A stretch of 64,000 nt of DNA from Tractidigestivibacter scatoligenes (GTDB lineage: Bacteria; Actinomycetota; Coriobacteriia; Coriobacteriales; Atopobiaceae): positions 62,001-126,000 of the forward strand of contig NZ_LOJF01000001.1 in NCBI RefSeq assembly GCF_001494635.1, read 5' to 3'. Numbering within the stretch: the stretch's first letter is position 1; each line of letters opens with the position of its first letter. Of the stretch, positions 1 through 64,000 are shown piece by piece. Below the pieces are notes generated by a model. It had not been told where the DNA came from. It searched no databases and saw nothing but the letters and a program-made list of their open reading frames with translations. The position numbers and the translations under genes are program-made.

Positions 1-914
<914 letters not shown>

Positions 915-964
915 TCAGCGCTTTGTTCGCTCTTGTACGTTTTGTCTTATGCCCCCTATGGTTT

Positions 965-986
965 GACTTTATACATTATCTAAGTC
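965..986 (-). promoter_or_regulatory. AT-rich imperfect dyad upstream of dnaK
   Basis: An imperfect inverted repeat with GACTT and AAGTC ends surrounds a TATA-rich centre about 100 bp before dnaK. It includes TATAAA and GATAAT hexamers on the coding strand, so it may be the promoter or operator. It does not match CIRCE (TTAGCACTC-N9-GAGTGCTAA) or the HspR HAIR consensus. A role is inference only. Confidence 0.3.
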
Positions 987-1081
987 TCTTTGCATGAGAT
1001 TTTTTAACGCCATCTGGCGCAAGGGGTGGGCACGGAGCCGTGCGGCACTCCTCAATCACGCGGACGGCCGTCTCTCAGACA

Positions 1082-1149
1082 CTGTTGAGAAGGAATTCGA
1101 CGAAATCTGGCTCCTTGGGGCCACGAAACGTCGAATTCCTTCTCAACAG
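1082..1149. repeat. REPIN-like inverted repeat, family A copy 1
   Basis: Two perfect 21-nt arms (CTGTTGAGAAGGAATTCGAC plus G, and its complement) flank a 26-nt spacer. A second copy with the same arms and same spacer length, in reverse orientation, lies at 7131-7200. The long spacer and absence of a T-run argue against a simple terminator. No ORF here looks coding. Confidence 0.85.
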
Positions 1150-1217
1150 CACATGGGGGACATCCCGGGGAGGACGACCGGCGGCTGGTCGGCGGCTGGC
1201 CGGCGGCGGCCCCTCCC

Positions 1218-1320
1218 AAAAACTGCGGGTTAATTGCAGTCAGTCGGAGGTGCTGCTGAGAAAAACCGCAGGTAGATAACTCGCAGCCTTTCTCGGCACT
1301 GCAATTAAGCCGCAGTTTTT
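1218..1320. repeat. Long inverted repeat (family B) downstream of the GH3 gene
   Basis: Arms of 23 nt (AAAAACTGCGGGTTAATTGC followed by AGT at 1218-1240, complement at 1298-1320) match at 22 of 23 positions and are 57 nt apart. Only one copy was seen in the window. The 870-1466 gap holds this element, repeat A1 and a small hairpin, and nothing that looks coding. Confidence 0.75.
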
Positions 1321-1403
1321 CCGTGAGCAGGGGCAGTGGAGGTGGAGGGTGCCACAGGGCGGGACGCCCCACGCGCCACGGCGGGGTCCTGCCGCATACG
1401 AAA

Positions 1404-1437
1404 CGACGGCCGCACGCCAGAAGGCGCACGACCGTCG
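1404..1437 (-). terminator. Stem-loop after the GH3 gene
   Basis: CGACGG...CCGTCG with an inner CGCACGCC/GGCGCACG pairing forms a hairpin about 30 bp after the GH3 stop codon. On the minus strand it is followed by only a weak T stretch (CGTTTCG), so termination is probable but not certain. Confidence 0.45.
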
Positions 1438-1466
1438 CTCGAGGGGATACCAATAAAGCCAGCTAG

Positions 1467-4400
1467 CTAGTTCTTCTCGCCAGCATCCTTCTCACTAGCG
1501 GACTTATCGCCAGCGGCCTTCTCGGCAAGCTTGCGATCCAGCTTGGCCTGCTTGCGCTTGCTGCGCTTGTAGAGCTCGGGATGCTCCCGCTCGGCCTTGG
1601 TGCGCCGCACGATGAGCGCCACGCCTCCGGCCACCAGCGCGCCAACCGCAATATCAACGCCGCGCACGATTCCCCACCAGGGTGACTCCTCCGTGTGCTG
1701 CACCGAGCCAGGCACCATCCCCTGCATGGCCGAGGAGTTCACCACCGCATACGCCAGGTTGTGAATCGCCCTGCGCATGCAGACGCGCGCCGTGGGGCTG
1801 TCGTAGTCAGAGATGGACCACATGGCGGGCATGCTCATGCACAGATAGGTGTCGCAGCCAACTCGCATGGCGAGGTCGCGATGGTTGTCGCCATTCCACG
1901 TCCAGTAGTCCGAAATCACCATGCCCTCAAAGCCCCACTCCTCGCGCAGGACATCGTGGAGCAGCGCATAGTTGCAGTGGCCAATCGTGGTTCCAATGCA
2001 CGTCTGAGCTGCCATGACCGCCGTTCCGGCGCGCATGACCTTCTCGGCAACGCCACCGGAGTCATCGGACGTATAGCGCACCGTCTTCCTGGCGCCCTTC
2101 AGCGCGATCTCAAATGGGCGGAGGTACAACTCGCGCATGGTCTGCTCGTCCGCCCAGGTGCAGATGAGCCGGTCGCGTCCAGTCTCGGTGTCATTGAGCG
2201 CAAAGTGCTTGAGGTAGCAGTACATGCCCTTGTCGCCCGTGCCGGAGACTATGCGCTCCGCAAGCTTTCCGGTAAGCACGGGATCCTCGGAGTAGTACTC
2301 AAAAACGCGGCCCGAGAAGAACGAGCGGTGCAGGTTAAGACCGGGCGAGTACCAGCCGGAAATGCCATGCGCCAGTCCCTCGGTGCCAATCGCCTCGCCC
2401 ATCTGGTAGAGGAGGTCCTTGCTCCACGTAGCCGCAGCCAGGGGCGCGTATCCGTAGGAGCAGCTCTTGGTCATGTCGTAACCGCTGTCGGAGCCCTGGA
2501 CCTTGAGGCCGTTGGCTCCATCCATGTCGATGGTCGCCGGGAGGCCGATGGAATCAATTGCAGCGGTAACGTATGCGTCGCCCGAGAAGTTCCTCACGAT
2601 GTTTGCCTTGTCAGCGTCCCAGTCAATCTGGTCGAGAAGGGCATCCCACATCGGGTCGTCGTACGCGACGCCGCGCAGGTCGGAGGCCACGAGACCATTC
2701 TTGGCACCAGACGTCGGCGCCTCGGCGGCATAGACCAGGCTGCCCTCCACGTCGCCGAAGCGGGAGTCCGTCTTGGGGTCAAAGGTCACGAAGAGGTCGT
2801 GGTCCGTCGCGAACTCGTCGTCGATCGATTTGGTCGCCTCAAAGACCGGCTGCGTGCCCGACCAGTTAGCGCGCGAGAGGATTCTCGACTGTGCGCGCAT
2901 GTAGTCGCTGCTCGCCTGGAAGCGGTTGCTGGCGGCGACGTAGGCTTGGGTGGGGTCCTCGACGGGGCGGCCCTGGTCGTCGAGCACGGACTGCGCCTCG
3001 CGCTCGGAGCGACGCGTGTGCTCGGCGTCGGTGCCGTCGAACCAGAGCGTCTCGTCCTGTGTGACGGTTGCCTGGTCGATGACCGCGTGGCTGTTCTCGC
3101 GGAGGCTCACCACGTAGTCCCCGGCCTCCAGCACGTAGCAGCCCACGGTTCCGTTGGGATTCTCGTGCGTGTAGCAGTAGGAGGCCATGTCCTCACGGTC
3201 GAGCGAGAGCTCGAGCGTTTGCGACTGCCCCGGCGCCAGAAGGTCCGTCTTGGCGAAGTCGGCAAGCTGGCAGGCGGGCTTCTCGATGCCCGCCGACTGG
3301 TCGAGCTCGGTGTAGGGCGAGGTAACGTACAGCTGGACGACATCCTTGCCACTGACGTCTCCCGTGTTGGTCACCGTAACGCGCGCGACAACGCGCTCGT
3401 CGTCGGCGCTCACGGAGTCAAGCGACTGCGAGAAGGTCGTGTACGAGAGACCGAAGCCAAACGGGAACACCACCGCGTCGTCGTACGAGAAGGACGGGTC
3501 CACCAGCGCCGCCGTCTCGTAGTAGCGGTAGCCCATGTACATGCCCTCCTGGTACTCATTGAAGGTGCGCATGAACTCTCCGGAGCTGCCGTAGCCACCG
3601 GACTTGATGGGCAGGTTGTCGTAGGTGTGCGTCCCAACGCTCGCGAAGGACGGGTCGGCCGTGAAGTCGCGCGACCAGGTGTCGACGGTGCGGCCGCTGG
3701 GGTTGACGTCGCCGTCGAGAATCGTCGAGAACTCCGAGAAGCCACGCTCGCTGGGGTGCCCGTAGTGGATGATGGCGTCCACCTCGAGGTCACCGGACAT
3801 GAGGTCGCCGACCTCCATGGGCGCGGAGCCCACGATGACCACGATCACGGCACCACAGACGCGCTTCGCGGCGGCGATGGCACCCCGCTCGCTCTGCGAG
3901 AGCGCGAGGTAATGGGGCGTGCCGTCGGAGTAGGCGTCCATCTTCTGGTCCTGCCCCTCCTGGCCGGCGCGCGTCACAAACACGATGCCCGTGGCCGCAC
4001 GGTTCTCGGCAATCCCGTCGTAAATCGAGGGGTCGTACTCGTAGATGCGGCAGTCGCCGCCCAGCAGAGACCCGGCCTTGCCCGCGGGCGCCGTGCCCTC
4101 CGCTTCCTCGAGCACCTCGGGGTCGCCCGCCGCGCGCATGGCGTCGGCGGCAGAGTTGTCGATCGAGAAGGCCGAGAGGCCTTGCTCGGGCGTCACGGGG
4201 TCAACCGACCACTTGGCCGATCCACCAGGCGTAAGCTGCCCGTAGATGGGGTCGAGGTAGGCGCGCCCAAACGGCATGACCGTCGAGCCCTTTGCCAGAG
4301 GCAACACGCCGGAGTTCTTGAGCAGCACCGTGCCCTCGTCCTGAATCCTGGCCGCCACCTTGTAGGCTGCGTCCTTGGCCTGCGTCGGGTCCGGGGTCTG

Positions 4401-4529
4401 CGGCGCGGTCCTCGTCATGTCGGCGCCCGTAGACGAGCAGCCGCTCAGGGCGGTTGCTGCCACTGCGCCTGCCGCGACACTGCCGGCGGCGCCAAAGAGC
4501 TGGCGCCTCGTCATTCTCGCCTCTCTCAT
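1467..4529 (-). CDS. Domain-swapped glycoside hydrolase family 3 lipoprotein (beta-glucosidase-like)
   Basis: Predicted exo-acting GH3 glycosidase of 1020 aa, exported and membrane-attached. The N-terminus carries a Tat-like signal (TRRQLFGAAGS) ending in a lipobox LSGC. The domain order is reversed: the GH3 C-terminal alpha/beta and FnIII-like domains (about residues 50-520) come before the TIM-barrel domain (about 610-960). The same inversion is known in beta-glucosidases of Ruminococcus albus and Butyrivibrio. The barrel shows KHFALND and the nucleophile Asp in GMVISDYW. A transmembrane helix near residues 965-985 and a Lys/Glu-rich tail follow. Start 4529 is chosen for the GGGGGAGGAG ribosome site; it lies 2 nt after the upstream stop, indicating one operon. 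The sugar substrate cannot be told from sequence. Confidence 0.9.
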   Translation of the reverse strand: MREARMTRRQLFGAAGSVAAGAVAATALSGCSSTGADMTRTAPQTPDPTQAKDAAYKVAARIQDEGTVLLKNSGVLPLAKGSTVMPFGRAYLDPIYGQLTPGGSAKWSVDPVTPEQGLSAFSIDNSAADAMRAAGDPEVLEEAEGTAPAGKAGSLLGGDCRIYEYDPSIYDGIAENRAATGIVFVTRAGQEGQDQKMDAYSDGTPHYLALSQSERGAIAAAKRVCGAVIVVIVGSAPMEVGDLMSGDLEVDAIIHYGHPSERGFSEFSTILDGDVNPSGRTVDTWSRDFTADPSFASVGTHTYDNLPIKSGGYGSSGEFMRTFNEYQEGMYMGYRYYETAALVDPSFSYDDAVVFPFGFGLSYTTFSQSLDSVSADDERVVARVTVTNTGDVSGKDVVQLYVTSPYTELDQSAGIEKPACQLADFAKTDLLAPGQSQTLELSLDREDMASYCYTHENPNGTVGCYVLEAGDYVVSLRENSHAVIDQATVTQDETLWFDGTDAEHTRRSEREAQSVLDDQGRPVEDPTQAYVAASNRFQASSDYMRAQSRILSRANWSGTQPVFEATKSIDDEFATDHDLFVTFDPKTDSRFGDVEGSLVYAAEAPTSGAKNGLVASDLRGVAYDDPMWDALLDQIDWDADKANIVRNFSGDAYVTAAIDSIGLPATIDMDGANGLKVQGSDSGYDMTKSCSYGYAPLAAATWSKDLLYQMGEAIGTEGLAHGISGWYSPGLNLHRSFFSGRVFEYYSEDPVLTGKLAERIVSGTGDKGMYCYLKHFALNDTETGRDRLICTWADEQTMRELYLRPFEIALKGARKTVRYTSDDSGGVAEKVMRAGTAVMAAQTCIGTTIGHCNYALLHDVLREEWGFEGMVISDYWTWNGDNHRDLAMRVGCDTYLCMSMPAMWSISDYDSPTARVCMRRAIHNLAYAVVNSSAMQGMVPGSVQHTEESPWWGIVRGVDIAVGALVAGGVALIVRRTKAEREHPELYKRSKRKQAKLDRKLAEKAAGDKSASEKDAGEKN

Positions 4530-4531
4530 GG

Positions 4532-4801
4532 CTACTCCTCCCCCTGGGTTACTTGCGGTACGTAGTAATTGGAGTCCCACGACGTCTTGTCGCTGGGCGT
4601 CTCCACGTAGGTCTCGCCTTTGCCCAGGTAGGTGTCGAGCGTGGACCCAAGCAGGGTACCCGCCGCGGTGACAAGAATGGCGACGAGCGCCAAGATCACC
4701 ATGGGGATGATGAGCAGAACCCTGAACTTTGTGTTTGACATCTTGAGCTTTGCAGCCCCCTCGGCTGCAGGCGCTGTCTGCGCCCCTGCTTTGCGTGACA
4801 T
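4532..4801 (-). CDS. Small membrane protein encoded upstream of the GH3 glycosidase
   Basis: An 89-aa protein with a basic N-terminal stretch, one hydrophobic helix (about residues 25-50, FRVLLIIPMVILALVAILV) and a short polar outer tail. Start 4801 is chosen for the GGGGAGG ribosome site 7 nt upstream; a longer reading to 4909 lacks support. It ends 2 nt before the GH3 start, so the two are co-transcribed and probably translationally coupled. I do not recognise the family. It could be an accessory or anchor partner of the glycosidase (inference). Confidence 0.75.
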   Translation of the reverse strand: MSRKAGAQTAPAAEGAAKLKMSNTKFRVLLIIPMVILALVAILVTAAGTLLGSTLDTYLGKGETYVETPSDKTSWDSNYYVPQVTQGEE

Positions 4802-4818
4802 TGAGCCTCCCCTTCTTG

Positions 4819-4878
4819 CCCGTCCCCTCGGACGGGCCCTGACAAGCGCAGGGTATTCCGCAACATGCCGTTTTGCGG
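4819..4878. promoter_or_regulatory. Divergent intergenic region with hairpin and CCGCAA-N9-TTGCGG dyad
   Basis: The gap between the glycosidase operon (minus) and the LytTR regulator (plus) holds a hairpin GCCCGTCC-CCTC-GGACGGGC (4819-4838) in the leader of the small membrane gene, and a dyad CCGCAA-N9-TTGCGG (4858-4878). Its position makes the dyad a candidate operator for the adjacent regulator; binding is not shown by sequence. Confidence 0.35.
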
Positions 4879-4985
4879 TAGGCGGCACATTTGGTGAGTC
4901 AGGTGACAAAACCGGGAGTCAAGCGCCAGTGGCGGGCCTTGGAAGTCATCCCCCTGCGTTAAGATTCCTGCAGGGAGGGGATTTC

Positions 4986-5690
4986 GTGTATCGGATTCTC
5001 ATTGTCGAGGACGAGCCAGACGCCGCCGCAGCATTGCGCGACGCCATCAGGCGCTATGGCGACGAGCACGCTGAGCAGTTCCAGGTTGGCTGGATGAGAA
5101 ATACCATCGACCTCGACGAGCCCGCCTTCGACCTCATCTTCATGGACATCGACCTCGGCGTCGAGAATGGCATGGATGCCGCAAGGGAGATACGCGAGTT
5201 TGACCGCTCGACGCCCATCATCTTTGTCACCAACCTCGCCCAGTATGCCGTTCAGGGATATGAGGTAAACGCCCTGGATTTCATTGTGAAGCCCTTCACG
5301 TACGGGAGCTTCTCGCTGCGGATGGACCGCGCCATGGAGGTCCTGCGCAGGCAGGAGGGCCGTTCGATTTCCGTCCAGACGAGAGACGGACTGCGAATCT
5401 TTCCCGCATCCAGCCTGGTGAGCGTCTGGATGCGTGGTCACGACGTTAACTACGGACTCTCCGACGGCAGCGTGGTAACGGCACGCGGGAGCATGAAGGA
5501 GACAGAAGAGAGACTCGGCGGAACCCCGTTCCTCAGGATCTCCTCCGGCTGCATCATCAACATGTCACACGTTCGCGGGGTGAAAGACACCGCGGTCACG
5601 CTATCCGACGGCAGCGTGAGCTATATAAGCCGTGCCAACAAAAAGCGCTGCCTGGCGCAGATTTCGCGCTTCTTGGGTGGTGGCGCATGA
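4986..5690 (+). CDS. LytTR-family response regulator
   Basis: A 234-aa cytosolic response regulator of the AgrA/LytR class. An N-terminal receiver domain (about 1-120) has the acidic pair in VEDEPD, the phospho-acceptor Asp in LIFMDIDLG, the T/S position in FVTN and Lys in VKPF. A C-terminal LytTR DNA-binding domain (about 135-230) ends in the typical INMSHVRGV and SRANKKR segments. GTG 4986 is chosen because GGGAGGGG sits 5-6 nt upstream and the receiver fold begins there. Its TGA overlaps the ATG of the histidine kinase by 4 nt. It is divergent from the GH3 operon, which is its most obvious nearby target (inference). Confidence 0.93.
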   Translation: MYRILIVEDEPDAAAALRDAIRRYGDEHAEQFQVGWMRNTIDLDEPAFDLIFMDIDLGVENGMDAAREIREFDRSTPIIFVTNLAQYAVQGYEVNALDFIVKPFTYGSFSLRMDRAMEVLRRQEGRSISVQTRDGLRIFPASSLVSVWMRGHDVNYGLSDGSVVTARGSMKETEERLGGTPFLRISSGCIINMSHVRGVKDTAVTLSDGSVSYISRANKKRCLAQISRFLGGGA

Positions 5691-7072
5691 TGGCGGAGCC
5701 AGCGGGCCCTCTGGCCTTTCTCTACTACGAGGTTGCGCTGATTCTCCAAACGTTCGAGGTCATTGTGCCCGTTATCATGCTCGCCTCTGCCAGGCCACGG
5801 AGAGAACGCCTGGGCGTACGGGGTGTCCTTTCCATCGCTGGGTCTGGGGCCGCGATATTCGTGGCATGCCCGCTCGTCTTTCTTGCGGTGACGGGCGGAA
5901 GCGTTCCCGTCGGGGGAGCCTCCTACTCGCTCTTCAGCTCCATTGTAATCTTGGTATCGCTGGTGCCGCTTGTCATGGCCATCTTCGAGGCCTCGGCCTG
6001 GCAGGCGCTCTTCTGCGTCGGCGCGGGCTACACCATACAAAACTTGGCATCGGGTACGACGGAGTTTGTGTGGCTGCTCATTAGGCAGGCACGCGGCATT
6101 CCCGGAAGCGTCACCATGCAGCAGGCCATTGCAACAATGGACGCGCTCATAGCGACCATCGTGACCGTCGTCCCCCTGCTGCTGGTCTACACGATCTCCT
6201 ATTTCGCGTTTATCCGACCCGCCCGACGGGAGGGACTGGGCAGCATCGAAGACCATGGGATGGCCGAGGTTCTCCTGCTGGTTATTCTCGTCGTAATTAC
6301 GTTCGACGTGCTCATCAAAGAGCTATCGAGAACGGCAGACTTCCCGATGCTCTTTGGCCTGCGTGCGGTACACGGAACCGTATGCGCCTTTGTTCTCTTC
6401 GTACAGTCGGTGATGCTGAGAAGGCGCGGACTGGAGATTGAGCTTTCGGAGAACCGACGGATTGCCGCCGAGCGCGAGCGGCAGTACCAGCTCTCTCGCG
6501 CAAACATCGACGCCATTAACGTGAAGTGCCACGACATACGTCACCAAATTCACCGCGCCGTGGCTGGCAGCGGTGTCATCGATCCCGAGTTCCTTACGAG
6601 CGTCGAGCAGGAAGTGGCCGTCTACGATTCACAGGCCAAGACGGGAAACGAGGCGCTGGACACAATCCTCACCGAGAAGGGCCTGCTTTGCGAGCGCGAG
6701 GGCATCTCGCTGAGTGTCATCGCCGACGGGCATGCGCTTGATGCGCTTGCGCCCCACGAAGTCTATTCGTTCTTTGGCAACGCGCTGGACAATGCCATAG
6801 ACGCCGTTCGCGCACTCGATGATTCCGGGCAGCGCAGCATCTCCCTCACCGTTAGGCGCGTGGGCCAGCTTGCGACGATTCACGTTGAGAACTACTTCGC
6901 CGGGGACACAAGCTTTTCCGGAGGACTGCCGCAGACGAGCAAGAATGACACGTCACGACACGGGTTTGGCACGCGCTCGATGCGTGAGATAGTGGAGAGA
7001 CACGGCGGGACGTTGACGTTTGGGCAACGCGATCGCACCTTTACGGTAGATGCCATGATTCCTGTGCCGTAG
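5687..7072 (+). CDS. GHKL-domain sensor histidine kinase (AgrC/NatK-like)
   Basis: A 461-aa membrane kinase, partner of the preceding LytTR regulator (4-nt overlap, ATGA). About six hydrophobic helices fill residues 10-250, followed by a dimerisation helix with the phospho-acceptor His in KCHDIRHQIH, and an ATPase domain with the N-box FFGNALDNAID and a HGFGTRSMREIVERHGG glycine-rich lid. This layout is typical of peptide- or membrane-signal sensors of the AgrC type. No peptide-precursor gene is visible nearby. Start 5687 (ATG) is directly followed by a second ATG at 5690; either may be used. Confidence 0.92.
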   Translation: MMAEPAGPLAFLYYEVALILQTFEVIVPVIMLASARPRRERLGVRGVLSIAGSGAAIFVACPLVFLAVTGGSVPVGGASYSLFSSIVILVSLVPLVMAIFEASAWQALFCVGAGYTIQNLASGTTEFVWLLIRQARGIPGSVTMQQAIATMDALIATIVTVVPLLLVYTISYFAFIRPARREGLGSIEDHGMAEVLLLVILVVITFDVLIKELSRTADFPMLFGLRAVHGTVCAFVLFVQSVMLRRRGLEIELSENRRIAAERERQYQLSRANIDAINVKCHDIRHQIHRAVAGSGVIDPEFLTSVEQEVAVYDSQAKTGNEALDTILTEKGLLCEREGISLSVIADGHALDALAPHEVYSFFGNALDNAIDAVRALDDSGQRSISLTVRRVGQLATIHVENYFAGDTSFSGGLPQTSKNDTSRHGFGTRSMREIVERHGGTLTFGQRDRTFTVDAMIPVP

Positions 7073-7130
7073 GATCCACTTTCCGAGGAGCGGCAGGCCC
7101 TCCGGGTGCACGTCGGGGTTGCGTGCCGAT

Positions 7131-7200
7131 GCTGCTGAGAAGGAATTCGACGTTTTACGGCCCCAGGGACCAGGCTTTCGTCGAATTCCTTCTCAACAGC
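7131..7200. repeat. REPIN-like inverted repeat, family A copy 2
   Basis: 22-nt arms (GCTGCTGAGAAGGAATTCGA plus CG, and CGTCGAATTCCTTCTCAACA plus GC, one mismatch) flank a 26-nt spacer. Arms and spacer match copy 1 at 1082-1149 in the opposite orientation. It lies between the histidine kinase and yfcE genes, both on the plus strand. Confidence 0.85.
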
Positions 7201-7307
7201 GCATGGGGCGGCCAGTGAACAGCACGGGGACAACGCAGAGCGAAACCTCCCCCGCGTCACGCTCCGCGCCTACAATCTAGAGGCAAACCCAACCACGGGA
7301 GGTACCC

Positions 7308-7868
7308 ATGAAGCTTCTCATCGCATCCGACATCCACGGCGCCGCCGACTGGTGCGCGCGACTCATGGACGCCATCGACGCCGAGAACCCGGACCGCGTG
7401 GTTCTTCTCGGCGACCTGCTCTATCACGGGCCGAGAAATGACCTCCCCCAAGACTACGCCCCCAAAAAGGTGATTGGCATGCTCAACGGCATTGCCGAGA
7501 AGGTCATCGCCGTGCGTGGCAACTGCGAGGCAGAGGTCGACCAGATGGTGCTCGACTTTCCCTGCATGGCCGAGTACAACGTCCTGCTTGACCCCGACGC
7601 CAACTACGGCGCGGGAATGACCATCTTCCTCACGCACGGGCACGTATGGGGACCGGGAATCCACAATTCCGTCGACGCGTGGCCCGAGCTGCCGCAGGGT
7701 TCGGCGCTGGTATATGGGCACACGCATAAAAAGGTCAACCAGCTAAGTGACTCCCATCCTGGAATCACCGTGTTCAACCCCGGCTCGGTTGGCATCCCCA
7801 AGGACGGGACGCACAGCTACGGCATCTACGAGAACGGCCACTTCGAGTTCCGCGTGTGGGACGAGTAG
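7308..7868 (+). CDS. yfcE: YfcE/MJ0936-type metallophosphodiesterase
   Basis: A 186-aa calcineurin-like phosphodiesterase; family members hydrolyse model phosphodiesters with two bound metals, and the cellular substrate is unsettled. The metal-binding motifs are DIHG (about residue 9), GDLLYHGPRN (about 36), GNCE (about 67), THGH (about 109) and GHTH (about 137). The length matches E. coli YfcE. GGGAGGTACCC precedes ATG 7308. It is a single gene followed by a strong terminator. Confidence 0.93.
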   Translation: MKLLIASDIHGAADWCARLMDAIDAENPDRVVLLGDLLYHGPRNDLPQDYAPKKVIGMLNGIAEKVIAVRGNCEAEVDQMVLDFPCMAEYNVLLDPDANYGAGMTIFLTHGHVWGPGIHNSVDAWPELPQGSALVYGHTHKKVNQLSDSHPGITVFNPGSVGIPKDGTHSYGIYENGHFEFRVWDE

Positions 7869-7884
7869 GACAAGCACAAAGACA

Positions 7885-7926
7885 GCCGGGGCCCGCGACG
7901 TGTGCCGCAGACCCCGGCCGCTTTTT
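7885..7926 (+). terminator. Rho-independent terminator of yfcE
   Basis: GCCGGGG and CCCCGGC arms with an inner CGC/CGC pairing are followed by CGCTTTTTGG on the plus strand, just after the yfcE stop. Confidence 0.8.
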
Positions 7927-7952
7927 GGTGCCTCATGCCGAGAAGTGCTTCG

Positions 7953-8258
7953 CTAAGGCTCCTTGTAGGCGATGAGCAGGCTAGATGCCAACCACGCGAG
8001 GGTCGCAATCGTGGCAACACCAACCGCGATGTAGAAGAGCGCCATTGCTGCCTGCGCATTTGTGACGGCACTCTCATAGGTAGACGTTAAGGAATAACTG
8101 GTTATCGCACTAGCAGAGGCGTCGGACAGCGTCCTTGATGCTTTGTCGAGGAGCGACGCATACACCATCCCAAGCACACCAGATGCCACCAGCGAGCCAA
8201 TGGACACCTTCTTGGCAGTGCCATGCCATTCAGCGAGCTTTGACTTTGCTTCTGCCAT
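7953..8258 (-). CDS. Small two-helix membrane protein, unknown function
   Basis: A 101-aa protein with a charged start, a hydrophobic stretch at about residues 19-38 (VSIGSLVASGVLGMVYASLL), a Ser/Thr-rich middle and a second helix at about 70-96. AAAGGAAC precedes ATG 8258. It ends just beyond the yfcE terminator and lies 47 bp downstream of the next minus-strand gene, so the two probably share a transcript. I do not recognise a family. Confidence 0.75.
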   Translation of the reverse strand: MAEAKSKLAEWHGTAKKVSIGSLVASGVLGMVYASLLDKASRTLSDASASAITSYSLTSTYESAVTNAQAAMALFYIAVGVATIATLAWLASSLLIAYKEP

Positions 8259-8305
8259 TGTGAGTTCCTTTCATTGGGAGCAAGCGACCCAAATCGGCAC
8301 GAGAG

Positions 8306-9121
8306 CTACTTCGCGGAGTAGTAGTCATCGCCAATCTGGAATGCCTGGACCTCAGCCTTGACCTGCGCGGCATCCGTGGTGGCAGGGGCATCAAACACGG
8401 CGTTCTCACCTGCAGCCCATGAGCTCGCACTAACGTACGTCTCGTCCACACGCGTACCCGATTCGTCGTAAAAGCCAAAGATAACGCTTACATTGCTTAG
8501 ATTCTGGTCAGTCGCATTGGCAATCGTGGCGGTGTACTCGTACATGCCATAGCCTTTGTCGGTCTTGTCGAAGCTAGCCCCGTCGAAGAGCGCTTGGACC
8601 TTGTCGACCATCTGCTGCTGTGGGGTTTCGACGTTCTCGTCCAGCTGGTCTGCGACCATACCGGGAATGGCAACGTCCACTCCAAGGGCTGACGTGTAGT
8701 GATATTGACCGGTGCAGGTGCCGTAGACACCAAGCGCCTGGCCCTCCTGAAGGTGATTGTCCCCAAGCACTGAGTTGTCAATCTTTACGTACACCATGTC
8801 GTCGTAGCCGGACACGTCGGTAGCAAGGCGAACGTCTGTCTCGTTGCTGCCCTCAATGACCTGAGCAACGCTACCCACAAAATAGAGTTTCTGATTCTTG
8901 TAGTCATCGGGGGTCTTGGCGACCTTGGCATAGTCTACCTGCTGATAGTTTGCCGGATCAAACGGCTCGGAGGATGGCTTCGAGGAGTTGCCGCCGAGGG
9001 CTGCCATCACAATGATTACCGCCAGTATCACAAGAATGACAGCGAGGACCTTCTTGCCGCGATGCTTCTTTGGCGTCTTGTCCTCGTTCTTCTCCTGGGT
9101 GGCGTCATCATTCCGCTTCAT
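8306..9121 (-). CDS. Membrane-anchored protein with OB-fold-like and FxLYD-like domains
   Basis: A 271-aa envelope protein. A Lys-rich cytosolic N-terminus is followed by one helix (about 24-43), a Ser/Pro linker, an OB-fold-like region (about 55-150, YKNQKLYFVGSVAQV...ALGVYGTCTG) and a C-terminal beta domain (about 175-270) with the pattern of FxLYD domains (YTATIANATDQNLSNVSVIF). Such proteins are common surface proteins of Actinobacteria and Firmicutes without known activity. GGAGGAATCC precedes ATG 9121. Domain names are from pattern recognition, not a search. Confidence 0.8.
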   Translation of the reverse strand: MKRNDDATQEKNEDKTPKKHRGKKVLAVILVILAVIIVMAALGGNSSKPSSEPFDPANYQQVDYAKVAKTPDDYKNQKLYFVGSVAQVIEGSNETDVRLATDVSGYDDMVYVKIDNSVLGDNHLQEGQALGVYGTCTGQYHYTSALGVDVAIPGMVADQLDENVETPQQQMVDKVQALFDGASFDKTDKGYGMYEYTATIANATDQNLSNVSVIFGFYDESGTRVDETYVSASSWAAGENAVFDAPATTDAAQVKAEVQAFQIGDDYYSAK

Positions 9122-9215
9122 ATGGATTCCTCCTTCTGCGTCGGAGCCCCCTCCACAAGGCCAGGTTCGTTGTCGGGAGCTGAATGCATCCTAGAAGGGC
9201 ACCACGGCTTCTTCA

Positions 9216-9230
9216 TTAGCTCCCAGCTAA
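9216..9230. promoter_or_regulatory. TTAGC-N5-GCTAA dyad, site 1
   Basis: TTAGCTCCCAGCTAA lies directly after the stop of the HTH gene and upstream of the FxLYD gene. The same dyad, with the same leading TTCA, occurs upstream of the HTH gene at 9719-9733. The pair of sites is a candidate operator for that HTH protein. Confidence 0.45.
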
Positions 9231-9231
9231 A

Positions 9232-9681
9232 TCACTGCGAGCGGTGGTCGCCCCGCGCCCTATCTGGCATGATGGTTCGCTCGCCATGCGCCCAGAGAAG
9301 GTCGTCGCACTGCTCGATGCCCACACCATGATGGAGTGCGTATGCAACGATAAGGTCGCGGCAGTTATCGGGCCGCAGGCGGCACGCTCCGCCGCGTTCG
9401 AGCAGTTCGGAGGCATCGCGGATATCCAGCCGCATCCCAAACGCAAGTTGCAGCAGCTTGTCGCGCGAGGCATGCCTAGTTCCCGCAAGAATCTGATACG
9501 CAAAGGTCTGATTGAGGCGGCTGCGATAGATGGCCTCGTTTCTCGGCATCCCACTTGCTGCCATGCTGTCGCGCGCCCAGGCCGAGAGATTCCTCTCGTC
9601 GAGGAATGCATGGGCCAGAACCTCATCGAGGTCCGCGTCGTGCGTTATGGCGTACCAGGGCTCTTCCACGTCCGCCTCCAT
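9232..9681 (-). CDS. HTH-like protein, paralogue of the kinase-linked HTH protein
   Basis: A protein of about 149 aa. The middle (about 45-110) resembles an XRE-type helix-turn-helix: SGMPRNEAIYRSRLNQTFAY, then QILAGTRHASRDKLLQLAFG and LDIRDASELLERGG. The whole core aligns by eye with the protein at 11005-11484, including LNQTFAYQI versus LNPTFCYQI, and the endings CDDLLWAHGERTI versus TDDELWRLGEKTL. ATG 9681 is used; an in-frame TTG lies at 9687 and no good SD is seen. It is downstream of the Ser/Thr kinase gene with about 80 bp between. Function is unknown; a DNA-binding adaptor of the kinase is a guess. Confidence 0.75.
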   Translation of the reverse strand: MEADVEEPWYAITHDADLDEVLAHAFLDERNLSAWARDSMAASGMPRNEAIYRSRLNQTFAYQILAGTRHASRDKLLQLAFGMRLDIRDASELLERGGACRLRPDNCRDLIVAYALHHGVGIEQCDDLLWAHGERTIMPDRARGDHRSQ

Positions 9682-9718
9682 CCGCAATGGATGGTGGCAA
9701 AACGGCGAGCTACTTTCA

Positions 9719-9733
9719 TTAGCTTGCTGCTAA
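9719..9733. promoter_or_regulatory. TTAGC-N5-GCTAA dyad, site 2
   Basis: TTAGCTTGCTGCTAA, preceded by TTTCA, lies about 40 bp upstream of the HTH-like gene start. It shares arms and spacing with the site at 9216-9230. It may be an autoregulatory operator (inference). Confidence 0.45.
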
Positions 9734-9765
9734 AAGACAAGACGGGCGCGAGCGGGGCCTCAAGA

Positions 9766-11004
9766 CTAGCTTCCAGGCGTCAGCGCCACGCACATCGTGA
9801 GGACGGCAACGAACGCAATGAGCAAGCCAAGCCCCATGAGCAGCCGCTTTGCCATAAGGATTACACGGGCAGAGCGTCGCTTGTACTTCATCGCAGCATA
9901 CGGACCCGCCCCCAGCATCGCCGCCGGAATCTCATCCACCAAAAGAAGGACAAGGTAGGCCGTCACGCCAAGAATCACCAGGAGCGATTCCACGGGATGG
10001 TCGCCAGCCATGGCATTGGTGGCGTAGACCGCGGCCGAGCCAAAGAGAATGCCCACAAATGCACCGAGAACCACCAAGGCAACGGTAAGCACCTGCACCC
10101 ACGGCTTGGCCTCAGAGAACGCCGCCACCAACTGGCCAGGCCTCGCCAGCGTTCGCGGGATCTTCTCACGCTTGCTGCTCTTTGCGCCCGAAGTCTTGGC
10201 GTCGTTCCCGACAGCCGCCTCCGGCACTGCTTGCAGCATGGCGTCACGCAGCGCCGTCGCGCTCTGGTAGCGCTCGCTCGGCTCGAAGCGGCAGGCCTTC
10301 TCGACAATGCGCCGCAGCTCGGGGCGGACAATGCCGGGATCCGCAAGTGCCGTCGCATACCCCTCGGCATCCGGGGTAAGGCCCGTGAGCATATAGCCAA
10401 GCAGGCAGCCCACCGAGTAGACGTCGGAGCGGCCGTCGGTCTGGGCAAAGCCGTACTGCTCGGGGGACGCAAATCCCCAGGTACCAAGCCGCGTGGTGTC
10501 GCGCTGGGCGCCCTCGACGTAGGCGCGCGCAATACCTAAGTCGATGAGAACCGCCCCACGCGGGGAGAGAATCACATTTTTTGGAGACACGTCACGGTGA
10601 ACGATGCCCTGCTCGTGGAGGGCGGCAACCGCATCGCAGACGTCAACGATCACGCGCGCCGCCGCGGTCTGTCCCATACGCCCGGCATTGGCCACACACG
10701 TCGCAAGCGACGCCCCATAGACGTATTCGCGAACAATAACTACCTGGTCAGGCAGGTCGTACGTCTCGACCACACGCGGTAGGTGCGCGCCGCAAACGGA
10801 CGAGAGGCGCGAGAACACCTCATCGTTCGCAACGTTGCGCTTGATGCGCTTGCGCACGAGAGGACCCTCGCCCACGTGGCCGGCGCCCTGTCGGCTCACA
10901 ACCTCGGTCGAACCCGCCTCGTTGCTCGCGAGCACGCGCTCCACGCGGTAGGCCTCGTCCTTCTCGAGCGCAGCCATAAGCTGCCCGTCTTCGGAGACAG
11001 CCAC
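9766..11004 (-). CDS. Membrane-anchored serine/threonine protein kinase
   Basis: A 412-aa Hanks-type kinase. The kinase domain spans about residues 18-270 with catalytic loop HRDVSPKN (136-143), DLG in place of DFG (155-157), an activation segment with GTWGFASPEQYG and a DGRSDVYSVGC helix. The glycine-rich loop is degenerate. A linker with basic residues follows, then two or three hydrophobic helices (about 312-408). There are no PASTA repeats, so external ligand sensing of the PknB type is not expected. GTG 11004 follows the HTH stop codon directly, with GGGGGAG 6-7 nt upstream, so kinase and HTH protein are translationally coupled. Confidence 0.9.
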   Translation of the reverse strand: MAVSEDGQLMAALEKDEAYRVERVLASNEAGSTEVVSRQGAGHVGEGPLVRKRIKRNVANDEVFSRLSSVCGAHLPRVVETYDLPDQVVIVREYVYGASLATCVANAGRMGQTAAARVIVDVCDAVAALHEQGIVHRDVSPKNVILSPRGAVLIDLGIARAYVEGAQRDTTRLGTWGFASPEQYGFAQTDGRSDVYSVGCLLGYMLTGLTPDAEGYATALADPGIVRPELRRIVEKACRFEPSERYQSATALRDAMLQAVPEAAVGNDAKTSGAKSSKREKIPRTLARPGQLVAAFSEAKPWVQVLTVALVVLGAFVGILFGSAAVYATNAMAGDHPVESLLVILGVTAYLVLLLVDEIPAAMLGAGPYAAMKYKRRSARVILMAKRLLMGLGLLIAFVAVLTMCVALTPGS

Positions 11005-11484
11005 CTATGCTCCCCCATCGATTAGGGTCTTTTCGCCCAGGCGCCACAGCTCGTCGTCGGTCTGCGCGCGGTCCATGCCGTGCTCCAGACAGAAAATGAT
11101 GATGGCATCGCGACGGTTGCGCGACCACAACTCTGAGGCGCCGGCAAGCCGCAGCAGGCGCTGCGCCTCGACAAGCGAGCAGCCCAGCCCAAATGCCAGC
11201 ATAATCGCGCTGTCACGGCCAGGACGCCGTGCACCCTCGAAAATCTGGTAGCAGAACGTGGGGTTGAGCCCAGATGCACGTATAACCTGCGACTTCTTGA
11301 GCCCATGCGCCTCTCGCACGGCTTCTGCGTACTCCGCGAGTGGGCGCTCTTCCAGGTTTGCGCGCGCAAGGTACTGCTCGGGCGAGGCCGAGGCGAGCAG
11401 CTGCTCTAGCAGCTCCGCCGTGAGGCGCACGGACCCCTCGCCTTTGCCAGACGCCTCGCGCGGCTCCGCCTGCTCCCCCAGCAT
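11005..11484 (-). CDS. XRE-like HTH protein coupled to the Ser/Thr kinase
   Basis: A 159-aa protein with a Glu-rich N-terminal part (LTAELLEQLLASASPEQYLA) and a helix-turn-helix-like core (KKSQVIRASGLNPTFCYQIF, then EGARRPGRDSAIMLAFGLG), followed by a helical tail. ATG 11484 overlaps the metA TGA by 1 nt; the longer reading frame to 11622 runs inside metA and is rejected. The stop is adjacent to the kinase GTG. The gene is thus sandwiched between metA and the kinase in one transcript. Families of this shape often act as kinase substrates or regulators, but that is inference. Confidence 0.8.
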   Translation of the reverse strand: MLGEQAEPREASGKGEGSVRLTAELLEQLLASASPEQYLARANLEERPLAEYAEAVREAHGLKKSQVIRASGLNPTFCYQIFEGARRPGRDSAIMLAFGLGCSLVEAQRLLRLAGASELWSRNRRDAIIIFCLEHGMDRAQTDDELWRLGEKTLIDGGA

Positions 11485-12449
11485 CAGAACTTGTCGACCA
11501 TGCCGTTGGCGCCTGCGTGGAGCTGCTGGATGGTCTGGGGAATGAGGTCCAGGTCGTAGGGGGTCATCTGGTAGACCCAGTTGAGCCAGTTGCGGTAGAG
11601 AAGGTTCGCGTGTGCGCGCCACGTGAAGATGGGCTGGCTCTCGGGGTTGTCGTCCGGGAAGTAGTTCTCGGGCAGACGAATGGGCAGCCCCTTGTGGAAG
11701 TCACGCCAGAACTCGTCGGAGAGCGTGTCGCGGCCGTACTCAAAGTGGCCGGTCACGTAGATCTCGTGGAAGTCTGGCGTGGCGATAATAGCTGGGCCGC
11801 TGGTAAAGCCCTCCGAAAGCACGTGCAGCTCGGGGTGGCGCGCAAGCTCGTTGGTGTCGATGGCGGCGTGGCGCGAGTGCGGCATGTAGTGCACCTCGTC
11901 GAAGCCGTTCGTGAGGAAGTTGTACTCGTCGCACAGGCGCTGCGGGAAGACGCCAAAGAGCTTGGAGCCCAGCTGCTTCTTGGGGATGTGGTACAGGTGC
12001 CAGAGTCCGGCCATGGCGCCCCAGCACAGGTACATGGTGGAGAGCACGTGCTCCTGCGACCAGTCGATGATTCCGCAGAGCTCGTCCCAATAGTCAACGT
12101 CCTCGAAGTCCATCTGCTCCACGGGGGCGCCGGTGATGATGAGGCCATCGTAGTTCTTGTCGGCAAACGAGTCGAACGTATCGTAGAACTTCACGAGGTG
12201 GTCCTGCGAGACGTGCGTGGCCTCGTGCGTCGAGACGCGCATGAAGTCGCAGCTCACCTGCAGCGGCGACTTAGATATGAGGCGCAGAATCTGGGTCTCG
12301 GTCTCGATCTTGGTGGGCATGAGGTTGAGGATGGCCACCCTCAGCGGGCGGATCTCCTGGCGCTCGGCAACCTCTTCCTCGAGGGCAAAGATGCGCTCTT
12401 GGTGCAGGATCTTCTTGGCGGGCAGGCCGTCTGGGATGTTGATAGGCAT
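11484..12449 (-). CDS. metA: Homoserine O-acetyltransferase (MetA family)
   Basis: A 321-aa MetA-type enzyme that acylates L-homoserine at the entry to methionine synthesis. The acyl-enzyme Cys is C142 in YLCWGAMAGL and the GHFEYGRDT segment carries the His/Glu of the active site. Residue 111 is Glu (GAPVEQMDFEDV). In this family Glu111 is associated with acetyl-CoA use and Gly111 with succinyl-CoA, so acetyl transfer is predicted despite the metA name. AAGGAGACATGC precedes ATG 12449. The stop overlaps the next gene (HTH) by 1 nt. Confidence 0.95.
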   Translation of the reverse strand: MPINIPDGLPAKKILHQERIFALEEEVAERQEIRPLRVAILNLMPTKIETETQILRLISKSPLQVSCDFMRVSTHEATHVSQDHLVKFYDTFDSFADKNYDGLIITGAPVEQMDFEDVDYWDELCGIIDWSQEHVLSTMYLCWGAMAGLWHLYHIPKKQLGSKLFGVFPQRLCDEYNFLTNGFDEVHYMPHSRHAAIDTNELARHPELHVLSEGFTSGPAIIATPDFHEIYVTGHFEYGRDTLSDEFWRDFHKGLPIRLPENYFPDDNPESQPIFTWRAHANLLYRNWLNWVYQMTPYDLDLIPQTIQQLHAGANGMVDKF

Positions 12450-12645
12450 GCATGTCTCCTTGAATAGAGCGAACGGGCAAGACGGACGGGCGCCGGCGGC
12501 GGTTGCCGCGACGCAGCTAGCGCATTCGACACATTCGCGCCGTGAGTGGAGCCATGTTTGCCCTGTTCCAGCTCATGCAAGGTCCTTCTCGCCACGCGCA
12601 CCCCATATGGCACGCACGCTCTCCCAGTATAGTAAAGAGCGCGTT

Positions 12646-12664
12646 GACTGTCCCCCGTTTTCAT
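12646..12664. repeat. Half-copy of a GACTGTCCCC-type palindrome
   Basis: TTGACTGTCCCCCGTTTTCA resembles one arm of the 31-bp palindrome at 35741-35771 (GACTGTCCCCTTGTCTCAT). It lies in the metA/DEAD-box intergenic region (12450-12721), which otherwise shows no clear riboswitch or gene. Confidence 0.3.
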
Positions 12665-12721
12665 GCGGCGATATTGTCGTGAAGGTGGAAAAGCGCACGT
12701 ACATACCCCATACTGTGCAGC

Positions 12722-13990
12722 ATGAATACATCATTTGCCGAGCTCGGGCTAAACGAGCAGATCCTCGCCGGGGTGGAAGCCCTTGGCTTTGAAACCCCCA
12801 CCCCCGTCCAGGCGCAGGCCATCCCCGTTGTCCTTGAGGGGCGCGACGTGGTTGCGTCCGCGCAGACGGGAACCGGCAAGACCGCTGCGTTTGCCCTGCC
12901 TGCGCTGCAGCTCATCCAGGGCAAAAAGGCGCCCAGCAAGGAGCCGCTCGCCCTGGTGGTGACGCCCACGCGCGAGCTTGCCGCGCAGATTGACAACGTG
13001 GTGAGCGTGGTGTGCAAGGAGACAGGCCAGCGCGCCGTCATAGTGATGGGCGGCGCCAAGTTCGACAAGCAGATCGCGCAGCTCGAGAAGGGCTGCGACC
13101 TTTTGGTTGCCACGCCCGGCCGCTTGCTCGACCTCATGGAGCACAACCACGTGAGCCTCTCCAAGGTGCAAGTCCTGGTGCTAGACGAGGCGGACCGCAT
13201 GCTCGACATGGGGTTCTGGCCAAGCGTGCGCCGCATCATGCACGCGCTGCCCGAGAAGCACCAGACCCTGCTCTTCTCGGCAACCATTCCGCCAAGCATC
13301 AAGAGCACCATCGACGCGCTGCTGAGAGACCCCGCCTACGTGGAGATTGCACGCGTTGGACAGACGGCCGACACGGTTGAGGAGCACCTCTGCCCCGTCA
13401 CCCAGGGCCAAAAGACCCAGCTTTTGGAGGCACTCATCAAGACCGGTGGAGGCACCGGTGTGCAACCCGAGCGCGTTCTGGTCTTCTGTCGCACCAAGCA
13501 CCGCGTGGACGACGTCTCGAAGCTCCTCAAGAACGCCGGCCTCAAGGTGGACGTGATGCACGCCGACCGCCCGCAGAAGGCGCGCGAGAAGGCCCTCGAG
13601 CGGTTCCGCGATGGCAAGGTCCAGGTGCTTGTTGCCACAGACGTGATGAGCCGCGGCATCGACGTCGAGGGCATCGACGCGGTGGTCAACTTCGACGTGC
13701 CCATGGACCCGGAGGACTACGTGCACCGCATTGGCCGTACCGGCCGCGCCGGCGCAACGGGCCACGCCTACACGTTCATGGCGCCCGACGAAGTGAGCCC
13801 CCTGCGAGAGATCGAGTACTTCACCAAGAAGCTCGTGCCGGTGTGGGATCTGCCCGGCTTTGCCTACGACGAGGGACGCATCATCCCGCAGTCCGGGCGC
13901 TCGACCGTCAAGCCCACGCGCACGATGTTCTCGGGCTCCAAGGCTCGCGGGCGCGGCTTTGGCGGCGGGCGGTACGGCCGTCACTTCTAG
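12722..13990 (+). CDS. DEAD-box RNA helicase (RhlE-like)
   Basis: A 422-aa ATP-dependent RNA helicase for RNA remodelling (ribosome assembly, mRNA decay or cold response). Motifs in order: Q-motif with ETPTPVQAQAIP, Walker A AQTGTGKT, PTRELA, TPGRLLD, DEAD in VLDEADRMLDMGF, SAT, VFCRTKHRVD, ATDVMSRGID and HRIGRTGRAG. The tail is short, Gly/Arg-rich and basic (GRGFGGGRYGRHF), as in RhlE/CsdA-type helicases. No strong ribosome site precedes ATG 12722, but the Q-motif leaves little room for a later start. Confidence 0.93.
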   Translation: MNTSFAELGLNEQILAGVEALGFETPTPVQAQAIPVVLEGRDVVASAQTGTGKTAAFALPALQLIQGKKAPSKEPLALVVTPTRELAAQIDNVVSVVCKETGQRAVIVMGGAKFDKQIAQLEKGCDLLVATPGRLLDLMEHNHVSLSKVQVLVLDEADRMLDMGFWPSVRRIMHALPEKHQTLLFSATIPPSIKSTIDALLRDPAYVEIARVGQTADTVEEHLCPVTQGQKTQLLEALIKTGGGTGVQPERVLVFCRTKHRVDDVSKLLKNAGLKVDVMHADRPQKAREKALERFRDGKVQVLVATDVMSRGIDVEGIDAVVNFDVPMDPEDYVHRIGRTGRAGATGHAYTFMAPDEVSPLREIEYFTKKLVPVWDLPGFAYDEGRIIPQSGRSTVKPTRTMFSGSKARGRGFGGGRYGRHF

Positions 13991-14021
13991 GGCCGGCGCC
14001 GGCGGCCCTCTCGCCCCCCCT

Positions 14022-14124
14022 CCCCCCTCTCCGTTCTTTAGCGGTATTTGAGAACCGAGCTTCTCGCCAACTGGGCAAATGCGGGGCCCGATTCTCAGAA
14101 ACCGCTAAAGAACGGAGAGGGGGG
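14022..14124. repeat. REPIN-like inverted repeat, family C copy 1
   Basis: Arms of 33 nt share the core CGTTCTTTAGCGG and TGAGAA, with a 37-nt spacer containing CTTCTCGCCAACTGGGC. Related copies lie at 18339-18421 (same arms) and 62016-62098 (related arms and the same spacer in reverse). It fills most of the gap between two plus-strand genes. Confidence 0.85.
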
Positions 14125-14195
14125 CCGCAGAGAGACGCCGTCCGGTCCCGCCACGCCAACGAGTAAGCCACGACCCACCCACAAGAGGGATATCC

Positions 14196-15485
14196 ATGAA
14201 GCAGCAGCGTCCGTATCCGCAGGTCATCGTCACGAGAAAGGCCGCCCGCGCCCTTGCCGGCGGACACCCCTGGGTCTTCGAGGGCGAGGTCCGTCGCATG
14301 GAGCCCGCACCCGCGGACGGACGCGCTGCCCAGAACGGCGACGTGGTGGACGTGGTCGAGCAGAACGGCACTTGGCAGGGTGTGGGGCTTCTCTCCGAGC
14401 AGAGCAAGATTCGTGTGCGCGTGGTGAGCCGCAATGCCAACGACCGCATCAACGAAGCGTTTTGGGCACGCAAACTCCAGTGGGCGTGGGATTATCGCAA
14501 GGCCACCATGGGTTCGCGTGCGCTTCCGGGCTGCGAGCCGGACACCAACTGCTGCCGTGTGCTCTTTTCGGAGGCGGACGGGTTTCCGGGCCTCGTCGTC
14601 GACCGCTACGAGGACGTGCTCGTCTCGCAGGTGGGCACCGTGGGCATGCAGCGGCTGCGCCCCACGCTCTACCCGCTGCTGCTCGACGTACTGCGCTCCG
14701 ACGGCCAGGACATCCGCGGCATCTACGAGAGAAACGACGCGCCTTCTCGCCTCAAGGAGGGCCTTGCGCAAGAGAAGGGCTGGTGGGTCGAGGACGGCAG
14801 GCCCATGCCGGATAGCGCGCGTGTAATTGCGCACGAGAACGGCATTGCCTACGACCTTGACCTCGAGAACAGCCAGAAGACAGGGTTCTTCCTCGATCAG
14901 AAGTACAACCGCCGTGCCGTGCGCGAACTGGCCCGCGGGCGCCGCGTGCTCGACTGCTTCTGCCACGTGGGGCCGTTTGGACTCAACGCCGCGGCGGGCG
15001 GTGCCGAGTTTGTGCGCGAGGTCGACGTGAGCCAGACGGCCATCGACCTGGCACGCGAGAACGCCCGTCTCAACAACCTTGAGGCAACGATGGACTTCAC
15101 CTGCGCAAACGTGCTGGAGTATCTGCCGGAGCTTGTCTCGGACAAGAAGCGCCTGCGCGAGGAGGGCGGCCCCTTCGACCTTATCGTCCTGGCCCCGCCG
15201 GCATTCACCAAGAGCCGCGGGACCGTCGACCACGCCGCCCACGGCTATCGCGAGATTAACGAGTGGGCCATGCGGCTCCTACCGCGCGGCGGCTACCTTG
15301 CAACGTGCAGCTGCAGCCACTTCATGACGCGCGACCTTCTCGCCCGCGCCATTGCCGAGGCCGCGCATAACGCAAATGTCCAGCTGCGTCAGATCGAGGA
15401 ACGCCAGCAGGCTCCGGACCACCCCATCCTGTGGGGCGTCCCCGAGACCCACTACCTGGACTTTTTTGTGTTCCAGGTAGTGTAG
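14196..15485 (+). CDS. RlmI-like class I rRNA (cytosine-C5) methyltransferase
   Basis: A 429-aa protein of the PUA-plus-methyltransferase family related to RlmI, which makes m5C in 23S rRNA. The N-terminal PUA region (about 5-75) has GGHPWVFEGEV. The SAM-binding domain (about 215-429) has FLDQKYNRR, the motif I region VLDCFCHVGPFGL and the catalytic-type CSCSH. Motif IV reads LAPPAFTKS where homologues usually have DPP, so the Asp is replaced by Ala. GAGGGATATCC precedes ATG 14196. Activity may be altered by the substitution; the specific target base is not provable here. Confidence 0.88.
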   Translation: MKQQRPYPQVIVTRKAARALAGGHPWVFEGEVRRMEPAPADGRAAQNGDVVDVVEQNGTWQGVGLLSEQSKIRVRVVSRNANDRINEAFWARKLQWAWDYRKATMGSRALPGCEPDTNCCRVLFSEADGFPGLVVDRYEDVLVSQVGTVGMQRLRPTLYPLLLDVLRSDGQDIRGIYERNDAPSRLKEGLAQEKGWWVEDGRPMPDSARVIAHENGIAYDLDLENSQKTGFFLDQKYNRRAVRELARGRRVLDCFCHVGPFGLNAAAGGAEFVREVDVSQTAIDLARENARLNNLEATMDFTCANVLEYLPELVSDKKRLREEGGPFDLIVLAPPAFTKSRGTVDHAAHGYREINEWAMRLLPRGGYLATCSCSHFMTRDLLARAIAEAAHNANVQLRQIEERQQAPDHPILWGVPETHYLDFFVFQVV

Positions 15486-15555
15486 GGCTCTTGCCTGCTG
15501 TTATATGGCCTCTGGGGACTAAACCACATATGAAAAAATGGGCTGTATGAGAGAG

Positions 15556-15624
15556 TTCATCAGTAGCAGTTGAAAAGATTCATCAGTACAAGCTGCTAAA
15601 TTTCATCAGTAGAGCCGAGAAGCT
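15556..15624. repeat. Three direct repeats with 23-bp period (TTCATCAGTA)
   Basis: The 10-mer TTCATCAGTA occurs at 15556, 15579 and 15602, exactly 23 bp apart, in the 184-bp gap between the RlmI-like gene and the 3' end of the AAA ATPase gene. The regular spacing, about two helix turns, resembles iterons or a protein-binding array. Confidence 0.7.
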
Positions 15625-15669
15625 AATTTGCATTGCTCGTCAACAAGAGCAAGTCCACCCTCACTTTAC

Positions 15670-16800
15670 CTACCACGACGAGCCGCGCAGGTACTCTGCC
15701 ATGTGAGGTGTCGACAGGCGCACGTAACCCTTGCCGTCCGCCTCGATGACATGCTCCTTTATAAGACTCGCGCGGTATTTGCTCACCCAACTCGAACTTC
15801 TGCTGCACCTCTTTGCGATATCTGACACCGCGGTAGAGCTGGGCGCATCAGCAGCGACCGCCTTCACAAACTCCCGCTGCGCAGGGGTAAGCCCGTCCAT
15901 GATTGGTGCACAGACTGCCTCGCCAAACGCCACCACGGCATCGCTGGCGCCACGCTCGACATCGGCGCGCTCGATGGTCTTGGACCCCCTGCGATCCGCC
16001 GCCTGCCACATGTAATAGCCAACAAGCTGCACCATATAGGGATAGCCGGCCGCCGCCTGCGCAGCAGCCAAGGCATCCTCCTGGCCAATCTCTTTGCCGG
16101 ACTCCCTGACCGCGTCCACGTATGCAGCACGGACATCGGCGAGGGGAACCTCGGCAAGCACCTGCTGCTGACTACGGCGCAAGAACGTAAGAACTTTGTT
16201 GTTGAGCACCTCATCAACCATCGAGGGAAGAGCCGCAAACACAAACGCCACCCCATGTTTCTTGGCATCCGAAACGTCCCGCATGTCTTCGTCCCTCAGG
16301 ACGTGCTGGATGGCCGTAGCCAGGGCAACCAGGTCTTCCTCCGAGGCCGCCTGTGCCTCGTCTATGGTGAAAAGAATGCCCTTGCCATCCGGCATTCGCC
16401 TGAGCCTCGCTTCGATGGCCTCTCTCAGTGTAAGCGCTGCGTTGCTCGGCGAGATACTGACGCTCCCAAGACTGGCGGAGACCATTCCTCCCACCCCCAC
16501 GGAGGGGCTGATTGTCGCTCCGCCGAACCTAACGGCACCCGATGAAAGAGCGGCCACAAGCCGTTCGCACAAACCGTTCGACGCCGTGTCGGAAACCACA
16601 ACCCAGTCGTGTTTTTTGGCAACGCGCCCCAGCTCGGTAAGCATGACCGTCTTACCAAACCCGCGCTGACCCGAGATAAGCATCAGACGGCCAGGGGCAC
16701 CAGCACCGTTATCCAGAGCCTCCTCAAAATCTCGTATGACCGACTCCCTGCCAATGAGAATGGGCGGCATCTTGCCAGCCGTGGGCTTGAAGGGGTTCAT
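15670..16800 (-). CDS. AAA ATPase with C-terminal winged-helix-like domain
   Basis: A 376-aa AAA-family ATPase of the AAA_16/Orc1-like type. Walker A is GQRGFGKT (44-51) and Walker B is ILFTIDE (142-148). The C-terminal 70 residues (AVSDIAKRCSRSSSWVSKYR, then LIKEHVI and GYVRLSTPHMAEYL) look like a winged helix. AAGGAGGGT precedes ATG 16800. It is a single gene flanked on the promoter side by five 20-bp tandem repeats and on the 3' side by three 23-bp-spaced repeats. A DNA-binding, possibly self-regulating or replication/partition-related ATPase is plausible, but no function is established from sequence. Confidence 0.85.
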   Translation of the reverse strand: MNPFKPTAGKMPPILIGRESVIRDFEEALDNGAGAPGRLMLISGQRGFGKTVMLTELGRVAKKHDWVVVSDTASNGLCERLVAALSSGAVRFGGATISPSVGVGGMVSASLGSVSISPSNAALTLREAIEARLRRMPDGKGILFTIDEAQAASEEDLVALATAIQHVLRDEDMRDVSDAKKHGVAFVFAALPSMVDEVLNNKVLTFLRRSQQQVLAEVPLADVRAAYVDAVRESGKEIGQEDALAAAQAAAGYPYMVQLVGYYMWQAADRRGSKTIERADVERGASDAVVAFGEAVCAPIMDGLTPAQREFVKAVAADAPSSTAVSDIAKRCSRSSSWVSKYRASLIKEHVIEADGKGYVRLSTPHMAEYLRGSSW

Positions 16801-16826
16801 TGGACATACCCTCCTTGCGGTTTTGC

Positions 16827-16919
16827 ACCGTTTTACACGAACTTATACCGTATTACACGATTTCATACCGTTCTACACGAACTTATACCGTCTTGCACGA
16901 TTTTATACCGTCTTGCATC
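16827..16919. repeat. 20-bp tandem repeat array in the AAA ATPase promoter region
   Basis: Four full units and one partial unit of the form ACCGTNTTACACGAACTTAT start at 16827, 16847, 16867, 16887 and 16907. Units 1 and 3 share ACACGAACTTAT, units 2 and 4 share CACGATTT-AT, giving a 40-bp higher-order repeat. On the gene strand each unit contains a TATAAG/TATAAA-like -10 element, so the array overlaps the likely promoter. Confidence 0.9.
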
Positions 16920-16949
16920 GCCTGGTCGTATGCAGCGCCCTTGTCGCCG

Positions 16950-17447
16950 CTACCCCTTGCTCTTCCGACGTGCGCGGAAGAACGTGCGCAGCTGCTCGGC
17001 GGCCTCGTCTGCAAGCACGCCCGGCGTCACCTCAAACGCATGGTTGAGCCGCGGGTCGTGGCTCACGTCAAAGAGCGTGCCGAGCGCGCCACCCTTGGGG
17101 TCGGGCGCACCGTACACGCAGCGGTCCACGCGCGCGTTAACCATGAGCCCTGCGCACATGAGGCACGGCTCGAGCGTCACGTAGACCGTGCACCCCGAGA
17201 GCCGCCAGCGACCAAGCGCCCGTGCGGCCTCCTCCATGGCGAGAAACTCGGCGTGCGCTGCAGGGTCCGCATCCTCCTCGCGACGGTTATGCGCACGAGA
17301 GACAACCCGCCCGTCGCACACCACCGCCGCACCTATTGGCACCTCGCCCTCGCTCGCCGCGGCAGCAGCCTCCTCAAGAGCGACTCTCATGAACCGAAGG
17401 TCCTCCGCAGCGGCATCCGCGTTGTTGCTCTGCTCGTCTTGGCTCAT
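16950..17447 (-). CDS. tadA: tRNA-specific adenosine deaminase TadA
   Basis: A 165-aa zinc enzyme converting A34 to inosine in tRNA-Arg(ACG). It has the HAE catalytic motif (residues 65-67, Glu is the proton shuttle) and PCLMC (94-98) supplying the two zinc cysteines. The longer ORF to 17636 is rejected because it runs through the divergent tRNA-Ser gene. ATG 17447 has a GAGGGGCGAGAG purine run just upstream. Confidence 0.95.
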   Translation of the reverse strand: MSQDEQSNNADAAAEDLRFMRVALEEAAAAASEGEVPIGAAVVCDGRVVSRAHNRREEDADPAAHAEFLAMEEAARALGRWRLSGCTVYVTLEPCLMCAGLMVNARVDRCVYGAPDPKGGALGTLFDVSHDPRLNHAFEVTPGVLADEAAEQLRTFFRARRKSKG

Positions 17448-17520
17448 CTCTCGCCCCTCTTGTTCCGTCGCGGGCCCAACTTTTCCAGCGTATGCGTTAG
17501 GATATATCCACGCACCCAAC

Positions 17521-17606
17521 GGAGGGGTGGCAGAGTGGTTGATTGCAGCGGTCTTGAAAACCGCCGGGCGCCTTGCGTCTCGAGGGTTCGAATCCCTCCC
17601 CCTCCG
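17521..17606 (+). tRNA. tRNA-Ser(UGA)
   Basis: The acceptor stem GGAGGGG (17521-17527) pairs with CCCCTCC (17599-17605), followed by discriminator G. The anticodon loop is CTTGAAA (anticodon TGA), the T arm is GAGGG-TTCGAAT-CCCTC, and a long class II variable arm is present. CCA is not encoded. Confidence 0.96.
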
Positions 17607-17692
17607 CCTCATGCGTCCCGTCATGGAGCACCGCACGCCGCTTGCGTCCCTGGTACGTCCGCCACGGCCCGCCCGCTTGAAGGGAGCCCCTC

Positions 17693-18244
17693 ATGATCGT
17701 TGTCATTGTCATCATCGCCATCATCGTTGTTCTCGCCGTCTGGTTTGTGAGCATCTACAACGGAATCGTTCGCAAGGACAACCGCTGTGACAACGCTTGG
17801 CAGACCATCGACGCGCAGCTGCAGCGCAGGAACGATCTGATCCCCAACCTGGTTGAAACCGTCAAGGGCTATGCCGCGCACGAGTCCGGAACGCTCTCGG
17901 CCGTCACACAGGCGCGCGCGGCCGTCATGTCCGCCAAGACGCCCGAGGACAAGATGGCTGCCTCCAACGTGCTCTCTGACACGCTGAAGTCGCTCTTCGC
18001 CGTCTCCGAGGCATACCCCGAGCTCAAGGCCAACGCCAACTTCCAGCAGCTGCAGTCCGAGCTCTCGGACACCGAGAACAAGATTAGCTACGCGCGCATG
18101 AGCTTCAACGACTGCGTACTCGAGTACAACAACGCCATCGAGACCTTCCCCGGCAACGTCGTGGCCGGCTCCAAGTTCAAGGAGCGTCAGGGCTTCGAGG
18201 TTCAGTCTGAGGCCGCGCGCCAGGCGCCGCAGGTCAAGTTCTAG
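17693..18244 (+). CDS. lemA: LemA family protein
   Basis: A 183-aa membrane-anchored coiled-coil protein. One N-terminal helix (about 1-24) has almost no inside tail, followed by the conserved LemA core: WQTIDAQLQRRNDLIPNLVETVKGYA, with later SETENKISYAR-like (DTENKISYARMSFND) and YNNAIETFPGN segments. AAGGGAG precedes ATG 17693. Family function is unsettled. It is a single gene ended by a strong terminator. Confidence 0.94.
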   Translation: MIVVIVIIAIIVVLAVWFVSIYNGIVRKDNRCDNAWQTIDAQLQRRNDLIPNLVETVKGYAAHESGTLSAVTQARAAVMSAKTPEDKMAASNVLSDTLKSLFAVSEAYPELKANANFQQLQSELSDTENKISYARMSFNDCVLEYNNAIETFPGNVVAGSKFKERQGFEVQSEAARQAPQVKF

Positions 18245-18274
18245 TCTCTTCTCGGCGAGATACGCAGGCCTAGC

Positions 18275-18306
18275 GCCGGTGGGGCAATATCGCCCCACCG
18301 GCTTTT
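18275..18306 (+). terminator. Rho-independent terminator of lemA
   Basis: GCCGGTGGGGC and GCCCCACCGGC form an 11-bp stem followed by TTTT on the plus strand. Confidence 0.85.
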
Positions 18307-18338
18307 CGCTGTTGAGGCGGCGGAGAGCTTGGTTCTCT

Positions 18339-18421
18339 CGTTCTTTAGCGGAATCTGAGAATCGCAATTATTGCGACCTGCGGAAACGTCACCCCCGATT
18401 CTCAGATTCCGCTAAAGAACG
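18339..18421. repeat. REPIN-like inverted repeat, family C copy 2
   Basis: Perfect 26-nt arms (CGTTCTTTAGCGGAATCTGA plus GAATCG and complement) flank a 31-nt spacer. The arms match copy 1 at 14022-14124, but the spacer is unrelated. It lies in the 516-bp gap between lemA and the magnesium operon. Confidence 0.88.
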
Positions 18422-18560
18422 GAGGGTGGCGCAGGGAGAGTGGCGCAGGGAGGTGACTCAGTACCGTGACCCCGACGCTCCCTTGCACCCTAACGTGGAG
18501 ATTAACGAATCGTTACGCAAACGCGATGGGGCCAACAGCCCTTCGTCACGGGCCCTCGTG

Positions 18561-18566
18561 TACAAT
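18561..18566 (+). promoter_or_regulatory. Candidate -10 element for the magnesium-transporter operon
   Basis: TACAAT lies 62 bp before the leader ORF and 194 bp before the PRC/MgtE-N start. No convincing -35 hexamer was found at standard spacing, so the call rests on the -10 match and position. Confidence 0.3.
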
Positions 18567-18628
18567 GACCTGTGCGCATGGCCAAGCGTGTCGTGCGCGG
18601 TCATCAAAGGTCAAAGAGAAAGGCTTCC

Positions 18629-18655
18629 ATGAAACCCCGACCTCACAGTCGATGA
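18629..18655 (+). CDS. Candidate leader peptide ORF (9 codons with stop) upstream of the Mg operon
   Basis: ATG AAA CCC CGA CCT CAC AGT CGA TGA encodes MKPRPHSR. AGAAAGG lies 6 nt upstream as a ribosome site. It sits in the long leader of the PRC/MgtE-N and Nramp-related genes, 105 nt before the main start. Pro-containing leader peptides control mgtA in enterobacteria (mgtL), where slow Pro-codon decoding at low magnesium changes leader folding. A similar role here is a hypothesis. It could equally be a chance ORF. Confidence 0.35.
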   Translation: MKPRPHSR

Positions 18656-18760
18656 CCCCTCCGGCGTGCTATTGGCAGCCCGCCGCATGGGGTGCCGTTC
18701 CACCACATATGCCGTGTGCGTAGCCTTACCCGGGTCCACGCCGGCAGAGAAGGAGCACGC

Positions 18761-20614
18761 ATGATCTACCTCTCCCAACTCCTGGGAAACCCGGTTCTCG
18801 ACCTTAATGGCGAGAAGATAGGCACCGTTTCTGACCTGGGCATCGCCACCGGCGAAGTTTTTCCTCGCGTCACCAGCCTTGCGTTCATGGGCCCCGGCCA
18901 CACGCCGTTCATGATCAGCTGGCGCAAGTACGTTGACTCCTACGACGAGCACGAGGTACACCTTAAGGTCGTCGCCACCGACATCCGCTTCTCCTACCTG
19001 CAGCCAAACGAGGTCCTTCTCGCACGCGACATTCTCAACAAGCAAATTGTTGATACCCGCGGCATGCGCGTGGTGCGCGTGAACGACCTCAAGCTCTCGG
19101 ACACCAACTCCACCCAGCTGCGCCTCCTTGGCGCCGAAGTGGGCATCCGCGGCATCCTGCGCTCGCTCTCCCCCGGCATCGAGCGACTTGCGCTGCGCAT
19201 CGCGCACACGTTTGGCAAGCAGCTCCCCGAGAAGATCATTGCGTGGAGCTACATGGACCTCGTCGAGCGCGACCTCTCTGACGTCAAGCTCTCGGTCTCG
19301 CACAAGACCCTCGACGATATGCACCCCGCCGACATCGCCGACATCATCGAGCGCCTGGACCCGCGCCTGCGCGGGCAGGTCTTTGCCCAGCTTGACGACG
19401 AGCAGCGCGCCGGCGCCATGGCCGAACTGGATGACGACGCCATGGCCGCGCAGATCATGGGCAGCATGGACGAGGCAGACGCGTCGCGAATCCTCTCCGA
19501 GATGGACCCGGACGACGCAGCCGAGCTTGTCTCAGAGCTCGACTACGACAAGGCCGAGAAGCTCCTCAAGCTCATGGGCGTCAACGAGCAGAAGGCCATT
19601 CGCCAGCTTTTGGGCTACCGCGAGGACACGGCCGGCCGCATCATGACCTCCGAGGTGGTCTCGCTTCCGGAGGACAAGACCGTGGCCGACGCCGTCGAGC
19701 GCCTGCGCGGGCTGGACGAGGACTTCGAGAGCGTGCGCTACGTTTATCTCACCGACGAGGATGAGAAGCTCTCCGGCGTGGTCACGCTGGGACGACTCAT
19801 TGTGTCCGACCCCGACACCCGTCTCGATGACATTGCCACCAAGGAACTTAAGACCGCCAGTCCCGAGGATGACCAGGAGGACGTTGCGCAGGACATCGCA
19901 AAGTACAACCTGCTGGCCATGCCCGTTGTCTCGGACGAGGGCAAGCTGCTAGGCATTGTCACCGTAGACGACGCCCTGGACGTCTTGGAGGAGGAGCACG
20001 CCGAGGACCTGCAGATTGCCGGCGGCGCCAGCTCCGACGCGGACGGCACCGAGCACGCCCACGACCTGGTGTGGCTGCTGCGCCGCAACGCCTGGTTCTT
20101 CTTCTGGGTTGTGGCCACGGCCATCATCACCTTTGCGTTCAAGACCGACACCAGCACCTTCACGACGGCGCTTCTCGCCTGCGCGGCCATGCCGCTCGCG
20201 CTTGTGGTGGCCGATGACTCCGTGAGCTACGTCACCAACTTCTTCCTGGAGAACGACCCGGACGACGAGGACTCGCCCTCCACGCTTGGCTTCACGCTGC
20301 GCAGCATTGGGACCGGCCTGGTCTTTGCCCTCATCTGCACGCTCTTGGTACTTGCCTTTGTGAGCCTGGCGCTGCCGGACGCCTCCGACGCCGCGCTGGC
20401 GCATGCGCTTCGCTTGGGCTTTACCGCAGCCGCCGTCTCGGTGCTGGTCTCGTTTGCCCTTACGCCCATCTACCTGGTGATTCTTCGCAAGCGTGACGAG
20501 AGGAACCAGGAGACCTCGGGCTTTGCGCTTGCCATTATCTCCATGACCGTCGCCGCCGTGGTGTTTGCCATCGCCATCGCCGTGACCGGCACGACCGGAA
20601 TCGTCCTGGGGTAG
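18761..20614 (+). CDS. PRC-barrel / MgtE-N / CBS membrane protein (magnesium-transport related)
   Basis: A 617-aa protein. Order: PRC-barrel-like region (about 1-75, LLGNPVLDLNGEKIGTVSDLG), a second PRC-like stretch, an MgtE N-terminal superhelical domain (about 195-290, HPADIADIIERLDP with repeated DDE/LSEMDPDDAAEL helices), paired CBS domains (about 290-415), and then about five hydrophobic helices unlike the classical MgtE channel pore. AGAAGGAG precedes ATG 18761; 23 upstream codons of the open frame are dropped. The next gene starts 3 nt after the stop. The layout suggests a magnesium-sensing partner of the downstream Nramp-related transporter (inference). Confidence 0.85.
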   Translation: MIYLSQLLGNPVLDLNGEKIGTVSDLGIATGEVFPRVTSLAFMGPGHTPFMISWRKYVDSYDEHEVHLKVVATDIRFSYLQPNEVLLARDILNKQIVDTRGMRVVRVNDLKLSDTNSTQLRLLGAEVGIRGILRSLSPGIERLALRIAHTFGKQLPEKIIAWSYMDLVERDLSDVKLSVSHKTLDDMHPADIADIIERLDPRLRGQVFAQLDDEQRAGAMAELDDDAMAAQIMGSMDEADASRILSEMDPDDAAELVSELDYDKAEKLLKLMGVNEQKAIRQLLGYREDTAGRIMTSEVVSLPEDKTVADAVERLRGLDEDFESVRYVYLTDEDEKLSGVVTLGRLIVSDPDTRLDDIATKELKTASPEDDQEDVAQDIAKYNLLAMPVVSDEGKLLGIVTVDDALDVLEEEHAEDLQIAGGASSDADGTEHAHDLVWLLRRNAWFFFWVVATAIITFAFKTDTSTFTTALLACAAMPLALVVADDSVSYVTNFFLENDPDDEDSPSTLGFTLRSIGTGLVFALICTLLVLAFVSLALPDASDAALAHALRLGFTAAAVSVLVSFALTPIYLVILRKRDERNQETSGFALAIISMTVAAVVFAIAIAVTGTTGIVLG

Positions 20615-20617
20615 CCC

Positions 20618-21877
20618 ATGGCAGAGGCAAAGAACGGCACCAAGAAGACAACCAAGAAGACCGGACGCCTCGCGATTCTCGCCGCCATGGGGCCAGGCCT
20701 TCTCACCGCCATGGCCGGCAACGACGCCGGCGGCATTGCGACGTACTCCTCGACCGGCGCCACGTACGGCTATGGCATGCTCTGGACCGTGCCGCTCATG
20801 TGCATCCTGCTCATCGTGGCGCAAGAGACCGCCGCGCGCATGGGCTGCGCCACCGGCAAGGGCTTTGCGGCGCTCATCCGCGAGCAGTTTGGCGTGCGCG
20901 TCTCGGCCATCGCCATGCTCGCGCTTATCATCTCCAACTTTACGGTGACGCTCTCCGAGTTTGCCGGCATTGCCTCGGGCATGGAGCTCTTTGGCATTCC
21001 GCTGCAGGTGAGCGTACCCATCGCGGGCATTGCCACGTGGCTTCTCACGCAGAGCGGCTCCTACCACCGCGTCGAGAAAATCCTGCTGGCGCTTTCCTGC
21101 GTGTTCCTCACCTACATCGTGAGCGGTATCATCTCCAACCCCGACTGGGGTCTGGCCCTGAAGGACACGGTGGTCCCGCAGTTCTCGAGCGACCCCGGCT
21201 ACGTGTCGCTGCTGGTGGCAAACGTTGGTACCACCATCTCGCCGTACATGCTGTTCATGGTGAGCTCCAACGTGGTCGAGAAGAACCTTAAGGGCTCCGA
21301 CATCCCCGGCCAGCGCGCAGACAACGTCTCTGGCGTGATTGCGGCAGAGATCACCACCTGGTTCATCATCCTCACGACCGGCACCGTGCTCTACCCGGCA
21401 GACGTCACCGTGAACAGCGCGGCCGACGCGGCGCAGGCGCTCGTGCCGCTTGCGGGCCAGTACGCCTCGGCGCTCTTTGCGGCCGGCCTTGCGGGCGCGT
21501 CGTTCCTAGCAGCGTGCGTGCTGCCCGGCATCACGGCAAGCGCCGTGTGCGAGGCTTTCGGCTGGGAGCGCGGCGTCGACCGCAGCTGGAACGAGGCGCC
21601 GGCGTACCGCGCCATCATCACCGGCATCACGATTCTCTCGGCGGGAATCGTACTTATCCCCAACGTTGACCTCTTTGGCATCATGATGCTGGCGCAGGTC
21701 ATCAACGGCGTGCTGCTGCCGGTACTCATGGTGTGCATGGTTCTTATCGCCAGCGACAAGCGCGTCATGGGCCAGTACGTGAACGGCCACGTGTGGACGG
21801 TTCTCACGTGGTTCACCATCGTGGTGGTCATTGTGCTCACGATTATCATGTTTGTGCTGCAGGCAATGGGGTTGTAG
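20618..21877 (+). CDS. Nramp-family divalent metal transporter, probably Nramp-related Mg transporter
   Basis: A 419-aa protein with about eleven hydrophobic helices of the LeuT-fold Nramp family. In helix 1 the usual DPGN is NDAGG (GNDAGGIATYSS), keeping the Asp but losing the Asn. In helix 6 the usual MPH is SPY (GTTISPYMLFMVSS), losing the transition-metal-selecting Met. Such changes mark the Nramp-related magnesium transporters described from Eggerthella lenta, also a coriobacterium. Coupling to an MgtE-N/CBS gene supports magnesium rather than manganese as substrate. ATG 20618 is 3 nt after the previous stop. Confidence 0.9.
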   Translation: MAEAKNGTKKTTKKTGRLAILAAMGPGLLTAMAGNDAGGIATYSSTGATYGYGMLWTVPLMCILLIVAQETAARMGCATGKGFAALIREQFGVRVSAIAMLALIISNFTVTLSEFAGIASGMELFGIPLQVSVPIAGIATWLLTQSGSYHRVEKILLALSCVFLTYIVSGIISNPDWGLALKDTVVPQFSSDPGYVSLLVANVGTTISPYMLFMVSSNVVEKNLKGSDIPGQRADNVSGVIAAEITTWFIILTTGTVLYPADVTVNSAADAAQALVPLAGQYASALFAAGLAGASFLAACVLPGITASAVCEAFGWERGVDRSWNEAPAYRAIITGITILSAGIVLIPNVDLFGIMMLAQVINGVLLPVLMVCMVLIASDKRVMGQYVNGHVWTVLTWFTIVVVIVLTIIMFVLQAMGL

Positions 21878-21936
21878 GGGCTCCGCAACAGCGAACGCCG
21901 GCGCCGCAACAGCGATTCTCAGCGCACACGATTGCG

Positions 21937-22037
21937 AAAACGCTCCCTTCGGCGAGATTCTGGCGCCGGAGGGAGCGTTTTGGAAGCAATCACGTACAAA
22001 GGGGGCCTTCCGGCGCCGACTTCTCGCCGGAAGGCCC
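21937..22037 (+). terminator. Two strong hairpins after the Mg-transport operon
   Basis: Hairpin 1 (21937-21981) pairs AAAACGCTCCCTTCGGCG with CGCCGGAGGGAGCGTTTT. Hairpin 2 (22003-22037) pairs GGGCCTTCCGGCG with CGCCGGAAGGCCC. They lie between convergent genes (transporter on plus, mtnA on minus) and can serve as bidirectional terminators; the first has A/T runs on both sides of the stem. Confidence 0.7.
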
Positions 22038-22111
22038 GTTGTCGCAGTTACGGCGTACGAAACCTTCGCTGCGGCGTCACCGGCCGCCGCCGGGAGCAAA
22101 GCGCCGCAGAC

Positions 22112-23185
22112 CTACAGCTCGTACGGCGCCGAGAGCAGGCCGTTCTCGGTGATGATGCCCGTAATCAGGCTGTGGTCGGTCACGTCGAACGCGGGGTTAA
22201 AAACGTCCACGCCCTCCGGAGCCATGCGCTCCTTGTACCACATCTCGGTGACCTCGTCGGGGCCGCGCATCTCTATGGGAATCTGCGCGCCGGTTGGGGT
22301 GTCGTGGTCGATGGTCGAGCTTGGGGCGCACACGTAGAACGGCACGCCGTAGTGCTTGGCGAGAATGGCCACGCCCGAGGTACCAATCTTGTTTGCCGCG
22401 TCACCGTTGGCCGCCACGCGATCGCAGCCAACAAAGACCACATCGATGCGGCCCTGCTGCATAAGCATCGAAACCATGTTGTCGCACTGCAGCGTGGTGG
22501 TGATGCCCGCGTTGTACAGCTCGAACGACGTGAGGCGCGCACCCTGGAGAAGCGGGCGGGTCTCGTCGCAGTACACGTGCATGTCGGTGCCGGCCCAGCC
22601 CTGCTCAAGCGCCGTGTACATGGGGGCCGTGGCGGTTCCGTACTTGGCCGTAGCCAGCGTGCCGGCGTTGCAGTGGGTGAGGATGCCCACGGGCTGCCCC
22701 GGCTTTCTCACCTGTTGCATGATCTTGAAGCCAATGGCACCGATGTTGCGGCTAATCTGCACGTCCTCCTCGCGAATGCGGCGCGACTCGGCGATAAGCT
22801 CCTGCTTGAGCTGGTCCACAGGCAGGTCGAGGTGGTCACGGCAGAACGCGTCCATGCGGTTGAGCGCCCAGAAGAGGTTGACGGCAGTGGGACGAGAAGT
22901 TGCCAGGTAGTCCGCAATCTCTTTGAACTGGCGATAGAACTCCTGCTGGTCGGCGGTATCAATCTTTTTGGCGAGCATGGCCAGCCCCTCGGCCGCGGCC
23001 ACGCCAATGGCTGGAGCGCCGCGCACGCGCAGCTTCTTGATGGCCTCCCAGAGCTCCTCCTTAGTACGAAGGTTGATGCGCTTCACCGTACCGGGAAGAA
23101 GTGTCTGGTCGATGATGTCCAAAGACTCGCAGTCCTCCGGCAGCTTCACCGAGATGACGCGGTCGAAGAATTCCTCAACACTCAT
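22112..23185 (-). CDS. mtnA: S-methyl-5-thioribose-1-phosphate isomerase
   Basis: A 357-aa enzyme of the methionine salvage pathway, isomerising methylthioribose-1-P to methylthioribulose-1-P. It belongs to the eIF2B-alpha-like family. Visible motifs are VRGAPAIGVAAAEG, the catalytic Cys region ILTHCNAGTLAT, and VFVGCDRVAANGDAANKIGT with the conserved Asp. ATG 23185 has AGAGGAGACC upstream; the longer frame to 23422 has low-complexity Pro/Arg and is rejected. No other salvage genes are adjacent, so a partial shunt is possible. Confidence 0.95.
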   Translation of the reverse strand: MSVEEFFDRVISVKLPEDCESLDIIDQTLLPGTVKRINLRTKEELWEAIKKLRVRGAPAIGVAAAEGLAMLAKKIDTADQQEFYRQFKEIADYLATSRPTAVNLFWALNRMDAFCRDHLDLPVDQLKQELIAESRRIREEDVQISRNIGAIGFKIMQQVRKPGQPVGILTHCNAGTLATAKYGTATAPMYTALEQGWAGTDMHVYCDETRPLLQGARLTSFELYNAGITTTLQCDNMVSMLMQQGRIDVVFVGCDRVAANGDAANKIGTSGVAILAKHYGVPFYVCAPSSTIDHDTPTGAQIPIEMRGPDEVTEMWYKERMAPEGVDVFNPAFDVTDHSLITGIITENGLLSAPYEL

Positions 23186-23249
23186 GCGGGCCTGGTCTCC
23201 TCTCTGTGCCTGCGGTGCCGCGGCGAGAAGCGCCACGGGGCGCAGCCGC

Positions 23250-24353
23250 TTACTTGCTCGCCTTATCGAACTCGTCCTTAAACGAGCCAAACATCTTTCC
23301 CATGCTGTTAAGGCCACGCCCCAGAGCGCGGGCGGCCTCGTCGCCGGCGCTTCGGTTGGCTGCCGGCTTCTTGGCCTTGGCTGTGGCTGGCTTGGCTGCC
23401 GAGACGGACTTGGCGCCAGCACCTGCGGCGGACTTCTTTACGGCATAGGTCTTTGGCTCAGAGGCCGTGGCGGCGCGCTCGTCGGCGCCGGCCTTGAGCG
23501 TAGCCGTGGGCTCGGAGACATGAACGTCTGCCGCCTCGGTTGCGGGAAGCTGGTTCTTCTCGGCAGTGGCGCGCAGCTCCTCGGCCTCCTCGCGGGCGCG
23601 TTCCTCCTCGTTCTCGGCGCGGGCGTCGTCTATGGCACGCTTGGCCTTGCCTAGCACCTTGCCAAGCGCGAACGAGCCCTTGTCAACGGCCTCGCTGGTA
23701 GCCTTGCCGGCCTTCTCGCCAAACTCGGCACCGCGAATCTTTGCCTTTGCCGTAGCCTCGCCCGCCTTGGCGGCTAGGCCGCCATTGAGCTCCAGCTTAG
23801 AGGCCTCGTCCTTCACGATCATGCGACCCTTGGAGTAGCCCACCAGCATGCTGGGTGGAATTTCCACCGAGCCCACGAGTGCCGTTGCCATGCCACCGTC
23901 GCCAACCAGGAACTTGGTCACCTTTCCCGTGGCCTCGTCGAACTCCGCATCGCCCACATAACCCAGCTCGCGGCCGGACTCGGTACGGGCGTCCATCCCA
24001 GCCCACATGATGCATGAGTCCCAGTCCACGCCCAGGCGCTCGCGTGCCTTGTCGTCAAAGGCATTGTCCTCGTCCACAACCCGGAAGCCCTTCTCGCAGG
24101 CAGCAAGCGAGTCATAGGCCACAAAGACGTCTTCGCGCTTGACCATGCCCGCGACATCGGGGCGTGCCACCAGGTAGCCCACCATCGAGCGGCCGTCAGG
24201 CGTGAACACGGCCATGTGAATCTTTCCAAGCTTGGAGAGACGCTCGCCGTTCTGCTCGCCTGCGGGTGTCTTCTCGCCCTTCTTGGGCTTCTTCGAACGG
24301 GCCTTCTTGGTGATGAAGACCTTCTTGCCCTGCATGTCGCTGATCTTGGTCAC
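23250..24353 (-). CDS. PRC-barrel protein with Ala/Lys-rich tail
   Basis: A 367-aa cytosolic protein. Residues about 40-195 hold PRC-barrel-like modules (KIHMAVFTPDGRSMVGYLVA, and RELGYVGDAEFDEATGKVTK). The rest is Ala/Lys/Glu-rich, low complexity and partly coiled-coil. It begins with a Lys-rich stretch (KKARSKKPKKGEK). GTG 24353 is chosen because GGGGAGAG lies 6 nt upstream. It lies 64 bp beyond mtnA and is transcribed in the same direction. Function unknown; PRC domains occur in RNA-processing and membrane-sensing proteins. Confidence 0.75.
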   Translation of the reverse strand: MTKISDMQGKKVFITKKARSKKPKKGEKTPAGEQNGERLSKLGKIHMAVFTPDGRSMVGYLVARPDVAGMVKREDVFVAYDSLAACEKGFRVVDEDNAFDDKARERLGVDWDSCIMWAGMDARTESGRELGYVGDAEFDEATGKVTKFLVGDGGMATALVGSVEIPPSMLVGYSKGRMIVKDEASKLELNGGLAAKAGEATAKAKIRGAEFGEKAGKATSEAVDKGSFALGKVLGKAKRAIDDARAENEEERAREEAEELRATAEKNQLPATEAADVHVSEPTATLKAGADERAATASEPKTYAVKKSAAGAGAKSVSAAKPATAKAKKPAANRSAGDEAARALGRGLNSMGKMFGSFKDEFDKASK

Positions 24354-24501
24354 GGTGTCTCTCCCCCTACCGCATATGCCGGCAACGCGTGGCGTTTGTG
24401 CCGCATCGGGCCCGGGCCCAGGGCGTTCCCAACATGGCAGCGGGGCGCCCAGGGGCACCCCGCCATGTTACGAACCAATGCGCTCCGGTCAAATGGATGA
24501 C

Positions 24502-24948
24502 CTACTCCTCGGGCTTCTCGGCGTTGTCGACAACCTCGACGTGCACGGACTGCGCGGCAGACTCGTTGGCGGCAGCGGCGTCACCAGCCATGTTCGAAAC
24601 GCGATCGGTCACGGTGTTCACGGCATCGGAGACCTGCGCGGACGTGCTGGAGACCGCCTCGGAAAGCGAGTCGCGAAGCTGGTCCATGCGCTCACGAGCC
24701 AGGTCAACCTTTGCGCGAAGCTCGTCGGTCTTAGCGTCGACGCCGGGACGCACGTCACCCAGGCGATCGGAGACGCTGCGAGCGCCGCGCTCGTAGGTGT
24801 CAACGGCGGAGTCCCACGCGTCGTTCATGGCGTCGGCGGCCATGGCACGGCTCTCCGCACCCGGACGCGGGGCCAGCATCATGCCAGCGACGACTCCAGC
24901 AGCAGCACCAACGATGCTGCCAAGGACGAAACTAGCGGTCTTGCTCAT
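24502..24948 (-). CDS. YtxH-like membrane protein
   Basis: A 148-aa protein with one N-terminal glycine-rich helix (about 6-27, VLGSIVGAAAGVVAGMMLAPRPG, the typical YtxH start) and a long amphipathic helical region (about 40-125) likely to form coiled coil. The family is linked to general stress and envelope roles in Firmicutes. CAGGAGGATGTC-type sequence precedes ATG 24948. Confidence 0.85.
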   Translation of the reverse strand: MSKTASFVLGSIVGAAAGVVAGMMLAPRPGAESRAMAADAMNDAWDSAVDTYERGARSVSDRLGDVRPGVDAKTDELRAKVDLARERMDQLRDSLSEAVSSTSAQVSDAVNTVTDRVSNMAGDAAAANESAAQSVHVEVVDNAEKPEE

Positions 24949-25047
24949 GACATCCTCCTGTCGTTGCGGGACGCAGATGCGACCCTCTTGCTTCCAACTA
25001 CAAATTCGGCCAGCAATTGGCTCGAGCGAAATGCCTTTCGAAGCGAG

Positions 25048-25866
25048 CTACCTCACCGGACGGGGGCGCGGCATGTTCGCCATGTCCCAGTCGCCGTCAT
25101 CTTGCGCGGCAGCTTCCGGCTGGGGCTCCGGCGCAGGTTCCTCGGCGACGTCATCCGGCTCGTCGAGCTCGTCGTCTGTCACTGAAGAGTCACTCGGCGC
25201 GAGCGCAGGCGAGACAAGCGTGGACTCGGGGCTTGCGGTGGCCATGGGGTCTTCCGGCTCCTCGGCAGGAGCGGACTCCTCGGCGAACGGAGCCTCCTCG
25301 CTGGCGGACGGCTCGTCATCTGTCGAATCCTGCACGTCTTCTTGGATGGGTGCGTCCTGCTCGGCGCCCTCATCGCCCTCATCAACGGGACCAGAGACGC
25401 TTTGCACCAGGCCAACAATGCCATCGACAATGGCTTCAACGTCGGGCTTTGGCTCACCGCCGCCAGTGAATGCCCACTGCAGAATCCACGCGGCACTCGA
25501 GAGCGCCGACGTCACCAAAACGTCATCGGAGCAGGGGAACACCACGTCGAAGGCACGCTCGTTGCCGGCAACGGGATACGTACGCCCGCAGGTAATGTCA
25601 CCTGCGATGTTTGTACGTGCGAGAAGTTCAACGGTCATGTGCTCGAGCAGGTGGGCAAGCTCGGTGTGGCCCATGCAGTCACGAAAGAGTCGACCAGAGT
25701 CCCCCATGCATACGTGGTCTGCCAACTCGGGCATGAGATGGAAAACGCGTGCGGTGGCCTCAATGTCCTCACTGGTCATAAGCGGGGCATTGGGGGCAAT
25801 CTCCACGAGGGCGTCGAGATCCCTCGGCCCTACCGTGACCTTTTTGATTTCCACGAGCTGGGCCAT
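25048..25866 (-). CDS. Stand-alone cyanophycin-synthetase-like N-terminal domain protein
   Basis: A 272-aa protein. Residues about 45-145 match by eye the N-terminal domain of cyanophycin synthetase CphA: a LMPELADHVC segment, then HLLEHMTVELLARTNIAGD, CGRT and AFDVVFPCSDD (CphA has H-EHVALELQ-LAGM, GRTRET and YNVVFEY). The ATP-grasp and Mur-ligase domains of CphA are absent. Residues about 165-272 are an acidic Glu/Asp/Ser/Pro-rich tail, likely disordered. GGGGAG precedes ATG 25866. No cphA, cphB or arginine genes are near. The role is unknown. Confidence 0.8.
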   Translation of the reverse strand: MAQLVEIKKVTVGPRDLDALVEIAPNAPLMTSEDIEATARVFHLMPELADHVCMGDSGRLFRDCMGHTELAHLLEHMTVELLARTNIAGDITCGRTYPVAGNERAFDVVFPCSDDVLVTSALSSAAWILQWAFTGGGEPKPDVEAIVDGIVGLVQSVSGPVDEGDEGAEQDAPIQEDVQDSTDDEPSASEEAPFAEESAPAEEPEDPMATASPESTLVSPALAPSDSSVTDDELDEPDDVAEEPAPEPQPEAAAQDDGDWDMANMPRPRPVR

Positions 25867-26029
25867 CGTGCGGCTCCCCTTCTTTTGCGCCCGCATGTGC
25901 GGACAGGCGGTCAAGTCTAGGCTCCATTGTAGTTAAAACCCAGACTGAACCTTTGGTGCATGGCCGGACGGCGCATGCCGAGCGGCAGCGCGGGGCGGGG
26001 TCCGGTCAAGGCGCGGCCAAACGGTGCCC

Positions 26030-27538
26030 TTAGGCGCCTTGTTCCCCTTCTTCGCTGTGCGATTCGCCCGAGTCGCCCTTCTGTTGCGACTTTTCACGCA
26101 ATTTGGCGACGCGGGACTGAAGCAGCGCGGGTGGCACAGGCTTGTCGGCGGACTCGGCGGGCACGGCAGGGGCATCGCTCTTCTCGGGTGCCTTGTCCTT
26201 GTCGCCCTCGGAGTCGCTGGCCTGCTCACCTGTGCCTAGCCCCTCCTCTTCCGTAGGCTCCGGAGCCGTCACGCGCAGCATGGCAATGCGACGGCCTCGC
26301 ATGGACTGCACGCGGAAGGTGTAGCCGTCCTTGGTTATCACGTCACCGGGATGCGGGAGCTTGTCGGCCATGTCGGTGATGAAGCCGGCGATGGTCTCAT
26401 ACTCCTCGTTGTCCTCTACCGGCCAGCCAAGATCGATGGCGTCATCCAGCGAGAAGCGCCCGTCGACGAGCCACTCGCGGTCCGAGAGCTTGGTGAGGTA
26501 CTTGTTGTCTGGGTCGAACTCGTCCTCGATCTCGCCCACGATCTCCTCGACGATGTCCTCAATCGTAATGACGCCCGCCGTGCCACCGTACTCGTCCACC
26601 ACGATGACCATCTGATCGTGGCTCGACTGCATCTCGGAGAGCAGCGGGATGATGTCCTTGGTGTCGGGCACGAAGTCTGGCGTGCGCATGTGGCGCGAGA
26701 TCTTCTCGTCCCCACGGCCATCGTCGATGATGGGCGAGATGAGGTCCTTGATGTGGGCGATGCCCACTATGCGGTCGACGTTGCCGCGATAGATGGGGAT
26801 GCGGCTGAAGCCCGTGCGGCGCATAACGGAGAGCACCTCGTTGAGCGTGGCGTCCTCGCGCATGGCACACATGTCCACGCGCGGCACCATGACCTCGCGG
26901 GCAATGGTGTCACCCAGGTCGATGACCTCGTGGATCATCGACTTCTCCTCGTCGGAGAGCTCGTCGGAGTCGGTGACCATGTACTTAATCTCGTCCTCCG
27001 AGACCTCCTGGCGGTCCTCGGCGGACTTCACGTGGAGCAGGCGCGCGATGCCGTTGGCGCTCGCGGAGGTGAGCCAGATGAGCGGCTTTACAACACGCGA
27101 GAAGCCGCGCAAGAAGCCTGCGACGCGCTTGGAGACGCCCTCGGCGTCGGCCATGGCGATGCGCTTGGGCACAAGCTCGCCCACCACGATGGAGAAGTAC
27201 GACACGATGAGGGTGATGAGCACCGTGGCCAGACCGTTTGCGAGGCCAAGATCCATGCCAAAGCCCGAGAGCCACATGCCAAACGGCTCGGAGAGGCTGG
27301 TGGCTGCGAACGCGGACGAGAAGAAGCCAACAAGCGTGATTGCGACCTGGATGGCGGCGAGGAACTGCGTGGGGTCCTCAATCATGTCCGCAACGGTGGC
27401 CGCCCTTGCGTCACCCTCCTCGGCATCATGATCGAGCAGCACCTTCCGTGCGGTGGAAAGTGCCATCTCCGACATCGAGAAGTACCCGTTCACCAGGGTG
27501 AGCAGAAACGTGACGAGAATCGATAAGGCTATGTCCAT
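26030..27538 (-). CDS. CNNM/CorC-type hemolysin-family membrane protein with CBS domains
   Basis: A 502-aa protein: DUF21/CNNM transmembrane domain (about 1-190, three or four helices with NGYFSMSEMALSTARK and GELVPKRIA), paired CBS domains (about 215-335, VMVPRVDMCAM and FSRIPIYRGNVDRIVGI) and a CorC/HlyC C-terminal domain (about 345-430, DEYGGTAGVITIEDIVEEIVGEI). The family is linked to magnesium/cobalt export or resistance. The tail is acidic and disordered. ATG 27538 is used; AAGGAGGT lies 14 nt upstream, longer than ideal, and a GTG at 27568 is an alternative. Confidence 0.92.
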   Translation of the reverse strand: MDIALSILVTFLLTLVNGYFSMSEMALSTARKVLLDHDAEEGDARAATVADMIEDPTQFLAAIQVAITLVGFFSSAFAATSLSEPFGMWLSGFGMDLGLANGLATVLITLIVSYFSIVVGELVPKRIAMADAEGVSKRVAGFLRGFSRVVKPLIWLTSASANGIARLLHVKSAEDRQEVSEDEIKYMVTDSDELSDEEKSMIHEVIDLGDTIAREVMVPRVDMCAMREDATLNEVLSVMRRTGFSRIPIYRGNVDRIVGIAHIKDLISPIIDDGRGDEKISRHMRTPDFVPDTKDIIPLLSEMQSSHDQMVIVVDEYGGTAGVITIEDIVEEIVGEIEDEFDPDNKYLTKLSDREWLVDGRFSLDDAIDLGWPVEDNEEYETIAGFITDMADKLPHPGDVITKDGYTFRVQSMRGRRIAMLRVTAPEPTEEEGLGTGEQASDSEGDKDKAPEKSDAPAVPAESADKPVPPALLQSRVAKLREKSQQKGDSGESHSEEGEQGA

Positions 27539-27704
27539 GCGCGAGTGCGCAACCTCCTTGGACGACACGGGTGCGGCTGCGGGCCGGGTGGCGGCAGTCG
27601 CGGCTGCTATCTGATTCTATAAGAAATACCCACTGGGCGCGGCGCTACGCATGAGTCGTAACCCAATGGTTCGTATCGTCTTTATGCGTTCGCGAGGGCG
27701 CCAT

Positions 27705-29081
27705 ATGCGGCTGGTACGATGTGTGGCCCAAAGGCCGACCAGCGAAGGGAGCGCCGAGGCCGAAGACACCGACAGCACGCGGGATCTGCTTGACCCCATT
27801 CCCGACGTTGGCTGGGCGATGGAGATGGGAGACATCGAAGACGGACTTGGGCCCATATCGTATGACCAAGCAAGCACCAGCGTGGAGGTGGGACATACCA
27901 GCGTCATGCCTGTTGCTGCTCCCGGGGCCCTCATGGATGGCACGCAGCCCAGCCTTTATCGGAGAGGTTCTCCCAGTGCAGAGCACGGGTATGCGACATC
28001 CAGCGAAAACGGATATGCCGGGTATACCGGGAGGCCCAATGCGCGAGCTCAAAAGCCGAGGCGCCGCCCAAAACGGGCCCGGCACGGGTTTCTGAGCTTT
28101 ATTCTATGGCTGGTGATGCTCGCGTGCCTGGGGCTAATGGCAATCAGGTGCCTTCCGGCGTCGTACTCCGATGGTCGCGCGGTGCCGGAGCTTGTTTCGT
28201 TTGTGCCGGTGCTCTTTGTGCCGGTGCTTGCATGCCTGGTTCTGGCTGCGCTGTGGCGACGCCGGATTTTGTTCGTTGTGAGCGCAGCGGCTCTCGCAAC
28301 CATTGCCGTCTGGCACATCGGGTACTTTATCCCAACGTCGCGCGTGAGCTCTTCAGCGGTGACGAGTGTGCAGGCGTCGGCCTCTACCAGCGACAACGCC
28401 GCGCGCATCATGACGCTCAACACGTACAACGGAAACGCCTCAGCGGCAGAGATCATCGCCCTGGTCAAGAGCTACAACGTTGAGGTCCTCTGCCTGGAGG
28501 AGCTTACGGATGCCGAGGTGCAGGCGCTGAGCGCGGCGGGGCTCGATACTGTCCTGCCGTACCACGAGATTTCCGATGCGGCGTCAGAGATCAACAACGG
28601 AGGGCGCAACGGCATCTGGACGGCGGCGCCCATGTCGAATGTGTCCACCAACCTGCTCCCCATTAACACGAGCTCGATGCCAGCGGCCGATATTGTGATG
28701 GGTGGGACAACGGTGCGCATCGTGGCGGTGCACCCCAACTCGCCCGTACGCGGCGCTCAGAGCGAGTGGAGCCAGGGGCTTTCTGTCATACAGTCGCTTT
28801 CTGGGTACAACCACGCCTACCTGCTGTGCGGTGACTTCAACTCGACGTGGGATCACGCGCGCTTCCGCGAGCTTCTTGGTGACACGTTTGTGGATGCCGG
28901 GGAACAGAGCGGACAGGGGTTCTACATGACGTACCCCTCAAGCGGCAAAGTTCCCTCGCTCATCGAGATCGACCACTTTGTGTATTCGAAGTCCTCGGGC
29001 ATTGTGGTGAGCAACCTTGAAGCGGTGGCTGTCAGTGGAGCGGACCACCGAGCGCTGATAGGAATCCTCGAAGCGTCCTAG
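27705..29081 (+). CDS. Membrane-anchored endonuclease/exonuclease/phosphatase (EEP) family protein
   Basis: A protein of 458 aa (476 if begun at ATG 27651). A disordered N-terminus is followed by three hydrophobic helices (about residues 110-205 of the longer form) and an extracytoplasmic EEP domain. EEP motifs are MTLNTYNGNA, CLEELTDAEV, VAVHPNSP, LLCGDFNSTWDH and IDHFVYS with GADHRALIG. Related mycobacterial and actinobacterial proteins share the layout; the substrate (nucleic acid, phospholipid or inositol phosphate) is not clear. Start 27705 is favoured by GAGGG 6 nt upstream; ATG 27651 has no SD but a TATAAG box lies 20 bp before it. Confidence 0.85.
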   Translation: MRLVRCVAQRPTSEGSAEAEDTDSTRDLLDPIPDVGWAMEMGDIEDGLGPISYDQASTSVEVGHTSVMPVAAPGALMDGTQPSLYRRGSPSAEHGYATSSENGYAGYTGRPNARAQKPRRRPKRARHGFLSFILWLVMLACLGLMAIRCLPASYSDGRAVPELVSFVPVLFVPVLACLVLAALWRRRILFVVSAAALATIAVWHIGYFIPTSRVSSSAVTSVQASASTSDNAARIMTLNTYNGNASAAEIIALVKSYNVEVLCLEELTDAEVQALSAAGLDTVLPYHEISDAASEINNGGRNGIWTAAPMSNVSTNLLPINTSSMPAADIVMGGTTVRIVAVHPNSPVRGAQSEWSQGLSVIQSLSGYNHAYLLCGDFNSTWDHARFRELLGDTFVDAGEQSGQGFYMTYPSSGKVPSLIEIDHFVYSKSSGIVVSNLEAVAVSGADHRALIGILEAS

Positions 29082-29136
29082 GGCGGGGCACCCCAGGTGC
29101 CCCGCCCCCTCCCGCGCAACGCGCGGGAGGGGTTTT
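29081..29136 (+). terminator. Tandem terminator hairpins after the EEP gene
   Basis: GGGCGGGGCAC/GTGCCCCGCCC (29081-29107) overlaps a second stem CCCCTCCCGCGC/GCGCGGGAGGGG (29106-29132) followed by TTTT. The first overlaps the stop codon. The two stems share bases and may be mutually exclusive. Confidence 0.75.
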
Positions 29137-29379
29137 GCATCGAACTCGGCTCTGTTACACAAAAATTGAGTTATTTGCGCCGAACTGCCCTACGTTACAC
29201 GTAGTTTCTGGGCAACCCCAAGTAGTGATTGGGCAGCAGCCACAACATATTGTGTTTATCGAAGTATTTGCCACAATATGCATACTCTAATACCTCGCAC
29301 TGTCCCAAATACACGTGTAACGAGAGGCAGTTCGGCGCACAAACTCGGGATTTTGCGTAACGGAGCCGAGTTCGATGCA
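29136..29379. repeat. Large imperfect palindrome (arms 79 nt, spacer 86 nt), family E
   Basis: Left arm 29136-29214 begins TGCATCGAACTCGGCTCTGT and is the imperfect complement of 29301-29379, including blocks GCGCCGAACTGCC and GTTACACGT. The spacer contains CACAACATATTGTG and CACAATATG. The right arm ends 9 bp after the stop codon of the Vsr-like gene. This is the largest dyad in the window and fills the gap between the EEP gene and that gene. Confidence 0.85.
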
Positions 29380-29388
29380 TCGGCGACC

Positions 29389-30363
29389 TTAGCCGAACAG
29401 CCGACGCAAGAGCATCGACCTAAGCGCTGCCTCCCGCGCGCTCAGCGGCTTTCTCCGATAGCCCAACCGCCGCTCAAGCTGCGAGGTCAACGCATTGAGC
29501 GCAACCTCATCGCTGGTAATGCCATTTGTCACAACCAGAGGTTTGTAACCCACTGACTCAAGCGCGCTCCTTCGACGTTCGTCCTTGGTCTTCTGCTTCG
29601 AATTTAGGTGCGTAAGATCGCTGTCGTACTCAACTGTTACGCGTTTGCATTCCCAGAGAAAATCTGGCTTCACTTGATCCTGGCCAGCAAGTTCCCTTTG
29701 CTCGCCCACCAGTTCAATGGGTTGGTTCATCTCAAAACCTCTAAGCTCAGCACCACCGCGACGCCTTGAAAGATTGAAGTACACCGCCAAAGCCGTCTCA
29801 CGAGGTGAATTGGAGTTTGCGACGGCAAGTTCAAGAGCAGAGTCTGCCCGGATTGAGCCTCGAACTCCCAGCGCCTTTGAGGCACGGATATACTTCGTCA
29901 GCTCCCCATACGTGATCAACGGGGCAAGATCGACATCCCATCCCTTTTCCAGCTGGTCAGAGAGTCCGTAAGTGCCAAGCATTTCCATGGCAACCATCGC
30001 AAGCTCAACGTCATCCCAGATGCTTGCCAGCTGAACCAGAACCGCGGGCATTCGGTATATGTACATCCGCTCGTCGACCCTGAATAGCCCCTCGCCAACC
30101 GCCGGCCCGGCCCATCGGTGATCCCTGATAAGCGGGCAGTTATGCCGAGCGTCTCTCTCACCAATAACGACATCCAGCGGTCCGTCGCAGCAGCAGATTT
30201 CCAGCGCCCTGCGTGCCCGCTCCGTTAACGTCAAGTTCCCCGCGCCGAACACCACACCAGGCTCCTCCTGTGCCGCCGCGTCACGATTTACCAGCTGTGC
30301 CACTCGCGCCGACCGCCAGAAGCTAAGCGCTGACTCAAACCCAATAACCAGACGCGTACCCAT
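29389..30363 (-). CDS. Vsr/DUF559-like fold protein, unknown function
   Basis: A 324-aa protein. The N-terminal two thirds are unassigned. The C-terminal part (about 215-300) has the pattern of Vsr-like PD-(D/E)XK domains: KPDFLWECKRVTVEYDSDLTH, then RRRSALESVGYKPLVVT. The protein at 43356-44372 has the matching FRVDYVW, GELDGAAKY and RRESRLTLYGASIMRF. GGGGGTG precedes ATG 30363. Codon use looks less GC-biased than neighbours, suggesting transfer. Such genes are often labelled endonuclease-domain or AbiEi-type proteins; activity is not proven and the catalytic residues are only partly recognisable. Confidence 0.7.
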   Translation of the reverse strand: MGTRLVIGFESALSFWRSARVAQLVNRDAAAQEEPGVVFGAGNLTLTERARRALEICCCDGPLDVVIGERDARHNCPLIRDHRWAGPAVGEGLFRVDERMYIYRMPAVLVQLASIWDDVELAMVAMEMLGTYGLSDQLEKGWDVDLAPLITYGELTKYIRASKALGVRGSIRADSALELAVANSNSPRETALAVYFNLSRRRGGAELRGFEMNQPIELVGEQRELAGQDQVKPDFLWECKRVTVEYDSDLTHLNSKQKTKDERRRSALESVGYKPLVVTNGITSDEVALNALTSQLERRLGYRRKPLSAREAALRSMLLRRLFG

Positions 30364-30431
30364 GCACCGTCACCCCCTGAACCTAGATAGGAAGCCGTCA
30401 GCCACGTGCAAGACTTCCTCGGAAGACGAAC

Positions 30432-30456
30432 GAGGCCGGCTCATAGAGCCGGCCTC
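30432..30456 (-). terminator. Hairpin after the EF-G-like gene
   Basis: GAGGCCGGCTC and GAGCCGGCCTC form an 11-bp stem with a 3-nt loop, 45 bp past the EF-G-like stop. The downstream sequence on the minus strand (GTTCGTCTTCC) is only mildly T-rich. Confidence 0.5.
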
Positions 30457-30500
30457 GATACCACTATGTACCTGGCAGAACGCCAAGCGTATCCCTACAA

Positions 30501-32576
30501 CTACTTCTCGCCGGCGGCGCGCTTCTCGGCGTACTCGGCAGCGAGCTTTGCCTGAATGTCATGCGGCACCTGCTCGTAGCCCGAGAGTTCCATCTCGAAC
30601 TCGCCCGTGCCGCGCGAGAGCGAGCGCAGGCGCGTGGCGTAGTCTGTAACCTCGGCGTACGGGATGGTTGCCTCAATCGTGGTCTCGCCGCTCGCGGCGC
30701 CCGTGCCAGCAGACATACCCTCGACACGCCCGCGCGAGGCGGAGACGTCGCCCATCACGGAGCCGGCGTAGCTGTCCGGCACGGTAATGCGCAGGTGTGC
30801 CATGGGCTCGAGAAGCACCGGCTCAGCCTGGGCAACGGCCTTCTGGAAGCCGATACGCGCCGCCGTCTTGAAGGCCATCTCGTTGGAGTCCACGGGGTGG
30901 TACGAGCCGTCGTAAACGGCAACCTTAACGTCAATCATGGGGTAGCCGGCAAGCACGCCTTCGCGCATGGTCTCCTGCACGCCCTTGTCGATGGCGGGGA
31001 TGAAGCCGCGCGGAATGTGCCCGCCCACGACCTCGTCAACAAACTCGTAGCCGTTGCCGGGGTTGGGCTCGATGCGCAGCCAGCAGTCTCCGTACTGGCC
31101 GGCACCACCAGTCTGCTTCTTGTGACGGCCCTGCGCAGAGGCGACACGACGGATGGTCTCGCGATACGGGATGCGCAGAGCCACGGTGTGCGCCGTCACG
31201 CCCGCACGATCCTCGAGGCGATCAAGCAGCACGCTCACCTGCGCTTCGCCGATAGCGGAGATGACCGTCTGGCCGGTGTCCTCGTCGCGCTCAACCTTAA
31301 GCGTGGGATCGGCGTCGGCGGCCTTCTCGAGAAATGCGTACAGCTTGCCCTCGGTGCCACGCTTATCAGGCTCGATGGCGATTCGGTAGAGCGAGTTGGG
31401 GAAGCGGAACGCCGCAGCCTCGACCTTACCGGTAACGGAGAGCGTGTCACCCGTCATTGCCTCGAGCTTGGGTACCACCACGATGTCGCCGGCCGCTGCA
31501 GACTGAACTTCCTCGGTCTCGCGACCGCACATGAGGTAAAGGTGCCCCAGTCGCTCGGTCTTGCGCGTACGCGCGTTGGTGAGCTCGATGCCCGGCGTCA
31601 GCGTGCCCGCCAGCACCTTGAGGAAGGAGAGCCGCCCGTTCTGCGGGTCGTTGAGACTCTTGAAGGCAAAGGCAACGGGGCGGTCATCGTCCGGCGAGAT
31701 GTCAAGCTGCTCGCCGTTGACCAGCGGGATGCGCCCAAAGTCCGCCATCGTGGGGAACCAGCCAACGATGGCGTCCATAAGCGAGAAGAGGCCCTCCTCG
31801 CGCACGCAAGAACCAGCAAAGACGGGGACAAACACGCGCTCGGCCATGGCCTTGCCGAGAAGCCCCTCGAGCTCGGCCTGGGTGATTTCGCCGCCCTCGA
31901 GGTAACGCATCATGAGCTCGTCATCGGCCTCGACCACAAGCTCGGTAAGGCTGGCGCGCGCCTCGTCGGCGGCGTCCTTGTACTCGGCCGGAACGTCGGT
32001 CACCACGGGCTTGCCGCCCTCGAGGTGGCGCGCCTTCATGTGAACCACGTCGATGACGCCACCAAACGCGTCGCCGGTGCCCATGGGAATGGTGACGGCG
32101 CCCAGATTGTTGCCGTAGTGCTCGCGCAGCCCCTCGAGCGTCACGTCGTAGTCTGCGTCCGGCCTATCGCAGCGGTTCACGAAGATGGCGCGCGCGAGCG
32201 AGAGGTTCTCGGCGGCGTACCACAGGCGCGTGGTCACGGTGCCAAGGCCGCCTGCCGCGTCAACCACGAAGAGCGCCGTCTCGCACGCGCTCATGGCTGC
32301 ATAGGCATCGCCGACAAAGTCCGGATAGCAGGGCGCGTCAAGCACGTTGATGCGAGTGTTCCCCCAGACGACGGGGGCAATGGTGGTGGAGATGGAGAAG
32401 CCGCGTTCGCCCTCCTCCGCGTCGTAATCCAGCGTGGGCTTGGTGCCGGCGTGACCGCCCAGGCGGGTCGTCTTGCCCGTCAGGTGCAGCATGGCCTCGG
32501 CCAGCATGGTCTTGCCCACGCCGCCTTGGCCCACAAGGACTACGTTCTTGACCTTCTCAGTGCCCGTTGTAGCCAT
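30501..32576 (-). CDS. Elongation factor G-like GTPase (EF-G2 type)
   Basis: A 691-aa translational GTPase with all five EF-G domains but a divergent G domain. The P-loop is GQGGVGKT, switch I has RGFSIST instead of RGITI, G3 is DAPCYPDF instead of DTPGHVDF so the catalytic His is Tyr, and G4 is NRCD instead of NKMD. Domain IV (about 480-600) keeps QTGGAGQYGD and IPRGFIPAIDKG. Such paralogues occur in Actinobacteria as EF-G-like FusA2 and may act in ribosome recycling or stress rather than routine translocation. GAGGAGGAACC precedes ATG 32576; 29 upstream codons are dropped. Confidence 0.9.
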   Translation of the reverse strand: MATTGTEKVKNVVLVGQGGVGKTMLAEAMLHLTGKTTRLGGHAGTKPTLDYDAEEGERGFSISTTIAPVVWGNTRINVLDAPCYPDFVGDAYAAMSACETALFVVDAAGGLGTVTTRLWYAAENLSLARAIFVNRCDRPDADYDVTLEGLREHYGNNLGAVTIPMGTGDAFGGVIDVVHMKARHLEGGKPVVTDVPAEYKDAADEARASLTELVVEADDELMMRYLEGGEITQAELEGLLGKAMAERVFVPVFAGSCVREEGLFSLMDAIVGWFPTMADFGRIPLVNGEQLDISPDDDRPVAFAFKSLNDPQNGRLSFLKVLAGTLTPGIELTNARTRKTERLGHLYLMCGRETEEVQSAAAGDIVVVPKLEAMTGDTLSVTGKVEAAAFRFPNSLYRIAIEPDKRGTEGKLYAFLEKAADADPTLKVERDEDTGQTVISAIGEAQVSVLLDRLEDRAGVTAHTVALRIPYRETIRRVASAQGRHKKQTGGAGQYGDCWLRIEPNPGNGYEFVDEVVGGHIPRGFIPAIDKGVQETMREGVLAGYPMIDVKVAVYDGSYHPVDSNEMAFKTAARIGFQKAVAQAEPVLLEPMAHLRITVPDSYAGSVMGDVSASRGRVEGMSAGTGAASGETTIEATIPYAEVTDYATRLRSLSRGTGEFEMELSGYEQVPHDIQAKLAAEYAEKRAAGEK

Positions 32577-32800
32577 GGTTCCTCCTCGAGCCGCATGCCA
32601 GGGCGGCATCGCCGAGGAGAAGCGCAACGGCGAAGCCACCGTGCCTTTGTCACTGCGCGGCATCTGCCGCGCGTTGGATTCACCTTACCCGCGCGAGCTG
32701 AGACGGATTCGCACGCATCGGGCAGCGTGGGCGCATGCGCCGCAGGCGCGATGCCGCAGGCGAGAAGAACCGCGCCTGCGCGGCCCCAGCCGCCGCGCCG

Positions 32801-32840
32801 CAACAAAAAAAGAAGCCCCGGGCACGAAGCCCGGGGCCAG
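32801..32840 (-). terminator. Rho-independent terminator of the radical SAM gene
   Basis: GCCCCGGG-CACGAAG-CCCGGGGC forms the stem, and on the minus strand it is followed by TTCTTTTTTTG. It lies just beyond the stop at 32875. Confidence 0.88.
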
Positions 32841-32874
32841 CGATCACAATGCGCGAGAAGCAAACCAGCCGCAG

Positions 32875-34347
32875 CTAGCCCTGCTTGACGGCCTCCTCGG
32901 CCTTGGCGTCCTCCTCGGCGATGAGCTTTGCCTTGAGGGAGATCTTCTCGTTGGACATCTTGTCCGCGTAGATCTTCTTGCCGGTGGGGTGCTCCTCAAG
33001 CCACAGGCGCTCGGCCTCGGGTGCCCACTTCTCGGCGTAGGGCGTGGTGCGGGCGCAAAGGTGGTCGACGTCCTCCGGCGAGATGTACTCCGTGGACTTG
33101 GCGTCTGCCGCGTGCACGATTTTGGGCAGCATCTCGGGGTTCTCGAGCATGGGGCAAGGACGCAGCATGTTGTCGTTCCAGGGGTAGTTCTCGCGATAGG
33201 CCTGGAAGACGGGCTGACGCAGGCAGTCGAGAAGGTCCTGGTCCTTGATGTTGGCGTTGGAGTAGTGGATGAAGACGCACGGCTCCACGTCGCCCTTGGC
33301 GTTAATGTGGCAGAACACGCGGCCGCCGGCGATGCAGCCGCCAACATACTCGCCGTCGTTCTGGAAGTCCATCGCAAAGATGGGCTTGCCGCCGGTGATG
33401 CCGCGCACCTCGCGGATGCGGTGCAGCATGTACTCGCGCTGCTCGACGGTGGGCATGAGGTCGGCGTTTGCGCCCTCGCCCACGGGCATGTAGTGGAAGT
33501 ACCAGGCCCAACGGGCACCTTTGCTGATGATGAGGTCGAGGTACTCGTCGGACGTGACGGTCTCGGTGTTGGCGCGGGTGTAGGCCGTGGAGGTACCAAA
33601 GAGCAGGCCGTTCTTGTGGAGAAGGTCCATGGCGCGCATGACCTCGTCATAGGAGCCGTCGCCGCGGCGCGCGTCGTTGGTGTCCTCGTAGCCCTCGAGC
33701 GAGATGGAGAACACGATGTTGCCCAGGCGCTTGACCTCGTCGCAGAACGGCTGGTCAATGAGGGACGCATTGGTGAAGATGTTGAAGAGGCAGTCGTTGT
33801 GCTCCTCGGCGAGGCGCAGGACGTCCTTCTTGCGCACCAGGGGCTCGCCGCCGGTCAGCATGTAGAGGTGGCAGCCAAGCTCGGAGCCCTGCGTGATGAT
33901 CTTGTCGCACTCCTCATACGTGAGGTTCTGCCACTTCTCGTAGTCAGCAGACCAGCAGCCAATGCAGTGCTTGTTGCAGGCGCTGGTGGGGTCAAAGATG
34001 ATAATCCGGGGCACGTTGCACTGGTACTTGTCGGCATTGGCCGTGGTGTTGCGCAGACCGCGGAAGGCAGCCTCGTAGCCGCCGTTGAGCACGACGGTCT
34101 TGAGCACGTGCGGGTCGGTCTCGTCGATGACGCTCCAGAGGAACTGCTCCCACTTGGAGCCGGGGTAGAGACCCGCCTTCAGGCCGCGCGTGACGCCGGG
34201 GGCGGTGTCCTTGAGCAGGTTGCCGGCCATGTTGATGAGCTTGTCGAGGTTCTTCTCGCGATCATCGCCAGAGGCGGCCTTGATGATCTGGTCGAGCGCG
34301 ACGCTGAACGCCTTGCGCTCTGCCGCGTGAGCAATCTTTGACTGCAT
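32875..34347 (-). CDS. Radical SAM protein with SPASM-like C-terminal region
   Basis: A 490-aa radical SAM enzyme. The [4Fe-4S] motif is CNKHCIGC (C124, C128, C131), followed by the GGEP motif in MLTGGEPLVRK and further SAM-barrel strands (NIFTNASLID, FSISLEGYED). Later cysteines in GGCIAGGRVFCHINAKGDVEPC suggest an auxiliary-cluster SPASM/twitch region. A 110-residue N-terminal helical extension is present. AAGGGAGCACGTA precedes ATG 34347. Neighbours do not reveal a substrate; related proteins are generic radical SAM/SPASM enzymes of coriobacteria and clostridia. Confidence 0.88.
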   Translation of the reverse strand: MQSKIAHAAERKAFSVALDQIIKAASGDDREKNLDKLINMAGNLLKDTAPGVTRGLKAGLYPGSKWEQFLWSVIDETDPHVLKTVVLNGGYEAAFRGLRNTTANADKYQCNVPRIIIFDPTSACNKHCIGCWSADYEKWQNLTYEECDKIITQGSELGCHLYMLTGGEPLVRKKDVLRLAEEHNDCLFNIFTNASLIDQPFCDEVKRLGNIVFSISLEGYEDTNDARRGDGSYDEVMRAMDLLHKNGLLFGTSTAYTRANTETVTSDEYLDLIISKGARWAWYFHYMPVGEGANADLMPTVEQREYMLHRIREVRGITGGKPIFAMDFQNDGEYVGGCIAGGRVFCHINAKGDVEPCVFIHYSNANIKDQDLLDCLRQPVFQAYRENYPWNDNMLRPCPMLENPEMLPKIVHAADAKSTEYISPEDVDHLCARTTPYAEKWAPEAERLWLEEHPTGKKIYADKMSNEKISLKAKLIAEEDAKAEEAVKQG

Positions 34348-34562
34348 TACGTGCTCCCTTGCTAATGCGCTTCCCTGTTCGCAGATTTTTGACCTGCGTT
34401 TAAATCTGAGAGAACTATACGCCCGCCAAGTCAAACATACAAGGAAATTTTGGCCCCTGCGCTGGGACTACGTAGTTGGCAAGGCGCGGGCACTCAACTC
34501 GTTTGGTGCGTGTATGCTGAGAGTCACGCATTGCGCAAGCTACCCTCGTTGACTGGAGACCC

Positions 34563-35744
34563 ATGGGATATCGCACCTACACCTGCCCCATCGCAAAGTC
34601 CTGCGGTGGCTGCGAGTGGCTTGCGGTGCCCTACCCCATCCAGCTTGATCGCAAGCAGGCGTTGGTCGAGGAGGTCCTGGGCCAAGCCGCGCGCCGGGAT
34701 CACGGCACGCTCGAGAAGATCTGCGGCATGGATGAGCCACGCAGCTACCGGCACAAGGCGGCCACACCGTTTGCGCCGGGCTCGCGCGGACGCGTGCGCT
34801 GCGGCTTCTATGCCGCTGGCTCGCATCGCATTGTGCCCTGCTCGTCGTGCCTGGTAGAAGCCCCTGGTGCGCGAGACGTGCTCAACGCCGTGGCGCGCGC
34901 GGCCGAGCGCTGCGGCATCCCCGCCTACCAGGAGGACCGCGGGAGCGGCGTGCTGCGCCATGCCGTGGTGCGCATGGGCTACGCCACCAAGGAGTGCCTG
35001 CTCACAGTGGTTACCAATGGACCAAGGCTTCCACGCGCCGAGAAGTTCGTGAACGACATACGTCGCAACCAACCGCAGGTCACAAGCATTGTCCAGAACA
35101 TCAACGAGCGCCGGACCAACGCGATTCTCGGCCGGCAGTGCATCACGCTGTACGGTCCAGGCGTCATGCACGACCGGCTGCTGGGCTGCTCGTTTGAGAT
35201 TGGGCCCACGAGCTTCTACCAGACAAACCCCGCGCAGACCGAGGTGCTGTACCGGCTTGCCATTGCCGGGGCGGGCATTGTGCCCGGGATGCGGCTGCTC
35301 GACGCGTACTGCGGGACGGGAACCATTGGCATCTGCGCTGCGCACGAGTGCCCGGACGTGGAGGTTGTGGGCGTGGAGCAAGTTGGCGGCGCGGTGGCGG
35401 CGGCACGACGTAACGGCATAGCCAACGGGCTGGACAAGCGCTGCCGTTTTGTGCGGGCAGACGCCACGGAGTACCTGGTAGCGGCAGCGCGCAACGGGCG
35501 CGCCGAACGCTTTGACACGCTCATCATGGATCCGCCGCGGGCTGGCTCGACGCCCGAGTTCCTCTCGGCAGTGTGCGCGCTTGGGCCCGAGCGCGTGTCG
35601 TACGTCTCGTGCAACGTGCTCACGCAGGCGCGCGACGTCGAGCTGCTGCGCGAGGGCGGCTACCGTCTTGAGCGCGTGCAGCCGGTGGACATGTTCCCGC
35701 ACACCAAGCACGTGGAGTGCGTCGCGACGCTCGCACGACGATGA
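34563..35744 (+). CDS. 23S rRNA (uracil-C5)-methyltransferase, RlmC/RlmD type
   Basis: A 393-aa SAM-dependent enzyme making m5U in 23S rRNA or tRNA. The N-terminal iron-sulfur cysteines are in CPIAKSCGGCEW. The C-terminal Rossmann domain has LLDAYCGTGTIGI (motif I), MDPPRAGSTPEF (motif IV) and the nucleophile Cys in VSYVSCN. There is no TRAM domain, and the length is short, as for many RlmCD-like proteins of Gram-positives. TGGAGACCC precedes ATG 34563. The stop codon lies within a 31-bp palindrome. Confidence 0.93.
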   Translation: MGYRTYTCPIAKSCGGCEWLAVPYPIQLDRKQALVEEVLGQAARRDHGTLEKICGMDEPRSYRHKAATPFAPGSRGRVRCGFYAAGSHRIVPCSSCLVEAPGARDVLNAVARAAERCGIPAYQEDRGSGVLRHAVVRMGYATKECLLTVVTNGPRLPRAEKFVNDIRRNQPQVTSIVQNINERRTNAILGRQCITLYGPGVMHDRLLGCSFEIGPTSFYQTNPAQTEVLYRLAIAGAGIVPGMRLLDAYCGTGTIGICAAHECPDVEVVGVEQVGGAVAAARRNGIANGLDKRCRFVRADATEYLVAAARNGRAERFDTLIMDPPRAGSTPEFLSAVCALGPERVSYVSCNVLTQARDVELLREGGYRLERVQPVDMFPHTKHVECVATLARR

Positions 35745-35771
35745 GACAAAGGGACTGTCCCCTTGTCTCAT
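35741..35771. repeat. 31-bp near-perfect palindrome (ATGAGACAA type)
   Basis: ATGAGACAAAGGGAC-T-GTCCCCTTGTCTCAT pairs at 14 of 15 positions and overlaps the stop codon of the methyltransferase gene. It has no T-run. A related half-copy lies at 12646-12664. From memory, similar dispersed palindromes occur in diverse genomes. Confidence 0.7.
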
Positions 35772-35865
35772 AGCGCAGCGCCCGCCCCTGGGGGTCTGGG
35801 GGCGGACAAACGGGGTGGTACGTGAACCAACCTGACGTCAAACAATCAGACGCCGAGAAGAACCA

Positions 35866-36615
35866 CTACTTGCTGCGACGATCTTTCCTCCTCACCACCA
35901 CGGCAGCTGCGAGCACTGCCACCGCGGCGACTGCGAGACCAACGGGCAGAGCGGTCTGCGTGGCGTCACCGGTGTTGGGGATGGTCGGCTTCTTGGGCTC
36001 CTCCTTGGCCGGCTCGGGCTCCGGCGCGGGCGCGGTGTAAACGTTCTCGAAGGTCACTGCGTCGGCAGCGGTACCGTCGGAGGTGGTGATGAACGCGCTC
36101 GTCCCCAGGACGCCGGCGCCGTCATCGGTCACCGTGTAGGTCACGTTGTAGACGGTGCTGTCGTAGGTCCAACCCTCGGCGTTGCCCGCGACCTCGTACG
36201 CCTTGTAGGAGTACGAGCCAACCTGGTCGAACGTGATCGACCCCAGCGAGACCGTGCCGTCGCCGTTGATGATGTCCGTGGTCACGCCGTTCTCGCTGGC
36301 GCTACCATCCCAAAGTATGGCGGCGGCACAAATGCGGTTGCCGGCGGCCTTTTCGCCCAAGGACTTCTCGATTGAGGTCTTCTCGCTTGCTGGCTTATCG
36401 CCCAGGGACTTCTCGCTTGCCGACGCCCCTCTCCGCCTCAAAAGTGAACACGAAATCGACCGGTTATTACCAGTTTCCTGGGCAGGCGCCGCCACGTGGC
36501 CCTGCGCATTGTTTTCGTGTTCACTTTTGGTAGCGGGGTCGGTGTCGCACGGGCCCGACGCCAGTTGCGACCCGTATCCGCTATCGCACCTAACACGAGA
36601 CGAGATGCATCGCAA
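35866..36615 (-). pseudogene. Remnant of an LPXTG-type cell-wall-anchored protein
   Basis: Only the 3' part looks like a real protein. From about residue 108 there is a pilin isopeptide-linker-like repeat (VSLGSITFDQVGSYSYKAYE, then GWTYDSTVYNVTYTV and AVTFENVYTAP), a Glu/Pro spacer, the sorting signal IPNTGD, a hydrophobic helix and the tail RRKDRRSK. The upstream 100 residues lack a signal peptide and are encoded largely by an inverted repeat (36440-36528). The reading frame is therefore probably a decayed 3' fragment of a larger adhesin. IPNTG is a substrate-type signal for sortases, and a class B sortase gene lies 4 kb away. Confidence 0.65.
36440..36528. repeat. Inverted repeat, family F, inside the surface-protein remnant
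   Basis: Perfect 16-nt arms AAAAGTGAACACGAAA (36440-36455) and TTTCGTGTTCACTTTT (36513-36528) enclose 57 nt; weak pairing continues outside the arms. It interrupts the 5' part of the remnant ORF. Confidence 0.75.
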
Positions 36616-36628
36616 TGCTGAATGCCCA

Positions 36629-36721
36629 CAACCCCGGAGAATAGCTCTTTTTTAAACGTTCATCACGTTTGCCCAGGTCGACGATGGCGGTATTAATAAA
36701 AGGAGCTATTCTCCGGGGTTG
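36629..36721. repeat. Inverted repeat, family G, between the remnant and purN
   Basis: Arms CAACCCCGGAGAATAGCTCT.. (36629-36655) and its complement (36693-36721) pair over about 27 nt with small gaps and a 37-nt spacer. It lies 63 bp from nothing coding on the left and about 185 bp from purN on the right. The 36616-36905 gap shows no gene. Confidence 0.75.
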
Positions 36722-36852
36722 CAGGGGGGCGGGTCTGCGGCAAGAATTTGCGGTTGGGCTACGGGTTTTCTCGACCCCTCAAGTAGTAACACCGGCAAAC
36801 TCTCGCGCAGTAACACATAAGGGGTTCAATCAAAACTGCTGCCAAACGGAAA

Positions 36853-36880
36853 GGCCCCTCCAGCCAAAACCGGAGGGGCC
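36853..36880 (-). terminator. Terminator of the purF-purM-purN operon
   Basis: GGCCCCTCC and GGAGGGGCC form a 9-bp stem 25 bp after the purN stop; on the minus strand TTTCCGTTT follows. Confidence 0.7.
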
Positions 36881-36905
36881 ACAGATCAGCTATCAAGCAC
36901 TGCCG

Positions 36906-37520
36906 CTACGCCTGGTCGATCACCACGTGTCCGTCTTCGCGCACGTGCACGCGTCCCTCTGCCAAGAGCTGCGCCACACGCGGGTAGAGCTGGTGCTCGA
37001 CCTCGTGGATGCGAGCCTCGAGCTGGTCGACGGTCCAGCCCTCCTCTACCTCCACCGGCCGCTGTGCGATGATGGGGCCGCAGTCGTAATCGCTGTTGGC
37101 AAAGTGAACCGTCACACCCGTGACCTTGACGCCGCAGTCGAAGGCGTCCTGGATGGCGTGCGCCCCCTTGAAGCTGGGCAGCAGCGCCGGATGGATGTTG
37201 ACCACGCGGTTGGGGAAGCTGGCCAGGATGGGGTCATGCACCATCCGCATGTAGCCAGCCATGAGCACGTAGTCCACACCAGCGCGGCGCAGCTCGGTGG
37301 CTATGACCTCGTCAGCAACCATTGGGTCTGCGTAGATCTCCTTGGAGAGCGTGAGCGTCTGGATGCCCGCCGCCTCGGCGCGCTTGAGACCGTACGCGCT
37401 TGGCCGCGAACTCACCACCAGCTCGATGCTGGCATCAAGCCTACCTGCGGCAATAGCATCGATGAGCGCCTGCAGGTTGGTACCCGAGCCGCTAATGAGC
37501 ACTCCCAGCTTAATGCTCAT
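36906..37520 (-). CDS. purN: Phosphoribosylglycinamide formyltransferase
   Basis: A 204-aa folate-dependent GAR transformylase, step 3 of purine synthesis. Signatures are VLISGSGTNLQALID (phosphate loop), the catalytic Asn-His pair in NIHPALLPSFKGAHA and Asp in the YDCGPII segment. ATG 37520 overlaps the purM TGA (ATGA), so the genes are coupled. Confidence 0.96.
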   Translation of the reverse strand: MSIKLGVLISGSGTNLQALIDAIAAGRLDASIELVVSSRPSAYGLKRAEAAGIQTLTLSKEIYADPMVADEVIATELRRAGVDYVLMAGYMRMVHDPILASFPNRVVNIHPALLPSFKGAHAIQDAFDCGVKVTGVTVHFANSDYDCGPIIAQRPVEVEEGWTVDQLEARIHEVEHQLYPRVAQLLAEGRVHVREDGHVVIDQA

Positions 37521-38587
37521 CGATAGGTCACCTTGCCCTCGCCCGCGACGCACTCGCCCATCACGAACGGCGAGAACCCCTGGGCAACAAGCCCCTCGCA
37601 GACCTCGTCCACGTCGTCGCGACTACAGATGATGCTCATGCCAACGCCCATGTTGAAGGTCTTGTACGCCTCGTCGGGCGTGAGGCCCGCAGCGCGCACC
37701 ATGTACGTGATGACCGGCGGCACGTCCCATGCGGGGCCATCCTCACCGCCGCGGTCGACCACGGCGTCAACGTTTGCGGGCAGCGCACGATTGAGGTTCT
37801 CGGTAATGCCGCCACCGGTGATGTGCGCCATAGCGTGGATGGGCACGCCGGCCTTGAGTGCGCGAACCAGCCCGCCGGCGTAAATGGTGGTGGGGCGCAT
37901 CACGGCGTCGGCCAGGCTCTCGCCGCCCAGCTCGGGAAGCGGGCGTTCCAGCTCTTCCACGGTCTTGCCCTCGATAGCCACCTTGCGCACGAGCGAGTAG
38001 CCATTGGAGTGAATGCCGGAGCTGGGAAGGCCGAGAATCACGTCGCCCTCGTGCACCAGGTGCGGACCAATCATCTTGGGCCGGTCGACCACGCCCACCA
38101 CAAAGCCGGCCAGGTCGTAGTCGTTGGGGTTCATGACGCCGGGGTGCTCGGCCATCTCGCCGCCAACCAGCGCGCAGCCGGACTTGCGGCAGCCCTCGGC
38201 AATGCCGCCCACGATCTTGGCAACGTGCTCGGCGTGCAGCTTGCCAATGGCAACGTAATCCAGGAAGAACAGCGGCTCCGCACCAATAGGCACCACGTCG
38301 TCGACGCACATGGCAACGAGGTCCTCACCCACGGTCTCGTGCCGGTCAAGCAGCTGCGCGATGGCAAGCTTGGTGCCCACGCCATCCGTGCCCGAGACCA
38401 GCACCGGGTCCTCCATGTCCTTGTACGCGGCCATCGAGAAGCACGAGCCAAAGCCGCCCAGGCCGCCAATGACCTCGGGTCGGTTGGTCGAGGCAACGGC
38501 CGCCTTGATTGCGTCGACGGCGCGGGCACCCTCGTCCACGTCGACGCCGGCATCTGCATACGAGACGTGCTGGGGCTTATCTGCCAT
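37517..38587 (-). CDS. purM: Phosphoribosylformylglycinamidine cyclo-ligase (AIR synthetase)
   Basis: A 356-aa ATP-dependent enzyme, step 5 of purine synthesis. Signatures are SYADAGVDVDEG, GGFGSCF, VSGTDGVGTKLAIA and LVGGEMAEHPG. ATG 38587 begins 1 nt after the purF stop (TAAGATG), with GGAAGG upstream; a nearby in-frame ATG at 38596 is less well placed. Coupled on both sides with purF and purN. Confidence 0.96.
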   Translation of the reverse strand: MADKPQHVSYADAGVDVDEGARAVDAIKAAVASTNRPEVIGGLGGFGSCFSMAAYKDMEDPVLVSGTDGVGTKLAIAQLLDRHETVGEDLVAMCVDDVVPIGAEPLFFLDYVAIGKLHAEHVAKIVGGIAEGCRKSGCALVGGEMAEHPGVMNPNDYDLAGFVVGVVDRPKMIGPHLVHEGDVILGLPSSGIHSNGYSLVRKVAIEGKTVEELERPLPELGGESLADAVMRPTTIYAGGLVRALKAGVPIHAMAHITGGGITENLNRALPANVDAVVDRGGEDGPAWDVPPVITYMVRAAGLTPDEAYKTFNMGVGMSIICSRDDVDEVCEGLVAQGFSPFVMGECVAGEGKVTYR

Positions 38588-38588
38588 C

Positions 38589-40186
<1,598 letters not shown>

Positions 40187-40190
<4 letters not shown>

Positions 40191-41179
40191 GATGCCACCT
40201 CGCTCTTGGGGACGCACACCAGGATGGTGCGGCCATAGCCATCAATGTAGTTGCAGGTGCAGAGGGTAAGCACGTGGCTCGTCTTGCCGATGAGCTCCGA
40301 GGCGTCAGAGCGGCTGGTCACGGCCTTGGCGAGAAGGTCCGAGAGATACAAGTGGAACTCGTCGTCGCTGGACCAGTCAAAGACGCGCACGTTGGTGTCG
40401 TTCTCGTCCGTGTAGTAGAGGAAGAGGGGCTCAAGCTCATAGTTGGCGTCTTCGGTGACGTACCACACGGTGCTCACGGAGTCGAAGGCCTCTTGGTTGT
40501 CCATGTCGGCAATGGGCTTGAACATGGCACCGTTGCGTAGGTGATGGCCATAGATGATGGTCTGCTGGTCGAGCATGCCGGGCGCCTGATTTTGGTAGTC
40601 CATAAAGACCTGGCCGCCTAGCGAGTAGGTGCCCTCGGCGTTGGTATGGAGGTACTTGTCGTTATCCGACGCCTGGTAAACGGGGAAGCTCACCACGGTG
40701 TTGGGAATCTGCACCCACCCAACAACCTCGGGGTTCACTGCCTTGAGGCCAGCCCAGTCCACCACAGGCGGCTGGTTGCCTTCGTCGTCCACGGTTGCGT
40801 AGGTAGCGAGCTTCTCGTTCTCCACGTCCTGCTCGTGGTACTGCCACTGCGAGTAGCCGTACAAGCCGGCCGCCACCACGATAAGCACGATGCCCACAAT
40901 GAAGAGCACCGTAGAGATAATGCGGTTGCGCCGCTTGCGCGGATCGCGAGACCTACGACCGGAGAGGTCGTAGGGGTCGGTCTCGCGGTAGTTGTCGCTC
41001 TTCATGCGGCGGCCATGGCGAGAGGAACGAGCGCCTGCGCCTGCCGCGCCCTTGGACGACGGGTCGTCGGTGACCACGGGAATGAAGCCAGCCGCACGCT
41101 GGTCATTAGCGGTGCCGTGCGGCAGCGTAGGCTCACCCCCAGACGTCTGGCCAAAATGCTTGCCCTGACTGTTTGACAC
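40187..41179 (-). CDS. Class B sortase
   Basis: A 330-aa membrane transpeptidase that anchors surface proteins or builds pili. A basic N-terminal region is followed by one helix (about 87-110, ISTVLFIVGIVLIVVAAGLYG) and the sortase barrel. The catalytic His is in IIYGHHLRNGAMF, the Cys in TLCTCNY and the Arg in GYGRTILV. Ser/Thr-Leu-x-Thr-Cys and overall length fit class B. The stop overlaps the purF start by 4 nt, an unusual pairing of a cell-wall enzyme with purine genes. The likely nearby substrate is only the IPNTG remnant at 35866-36615. Confidence 0.92.
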
Positions 41180-41206
41180 GTGACTGCCTTTCTCGGTCGA
41201 GGCGAA

Positions 41207-41656
41207 CTAGGAGAGCTTGCTCCCCACGTACGCCGCGGCGGCGGGCTTGTCGAAGTTGCCATTGGTTGCCTTGGTAAGTGCACCCATGACCTTGCCCATG
41301 TCGCGCTTGGCCGTGGCGCCCAGTTCGGCAATGAGAGAGTCGGCCAGCTTCTCGAGGTCGGCGCCCTCAAGCTGGCGCGGCAGCAGCTGGGAAAGGACGT
41401 CTGCCTGTGTCGAGAGCTCCTGGATGCGCTCGGCGTGGGACTCGGCGCCGGCCTTTCGCAGGCCGTCGAGCTCCTCGGCGGTGACCTTCTGGAGCTTCTT
41501 CACCGCCTTGGTGATATCCGCCTCGGTGGCGTCGCGGCGCTCATCGACCTCGACCTGCTTCACGGCCTGGTTTACCTGGCGCAAGATGGAGACGCGCGCC
41601 TTGTCGTGCGCCTTCATGGCAAGCTTGATCTGCTCGAGCAGCTCTTCCTTCTTCAT
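41207..41656 (-). CDS. GatB/YqeY domain protein
   Basis: A 149-aa YqeY-like protein: helical N-domain (LLEQIKLAMKAHDKARVSIL, then RQVNQAVKQVEVDERR) and C-terminal three-helix domain ending in LGATAKRDMGKVMGALT. The C-domain resembles the tRNA-binding tail of GatB; the stand-alone protein has no proven role. GAGGAAAG precedes ATG 41656; the longer frame to 41698 lacks support. Confidence 0.92.
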   Translation of the reverse strand: MKKEELLEQIKLAMKAHDKARVSILRQVNQAVKQVEVDERRDATEADITKAVKKLQKVTAEELDGLRKAGAESHAERIQELSTQADVLSQLLPRQLEGADLEKLADSLIAELGATAKRDMGKVMGALTKATNGNFDKPAAAAYVGSKLS

Positions 41657-41713
41657 GTAGTGCTTTCCTCCCTGGCCGCGAGGTGAGCGCGGCCGCACGC
41701 AGCACGGCGGACT

Positions 41714-42175
41714 CTACGCCGCTGCCATCTGCTGCTTCATCTGGATAATCTTCTCGCGGTACTCCGGCATGGTGGCCCCAAGAATCTGGGTTGCGTAGAT
41801 GGCTGCGTTCTTGGCGCCGCCAATGGCCACGCAGGCCACAGGCACACCCGAGGGCATCTGCACCATGGAGAGCAGGGAGTCCATGCCACCCAGGTCGCTC
41901 GTCTTCATGGGAACGCCAACTATGGGCAGCGGCGTGTAGGCTGCAACAACGCCGCCCAGGTGAGCGGCCTTGCCCGCGGCAGCAATGATCACCTTAAGGC
42001 CGCGGTCCGCAGCGGTGGACGCCCAGTCGTGAACCTTCTGTGGCGCGCGGTGCGCCGAGGCAATGACCAGCTCGTACGGAACGCCCAGCTCATCCAGCTG
42101 AGCGGTGCACGCCTCCATCGCCGGCATGTCCGACTTAGACCCCATAATGATTCCCACCAGCGGCTTGTCCGCCAT
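41714..42175 (-). CDS. purE: N5-carboxyaminoimidazole ribonucleotide mutase
   Basis: A 153-aa class I PurE. Signatures: GIIMGSKSDMPAMEAC, IASAHRAPQKVHDWA with the catalytic His, AAAGKAAHLGGVVAAYT and PSGVPVACVAIGGAKNAA. GGGGGTCCT precedes ATG 42175. No purK is adjacent. It is divergent from the pyridoxal kinase gene; the 144-bp gap shows no riboswitch. Confidence 0.96.
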   Translation of the reverse strand: MADKPLVGIIMGSKSDMPAMEACTAQLDELGVPYELVIASAHRAPQKVHDWASTAADRGLKVIIAAAGKAAHLGGVVAAYTPLPIVGVPMKTSDLGGMDSLLSMVQMPSGVPVACVAIGGAKNAAIYATQILGATMPEYREKIIQMKQQMAAA

Positions 42176-42319
42176 AGGACCCCCTTTGGATTTGGGTTCA
42201 GAGACGCATCACAGTATAGATGGAGCCGGGCGTGCCGGGGCGCGAACGGCCTATCATTAACCAACAGCAACAGAGACACGGCAGGCGCCACGAGCCAATT
42301 ACGACCCGAAAGGTAGCAC

Positions 42320-43189
42320 ATGGACGCAAAGGATCTTGTTCTTTACAAGCGAGAGGGCGCGTACATTCCGCGCGTCGCCGCGGTGCACGACCTGTGCGGA
42401 TACGGCAAGTGCTCGCTGGGGATTGCCATTCCCGTGCTCTCTGCGGCAGGATGCGATGTGTGCCCGGTGCCCACCTCACTATTCTCGGCGCACACCAAGT
42501 TCCCTACATACTATATGCACGATACGACGCGAATCCTTGAGGATTATCTGGATGCCTGGGCTAAAGAAGGTATCGAGCTTGATGCAATTTACTCTGGGTT
42601 CCTGGGGTCTGCTGCGCAAGTGGGCGCTATTCAGCGGCTGTATCGCGAGCACCCGGGTGCGCTGCGCGTGGTTGATCCGGTTATGGGTGACGGCGGAAAG
42701 ATGTACCCCACGTACACGGTTGAGCTGTGCGAGAAGATGCGCGAGCTGGTTGCCGGGGCAGACATTCTCACGCCAAACCTCACGGAGGCACACCTACTAA
42801 CCGGCATGCCCTACCACGGGCAGGATCTCTCGGAGGCCGAAGTAGAGAGGTACGTGGCGCAGCTGGTGGGAATGGGCGCGCATCTCGTTGTGGTAAAGGG
42901 CGTGGTGCGCGGTGATAGTCTTATCAGAAATTACGTGGCTGGCGAGAAGATCGACCTAGTAGAGGTTGTGGGCGAGCAACTGCCTTTCATGACGCACGGG
43001 ACCGGCGACCTGTTTGCCTCAACGCTTACTGGGGCCGTTATGTGCGGGCGCAGCGTGTACGACGCGGTGGCGTTTGCCACGGACTTCGTGCGGGATGCCA
43101 TGCGCATCACGCGGCTGCAGCCGGATAACGAGGTGCGCGGGGTGTCGTTCGAGAGCCTGTTGGGGCAGGTCACGGCACTCGTTGGGTAG
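42320..43189 (+). CDS. Pyridoxal/pyridoxamine kinase
   Basis: A 289-aa PfkB-superfamily kinase that phosphorylates B6 vitamers in the salvage route to PLP. Signatures: AAVHDLCGYGKCSLGIAIPVL, the YSGFLGSAAQV stretch, VVDPVMGDGGKMY, LTPNLTEAHLLTG and the catalytic THGTGDLFAS anion-hole motif. GAAAGGTAGCAC precedes ATG 42320. The family is often called PdxY or PdxK; which applies is not clear. Confidence 0.92.
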   Translation: MDAKDLVLYKREGAYIPRVAAVHDLCGYGKCSLGIAIPVLSAAGCDVCPVPTSLFSAHTKFPTYYMHDTTRILEDYLDAWAKEGIELDAIYSGFLGSAAQVGAIQRLYREHPGALRVVDPVMGDGGKMYPTYTVELCEKMRELVAGADILTPNLTEAHLLTGMPYHGQDLSEAEVERYVAQLVGMGAHLVVVKGVVRGDSLIRNYVAGEKIDLVEVVGEQLPFMTHGTGDLFASTLTGAVMCGRSVYDAVAFATDFVRDAMRITRLQPDNEVRGVSFESLLGQVTALVG

Positions 43190-43244
43190 GCGCCGGCGGG
43201 CCGGCGGCAACGCGGGGCCGGGGCGCGGCGGGGGCCTCTCGGTG

Positions 43245-43379
43245 ATGCCGCGGATTCTCGCCGGTTAGGAATTTTCCGAACGGTTAGGGACCCTTAAACG
43301 GCGAAATCCCGCGGCATAACGGGACTTGCCGCTGATTCCGAACGGTTAGCCCACCTTAAACGGCGAAATCGCGCGGCAT
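43245..43379. repeat. Palindromic tandem repeat, family D copy 1
   Basis: Two tandem units share CCGAACGGTTAG and CTTAAACGGCGAAATC-CGCGGCAT. The first unit is itself a dyad: ATGCCGCGGATTCTCGCCGG pairs with CGGCGAAATCCCGCGGCAT. The second unit encodes the last residues and stop codon of the AbiEi-like pseudogene. A second copy lies at 44618-44756, beyond the other end of that gene, in direct orientation. Confidence 0.8.
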
Positions 43380-44372
43380 CTCCGTTGACGCCAACCGTCG
43401 AGGCACACCGTAGCGCTCAAGCAACTCCTTGAAGAACGGGCGATTCTTTGCCTCCTCAAAGCTGAACCGCATGATTGACGCACCGTACAACGTGAGGCGA
43501 GACTCCCGTCGTCGCTCGGCGAGCAGCGCCCTGCCAGAGACCTTCTCGCCAGAGCTTCCGCGCTCGGCATACTTTGCTGCACCGTCAAGCTCGCCAAATA
43601 TCGGGCGTGCCACACCCGTTTCCCACACGTAGTCAACCCTGAACTCGCACCCAGGTCGCGACGGATCTTCCACAAGAACCTGCAGCTCTGGCACGCAAAA
43701 CCCCAGCTCAATCATGATTCCGCGAGCAACCGACTCTCCGCCATTCTCGGAGCGTCCATCCGCCCAGCCAATGGTTTGAAGCGCCTACCGAGAACCGCGC
43801 GCATGCGGCTGGGCCTGCACAAAGTTTGCAAGGTCTTCTCGCGAAAGGCCGTAGTCGCGAAGCGCGGAATCCGCAACGGCAAGACCTGCCGGCAGGGAAA
43901 GCGTTCGCAAGCAGTCCGCAATGGTCCTCTCCAATGACGTTACCTTTACACCCGACACAACCTCGGTTTTCTCGTCATCGCCCGGACGCATGCGGTGCCT
44001 TACCACGTACTTGCTTCGGCGCCCCTTGCCACCCCTTGTATCCAGTGCGTGGACAACGGAGGGGTCAGGTTCGGAAACTTGCAAGCCATGGACTATCGCT
44101 GCAGAAGTCCCGCAGAACACCCAAGCCGGATGCAGTGCGGCGACGGCCCTCGCTACGTGAAGGGCCTGTGTTGCTGGCGAGAGGGACCTCCAATACGAGG
44201 CCCTTGCATACACGTGCGGGAATGGTGCTACCACATCTCCCGCCTTAGCGCGACGATCAAGAAGCCTCTTCGTTCGATCGCTCTTCACGCAGAGACACAT
44301 CCCGCGTTGCTCCGACGCATCAAGAGCTTCGTTCACCTCATCCTGCACCACACGCCAGTACCCCCTGCTCAC
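43356..44372 (-). pseudogene. AbiEi/DUF559-like gene interrupted by one in-frame amber codon
   Basis: Reading frames 43785-44372 and 43356-43715 are the same frame, separated by a TAG at 43785-43787. Read through, they give one protein of about 338 aa with an AbiEi-type N-terminal part (residues about 20-180, FCGTSAAIVHGLQVS and VTSLERTIADCLRTL) and a Vsr-like C-terminal domain (GRSENGGESVARG, IELGFCVPELQV, FRVDYVW, GELDGAAKY). Nothing is lost around the stop: WADGRSENGGESVAR is conserved directly after it. GGAGGGGGG precedes GTG 44372. Flanked by family D repeats on both sides. Sequencing error, recent loss or readthrough are all possible. Confidence 0.8.
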
Positions 44373-44617
44373 GACTAGCCCCCCTCCGGTCGCCCTGGTG
44401 AGCTTCTTGTACCGAGCCCGGAGTCATCTATAACTGACACTTGTCTGACAGCAATCTTCCGCGCAGCTCAGAGAGGGTGTTTGGTCGTTTGGTCTCTAAA
44501 GTAATTCTGTAGGCGGTAGCATTCTGGCCATGAGGGGTAGCTCTGATCGAATTGCCGAGAATTGAGATGGCTCACGCTGTCATACCGTGTCATGCCATTT
44601 TGGCCTTCTCGCCCATG

Positions 44618-44756
44618 GCGCGTCTTTTCGCCGGTTAGCACTTTTCCGAACGTTTAGAGCGCCTTAAACGGCGAGGTTGCGCGGCATTGCGGGAACGGCG
44701 CGGATTCCGAACGGTTAGCCACCCATAAACGGCGAGATTGAGCGGGATTGCGAGAA
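44618..44756. repeat. Palindromic tandem repeat, family D copy 2
   Basis: Two units with TCGCCGGTTAGCACTTTTCC, GAACGTTTAGAGCGCCTTAA and CCGAACGGTTAGCCACCCAT match copy 1 at 43245-43379 in order and orientation. The remaining part of the 44373-44801 gap shows no gene. Confidence 0.75.
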
Positions 44757-44801
44757 TGCCCCATGGCACGGCTGCCTGGGCATCCTAGTGCCCCCGCATC
44801 C

Positions 44802-45662
44802 CTACTTCGAGCCAGTGCCAGACCCGCTGCTCGTCTCCGCATCGCTCCCCGTCGACCCGCCCGTGAGGTCATTCAGAATCGCAACCGGCGTAAACGACGT
44901 AGTGACCTGGTCGCGCAGCTCCTCCTCGAGCGTCTCATCCACACCCGTGATGCTGCAGTTAAAGTTCACGCCCGTGGAGCTCTGCGTCTTGGACCACACA
45001 AACGTAATGAACGAGGTCACATCGCCGGTGGGCTTGAGGAACCCAAAGAGCTGCGACGTCTTGAACTTGCCGTTCTCGTCCATGTGCACGTTCACGTGGT
45101 AGATAACGGTATTGATGTTGGGGTTGAGCAGGCAGTTCACCGAGAAGGCCGAGGCCTGCACCTGCGAGCCTGCAAAGCACTCGAGCGCGTCCTCGGAGGT
45201 CGTGTCGATCACGGTCACCTCGACGGTACCGGTGTTCTCGTCCGCCTCCTGCACCGAGAAGTCCTCGGGGAACTGCGTGAAGCCGTTGCCCCACTCGACG
45301 CCGCCGCGCAGCGCCGAAGCCACCGTGGCAACCGTCACGTTGTGCGCGAGGTCTGCGGTGTTGGAGCGACGCACCACGCCAAAAATGACCTGTCCGACAA
45401 CAACAATCACGAGAAAGACCAGCACAAAGCCAACGGCCGTCTTTGCGATGACCTTGCCCACGTTGGAACCGGAGGGGTCGTCGGCGGAAAGCGGGTCGAT
45501 GTCGACGCCCGCACCCTTCTCCTTGCGGCGCCTGCGCTCGCGGCGGGCGACCTCCTCGTTGGAGTGGCCCGTCTCGTCAACGGTTTCGAAGAGCTTCTCA
45601 GCCTCGTCGCCGGTAAGGGCATTGGTCTGGCGGCGGGCCATCTCGATGTTTGACTTAGCCAT
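44802..45662 (-). CDS. Single-pass membrane protein with extracytoplasmic beta-domain, unknown function
   Basis: A 286-aa protein with a charged cytosolic N-terminus (about 1-70, RRERRRRKEKG), one helix (about 78-103) and an outer domain of about 180 residues ending in a Ser/Gly/Thr-rich tail. Two Cys residues may form a disulfide (CFAGSQ, VNCLLNP). ATG 45662 has AGGGGGAG upstream and overlaps the NUDIX stop by 8 nt, so it follows in the same transcript. I do not recognise the family. Confidence 0.8.
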   Translation of the reverse strand: MAKSNIEMARRQTNALTGDEAEKLFETVDETGHSNEEVARRERRRRKEKGAGVDIDPLSADDPSGSNVGKVIAKTAVGFVLVFLVIVVVGQVIFGVVRRSNTADLAHNVTVATVASALRGGVEWGNGFTQFPEDFSVQEADENTGTVEVTVIDTTSEDALECFAGSQVQASAFSVNCLLNPNINTVIYHVNVHMDENGKFKTSQLFGFLKPTGDVTSFITFVWSKTQSSTGVNFNCSITGVDETLEEELRDQVTTSFTPVAILNDLTGGSTGSDAETSSGSGTGSK

Positions 45663-46509
45663 CAAGCTCCCCCTCGCCTGCGGGGTCATTCACAGGACCG
45701 GCGGTCTCACCAGGCGCAAGGCGGTGCGCGATTGCATCGCAGACGAGAGCGCCCACCACGGTCTTTGCGTCCTCAATCCTACCGTCGAGAACCGCGTCGA
45801 CCAGCTCGGAGAGGTCAACAAGGTCCACATTGATAAACTCGTCGGCATCGGGGCTCGACTTTTGATAGCTCAGGCCCGTTGCCATGTAGAGGTGAATGAG
45901 CTCGTCGCAGAAGCCATCGGACGTGGCAATGGTGGTAAGGTAGGCCATCTTCTCGGCCTGCATGCCGGTCTCCTCGGCCAGCTCGCGGTGGGCCGCGTCA
46001 AGCGGGTCCTCACCGGGATCGAGCTTGCCCGCGGGAATCTCGACCGTCACGCGGTCAAGCGCTGTGCGGAACTGGCGCACCAGGCAGATGCGCCCCTCGT
46101 CCGTGAGCGCGACAATCGCCACGGCACCGGGATGACGCACCACGTCACGCACGGCAGTTCGACCATCCGGGAGCTTCACACGCAGGCGGTTGACGTTGAA
46201 GATGCGTCCGGTCCAGGCAACGTCCTCGGAGACAGGGTGCTCTTCCAGGCCGGCGTCGCGCGGGTCATCCTCACCCAGCACCAGGTCACGGGCCTGGGGG
46301 ACGCCTGAGACGTGATCTTGGCTCGAGCGGTCACCATCAAAGGTGAGATCATCTGCCGCCGAGCGCATGTCTGCGGTGGCAGAGCGGAGGTCATCCATCG
46401 TGGGAACGGCCTCGACGTACTGCGGGCGAATCTGCGAATCGTCCGCAGGTGCGCCCTCGTAGGAGTACCCCTCGTCCATCTCGTCGCCCGTGTCCTGCAC
46501 CCGTGCCAC
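45655..46509 (-). CDS. NUDIX hydrolase (ADP-ribose pyrophosphatase type)
   Basis: A 284-aa protein. The C-terminal 190 residues form the NUDIX fold with the box GKLDPGEDPLDAAHRELAEE followed by TGM, and VRDVVRHPGAVAIVAL and VRQFRTAL upstream, as in ADP-ribose pyrophosphatases. The N-terminal 95 residues are acidic and low complexity, an addition to the usual length of about 190-200. GTG 46509 has GGAGG 9 nt upstream; an ATG 30 nt downstream is an alternative. Confidence 0.88.
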   Translation of the reverse strand: MARVQDTGDEMDEGYSYEGAPADDSQIRPQYVEAVPTMDDLRSATADMRSAADDLTFDGDRSSQDHVSGVPQARDLVLGEDDPRDAGLEEHPVSEDVAWTGRIFNVNRLRVKLPDGRTAVRDVVRHPGAVAIVALTDEGRICLVRQFRTALDRVTVEIPAGKLDPGEDPLDAAHRELAEETGMQAEKMAYLTTIATSDGFCDELIHLYMATGLSYQKSSPDADEFINVDLVDLSELVDAVLDGRIEDAKTVVGALVCDAIAHRLAPGETAGPVNDPAGEGELDG

Positions 46510-46562
46510 CGCCCTGTTCCTCCAAATAACGTAGTTTGCCGTGTTGCGTAAACCCGCCGGGA

Positions 46563-47858
46563 CTATCCGTTGTTGCGGGGCAGAACCGCCTTTGCCCCAA
46601 TGTCATACCGCATGGTCTTGCCCTCAAAGTCGATGAGCTCGCACGCGGCGTACGCCTGACGACGAGCCTCCTCGAAGGTGGGCGCCACGGCTGTCACATC
46701 AAGCACGCGGCCGCCGGCCGTGACCAGCTGTCCGTTGGCGTCAATCGCGGTGCCGGCGTGGTAGACGGTAACGCCGTCCAGCGACTCTGCACGCTCGATG
46801 CCCGAGATAGCCTTGCCCTTCTCGTAACTTCCGGGATACCCGGCGCTGGTAAGAACCACCGAGACGGCCCAGTCGTCGTTCCAGGAAACCATGTCGGGCG
46901 AGAGGGTCCCCTCGTCGCAGGCGAGAAAGACGTCGACAAGGTCTGCCTGCATGCGCGGCAGCACCACCTGGGTCTCGGGGTCGCCAAAGCGGGCGTTAAA
47001 CTCGAGGACCTTGGGACCGTCCTTGGTGAGCATGAAGCCACCGTACAGGCAGCCAGAGTACGTGATGCCCTCGGCACGGAGCTCGTCGACCACGCGCTGC
47101 TCAATGGCAACCATTGCGGCGTGCTCCTCAGGCGTAACCATGGGAACAGGCGAGTAGACCCCCATACCGCCGGTGTTGGGACCTTTATCGCCGTCGAGGG
47201 CGCGCTTGTGGTCCTGCGCCGTGGCAAGCGGCACGAGCGTAGTGCCGTCGGTAAGCGCGAGAAGCGAGCACTCGGGACCGTCGAGGGTCTCCTCCACGAT
47301 TACCGTTGCACCAGCCTCGCCAAAGCGGCCCGAGAAGCATTCGCGCACGCCAGCCAGGGCTTCGTCGACATCCTTGGCCACAATGACACCCTTGCCAGCG
47401 GCAAGGCCGTCGGCCTTAACCACACAGGGGCCGTCAAGCCGGCGGATGTACTCCTCGCAGGGCTCCTGCTCGGTGAAGGAACGCCACGCTGCGGTGGGCA
47501 CACCGGCGCGTGCCATAACCTGCTTAGCAAACTTCTTCGAACCCTCCATGCGCGCCGCCGAGGCGTTGGGTCCAAAGCACATAATGCCCGCCGAGCGCAC
47601 GGCATCTGCAACGCCCTCGACGAGCGGCGCCTCCGGGCCAATGACCACGAGGTCAACGCCGTTCTCGCGAGCGAAGTTGGCCACGTCGACGGGCGAGTCC
47701 TGGTCGATTGCAGCAACCTCGGCCATAGCGTCCATGCCGCCGTTGCCAGGTGCCACCCAAAGCTTGCCCGCGCGGGGCGACTCGGCAAGCTTGGCGAGAA
47801 GCGCATGCTCGCGCCCACCCGCACCCAGGAGAAGAATATCGACCTTAGAATCGCCCAC
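46563..47858 (-). CDS. purD: Phosphoribosylamine-glycine ligase
   Basis: A 431-aa ATP-grasp enzyme, step 2 of purine synthesis. Signatures: LLLGAGGREHALLAKL, VVIGPEAPLVEG, CVVKADGLAAGKGV, the metal-site LEFNARFGDPETQ and the GGMGVYSPVP loop. GTG 47858 follows AGGGAGGACAC. It lies downstream of purA in the same direction. Confidence 0.96.
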   Translation of the reverse strand: MGDSKVDILLLGAGGREHALLAKLAESPRAGKLWVAPGNGGMDAMAEVAAIDQDSPVDVANFARENGVDLVVIGPEAPLVEGVADAVRSAGIMCFGPNASAARMEGSKKFAKQVMARAGVPTAAWRSFTEQEPCEEYIRRLDGPCVVKADGLAAGKGVIVAKDVDEALAGVRECFSGRFGEAGATVIVEETLDGPECSLLALTDGTTLVPLATAQDHKRALDGDKGPNTGGMGVYSPVPMVTPEEHAAMVAIEQRVVDELRAEGITYSGCLYGGFMLTKDGPKVLEFNARFGDPETQVVLPRMQADLVDVFLACDEGTLSPDMVSWNDDWAVSVVLTSAGYPGSYEKGKAISGIERAESLDGVTVYHAGTAIDANGQLVTAGGRVLDVTAVAPTFEEARRQAYAACELIDFEGKTMRYDIGAKAVLPRNNG

Positions 47859-47886
47859 GTGTCCTCCCTTGTTGTCGCAACAGCAT

Positions 47887-47913
47887 GACGCGCCCGGTGT
47901 ATCCGGGCGCGTC
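47887..47913 (-). terminator. GC-rich stem-loop between purA and purD
   Basis: GACGCGCCCGG and CCGGGCGCGTC form an 11-bp stem with a 5-nt loop between the purA stop and purD start. There is no T-run, so it may attenuate transcription or stabilise mRNA rather than fully terminate. Confidence 0.5.
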
Positions 47914-47923
47914 AGCGCGTCAC

Positions 47924-49204
47924 TTAGTCCCAGTAACGGTTAATGGTCTGCTCGCGGTCCGGTCCCACCGTGATGATGGAGACGCGTACGCCCGCAAGCT
48001 GCTCGAGGAAGTCGATGTAGTCCTTTGCCTCGCGCGGGAGCTGGTAGAAGTTGCGCACGCCGGAGATGTCGCAATTCCAGCCGGGCAGCGTCTCGTAGAC
48101 AGGCTTGGCATGGTAGAAGACGGACTGGTGCTCGGGGACGGTGGTATAGCGCTTACCGTCGCACTCGTAGGCAACACAGACCTTAATCTCGTCCAGGCAG
48201 CCCAGAACGTCGAGCTTGGTGATGGCCAGGTCCGTAAGGCCGTTCACGCGGGCGGCGTAGTTCACAACCACGGCGTCATACCAGCCGCAGCGACGCTTGC
48301 GACCCGTGGTCACGCCATACTCGTGGCCAACCTCGCCCAGCTTGTCGCCAATCTCGTCGAACAGCTCCGTGGGGAACGGACCAGAGCCCACGCGCGTGAG
48401 GTATGCCTTGGCGACGCCCAGCACGCGGTCGATGCGCGTGGGGCCAACGCCCGAGCCCGTCACGGCACCGCCGGCGGTGCAGTTGGAGGAGGTCACAAAG
48501 GGGTAGGTGCCATGGTCAATATCGAGCATGGTTGCCTGCGCACCCTCGAAGAGGATGTTCTTGCCGGCCTCGAGCTGCTCGTTCAAGAAGAGGGAGCTCT
48601 CCACGATGTACGGGCGGATACGCTCAGCGTAGGGCAGGTAGGTCTCGCAAATCTGATCCACGGTGTAGGTGGGCAGCTCGTAGACCTTCTCGAGGATGGG
48701 GTTGGTGTATGCCAGCGCAGCCTCAAGCTTCTCGCGGAAGATCTTCTCGTCCAGCATGTCCTGGATGCGCAGGCCGGTGCGGTTCATCTTGTCCATGTAG
48801 CAGGGGCCAACGCCGCGCTTGGTGGTGCCAATGAGGTTTTTGCCAAGCTTCTTCTCGTGCGCGCCATCGAGGTCCTTGTGGTAAGGCATCACGATGTGGG
48901 CGTTGCCGGAGATCTTGAGGTCCTTGCAGGAGATGCTCTGGGCCTCGAGGGTGTCGATCTCACCAAGGAGCACCTCGGGGTCGACGATGCAGCCGTTGCC
49001 AATCACGGGATAGACACCCTTGTACATGACGCCAGAGGGCACCTGGTGAAGGGCGAGCTTGTGGCCACCGGCAATGACGGTGTGGCCCGCGTTGGCTCCG
49101 CCGGCGTAGCGGCAGACAACGTCAAAGTCGCCGGAGATGAGGTCTGTCACCTTACCCTTGCCCTCGTCGCCCCACTGCGTACCCACGAGAACTGATGCAG
49201 GCAT
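47924..49204 (-). CDS. purA: Adenylosuccinate synthetase
   Basis: A 426-aa GTP-dependent enzyme converting IMP and aspartate to adenylosuccinate. Signatures: VGTQWGDEGKGK (phosphate loop and catalytic Asp), GGANAGHTV, GTTKRGVGPCY and the TTGRKRRCGWYDAV base/sugar loop. GAGGGGGAGCA precedes ATG 49204. The usual actinobacterial order dnaB-purA-purD is kept. Confidence 0.97.
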   Translation of the reverse strand: MPASVLVGTQWGDEGKGKVTDLISGDFDVVCRYAGGANAGHTVIAGGHKLALHQVPSGVMYKGVYPVIGNGCIVDPEVLLGEIDTLEAQSISCKDLKISGNAHIVMPYHKDLDGAHEKKLGKNLIGTTKRGVGPCYMDKMNRTGLRIQDMLDEKIFREKLEAALAYTNPILEKVYELPTYTVDQICETYLPYAERIRPYIVESSLFLNEQLEAGKNILFEGAQATMLDIDHGTYPFVTSSNCTAGGAVTGSGVGPTRIDRVLGVAKAYLTRVGSGPFPTELFDEIGDKLGEVGHEYGVTTGRKRRCGWYDAVVVNYAARVNGLTDLAITKLDVLGCLDEIKVCVAYECDGKRYTTVPEHQSVFYHAKPVYETLPGWNCDISGVRNFYQLPREAKDYIDFLEQLAGVRVSIITVGPDREQTINRYWD

Positions 49205-49410
49205 TGCTCCCCCTCAAAAAGAGTGTGATAAGCCGGGCTGCCGGCGCCTGTCGCACGGTGCCCCTAACCAAGCCAGTATACGGCATGGCCAGCGGTTATC
49301 GGGAGCAGCGCAAAGACGTGCGGAAACATCCCACAGCCATAACAATTTTTCCGTTGTGAGAGCAGCGCGGAACAGCATTGGGCGCAGCTGGCGAGAGGGA
49401 CGCACAGGCG

Positions 49411-50802
49411 CTAGTCGTCGTAGTGCGTCGTGACCTCGAGGAACTTTGTCTTGTTGCCCACAAAGGTGAGAGGCACGTCGCCAAGCGCGCCGGAGCGGTT
49501 CTTCGCGATGATGAAATTGGTGACGCCCATGTCCGGGCGGTCGTCGCGAGCTGCCTCCTCCTCGTCCATGGAGCGGTCGAGAAGGATGACGATGTCGGCG
49601 TCCTGCTCGATAGCGCCAGACTCGCGCAGGTCCGAGAGCTCGGGGCGCTTGCCGGTGCGCTCGGTTACGCGACGCGAGAGCTGGGACAGCGCAATGACGG
49701 GGCACTCAAGGTCCTTGGCCATGATCTTGATGCCACGCGACATCTCCGAGACCTCGGTGGCACGGCTGTCCGCACGGCGCATGCCTGCCGGCGGCGAAAG
49801 GAGCTGCAGGTAGTCCACCACGACAAGCCCAAGCTTCTTACCATGCAGCATGCGGCGTGCCTTAGCTCTAATCTCGGTGACGGTGGTGCCAGGTGTGTCA
49901 TCGATCATGATATCCAGGCCCGAGAGCTCGTCTGTGCCGCGGATGAGCTCGGGCCACTGATCGTTCTGGATGTGGGCCGAGCGAATCTCTTGCAGGCCAA
50001 CGCCAGACTGGGCCGAGAGAAGGCGCTGCGCAATCTCGATCTTGCTCATCTCGAGCGAGAAGAACGCGACCGAGGCACCGTTGAACGCCGCGTTCACGGC
50101 AAGGTTCAGCGCGAAGGAGGTCTTACCAACGCCGGGTCGGGCGCCGATGACAATCATCTGGCCAGGCCGCAGGCCCAGGAGTTTGGAGTCGATGGTGGGG
50201 AAGCCCGTCTTGACGCCCAGCTCTGCGGTCTGGTTCTCGCACATGTCAGAGAGCTGGTCAAACAGGTCGCTCATGATGGTGCCAATTGGCTGGTAGCTCG
50301 AGCGCACGTCCCTGTTGGTGACGTCGAGCAGCATCTTCTCGGCCCTGTCCACAACCTCCTTGGTGTCCTCGGGGGCATCGTAGGCTAGGGCGGTGATTTG
50401 CGCGGCGGCAGAGATCATGCGGCGCAGCGTAGAGTCACGGCGCAGCATCTCGACGTGGCGGCGCCAGCCAACGAGCGCCAGCGAGTTGTTGCCCAAATCC
50501 AGCAGGTAGGGCCTGCCGCCCACGCGCTCAAGCTCGCCCTGGCTCTTGAGGAAGTCCGCAAGCGAGATGGTGTCCACTGCCATGTTGCGGTCGAACATCT
50601 CGCGCATGGCAAGGTAAATCTTGCGGTTGGAGGGGATGTAAAAATCATCCGGCTCCAGCTCGATGAGGCACTCCTGCAAAACGTCCTGCGAGATGAGCAT
50701 GGCCGAGAGGACCGAGGACTCTGCCTCGGGATCCTGTGGCATTGCAACGTCCGACGTTGCCGTCATCTGAGTTGGATTGATGTCGTAGCCGTCCTGTGCC
50801 AC
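49411..50802 (-). CDS. dnaB: Replicative DNA helicase
   Basis: A 463-aa hexameric 5'-3' helicase. The N-terminal primase-interacting domain (about 15-120, PQDPEAESSVLSAML) is followed by the RecA-like domain with Walker A GARPGVGKTS, Walker B VVVDYLQLL and the DLRESGAIEQDADIV arginine/sensor region. No intein is present. GTG 50802 has GGAGGGGG upstream. Confidence 0.97.
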   Translation of the reverse strand: MAQDGYDINPTQMTATSDVAMPQDPEAESSVLSAMLISQDVLQECLIELEPDDFYIPSNRKIYLAMREMFDRNMAVDTISLADFLKSQGELERVGGRPYLLDLGNNSLALVGWRRHVEMLRRDSTLRRMISAAAQITALAYDAPEDTKEVVDRAEKMLLDVTNRDVRSSYQPIGTIMSDLFDQLSDMCENQTAELGVKTGFPTIDSKLLGLRPGQMIVIGARPGVGKTSFALNLAVNAAFNGASVAFFSLEMSKIEIAQRLLSAQSGVGLQEIRSAHIQNDQWPELIRGTDELSGLDIMIDDTPGTTVTEIRAKARRMLHGKKLGLVVVDYLQLLSPPAGMRRADSRATEVSEMSRGIKIMAKDLECPVIALSQLSRRVTERTGKRPELSDLRESGAIEQDADIVILLDRSMDEEEAARDDRPDMGVTNFIIAKNRSGALGDVPLTFVGNKTKFLEVTTHYDD

Positions 50803-50947
50803 GAGCCGTGCCCCCTCCTGTGTGCCAGTCTTATCGTCCCTTGGATGCTACCGTGTTGCCCAATTTGGTACCGCTGCTCGCCGTCCACCCAACGTACGCC
50901 ATCTACCTGCGAGAAGGGAAGGTTGCGGCAAAGTCTTCTACATACGA

Positions 50948-51003
50948 TGTTGAAAACGCCTCTCGCTGAGCGGGGACTTTGAGAGTTTTCAACGTTTTCA
51001 ACA
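50948..51003. promoter_or_regulatory. GTTTTCAAC repeat cluster upstream of dnaB
   Basis: An 11-bp perfect dyad TGTTGAAAACG (50948-50958) and CGTTTTCAACA (50993-51003), plus a third GTTTTCAAC at 50985-50993, lie about 150-200 bp before dnaB. Repeated copies of a 9-mer suggest a regulator site. The rest of the 50803-51300 gap, apart from a hairpin, shows nothing recognisable. Confidence 0.45.
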
Positions 51004-51159
51004 ATTTGGCGAACGACGAGGATGCGTGCCAGGAGTCCGATTATCGCAACCACCTTAAATATTCATTACGTGCAAGATAGACCAGCGGGTTTGATGCGAT
51101 TATCCGATTTCGTGGCGTTTTCCCAGTTAAATAGGCTTAAAACATGCATCTTTCGAGCG

Positions 51160-51194
51160 TTTGCCCCGCATGCCACACGTGCATGCGGGGCAAA
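51160..51194. terminator. Strong hairpin between rplI and dnaB
   Basis: TTTGCCCCGCATGC and GCATGCGGGGCAAA form a 14-bp stem. It lies about 107 bp after the rplI stop and before the dnaB promoter region, so it probably ends the rpsF-to-rplI transcript. Confidence 0.7.
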
Positions 51195-51300
51195 TTTGTG
51201 GTAGTGCGCTTACCAACCGAGTTCTTGGACCACTACTCTTGACCTGCGGGAATTGTTGAAATCCCCAGTTGAGAGCATGTTTGGTCGAAAACTCCGAAGG

Positions 51301-51840
51301 CTACTCGGCAGCCTCGGTGGTCTCAGTTGCCTCGTCGGCAGCCTCAGCGACCTCGGGCTCGGCAGCCTCCTCAGCCTTGGGCTCCTCGGCCACGGGCTCG
51401 TCACCCACGAGAACGACGATCTTGGCGTTGATCTCGCGGTAGAGGTTGATCTCGACGGCGTGACGGCCAGCAGTCTTGATGGTGGCGCCACGGACGATGC
51501 GCTTGCGGTCAACGTCAACGCCAAGCTGCGCTTTGATGGCATCGACGATCTGCTGAGAGGTGATGGAGCCAAAGAGCTGGCCCTCCTCGCCAATCTTCGC
51601 GTCGACCTTCACGAGCTTCTCGTCAAGGATGGCCTTGGTTGCCTCGGCGTTAGCAATGCGCTCGGCCTCGCGCTTGGCAATGCTGTCGCGGCGCTGCTCG
51701 AGCTGCTTAAGGTTACCCGGGGTGGCAGGCTGGGCGATCTTGTTGCGGAAGAGGTAGTTCTCCGCGTAGCCCTGGGCCACGTCGACGACGTCGCCCTCTC
51801 CGCCCTTGCCCCGGAGCTCACCCAAGAGGATGACTTTCAT
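51301..51840 (-). CDS. rplI: 50S ribosomal protein L9
   Basis: A 179-aa L9: N-domain MKVILLGELRGKGGEGDVVD with the signature GYAENYLFRNKIA, the long connecting helix and the C-domain VDAKIGEEGQLFGSIT. An Ala/Glu-rich tail of about 30 residues extends beyond the usual length of about 150. GGAGTGTCCC precedes ATG 51840. Confidence 0.97.
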   Translation of the reverse strand: MKVILLGELRGKGGEGDVVDVAQGYAENYLFRNKIAQPATPGNLKQLEQRRDSIAKREAERIANAEATKAILDEKLVKVDAKIGEEGQLFGSITSQQIVDAIKAQLGVDVDRKRIVRGATIKTAGRHAVEINLYREINAKIVVLVGDEPVAEEPKAEEAAEPEVAEAADEATETTEAAE

Positions 51841-51863
51841 GGGACACTCCTTCGTTCAGTCGG

Positions 51864-52943
51864 CTATGCCGACTTCTGATCTTGGTCCGTGTTGCTCTGG
51901 ATGGTGGTCTTCACGCCCCTGGGAAGGTGACGGAAGTTCTTCCACACATCGACAAGCCCCACGATGGTCATGACGTAAAACTGGTCTTCGAGAAAAAGCC
52001 CGGCGACTATTGTGCACGCGCCCGCAAACGCACCCACATGCCTGGTTTGAATAAGCCAGGCAATGATGGCAAAGCCCTGGATTGCAAAGGCAATCCGGAG
52101 AGCCACCAGGACGTTAGCCGAGACCATGTTCACGGCATTGGTGTATGCCTGTGGCACCACACCTACCGCCGCAAGCCCAAGGATGTCGGCTACAAGCACA
52201 CCGACGAGCCACACGGGTACGTCGTACTCTATAAGCGTTGGCATGGTGACGCGAAGATCCTCGCGCTTCGCCGACGCGCGGACGCCGAGAAGCGCACAGA
52301 GAAACTCGATCAAAGCCACAACGAGATACGCGCTTGGCCAATAGACCTGCAACGTCGCCCGCAGCGTCTCGACTTGCGTTGCCGCCGAGACGGAAGACAC
52401 GCCAATGCCGCTTGCATACACGTTCACGAGCTGCGTGATCATGTCGGCCATGGAGGAGCCCATCGACTGCAGCTGGATGACATCTACGCCAATGAGCGCG
52501 AGCGTACCGCACGTGATGAGCGCAAACGCAACCGAAAGCGACAGTCTGCTACGTGCAGATGCCCATGCCGTCCCAATGCCTATGGCACAGGCAACAAGAA
52601 CGCTTGGGACCGTGGCAACTTGCGCCACGGCAGCCACTATCGCCGTAGGCACAAGCGTGCAGGCGAGTGTAGCAATACTCTGCAGGGGGCTGCGCGCTGC
52701 CAAGGTGATGACCGCGCCGCAACCTATGGCAAAGCACCCGAGCATGGGGATGTACGCGGCTATCACGCCACCGAGTGCGCAAATGACAAGCCCGGCAACG
52801 AGCGACGACCTGCCGCGCGGTGCCTGTGCGCCGTCTCCCGCAGGGACAATTCCGCCCTGCTCGGACGAGTTGTCCTTGGGGTTAGACGCGTTCCAGAGCG
52901 CAAGCGCCCTGGTCTGCTCGTCTGTGTCCTTCTCCACCGTCAT
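51864..52943 (-). CDS. DUF2232/YybS-like membrane protein
   Basis: A 359-aa protein with a polar N-terminus and about eight hydrophobic helices from residue 46 onward. It sits between rpsR and rplI, the place where DUF2232 (YybS) family proteins are found in many Gram-positives. Function is unknown. The start ATG 52943 has a weak AGG upstream. Confidence 0.8.
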   Translation of the reverse strand: MTVEKDTDEQTRALALWNASNPKDNSSEQGGIVPAGDGAQAPRGRSSLVAGLVICALGGVIAAYIPMLGCFAIGCGAVITLAARSPLQSIATLACTLVPTAIVAAVAQVATVPSVLVACAIGIGTAWASARSRLSLSVAFALITCGTLALIGVDVIQLQSMGSSMADMITQLVNVYASGIGVSSVSAATQVETLRATLQVYWPSAYLVVALIEFLCALLGVRASAKREDLRVTMPTLIEYDVPVWLVGVLVADILGLAAVGVVPQAYTNAVNMVSANVLVALRIAFAIQGFAIIAWLIQTRHVGAFAGACTIVAGLFLEDQFYVMTIVGLVDVWKNFRHLPRGVKTTIQSNTDQDQKSA

Positions 52944-52975
52944 GACCTAGTTGGTTCTTTCTCGAACCCCGCACC

Positions 52976-53254
52976 TTAACCGCGGCTGCGGCCACCGCGG
53001 CTGGAGACCACGGGAACGGTGTAGGGCAGGAGCGCCATAACGCGGGCGCGCTTGATGGCAACCGCGATATCGTGCTGGTGCTGCGTGCAGGCGCCAGTGA
53101 CGCGACGGGGCTTGATCTTGCCGCGGTCGGTCATGAACTTGCGGAGGAGCTGCACATCCTTGTAGTCGATGTACTCGGTCTCCTCCTTGCAGAACTGGCA
53201 GTACTTGCGACGCGGCTGGCGCTGAAACTCTTGCTTTTTCTGCTGCTGAGCCAT
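52976..53254 (-). CDS. rpsR: 30S ribosomal protein S18
   Basis: A 92-aa S18 with [19 protein letters not shown] and [20 protein letters not shown]; the CxxC pair and later Cys mark a zinc-binding (C+) form. It pairs with S6 on the ribosome platform. The C-terminus is basic (SSRGGRSRG). Confidence 0.97.
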
Positions 53255-53301
53255 GTCTGGTTTGCCTTTCTAACGGCGGCCCTGGGGCCGCCTTACTGTT
53301 A

Positions 53302-53847
53302 CTAGAACGGAATGTCTTCGTCGTAGACGTCTGCTGCAGGGGGCGTAGAGACAGGCGGCGCGGCCGGAGCGGGAGCGGAGTAGCCCGGCTGTGCGGGATA
53401 CTGTGTGGGTGCTGCTGACTGCGGAGCCGCCGCGTAGGGAGCCGGCTGGGGCTGCGGCGCGTTGTACTGCGGAGCAGGAGCTGCCTGTTGCGGTGCGGCT
53501 GCCTGGTTCCTGGACGAGAGGAACTCGACCTCGTCCACCACTACCTCGAGCTTGCTGCGGCGCTGACCTTCCTTGGACTCCCAGGAGCTATAGCGAAGCT
53601 TTCCTTCGATAGCGACCTTGGAGCCCTTGCTGAGGTAGCGCGAGAGCGGTTCGGCGCGCGCGCCGAACACGACGCAGTCGACAAAGTTGGGCACGTCCTC
53701 CCACTCGCCGGTCTGCTGGTTGCGACGACGGTCGTTGACTGCGACACCAAAGGAGAGAACCTGAGTGCCGCCGCCGGTGGAACGAAGCTCCGGGTCCCTG
53801 GTAAGGTTGCCCGAGATGTTCACCCTGTTAATGCTCACGTTGCTCAC
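53302..53847 (-). CDS. ssb: Single-stranded DNA-binding protein
   Basis: A 181-aa SSB. The OB-fold (about 1-110) starts NRVNISGNLTRDPELRSTGG and has FVDCVVFGARAEPLSRYL. A Pro/Ala/Gln-rich linker leads to the acidic tip DVYDEDIPF that recruits replication and repair partners. It lies between rpsF and rpsR as usual. Confidence 0.97.
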   Translation of the reverse strand: MSNVSINRVNISGNLTRDPELRSTGGGTQVLSFGVAVNDRRRNQQTGEWEDVPNFVDCVVFGARAEPLSRYLSKGSKVAIEGKLRYSSWESKEGQRRSKLEVVVDEVEFLSSRNQAAAPQQAAPAPQYNAPQPQPAPYAAAPQSAAPTQYPAQPGYSAPAPAAPPVSTPPAADVYDEDIPF

Positions 53848-53885
53848 TACCTCTCTCTGCGGGCACAGGGCCCGCCTTCCGCTGA

Positions 53886-54179
53886 CTAGTCCTTGTCCGT
53901 GCGGGCCACGATCATGTGGCGCTTGACGGCATCGTTGATGCGCAGGACTCGGTCGAGCTCTGCGATCTGGGAAGGATCTGCGTGGAAGTTGATGAGGGTG
54001 TAGTCACCCTCGGTGAGGTGGTCGATCTCGTAGGCGAGCTTGCGCTTGCCCCAGTCCTCGACAGAGTCAACGGTGCCGCCGTCAGTGGTGATAGCGACCT
54101 CGATGCGCTTCATAACGCCAGCGCGGGTCTCCTCGTTGGTAGTGGGATCGACAAAGAACAGCAGTTCATAAGCCTTCAT
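53886..54179 (-). CDS. rpsF: 30S ribosomal protein S6
   Basis: A 97-aa S6 with YELLFFVDPTTNEETR, DWGKRKLAYEIDHLTEGDYT and NDAVKRHMIVAR. GAGGAGGTGAC precedes ATG 54179. First gene of the rpsF-ssb-rpsR-DUF2232-rplI operon. Confidence 0.97.
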   Translation of the reverse strand: MKAYELLFFVDPTTNEETRAGVMKRIEVAITTDGGTVDSVEDWGKRKLAYEIDHLTEGDYTLINFHADPSQIAELDRVLRINDAVKRHMIVARTDKD

Positions 54180-54203
54180 GTTGTCACCTCCTCTGGGCTG
54201 ATG

Positions 54204-54234
54204 GCCCTAGGTCGTGAAGGTTTGCGCCTAGGGC
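54204..54234 (-). promoter_or_regulatory. Leader hairpin upstream of rpsF
   Basis: GCCCTAGG and CCTAGGGC form an 8-bp stem with a 15-nt loop about 25 nt before rpsF. Many rpsF leaders carry an S6:S18-binding RNA, but the internal loop and CCG features of that motif are not evident here. The remainder of the 54235-54561 gap shows nothing recognisable. Confidence 0.35.
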
Positions 54235-54561
54235 AGGAAGCATGCGATTTGGTATCGTATCACAGCTGTTGCAGATATGACCATCTGTGACCTGCGATTG
54301 TGTGCCCAAATCCACAAGCGTCGTACCCACCGACGCAATAGCCTCCGCTTCCACGCGTCCTACTCCGTCCCAAAGATTACGGATTCTTCCTGACACTAAT
54401 TTGACGCCGCGCGGACAGCCCGCATGCACGTAGCTGTCAGGCATTGCCCTGGGGGCGGTAGATGCTGTGGCCGCGCTCCACAGAAATTCGTAGCGAGGAC
54501 ATTCTGCCCCACAACTTCTCCATATATGCGCTCTGTACACCTACGGGCTTTCCCGGGGCAT

Positions 54562-54592
54562 CAAAAAAGGCAGGCGCCCAACGGCACCTGCC
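54562..54592 (-). terminator. Rho-independent terminator of the tRNA-Ser pair
   Basis: GGCAGG...CCTGCC with inner CGCC/GGCA pairing is followed on the minus strand by TTTTTT. It lies 13 bp after tRNA-Ser(CGA). Confidence 0.85.
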
Positions 54593-54604
54593 CTGACCTT
54601 CAAA

Positions 54605-54694
54605 TGGCGGAGGGGGAGGGATTCGAACCCTCGTACCCCCGAAGGGGTAAACGGTTTTCGAGACCGCCGCATTCAACCACTCTGCCACCCCTCC
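54605..54694 (-). tRNA. tRNA-Ser(CGA)
   Basis: Acceptor GGAGGGG/CCCCTCC, anticodon loop CTCGAAA (anticodon CGA), long variable arm TACCCCTTCGGGGGTA, T arm GAGGG-TTCGAAT-CCCTC. Discriminator G and CCA are encoded (TGGC on the plus strand at 54605-54608). Confidence 0.97.
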
Positions 54695-54738
54695 GTGGGG
54701 TGAAAAGCGGCGCCCCAGTGGGACGCCGCTGGATTTAC

Positions 54739-54829
54739 TGGCGGAGAGTCTGGGATTTGAACCCAGGATACGCTTTAGGCGTATACACGATTTCCAATCG
54801 TGCTCCTTCGGCCACTCGGACAACTCTCC
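54739..54829 (-). tRNA. tRNA-Ser(GGA)
   Basis: Acceptor GGAGAGT/ACTCTCC, anticodon loop TTGGAAA (anticodon GGA), long variable arm ATACGCCTAAAGCGTAT, T arm with GGTTCAAATCC. CCA is encoded. It lies 44 bp before tRNA-Ser(CGA) and shares its terminator. Confidence 0.97.
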
Positions 54830-54961
54830 AGGAACCGCGACGGCTAGTATATCGTATGTTCACGGGAAATGGGAAGTAGTTTTTCTCTCCACCAGTTCTT
54901 CTCGCCGATACGCGCAAATGTGCGAGAAAATCTACAGTTACCCAACCCAAAAGGAGTCAGG

Positions 54962-55720
54962 ATGCCGGAGCTGTTCTCAAAGTTTGGCCCCGAGATGGCC
55001 GCTGTGTCACTGCCTGCCTGGCTCGACCTGGCGGCGCTCATGGTTGGCGCCGTCTCCGGCGTGCTGGTGGCCCACGAGCGTAAGCTTGATCTTGTGGGCT
55101 TTGTTGGCCTCGCGATGCTCTGCGGCTTGGGCGGCGGACTTATCCGCGACGTCACCATGCAGGTGGACTCGGTCTACATGCTCTCTTCTCCCTACGCCAT
55201 ACCCGCTGCCGCAGGCATGGGCATCTTCGCCTTCTTGTTCCCAAGCCTCTTCGATAAGTTCTCAAATCTCATCGAGTGGGTCGATATCGTCTCTGTGGGA
55301 CTCTTCGCGCTCATGGGAACCGACAAGGCCATCGTCTATGGGCTTCTGCCGTTCTCGGCAATCCTCATGGGAACCTTGACCGGCGTGGGCGGCGGCATGC
55401 TGCGTGACGTCTTTCTCGGAGACATCCCCCGCATCTTCAAGCCGAGCAACTACTACGCACTGTGCGCCCTGGCCGGCTCTACCATCTATTACGTGACGGT
55501 CATGGTCTTCTGGCTTGGGAAGCCCTGGGCGGCCTTCCTGTGCGTCGCAGTGACCGTGGGCCTCAGGCGCTGGTCGCTTCACTACAACGTGATCTCGCCC
55601 AACGACGTGAACCTTGCCCCGCGCGTGGCCGGCGGGGTTCGCAAGATCACCCGCCGCGTCTCGAGGACCAAGAGCTCTGCGAGAAGAAACCGCAGCTCTG
55701 CTCGGAGACGGAACGGCTAG
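54962..55720 (+). CDS. TRIC-family cation channel (UPF0126/YvgT-like)
   Basis: A 252-aa membrane protein with about seven helices in two UPF0126 repeats: GAVSGVLVAHERKLDLVGF, then GLGGGLIRDV, and FALMGTDKAIVYG with GVGGGMLRDVFLG. The paired GGGxxRD motifs define prokaryotic TRIC channels. A basic Arg/Ser tail of about 35 residues follows. AAAGGAGTCAGG precedes ATG 54962; upstream codons to 54869 are dropped. Confidence 0.92.
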   Translation: MPELFSKFGPEMAAVSLPAWLDLAALMVGAVSGVLVAHERKLDLVGFVGLAMLCGLGGGLIRDVTMQVDSVYMLSSPYAIPAAAGMGIFAFLFPSLFDKFSNLIEWVDIVSVGLFALMGTDKAIVYGLLPFSAILMGTLTGVGGGMLRDVFLGDIPRIFKPSNYYALCALAGSTIYYVTVMVFWLGKPWAAFLCVAVTVGLRRWSLHYNVISPNDVNLAPRVAGGVRKITRRVSRTKSSARRNRSSARRRNG

Positions 55721-55721
55721 C

Positions 55722-55762
55722 CAGCAAAAAGGCGCCGCGGAGTTCCCGCGGCGCCCTCGTTG
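55722..55762. repeat. 41-bp terminator repeat, copy 1
   Basis: CAGCAAAAAGGCGCCGCGGA followed by GTTCCCGCGGCGCCCTCGTTG is identical to 59407-59447, same orientation. The stem GGCGCCGCGG/CCGCGGCGCC (55731-55755) with A5 on the left makes a minus-strand terminator for the PTS gene and may also end the TRIC gene. Confidence 0.9.
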
Positions 55763-55834
55763 CCTATTTGCGAATTGTGCAGCCGTAGGGCGCACATCTC
55801 TCAGACTCAGGTGACATTCCTCAGCGGAAATACT

Positions 55835-57238
55835 TTACGCAGCGCTCTTCTTCGCCTCACGCTTACGGCGGATGCTCATCAGCGCGATGATCAAGACGCA
55901 GCTTACGATAGAGCCCACGGCAATACTCAACACCCATGCAATCGGGTTGTTAATGACGCCGGGGATGAGCAGCAGGAATAGCCCGCCGTGAGGCGCGTTA
56001 AGAGTGACTCCGCTCACAAGGCAAATGGACGCACCAACAAAGTTGCCCACAAATGTCGACAGGATAATCTCGAGGGGATAGCTCGCAGCAAAGGGGATAC
56101 ATCCCTCGGTGATGAAGGACAGACCGAGCAGCAGGCATGCCTTCCCCGCCGCGCGCTCATCCTCACTCCAAAGCTTGCCACGAACAATCGTAGCGAGCGC
56201 CAGGCCAATCGGAGGCACCATGCCAACAAGCATAGCGGCAGCCATCGGGGCGGTAATGCCTTCGCCAAGCAGGCCAACTGCAAATGCATACAGCACGTGC
56301 GACATCGCTCCGCCAAGGTCGAGATACATAAGGGAGAAGATCAACGAGAGCAGGAGCGGCGCTGAGTTGACTGAATTCGTGAGAAGATCATTGAGTGCCG
56401 CAGTGAGCCAAGCAACGGGCTGTCCAACAACAAAGTACATAATGAGTCCGACAGCCGCAGTGCTCAGAATTGGCAGAATCAGGATGGGCTTGAGGCCATT
56501 CAGCGTAACAGGCAGCTTGATCCACTTGTTGAGATAAAAGGTGATGTAACCAGCGAGCAAACCAGAGACGATGCCGCCAATGAAGCCAGCACCAATGTTT
56601 GCCGCAATCATGCCGCCAATGATGCCAGGTACAAAACCGGGACGGTCAGCCACAGAGCTTGCGATAAATGCCGAGAAGACCGGAATCATCAGGCCAAGGC
56701 CAATGCCACCCATAGCATTGAGAGCCCAACCGATTGTTCCATTTTGATTTGCCACATCAAGCCCGAAACAGAAGCTCAACGCGGTGAGAATGCCACCTGC
56801 AACAACAACTGGGATCATGTGGGAGACGCCATCCATGACATGCTGGAATACTCCCTTGGCTCCATTCGCTGCTGCAGCGGGAGCAGGCTGATCAGTAGAC
56901 ATATCAGCTGCGCCCTCAACGCGCTTCACCCCCTTACCCGCAAGCGCATCTTCGATGGTAGTGTCTGGGTGCTTGAGCGCAGCGTCAGCCGTAACCTCAA
57001 GTACATTTCGGCCTGCAAAGCGCGACTCGTCAATGGCCTTGTCTACGGCAAATACGATTGCGTCTGCAGAGGCAATGTCATCCGGTTCGAGAGCGTTCTC
57101 GACGCCTGTAGCGCCTTGTGTCTCGACGTGAATCTCATAACCCTTCTCGGCTGCATACTTTTTCATGGCTTCAGCAGCCATATATGTGTGCGCAATGCCA
57201 GTAACACACGATGTGATAGCAACGATCTTCTTACTCAC
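55835..57238 (-). CDS. PTS fructose-family EIIBC component
   Basis: A 467-aa sugar permease. EIIB (about 1-105) has the phosphocysteine C11 in ITSCVTGIAHTYMAAE. An Ala-rich linker leads to EIIC (about 128-465, eight to ten helices) with DGVSHMIPVVVAGGIL and ITEGCIPFAASYP. There is no EIIA domain and no separate EIIA gene in this cassette, so it must borrow one. Fructose-type EII enzymes usually yield a ketose 1-phosphate. Its codons are more AT-rich than those of flanking genes. A TTGT-N4-ACAA operator lies 90 bp upstream of the start. Confidence 0.92.
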   Translation of the reverse strand: MSKKIVAITSCVTGIAHTYMAAEAMKKYAAEKGYEIHVETQGATGVENALEPDDIASADAIVFAVDKAIDESRFAGRNVLEVTADAALKHPDTTIEDALAGKGVKRVEGAADMSTDQPAPAAAANGAKGVFQHVMDGVSHMIPVVVAGGILTALSFCFGLDVANQNGTIGWALNAMGGIGLGLMIPVFSAFIASSVADRPGFVPGIIGGMIAANIGAGFIGGIVSGLLAGYITFYLNKWIKLPVTLNGLKPILILPILSTAAVGLIMYFVVGQPVAWLTAALNDLLTNSVNSAPLLLSLIFSLMYLDLGGAMSHVLYAFAVGLLGEGITAPMAAAMLVGMVPPIGLALATIVRGKLWSEDERAAGKACLLLGLSFITEGCIPFAASYPLEIILSTFVGNFVGASICLVSGVTLNAPHGGLFLLLIPGVINNPIAWVLSIAVGSIVSCVLIIALMSIRRKREAKKSAA

Positions 57239-57327
57239 TCGCGTACCCCTCTCTTATTATCAATTCCCTTATGGAAGGCAAGCGCCGGAGCGCTCGACTA
57301 CCTCTTCGGCACGATAATGTACACCTA

Positions 57328-57345
57328 AATTTGTCTCTACAAATT
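57328..57345. promoter_or_regulatory. GntR-type operator upstream of the PTS gene
   Basis: AATTTGTCTCTACAAATT is a perfect dyad of 7-bp arms with CTCT centre. TTTGTCTCTA recurs twice before the aldolase gene at 58359-58368 and 58373-58382. TTGT-N4-ACAA fits HutC-subfamily GntR operators, and the regulator gene lies between the two sites. Confidence 0.65.
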
Positions 57346-57362
57346 CATATCTTCAAAAAATT

Positions 57363-57388
57363 CCGACCGGTATGTTTTTACCGGTCGG
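57363..57388 (-). terminator. Terminator of the GntR regulator gene
   Basis: CCGACCGGTA and TACCGGTCGG form a 10-bp stem; on the minus strand AATTTTTTGAA follows. It lies 55 bp past the regulator stop. Confidence 0.85.
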
Positions 57389-57442
57389 CGGAAACTAGAG
57401 AATCATGCGGTTGCAGAGTAGGTTCAATAACTATTCAGTGCC

Positions 57443-58144
57443 TTACCTGACAGACTGCGTTTTAATCTCTTGTTCGTTGGAAATCTCCGATACGAACTGC
57501 AGAACGACATTTCGTGTTGAATAGATTACGTGGTCAGTCTGAAATATTGGAGTACCTACCTGAATACAAAGCAGGTTGGCAATGTGGTCATCGGCAACGA
57601 TGGGACGAATGGTCTGCAAGTCATGGCTTACCGTATATCCGCATGTTTCCATATAAGAAAGCATAGAGCCATGGAGCGTCTCCTCGTTTAGGTTACGAAA
57701 GAGGTATCTAGGCATGTAGGCGTTATCTACAAGACGTGGCTTACCGTCAAGAAAACGCTGACGGCTATAGTGCACAAGCGGCTCATCCGAGCCTAAGTGA
57801 AAAATATCCGAAAGGTTCCCGCACGGCACTTCCTCGTAGAAAAGAACTTTGCTTTCGACAGTACGTCCTCTTGCGGCGTTACGCTCGCTCAGAGATCGAA
57901 GGCTGTAGAGGTTAAAGAACTCTGGGGGATTTACGAAAGTGCCGGCTCCTTGTCGACTGTGAACAAGTCCATCCTGCTTGAGGTGTTGAATAGCTTTCTG
58001 GAGCGTAGTCCGACTCACGTCGTAACGCTTGCAGAGTACGGATTCGTTGTCCATCGTTCCCCATGGCTGGTAATAGCCGGAGAGTATTTTATTTTTAAGG
58101 TCATGGTAGATAGCATCCTGCTTTGTCATGCGCTTCTCTTCCAT
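57443..58144 (-). CDS. GntR-family (HutC subfamily) transcriptional regulator
   Basis: A 233-aa regulator. The winged-helix domain (about 5-75) reads YHDLKNKILSGYYQPWG, CKRYDVSRTTLQKAIQHL and DGLVHSRQGAGTFV. The effector domain (about 95-230) has the UTRA pattern (VHYSRQRFLDGKPRLVDNAY, ICIQVGTPIF-like LLCIQVGTPIFQTDHVIY). It probably senses a sugar phosphate and controls the PTS and aldolase genes on either side through TTTGTCTCTA sites. GGAGGAACC precedes ATG 58144. Confidence 0.92.
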   Translation of the reverse strand: MEEKRMTKQDAIYHDLKNKILSGYYQPWGTMDNESVLCKRYDVSRTTLQKAIQHLKQDGLVHSRQGAGTFVNPPEFFNLYSLRSLSERNAARGRTVESKVLFYEEVPCGNLSDIFHLGSDEPLVHYSRQRFLDGKPRLVDNAYMPRYLFRNLNEETLHGSMLSYMETCGYTVSHDLQTIRPIVADDHIANLLCIQVGTPIFQTDHVIYSTRNVVLQFVSEISNEQEIKTQSVR

Positions 58145-58343
58145 GGTTCCTCCTGGCTTTTCAAGTCAGCTTCGAATACAAAGGATTGATGCGGAACAAG
58201 TCAGACGCCTGTTTCCTACAACTTATCCATCTTGTCACATACCCCATTCTCATCCGGTTCCACAAATAAAGACACTACATATAAGTCTCGACCAATATGG
58301 CTATCGAGAGATAAGCGGTCGGCAGCTGAGTAGCTGCAAATGA

Positions 58344-58382
58344 TATAGTTACTACAAATTTGTCTCTACTTTTTTGTCTCTA
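58344..58382 (+). promoter_or_regulatory. Aldolase promoter and GntR operators
   Basis: A TATAGT -10-like box (58344-58349) is followed directly by ACAAATTTGTCTCTAC and a second TTTGTCTCTA (58373-58382). Operator copies just downstream of the -10 fit repression. The rest of the 58145-58443 gap is AT-rich and has no gene. Confidence 0.55.
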
Positions 58383-58443
58383 TGATTTAGGATATTTGGG
58401 TAATCGGCGGCTATTCCGGGCGCCCAATCGGATTGGAGACAAG

Positions 58444-59325
58444 ATGCTTGTTAACCTTCGCGATATTTGTGCAGTAGCAGAACAGCACAGCATTGCTGTT
58501 GCGTCCTTCAATACACCGAGCTTCGAGGCAGTTCGTGCTGCAGTGGAAGCTGCAGAGGAAACTGGTTTCCCCGTTATTTTGAGCCATGCCCAGGGGCACG
58601 AAGAGATTGCGCCTCTCGAGTGGATTGGCCCGATGATGGTTGAGGCGGCCGAGCGCTCCTCCGCACTCGTGTGCGTACACCTTGATCACTGCGAGGATCT
58701 CTCGTACATGCGCAAGGCGCTAGATTTGGGCTTCTCTGGAGCCATGTATGACGGCTCGTTTCTCCCCTACGATGAAAATGTTTCCAACTCTAAGCGCGCT
58801 GCCAGAATGGTAGCCAACTACGACTGCGGCCTCGAGTGTGAGCTTGGTTCGATGGGCACGCGCGAGAATGGCGCCGGTCATGAAAATGATCATGTTGGAC
58901 AGGCAACGTACACCGATCCCGACCAGGCGGCAGAATTCATAGAGGAAACCGGGCTCGATATTTTGGCATGCTCGTTTGGCACTGTTCATGGCATTTACAA
59001 GGGAGAGCCACACCTTAACTACGATGTATTGCGTGAAATCCGCAACCGCGTAGATGTACCTCTGGTAATGCATGGCGGTTCCGGTGTATCTGACGCTGAC
59101 TACCAAAGGTGCGTTGAAGCGGGCATCCGTAAGGTCAACTACTTCACCTATGGCGCAAAGTTTGCAGGCGAAGCAGTTCGGAAGCTTATCAAGGATTTCG
59201 AAGCGAAGGATTCGGGTTCGATTGTCTATTGGCAAGATATGACTACGGTTGCTCATGAGACGCTGTTTGAAGACTTCAAGCACGTCATTAATGTGCTCTC
59301 AAACGGGCAGGCCCCCGTTGCCTAA
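58444..59325 (+). CDS. Class II ketose-bisphosphate aldolase family protein
   Basis: A 293-aa zinc aldolase of the FbaA/GatY/IolJ family. Zinc and catalytic motifs are VCVHLDHCED (His ligand and catalytic Asp), MYDGSFLPYDEN, LECELGSMG, FGTVHGIYKG (His ligand) and MHGGSGVSD (His ligand). The phosphate-binding NxDT motif is NYFTYG, a departure from typical FbaA. With the PTS gene it probably cleaves the imported sugar phosphate. GGAGACAAG precedes ATG 58444. Confidence 0.9.
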   Translation: MLVNLRDICAVAEQHSIAVASFNTPSFEAVRAAVEAAEETGFPVILSHAQGHEEIAPLEWIGPMMVEAAERSSALVCVHLDHCEDLSYMRKALDLGFSGAMYDGSFLPYDENVSNSKRAARMVANYDCGLECELGSMGTRENGAGHENDHVGQATYTDPDQAAEFIEETGLDILACSFGTVHGIYKGEPHLNYDVLREIRNRVDVPLVMHGGSGVSDADYQRCVEAGIRKVNYFTYGAKFAGEAVRKLIKDFEAKDSGSIVYWQDMTTVAHETLFEDFKHVINVLSNGQAPVA

Positions 59326-59406
59326 CCATTGGAGCCGCTTAGATATTTGCAGTAAATCGGTTTGACGTGTTCTTTTCACGACAATCGAGAGTAAGTCAGT
59401 TATCTA

Positions 59407-59447
59407 CAGCAAAAAGGCGCCGCGGAGTTCCCGCGGCGCCCTCGTTG
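59407..59447. repeat. 41-bp terminator repeat, copy 2
   Basis: Identical to 55722-55762, in the same orientation. The hairpin 59416-59440 with A5 on its left is the minus-strand Rho-independent terminator of typA. The two copies bracket the PTS/GntR/aldolase cassette. Confidence 0.9.
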
Positions 59448-59474
59448 TTCTTGCAGGTTGTGCAGGTCGTTGTC

Positions 59475-61313
59475 CTACTTGTCCACCAGGCCGTGGCGCA
59501 CGCGCCACTTGCGGCACTCGACCTCTGAGAGGATACGCTTGCGCATGCGGATGTTCTTGGGCGTAATCTCGACCAGCTCGTCATCCATGATGTACTCAAG
59601 CGCCTCTTCCAGCGTGAACGTGCGCGGCGGCGTGAGCTGCACCGCAATATCTGCGGTGGAGCTGCGCTGATTGCCCAGGCTCTTGGTGCGCGCGATGTTC
59701 ACCACGATGTCGCCAGGCTTGGAGCGCTCGCCCACGATCATGCCCTCGTAGCACTCGTCACCGGGGCCAACGAAGAGCGTTCCGCGGTCCTGCAGGTTGC
59801 CCAGGGCGTAGGCCACGGCCTTCTCGGTGGACATGGAGATCATGGCGCCGTTCTGACGCTTGCCCAGCTCGCCCTCCATGGGACCGTACTCGAGGAAGTT
59901 GTGATAGAACACAGCCTCGCCGTGGGTCACGTTGAGGATGCGGTTTTTGAGACCCATGACACCACGTGTGGGAATCTTGAACTCGAGGTGGTCCTGCTTC
60001 ACGCCCGAGACCATGTTGGTCATGTTGCCGCCGGAGTTGCCAAAGAGCTCGATGACCTTACCGGAGTACTCGCCGGGGCACTCGACCACGGCCTCCTCGA
60101 TGGGCTCGAGCTTGTGGCCATGGCCATCGTCCTTGAAGAGGACGCGCGGGCGGCCAACCTGGAACTCGAAGCCCTCGCGGCGCATCTGCTCCATGAGGAC
60201 CGAGAGGTGCAGGATGCCGCGACCAGCAACCTCGACGCCGGTCTTATCGGGCAGCTCCTCGATGCGCATGGTGACGTTGTTCTCGCGCTCCGTCATCAGA
60301 CGCTCCTTGAGCTGGCGGCCACCAACAATGTCGCCATCGCGGCCCACGAGCGGCGAGGTGGACGCCTCAAACACAACAGACATGGTGGGCGGATCGATCT
60401 CGATGGGGTCAAGCTCCACGGGGTTCTCGGGGTCGGTGTAGACGTCGCCAATATCGGTGTGGTCAACGCCCACCACGGCAGCGATGTCGCCCGCCTGGGC
60501 CTCGCTGCACTCCTTGCGGCCCAGGTAGTCAAAGGTGAAGAGCTGCTTGACCTGGCTCATCTCGCGGCTGCCGTCGTTCTTCACCACAAGAATCTTGTCG
60601 CCGGCGTGGATGGTACCCGAGTAGATGCGGCCAATGCCAATGCGGCCCACGTAATCGGAGTGGTCAACGGTCACGCACTGCATGGCCAGCGGACCCTCGA
60701 GGTCGACGTCGGGCGCAGGCATGGCGTCGATAATCATGTCGAGCAGCGGATACATATCCATGTTGCCGTCGTTGGGGTCGAGGCGTGCGAAGCCGTTGAC
60801 GGCCGATGCGTACACCACGTGCTCCATGGCAAACTCAAGTTCCTCGTCGGTGGCACCCAGGTCCATCATGAGGTCGAGGCAGTCGTTCAGGGCCTTCTCG
60901 GGGTTGGCGCCATCGCGGTCGATCTTGTTGATGACAACCATGATTGCAAGGTGTGCGGCAATGGCGTGCGAGAGGACGAAGCGCGTCTGGGGCATGGGGC
61001 CCTCGGCCGCGTCTACCAGCAGCAGCGCGCCATCTGCCATCTTGAGCACGCGCTCGACCTCGCCGCCAAAGTCTGCGTGGCCCGGGGTGTCGATGACGTT
61101 AATCTTGATGCCCTGGTACTCGATGGAGATGTTCTTGGCCAGGATGGTGATGCCTCGCTCGCGCTCCTGGTCGTTGGAGTCAAGCACGCGCTCCTGAACC
61201 TGCTGGTTCTCGCGGAAGGCGTGGGTGGCCTTGAGCATCTGGTCAACCAGCGTAGTCTTGCCGTGGTCGACGTGGGCAATGATTGCGATGTTTCTAATCT
61301 GCTCTTGGAGCAT
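59475..61313 (-). CDS. typA: Translational GTPase TypA/BipA
   Basis: A 612-aa ribosome-associated GTPase for 50S assembly and stress growth. G motifs: AHVDHGKTTLVD, RERGITI, DTPGHADFGGEVERVL, NKIDRDGA; the C-terminal domain has VVECPGEYSGKVIELF and RTKSLGNQR. ATG 61313 has GAGAGG at good spacing; a GTG two codons earlier is an alternative. Confidence 0.97.
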   Translation of the reverse strand: MLQEQIRNIAIIAHVDHGKTTLVDQMLKATHAFRENQQVQERVLDSNDQERERGITILAKNISIEYQGIKINVIDTPGHADFGGEVERVLKMADGALLLVDAAEGPMPQTRFVLSHAIAAHLAIMVVINKIDRDGANPEKALNDCLDLMMDLGATDEELEFAMEHVVYASAVNGFARLDPNDGNMDMYPLLDMIIDAMPAPDVDLEGPLAMQCVTVDHSDYVGRIGIGRIYSGTIHAGDKILVVKNDGSREMSQVKQLFTFDYLGRKECSEAQAGDIAAVVGVDHTDIGDVYTDPENPVELDPIEIDPPTMSVVFEASTSPLVGRDGDIVGGRQLKERLMTERENNVTMRIEELPDKTGVEVAGRGILHLSVLMEQMRREGFEFQVGRPRVLFKDDGHGHKLEPIEEAVVECPGEYSGKVIELFGNSGGNMTNMVSGVKQDHLEFKIPTRGVMGLKNRILNVTHGEAVFYHNFLEYGPMEGELGKRQNGAMISMSTEKAVAYALGNLQDRGTLFVGPGDECYEGMIVGERSKPGDIVVNIARTKSLGNQRSSTADIAVQLTPPRTFTLEEALEYIMDDELVEITPKNIRMRKRILSEVECRKWRVRHGLVDK

Positions 61314-61471
61314 GGGCACCTCTCGTCTAGCTCGCTAGCGTAGCAAACGCCAACGCTTACGGATTCGCGGCAACTTTATACCAGCGCGAGGGCCAGCGGA
61401 CCCCACAGCGCATCGTTCCACGCAAACTGCTATATGGTACGCCAAAGAGGCCGAGGAGCGCGACGCTTCGC

Positions 61472-61927
61472 TTATCCCAGCAGGTTCTCCACCTCGCCGG
61501 CAGGGGCGGGGTCTGTCCAGGCAAAGTTGTCACCTTCGCCTTTACCATCTACAAGCGAGAAGGCCGAGAAACTCGTACGGCCTCGCTCGCCAAACTCGAG
61601 TAATACCGCATCTTGGTAGGCGCCGCGCTCGTCGGCAACAGCACCCTCGTAGGCAAGGGCATAGCGCATGGGGTCTCCAAGCTTGGCGCCCGCGTCACCG
61701 TGAGATCGCGCAAGGTCGCGCACCTTCTTGCGGGCACCCTCGAGGCACTCCTCCGGACCATCATCGGCAAAGGTGTAACTGGCAACGTGGCAGGCGGCAT
61801 CTTCGACGGCGAGAATCACATCCAGTTCAACGCCCTCTGCCAGCACGTCGAACGCCTGGCCCATGAGGGTGCTCGAGAGGTCATCCAGCTCCGGCGAGAC
61901 GCCCTGTCCGTTCTTCTCGGCACCCAT
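61472..61927 (-). CDS. Hypothetical protein
   Basis: A 151-aa cytosolic protein. Residues about 12-120 are a mixed alpha/beta region (SSTLMGQAFDVLAEGVELDV, then ILAVEDAACHVASYTFADDG and ALAYEGAVADERGAYQDAVL). GGGAGG precedes ATG 61927. It lies 158 bp upstream of typA in the same direction. The family is not recognised. The longer frame to 62551 passes through a family C repeat and the mgtA gene and is rejected. Confidence 0.75.
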   Translation of the reverse strand: MGAEKNGQGVSPELDDLSSTLMGQAFDVLAEGVELDVILAVEDAACHVASYTFADDGPEECLEGARKKVRDLARSHGDAGAKLGDPMRYALAYEGAVADERGAYQDAVLLEFGERGRTSFSAFSLVDGKGEGDNFAWTDPAPAGEVENLLG

Positions 61928-62015
61928 GAGGCCTCCCTGTTGCCTGCGTTGTTCTGACACACACATGGTAGCCGTTCCGGACCACGGCATGGTGGTACTC
62001 TCCTCCCCACCCCCC

Positions 62016-62098
62016 CCTTCTTTATCGGTTTCTGTGAAACGGACATTGCGTTTGCCCAGTTGGCGAGAAGCAGAATTCACAGATACCGATAAAGAAGG
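62016..62098. repeat. REPIN-like inverted repeat, family C copy 3
   Basis: 23-nt arms (CCTTCTTTATCGGTTTCTGT plus GAA and complement, one mismatch) flank a 37-nt spacer. Arms resemble copy 1 (TTCTTTAGCGG) and the spacer, read in reverse, has the same CTTCTCGCCAACTGGGCAAA as copy 1. Confidence 0.85.
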
Positions 62099-62156
62099 AA
62101 CAGGAGAGGAGGGAGCGGAGGGGGCAAGAGCGTCACGGCAGCAAGGTACCAGGCCA

Positions 62157-64000
62157 CTAGAGCAGGCGTCCAAAGCGACGCACATAGGCCCTTCTCGCCA
62201 GCAGTACGAGAACCGCGTAGCCAAGCACAACCAGGGGCAGCACGGCGAGAAATGCCACGGGCAGCGGCGCCATGCCAAGGGCAGCCCCAACCCCCGTAAA
62301 CGGGATGGCCAGCGACAGCACGATGGCACCGGCGTCAAGCAGCAGCACGCGCCAGTCTGCCATGCTCTGCACGAAGGGGATGCGCTCGGTCCGAACCAAA
62401 TGCACGAAGAGTACCTGTGTGCACATTGATTCGACGAACCAACCTGCCTGGAAGGTCGCAGCGAAGAGAGCCGTAGCGGTAGGGTTCCCCACAATGGCCT
62501 GCCAACTACCCCCGGCCACGCTCGGGCACACCCAGAAGAACAGCAGCGCAAAGGTCACCACGTCGAACACCGAGCTTGTGGGTCCAATCCAGCGCATGAA
62601 GCTCGCAATGGAACCAGACCTCCACGTCTGGGGGACCTGCAGCTCCCGTGCGTCGACGCTGTCCCAGGGGATGGCGGCGCAGGCGCAGTCGTAGATGAAG
62701 TTGAGAAGTAGCAGCTGTACGGCGGTCATGGGCAGGAAGGGGAGAAACACGCTCGCCACCAGGACCGAGAAGATGTTGCCAAAGTTGGAGCTGGCCGTCA
62801 TCTTCACATACTTGTTCATGTTGAAGAAGGTGCGCCGCCCCGCAACGATGCCCCGCTCCAGAACCCCAAGGTCCTTCTCGAGAAGGATGATGTCCGCTGC
62901 CTCCTTGGCCACGTCCGCACCAGAATCCACCGAGACACCGCAGTCGCTAGCCCCCATGGCAGCGGCGTCGTTCACGCCGTCTCCCATGAAGCCCACCACG
63001 TGTCCGCACGAGCGGAGCGCCCGCACGACGCGCACCTTCTGGTCGGGCGAGAGCTTTGCGAACACGGTGGTGTGCTCCGCATGCTCAGAAAGCTCCTCGT
63101 CTGACAGTTTGGCGACCGCCGCACCGTCAAGCGTCCCCTCCACGTCAAGTCCGATCGTCTCGCACACCGTGCACGCAACCCGAAGGGAATCGCCGGTAAG
63201 GACCTTGGTCGCAACGCCATGCTCGCGCAGGGCGGCAACCGCCTGTGCGGCGCTCCTCTTTGGCGGGTCGAGAAATGCCAGGTAGCCAATGAGCGTCATG
63301 CCGTGCTCGTCCTCCCCGGAAAGGACCCCCGCCGCCGCGGGATCCTCCTTGCGAGCCACGCCCAGCACGCGCATGCCCTTGTCGGCAAGGTCATAGGCGG
63401 TGGAGAGCACCCGTTCGCGAACGTCGCCCCCAAGAGGGACCACACTGCCGTCGTATTCGACCTCGGTGCAGACCCCAAGGACCTCCTCGATTGCACCTTT
63501 GGTGACCATGAGGCGGCGGCCGTCGTTGTTCTCGACGACAACGCTCACGCGGCGGCGCTCGAAGTCGAACGGAACCTCGTCAACAAGGTGCCAGCTTGTT
63601 GACAGCTCGTCTGCGTCGATGCCGGGAACTCCGCGGGCGGTCTCCTCGGTCGCGCGCGAGATAATTGCCGAGTCTATGAGGTTGCGCACGCCCGTCTCAA
63701 AGAAGCTGTTGAGAAACGCGTGGCCGAGCACTCGCGGGTCCTCGCGTCCCATGAGGTCTAGGTGCCGCTCGAGAACGACGTGGTCCTCGGTGAGCGTGCC
63801 GGTCTTGTCGGTGCAAAGCACGTCCATGGCACCAAGATTCTGGATGGCGTCAAGCCGCTTCACGATCACGCGGTCGCGGGAGAGGTCCACGGCACCCTTC
63901 GCAAGGCAGGTCATCACGATCATGGGCAGCATCTCGGGCGTGAGACCCACGGCAACCGAGAGCGAAAAGAGCAGCGCCGAGAGCCAGTCGCCCTTCGTAA
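62157..64000 (-). CDS. mgtA: Magnesium-translocating P-type ATPase MgtA/MgtB, 5' end outside the window
   Basis: C-terminal 613 or so codons of a P3B-type ATPase that imports magnesium. Visible are the helix 4 region LTPEMLPMIV, the phosphorylated Asp in CTDKTGTLTEDHV, KGAIEEVL (nucleotide domain), TGDSLRVA, the hinge MGDGVNDAAAM and six C-terminal helices with FIYDCACAAIPWD. The frame is open to position 64000, so the gene is cut by the edge. It is the third magnesium-linked gene set in the window. Confidence 0.95.
   Translation of the reverse strand, partial: TKGDWLSALLFSLSVAVGLTPEMLPMIVMTCLAKGAVDLSRDRVIVKRLDAIQNLGAMDVLCTDKTGTLTEDHVVLERHLDLMGREDPRVLGHAFLNSFFETGVRNLIDSAIISRATEETARGVPGIDADELSTSWHLVDEVPFDFERRRVSVVVENNDGRRLMVTKGAIEEVLGVCTEVEYDGSVVPLGGDVRERVLSTAYDLADKGMRVLGVARKEDPAAAGVLSGEDEHGMTLIGYLAFLDPPKRSAAQAVAALREHGVATKVLTGDSLRVACTVCETIGLDVEGTLDGAAVAKLSDEELSEHAEHTTVFAKLSPDQKVRVVRALRSCGHVVGFMGDGVNDAAAMGASDCGVSVDSGADVAKEAADIILLEKDLGVLERGIVAGRRTFFNMNKYVKMTASSNFGNIFSVLVASVFLPFLPMTAVQLLLLNFIYDCACAAIPWDSVDARELQVPQTWRSGSIASFMRWIGPTSSVFDVVTFALLFFWVCPSVAGGSWQAIVGNPTATALFAATFQAGWFVESMCTQVLFVHLVRTERIPFVQSMADWRVLLLDAGAIVLSLAIPFTGVGAALGMAPLPVAFLAVLPLVVLGYAVLVLLARRAYVRRFGRLL

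Follow-up and report, generated by a model that had tools for sequence, protein, structure and literature searches.

In Tractidigestivibacter scatoligenes, a Hanks-type Ser/Thr kinase, probably anchored in the membrane, is encoded directly behind an XRE-type DNA-binding protein, HTH1. The kinase probably controls HTH1 as the activator of a regulon of small surface proteins, the two proteins forming a signalling module with short dyads as its operators. The genes that the initial annotation had described here, metA, HTH1, the kinase gene and HTH2, a paralogue of HTH1, were all located where it had placed them, on the minus strand of the window (the whole 64-kb stretch of DNA that was analysed), and their positions were confirmed. 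The interval originally annotated should also take in the gene that follows the second dyad (9121-8306). The features are the following:

11484..12449, minus strand: metA, homoserine O-acyltransferase (Pfam HTS match, 4e-124; 1-nt TGATG overlap)
11005..11484, minus strand: HTH1, XRE-type DNA-binding protein, predicted activator (AlphaFold2 model; XRE-fold matches in the PDB; pairing with the kinase)
9766..11004, minus strand: Hanks-type Ser/Thr kinase, probably membrane-anchored (Pkinase 4.8e-25; family profile matching PknB at 8e-42; AlphaFold2 model)
9781..10104, minus strand: C terminus of the kinase (residues 301-408), three long helices that probably anchor it in the membrane (AlphaFold2 helices; hydrophobic sequence)
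9719..9733, minus strand: dyad 1, TTAGCAGCAAGCTAA on this strand, predicted activator site of HTH2 (a dyad precedes HTH2 in 15/15 loci)
9691..9696, minus strand: predicted -10, CACCAT, 22 bp behind dyad 1
9232..9687, minus strand: HTH2, HTH1 paralogue, predicted regulon member (38% identity; clade apart from HTH1)
9216..9230, minus strand: dyad 2, TTAGCTGGGAGCTAA on this strand, predicted site for activation of the FxLYD gene
9188..9193, minus strand: predicted -10, TAGGAT, 22 bp behind dyad 2
8306..9121, minus strand: predicted target, a membrane-anchored protein that has an FxLYD domain at its C terminus (NCBIfam FxLYD_dom 3.4e-15; dyad upstream)
7953..8258, minus strand: small probable membrane protein of 101 residues behind the FxLYD gene (homologues in the same position at loci L039 and L041)

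At the TGATG junction metA and the ATG of HTH1 have one base in common, and at the TAG-GTG junction the GTG of the kinase (11004) lies directly 3' of the HTH1 TAG, both as first described. A survey of relatives, which the initial annotation had proposed as a check, found the kinase gene directly after HTH1 in 30/30 whole-genome loci and 80/80 named loci, two overlapping sets in which one kinase is broken and seven run off the contig. The gene pair is carried by Olsenella-group gut bacteria and by bifidobacteria, and the idea of an uncharacterised HTH-kinase module is borne out by its retention in Coriobacteriales and Bifidobacterium. No prior description of it was found in literature titles, the beginnings of abstracts and passages of PMC8430577, a search that covered few subscription journals. 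Among the same-genus genomes, the one that lacks a full HTH gene, G006, contains neither dyad, which speaks for the module. No phosphatase gene was found among the neighbours identified, and the two PP2C_2 matches of the genome lie elsewhere.

HTH2 shares 38% identity with HTH1 over 140 residues, confirming it as a paralogue downstream of the kinase gene. The arrangement of two HTH genes around one kinase recurs in relatives, with a second HTH gene behind the kinase in 15/80 named loci. The 80 named loci divide by the recognition helix into 36 “YQ” and 44 “YD” loci; in a tree of 69 rows, the bootstrap of which had not settled, YD forms one clade, and HTH2 a clade separate from HTH1.

A meaningful coupling of three unrelated activities, methionine synthesis among them, was not supported and was dropped as the main point because metA lies within 1 kb upstream of HTH1 in only 20/80 named loci (9/30 of the shorter loci). 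The metA product matches the NCBIfam acetyl and succinyl MetA models below their cut-offs, the acetyl model best. The metA gene is probably co-transcribed with HTH1 in this genus; the overlap is a local feature, and the conserved unit is HTH1 followed by the kinase. Two further ideas were set aside. A phage origin had a single viral-contig match, L172, where the HTH gene is on an element with a MobA-like gene (judged by eye) and no kinase match. Four long open frames examined as candidate HTH-kinase fusions resemble macrodomain proteins that carry a copy of the HTH domain at the C terminus, rather than kinase fusions.

The kinase comprises 412 residues and has the kinase fold, catalytic Lys, HRD...N and DxG motifs of the Hanks family; K52, H136-R137-D138, N143, D155 and G157 (the latter two within the conserved D155-L-G157) are invariant in an alignment of 41 rows. 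The window kinase has no clear glycine-rich loop (no GxGxxG) and the alpha-C region no invariant Glu in the 41 rows, which counts against the module reading, so an active enzyme is suggested by K-HRD-N-D. The AlphaFold2 model (pLDDT 87.7) shows long C-terminal helices at residues 301-331, 337-364 and 377-408; their hydrophobic sequence points to a probable membrane anchor, and the model suggests that there is no large extracellular domain. PASTA repeats gave no match in Pfam or NCBIfam, and the PASTA-kinase equivalog NF033483 scored 124.8 bits, well short of its cut-off of 450. The PADLOC PD-T4-6 models match the kinase at 2e-39 and look like broad kinase-domain models.

The AlphaFold2 model of HTH1 (mean pLDDT 80.4) contains the lambda-repressor-like five-helix HTH typical of XRE/Cro proteins within residues 49-113, with the recognition helix at residues 75-82. 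Beside the HTH it has one further helix at the N terminus, residues 23-31, which is not apparent in HTH2, and two helices at the C terminus. Nearly all of the 50 PDB matches listed are of the XRE type (best DdrO, C.AhdI and ClgR; best E 0.024, probability 1.00, 56-74 columns). Pfam HTH models match weakly and below cut-off (HTH_31 0.0015, HTH_3 0.0066), as does a methyltransferase model (0.00024). HTH2 has the same recognition-helix residues as HTH1, N-x-T-F-x-Y-Q-I, and either both proteins could bind the dyads or just one of them.

Dyad 1, TTAGCTTGCTGCTAA (9719-9733), and dyad 2, TTAGCTCCCAGCTAA (9216-9230), are the dyads that the initial annotation had assigned to HTH2, and they are the sole exact copies of TTAGC-N5-GCTAA in the 2.47-Mb genome, one before HTH2 and the other before the FxLYD gene (reversed control pattern, 0). 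They were first seen by eye in the sequence and tested afterwards; a repeat search of the intergenic stretches missed them because their arms of 5-6 bases are below the set minimum of 8. Relatives carry the same dyad or, in the sister clade that includes the bifidobacteria, TCAGT-N5-ACTGA. In palindrome counts over whole loci the former occurs in 14/36 YQ and the latter in 33/44 YD loci, against 0 in each case after shuffling, and with Y/R wobble the TTAGC type is found in 25/36 YQ vs 2/44 YD loci. One of the 15 dyads before HTH2 has a mismatch. The 80 loci hold 106 sites, 100 with a called gene start within 400 nt and 14 inside a called gene. Against the module reading, 11/36 YQ and 11/44 YD loci have no matching dyad, and D dyads without a -10 are no commoner in HTH-positive than in HTH-negative genomes (Fisher p 1.0). 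In favour of it, the genome studied here, which lacks a YD regulator, has no YD-type promoter; it does contain, against this reading, one exact TCAGT-N5-ACTGA with an odd core, though no YD gene. A perfect code linking the Q or D recognition residue to the operator was demoted to a lead, because the YD proteins form one clade, so that the match amounts to about one event, and because L088 contradicts it with a YD helix but two TCAGCT dyads.

In 61/111 site-gene pairs (next-best offset 10/111), and in 40/65 pairs after removal of similar sequences (next best 6/65), the start of a -10 hexamer is exactly 22 bp downstream of the dyad, the other 25/65, which count against the module reading, having no -10 at this offset; the rule was derived and tested in overlapping genome sets. 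This spacing therefore places the dyad centre near -42 of the predicted start sites, the position of a class II activator, which is centred near -41.5 with a fixed -10 spacing. Across 60 genomes the full Q promoter pattern matches 46 times and its reversed control 6 times, and the D pattern 14 vs 1. Of these, 29/46 Q and 14/14 D matches are within 6 kb of an HTH-family gene, against an expected 0.6%, in favour of the module reading; the other 17/46 Q matches, which count against it, lie away from such genes. Simple promoter and terminator scans performed at about chance level (1 vs 0.7 and 4 vs 2.7). HTH2 starts at TTG 9687 or, more likely, at ATG 9681, 9 nt after the predicted -10, and its mRNA is therefore predicted to be nearly leaderless. 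The predicted transcription starts are at about 9684 for HTH2 and about 9181 for the FxLYD gene.

In most of the readable cases the genes behind the sites encode HTH2, lipoproteins, membrane proteins or the kinase, the last in the sister clade. DUF5067, DUF6591, Ltp or FxLYD domains are carried by the small surface lipoproteins and membrane proteins among them; in phages, the Ltp domain is that of a superinfection-exclusion lipoprotein. That the dyads are promoter elements common to surface-protein genes had been overlooked, and it makes these proteins the likely output of the module. A homologue of the FxLYD gene occupies this position in L039 and L041, and other lipoprotein-like genes take its place in L040 and L042-L044. 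The 101-residue protein has no family match in Pfam or NCBIfam, and its gene is possibly on the same transcript as the FxLYD gene.

The gene pairing, the dyads, their fixed -10 spacing and the genes behind them are features of the sequence itself, and sequence argues strongly for binding of the dyads and for activation. A dimer of HTH1 would bind the 15-bp dyads, TYAGCT-N3-AGCTRA here and TCAGTT-N3-AACTGA in the sister clade, which are centred about 42 bp upstream of the predicted transcription starts and abut a poor -35, and would act as a class II activator by recruiting RNA polymerase. The membrane-anchored kinase would read an envelope cue and set the activity of HTH1 by putative phosphorylation, for which Thr22, Thr76 and Thr153 of HTH1 are candidate sites, and the output would be a few surface lipoproteins and membrane proteins. 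HTH2, itself behind a dyad, is a probable amplifier or modulator.

Most small XRE proteins act as repressors, and the HTH proteins might instead repress from the same sites and be released by phosphorylation, for example on Thr76, which lies inside the recognition helix and is at least 90% conserved. In several YD loci (L061, L062, L064 and L071) two dyads precede the kinase gene, the second beginning 4 bp after the first, which would also suit a repressor. A repressor needs no fixed spacing, however, and a fixed -10 distance with a poor -35 is a mark of activation, so the 22-bp spacing makes repression unlikely. It is still less likely that the dyad belongs to another regulator with the HTH1-kinase pair as a passenger. 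In favour of this, 29/56 exact Q dyads have no HTH-family gene found within 6 kb, and three HTH-negative genomes carry promoter matches; both points count against the module reading as well. Against it, 27/56 exact Q dyads and 14/14 D promoters are within 6 kb, where 0.6% is expected, a dyad precedes HTH2 in 15/15 HTH2-bearing loci, and two HTH-family clades are matched by two dyads that are related and have the same spacing.

A toxin-antitoxin pair like HipBA, with an HTH antitoxin and a kinase toxin, would also place an XRE regulator directly before a Ser/Thr kinase, and HTH1 has a weak HipB sequence match (8ezt, E 0.012). The pair differs from HipBA in kinase family, membrane anchor and dyad positions: the kinase matches Pkinase and PknB, has probable membrane helices and is not of the HipA type, with no HipA model among the matches listed, and the dyads stand mostly before other genes rather than the pair (before HTH1 in some YD loci), which makes this reading very improbable. 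Almost no weight is given to the dyads being RNA hairpins or terminators behind the kinase and HTH2 genes. Their arms could base-pair with each other, and the start of dyad 2 is one base beyond the stop codon of HTH2, but they are followed by TGAAA or GGAAT commonly and not by a U tract, their base sequence itself is fixed, as is the distance to the -10, some lie between divergent genes, and the terminator scan did not list them; an RNA element was rejected, with no Rfam match up to an E of 1.

The preferred module, a membrane kinase controlling an XRE-type activator, shares elements with several known systems. Its kinase resembles PknB, PrkC and StkP in the catalytic domain, but it is short, with about three C-terminal membrane helices predicted and no PASTA match, and it follows an HTH gene in every locus examined, with no phosphatase gene among the identified neighbours. 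The HTH fold and the short dyads upstream of a -10 are similar to those of the XRE/Cro C proteins C.AhdI and C.Esp1396I, and the tandem dyads of some kinase promoters resemble C-protein operators, whereas HTH1 has additional helices, a kinase partner and surface-protein genes nearby. The Pkb2/PFNA cluster of Bifidobacterium (pkb2-fn3-aaa-atp-duf58-tgm; PMC8430577) similarly groups other genes with that of a membrane Ser/Thr kinase; none of the terms XRE, HTH and helix-turn-helix appears in the main text of that paper. The HTH1-kinase pair would work like a two-component system, with a membrane kinase and a dedicated DNA-binding activator, but uses a Hanks Ser/Thr kinase and an XRE protein in place of a His kinase and a receiver domain.

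It is tentatively suggested that the pair represents a new one-to-one signalling class, a Ser/Thr counterpart of two-component systems, in which a membrane Hanks kinase and the XRE class II activator to which it is dedicated, with two operator dialects in Coriobacteriales and Bifidobacterium, would drive surface lipoproteins (some with Ltp), possibly remodelling the surface against phage or envelope attack. Hanks kinases are generally regarded as pleiotropic, and few transcription factors are known as their dedicated partners; here gene order links the kinase to a single predicted activator, the sites and regulon of which are readable from the sequence. In the recognition helix, Q (residue 80 in HTH1) has naturally changed to D alongside a change of operator, which offers a handle on the evolution of DNA recognition. 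The module sits in common gut bacteria with little-studied regulation, for which it yields an operator, a promoter architecture and a list of targets that can be put to the test, and it gives the DUF5067 and DUF6591 lipoproteins a context.

The gene run comprises six genes, of which HTH1 and HTH2 are paralogous XRE-type DNA-binding proteins sharing 38% identity.

12449-11484, minus strand: metA, first of the run
11484-11005, minus strand: HTH1, sharing one base with metA (TGATG)
11004-9766, minus strand: membrane Hanks-type Ser/Thr kinase, with a GTG start immediately after the TAG of HTH1
9687-9232, minus strand: HTH2, for which the ATG at 9681 is the likelier start
9121-8306, minus strand: membrane-anchored protein with an FxLYD family match
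8258-7953, minus strand: small probable membrane protein, last of the run

The TGATG and TAG-GTG junctions described in the initial annotation are present on the minus strand. The genome (2.47 Mb, 16 contigs) has Olsenella and Tractidigestivibacter as its closest named relatives.

The pairing of HTH1 with the kinase, which the initial annotation proposed to survey in other coriobacteria, is kept. The HTH1 search matched 38 of 60 genomes at E ≤ 0.001, the own genome among them, and in all 30 loci fetched, own locus counted, the kinase lies behind HTH1, the two genes frequently abutting or overlapping. Among GTDB genomes, scanning turned up 270 relatives; the best 80 of these, a set overlapping the 30 loci, belong by their titles to Coriobacteriales or unspecified actinobacteria, with nine further loci from Bifidobacterium, and all 80 have a same-strand kinase match after HTH1. 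The distance from HTH1 stop to kinase start is below 150 nt in 69/80; among the others it reaches at most 434 nt, setting aside L087, where the matched part begins late within a kinase frame that itself opens at the HTH1 stop. Seven of the 80 loci end within the kinase, where the contig sequence stops, and in Collinsella bouchesdurhonensis (L086:5620-5814) the match breaks off after only ~65 residues, so that this kinase looks broken. Across the phylum, a search of 296 genomes gave matches in 23, of which 19 are from the same order (18 at E < 1e-45) and four from elsewhere, these only at E 8e-5 or worse. A meaningful coupling to metA is not supported, since only 20/80 loci have metA in the 1 kb before HTH1. 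Another HTH gene stands behind the kinase in 15/80.

The dyads of the HTH2 region are real: the own genome contains exactly two TTAGC-N5-GCTAA, both at this locus, and none of the reversed pattern. All 15 HTH2-bearing loci have a dyad before HTH2, 14 as TYAGC-N5-GCTRA and one (L076) with one mismatch. The 80 loci were split, after the first dyad had been seen, by a residue pair of the recognition helix into YQ and YD types. Among short palindromes, TTAGC-N5-GCTAA occurs in 14/36 YQ loci and TCAGT-N5-ACTGA, which ranked top, in 33/44 YD loci (shuffled, 0 for each), with several GC-rich palindromes also reaching high counts and some outranking TTAGC in the YQ list. With wobble allowed, TYAGC is found in 25/36 YQ and 2/44 YD loci, and TCAGT in 0/36 and 33/44, respectively. 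The two YD loci with TYAGC are L058, which has an odd core, and L088, which is a true exception. TCAGT dyads occur in 6/9 Bifidobacterium loci. In the tree YD forms one clade (100/96) and HTH2 another (100/100); because YD is a single clade, the dialect switch corresponds to about one event. G006, a same-genus genome that lacks a complete HTH gene, contains neither of the two exact dyads, and the own genome, which has no YD gene, has a single exact TCAGT-N5-ACTGA, with an odd core and far from the locus. A canonical dyad also precedes the curtailed kinase of L086. In Atopobiaceae, tandem TCAGT dyads lie 4 bases apart before the kinase gene (L061:690-723, L062:5503-5536 and similar loci), an arrangement reminiscent of C-protein operators, in which activator and repressor sites are paired.

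The 80 loci contain 106 dyad sites, 14 of them within called genes. Spacing was counted for the 100 sites that have the start of a called gene no further than 400 nt away, giving 111 site-gene pairs, with sites between divergent genes counted twice and the two window sites included. A −10-like hexamer (at least 4/6 match to TATAAT) begins at offset 22 behind the dyad in 61/111 pairs (next-best offset, 10), and in 40/65 once sequences at least 60% alike were removed (next best, 6). If the hexamer begins at −12, the dyad spans −49 to −35 with its centre at −42. Both window sites fit, with TAGGAT before the FxLYD gene and a weaker CACCAT before HTH2. The HTH2 ATG lies nine bases past the predicted −10 (9681-9696), as in L039-L044; HTH2 mRNA in this genus would be nearly leaderless.

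The full pattern (dyad, N22, NANNAT) was scanned in the 60 genomes, which overlap those where the spacing rule arose, so that the test is not fully independent; it gave 46 matches for the Q form (TTAGC type; reversed control, 6) and 14 for the D form (TCAGT type; control, 1). Of these, 29/46 Q and 14/14 D matches are no more than 6 kb from a gene of the HTH family (E ≤ 1e-15), against 0.6% expected. Q promoters are commoner in genomes with the HTH gene (23/35 vs 3/25, p 5e-5); plain D dyads are not (p 1.0). Both the gene pairing and the promoter code are thus visible in the sequences themselves. The scan found no D promoter in the own genome and a third Q match on another contig (G000:C9:66762-66804), with near-identical matching counterparts in G002 and G007 of the same genus, which may be chance within conserved sequence or a further target.

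Most genes downstream of the sites encode small surface or membrane proteins; the others are HTH2 and, in YD loci, the kinase and sometimes HTH1 itself. Their families include DUF5067 (6/10 proteins of one examined set, and L051), DUF6591 (L056, L062, L063, L090), Lipoprotein_Ltp (L057, L040), SHOCT (L049) and, in the window, FxLYD; in more distant families the proteins are, as judged by eye, multi-helix membrane proteins. Several proteins have no family match, including most of another set of ten, whose few matches are all weak and below cut-off.

The HTH1 model (pLDDT 80.4) places the recognition helix at 75-82 and an extra helix pair at 124-148; the N-terminal helix, at 23-31, is only weakly modelled. 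Foldseek returned XRE proteins (DdrO, C.AhdI, ClgR; best E 0.024) for the HTH part only. In the register that we assume with 434 repressor, Q80 corresponds to the base-contacting Gln33 and T76 to Gln29. The kinase model (pLDDT 87.7) shows the fold of a kinase, followed by three long helices at the C-terminus; no clear glycine loop or invariant αC Glu was found, and catalytic activity is putative.

The HTH domain is not confined to the regulators linked to a kinase. Macrodomain (ADP-ribose)-like proteins, recognized by eye, carry a C-terminal copy (L221:1142-2308, L222:2602-3690, L223:1147-2295, L224:2084-3316; HTH profile E 2e-9 to 3e-13). A viral-collection contig encodes an HTH1 relative (L172:2932-3513, 35% identity) adjoining a probable membrane protein, with a MobA-like gene (by eye) and no kinase match found on the contig. 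The PP2C_2 phosphatase family has two matches in the own genome, both away from the locus. In the same genome but outside the window, six Hanks-type kinase genes stand in tandem beside a PP2C phosphatase gene (G000:C9:136488-150526, equal to L225:2489-16527), with five of the six and the phosphatase confirmed by Pfam.

In the portions of the literature covered, the nearest system met in bifidobacteria is PFNA/Pkb2, which is distinct from the HTH1-kinase module (PMC8430577). The open-access texts searched yielded no description of the module, and one may exist beyond open access.

DNA binding, activation and phosphorylation are inferred. Most likely, HTH1 activates HTH2 and the surface-protein genes from −42, and the membrane kinase most likely sets HTH1 activity. 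Contact with the kinase may be made by the N-terminal helix, which is conserved in HTH1 and not apparent in HTH2. Some kinase promoters of YD loci have tandem dyads, which suggests feedback. HTH2, whose gene has a dyad of its own, would serve to strengthen or dampen the response.
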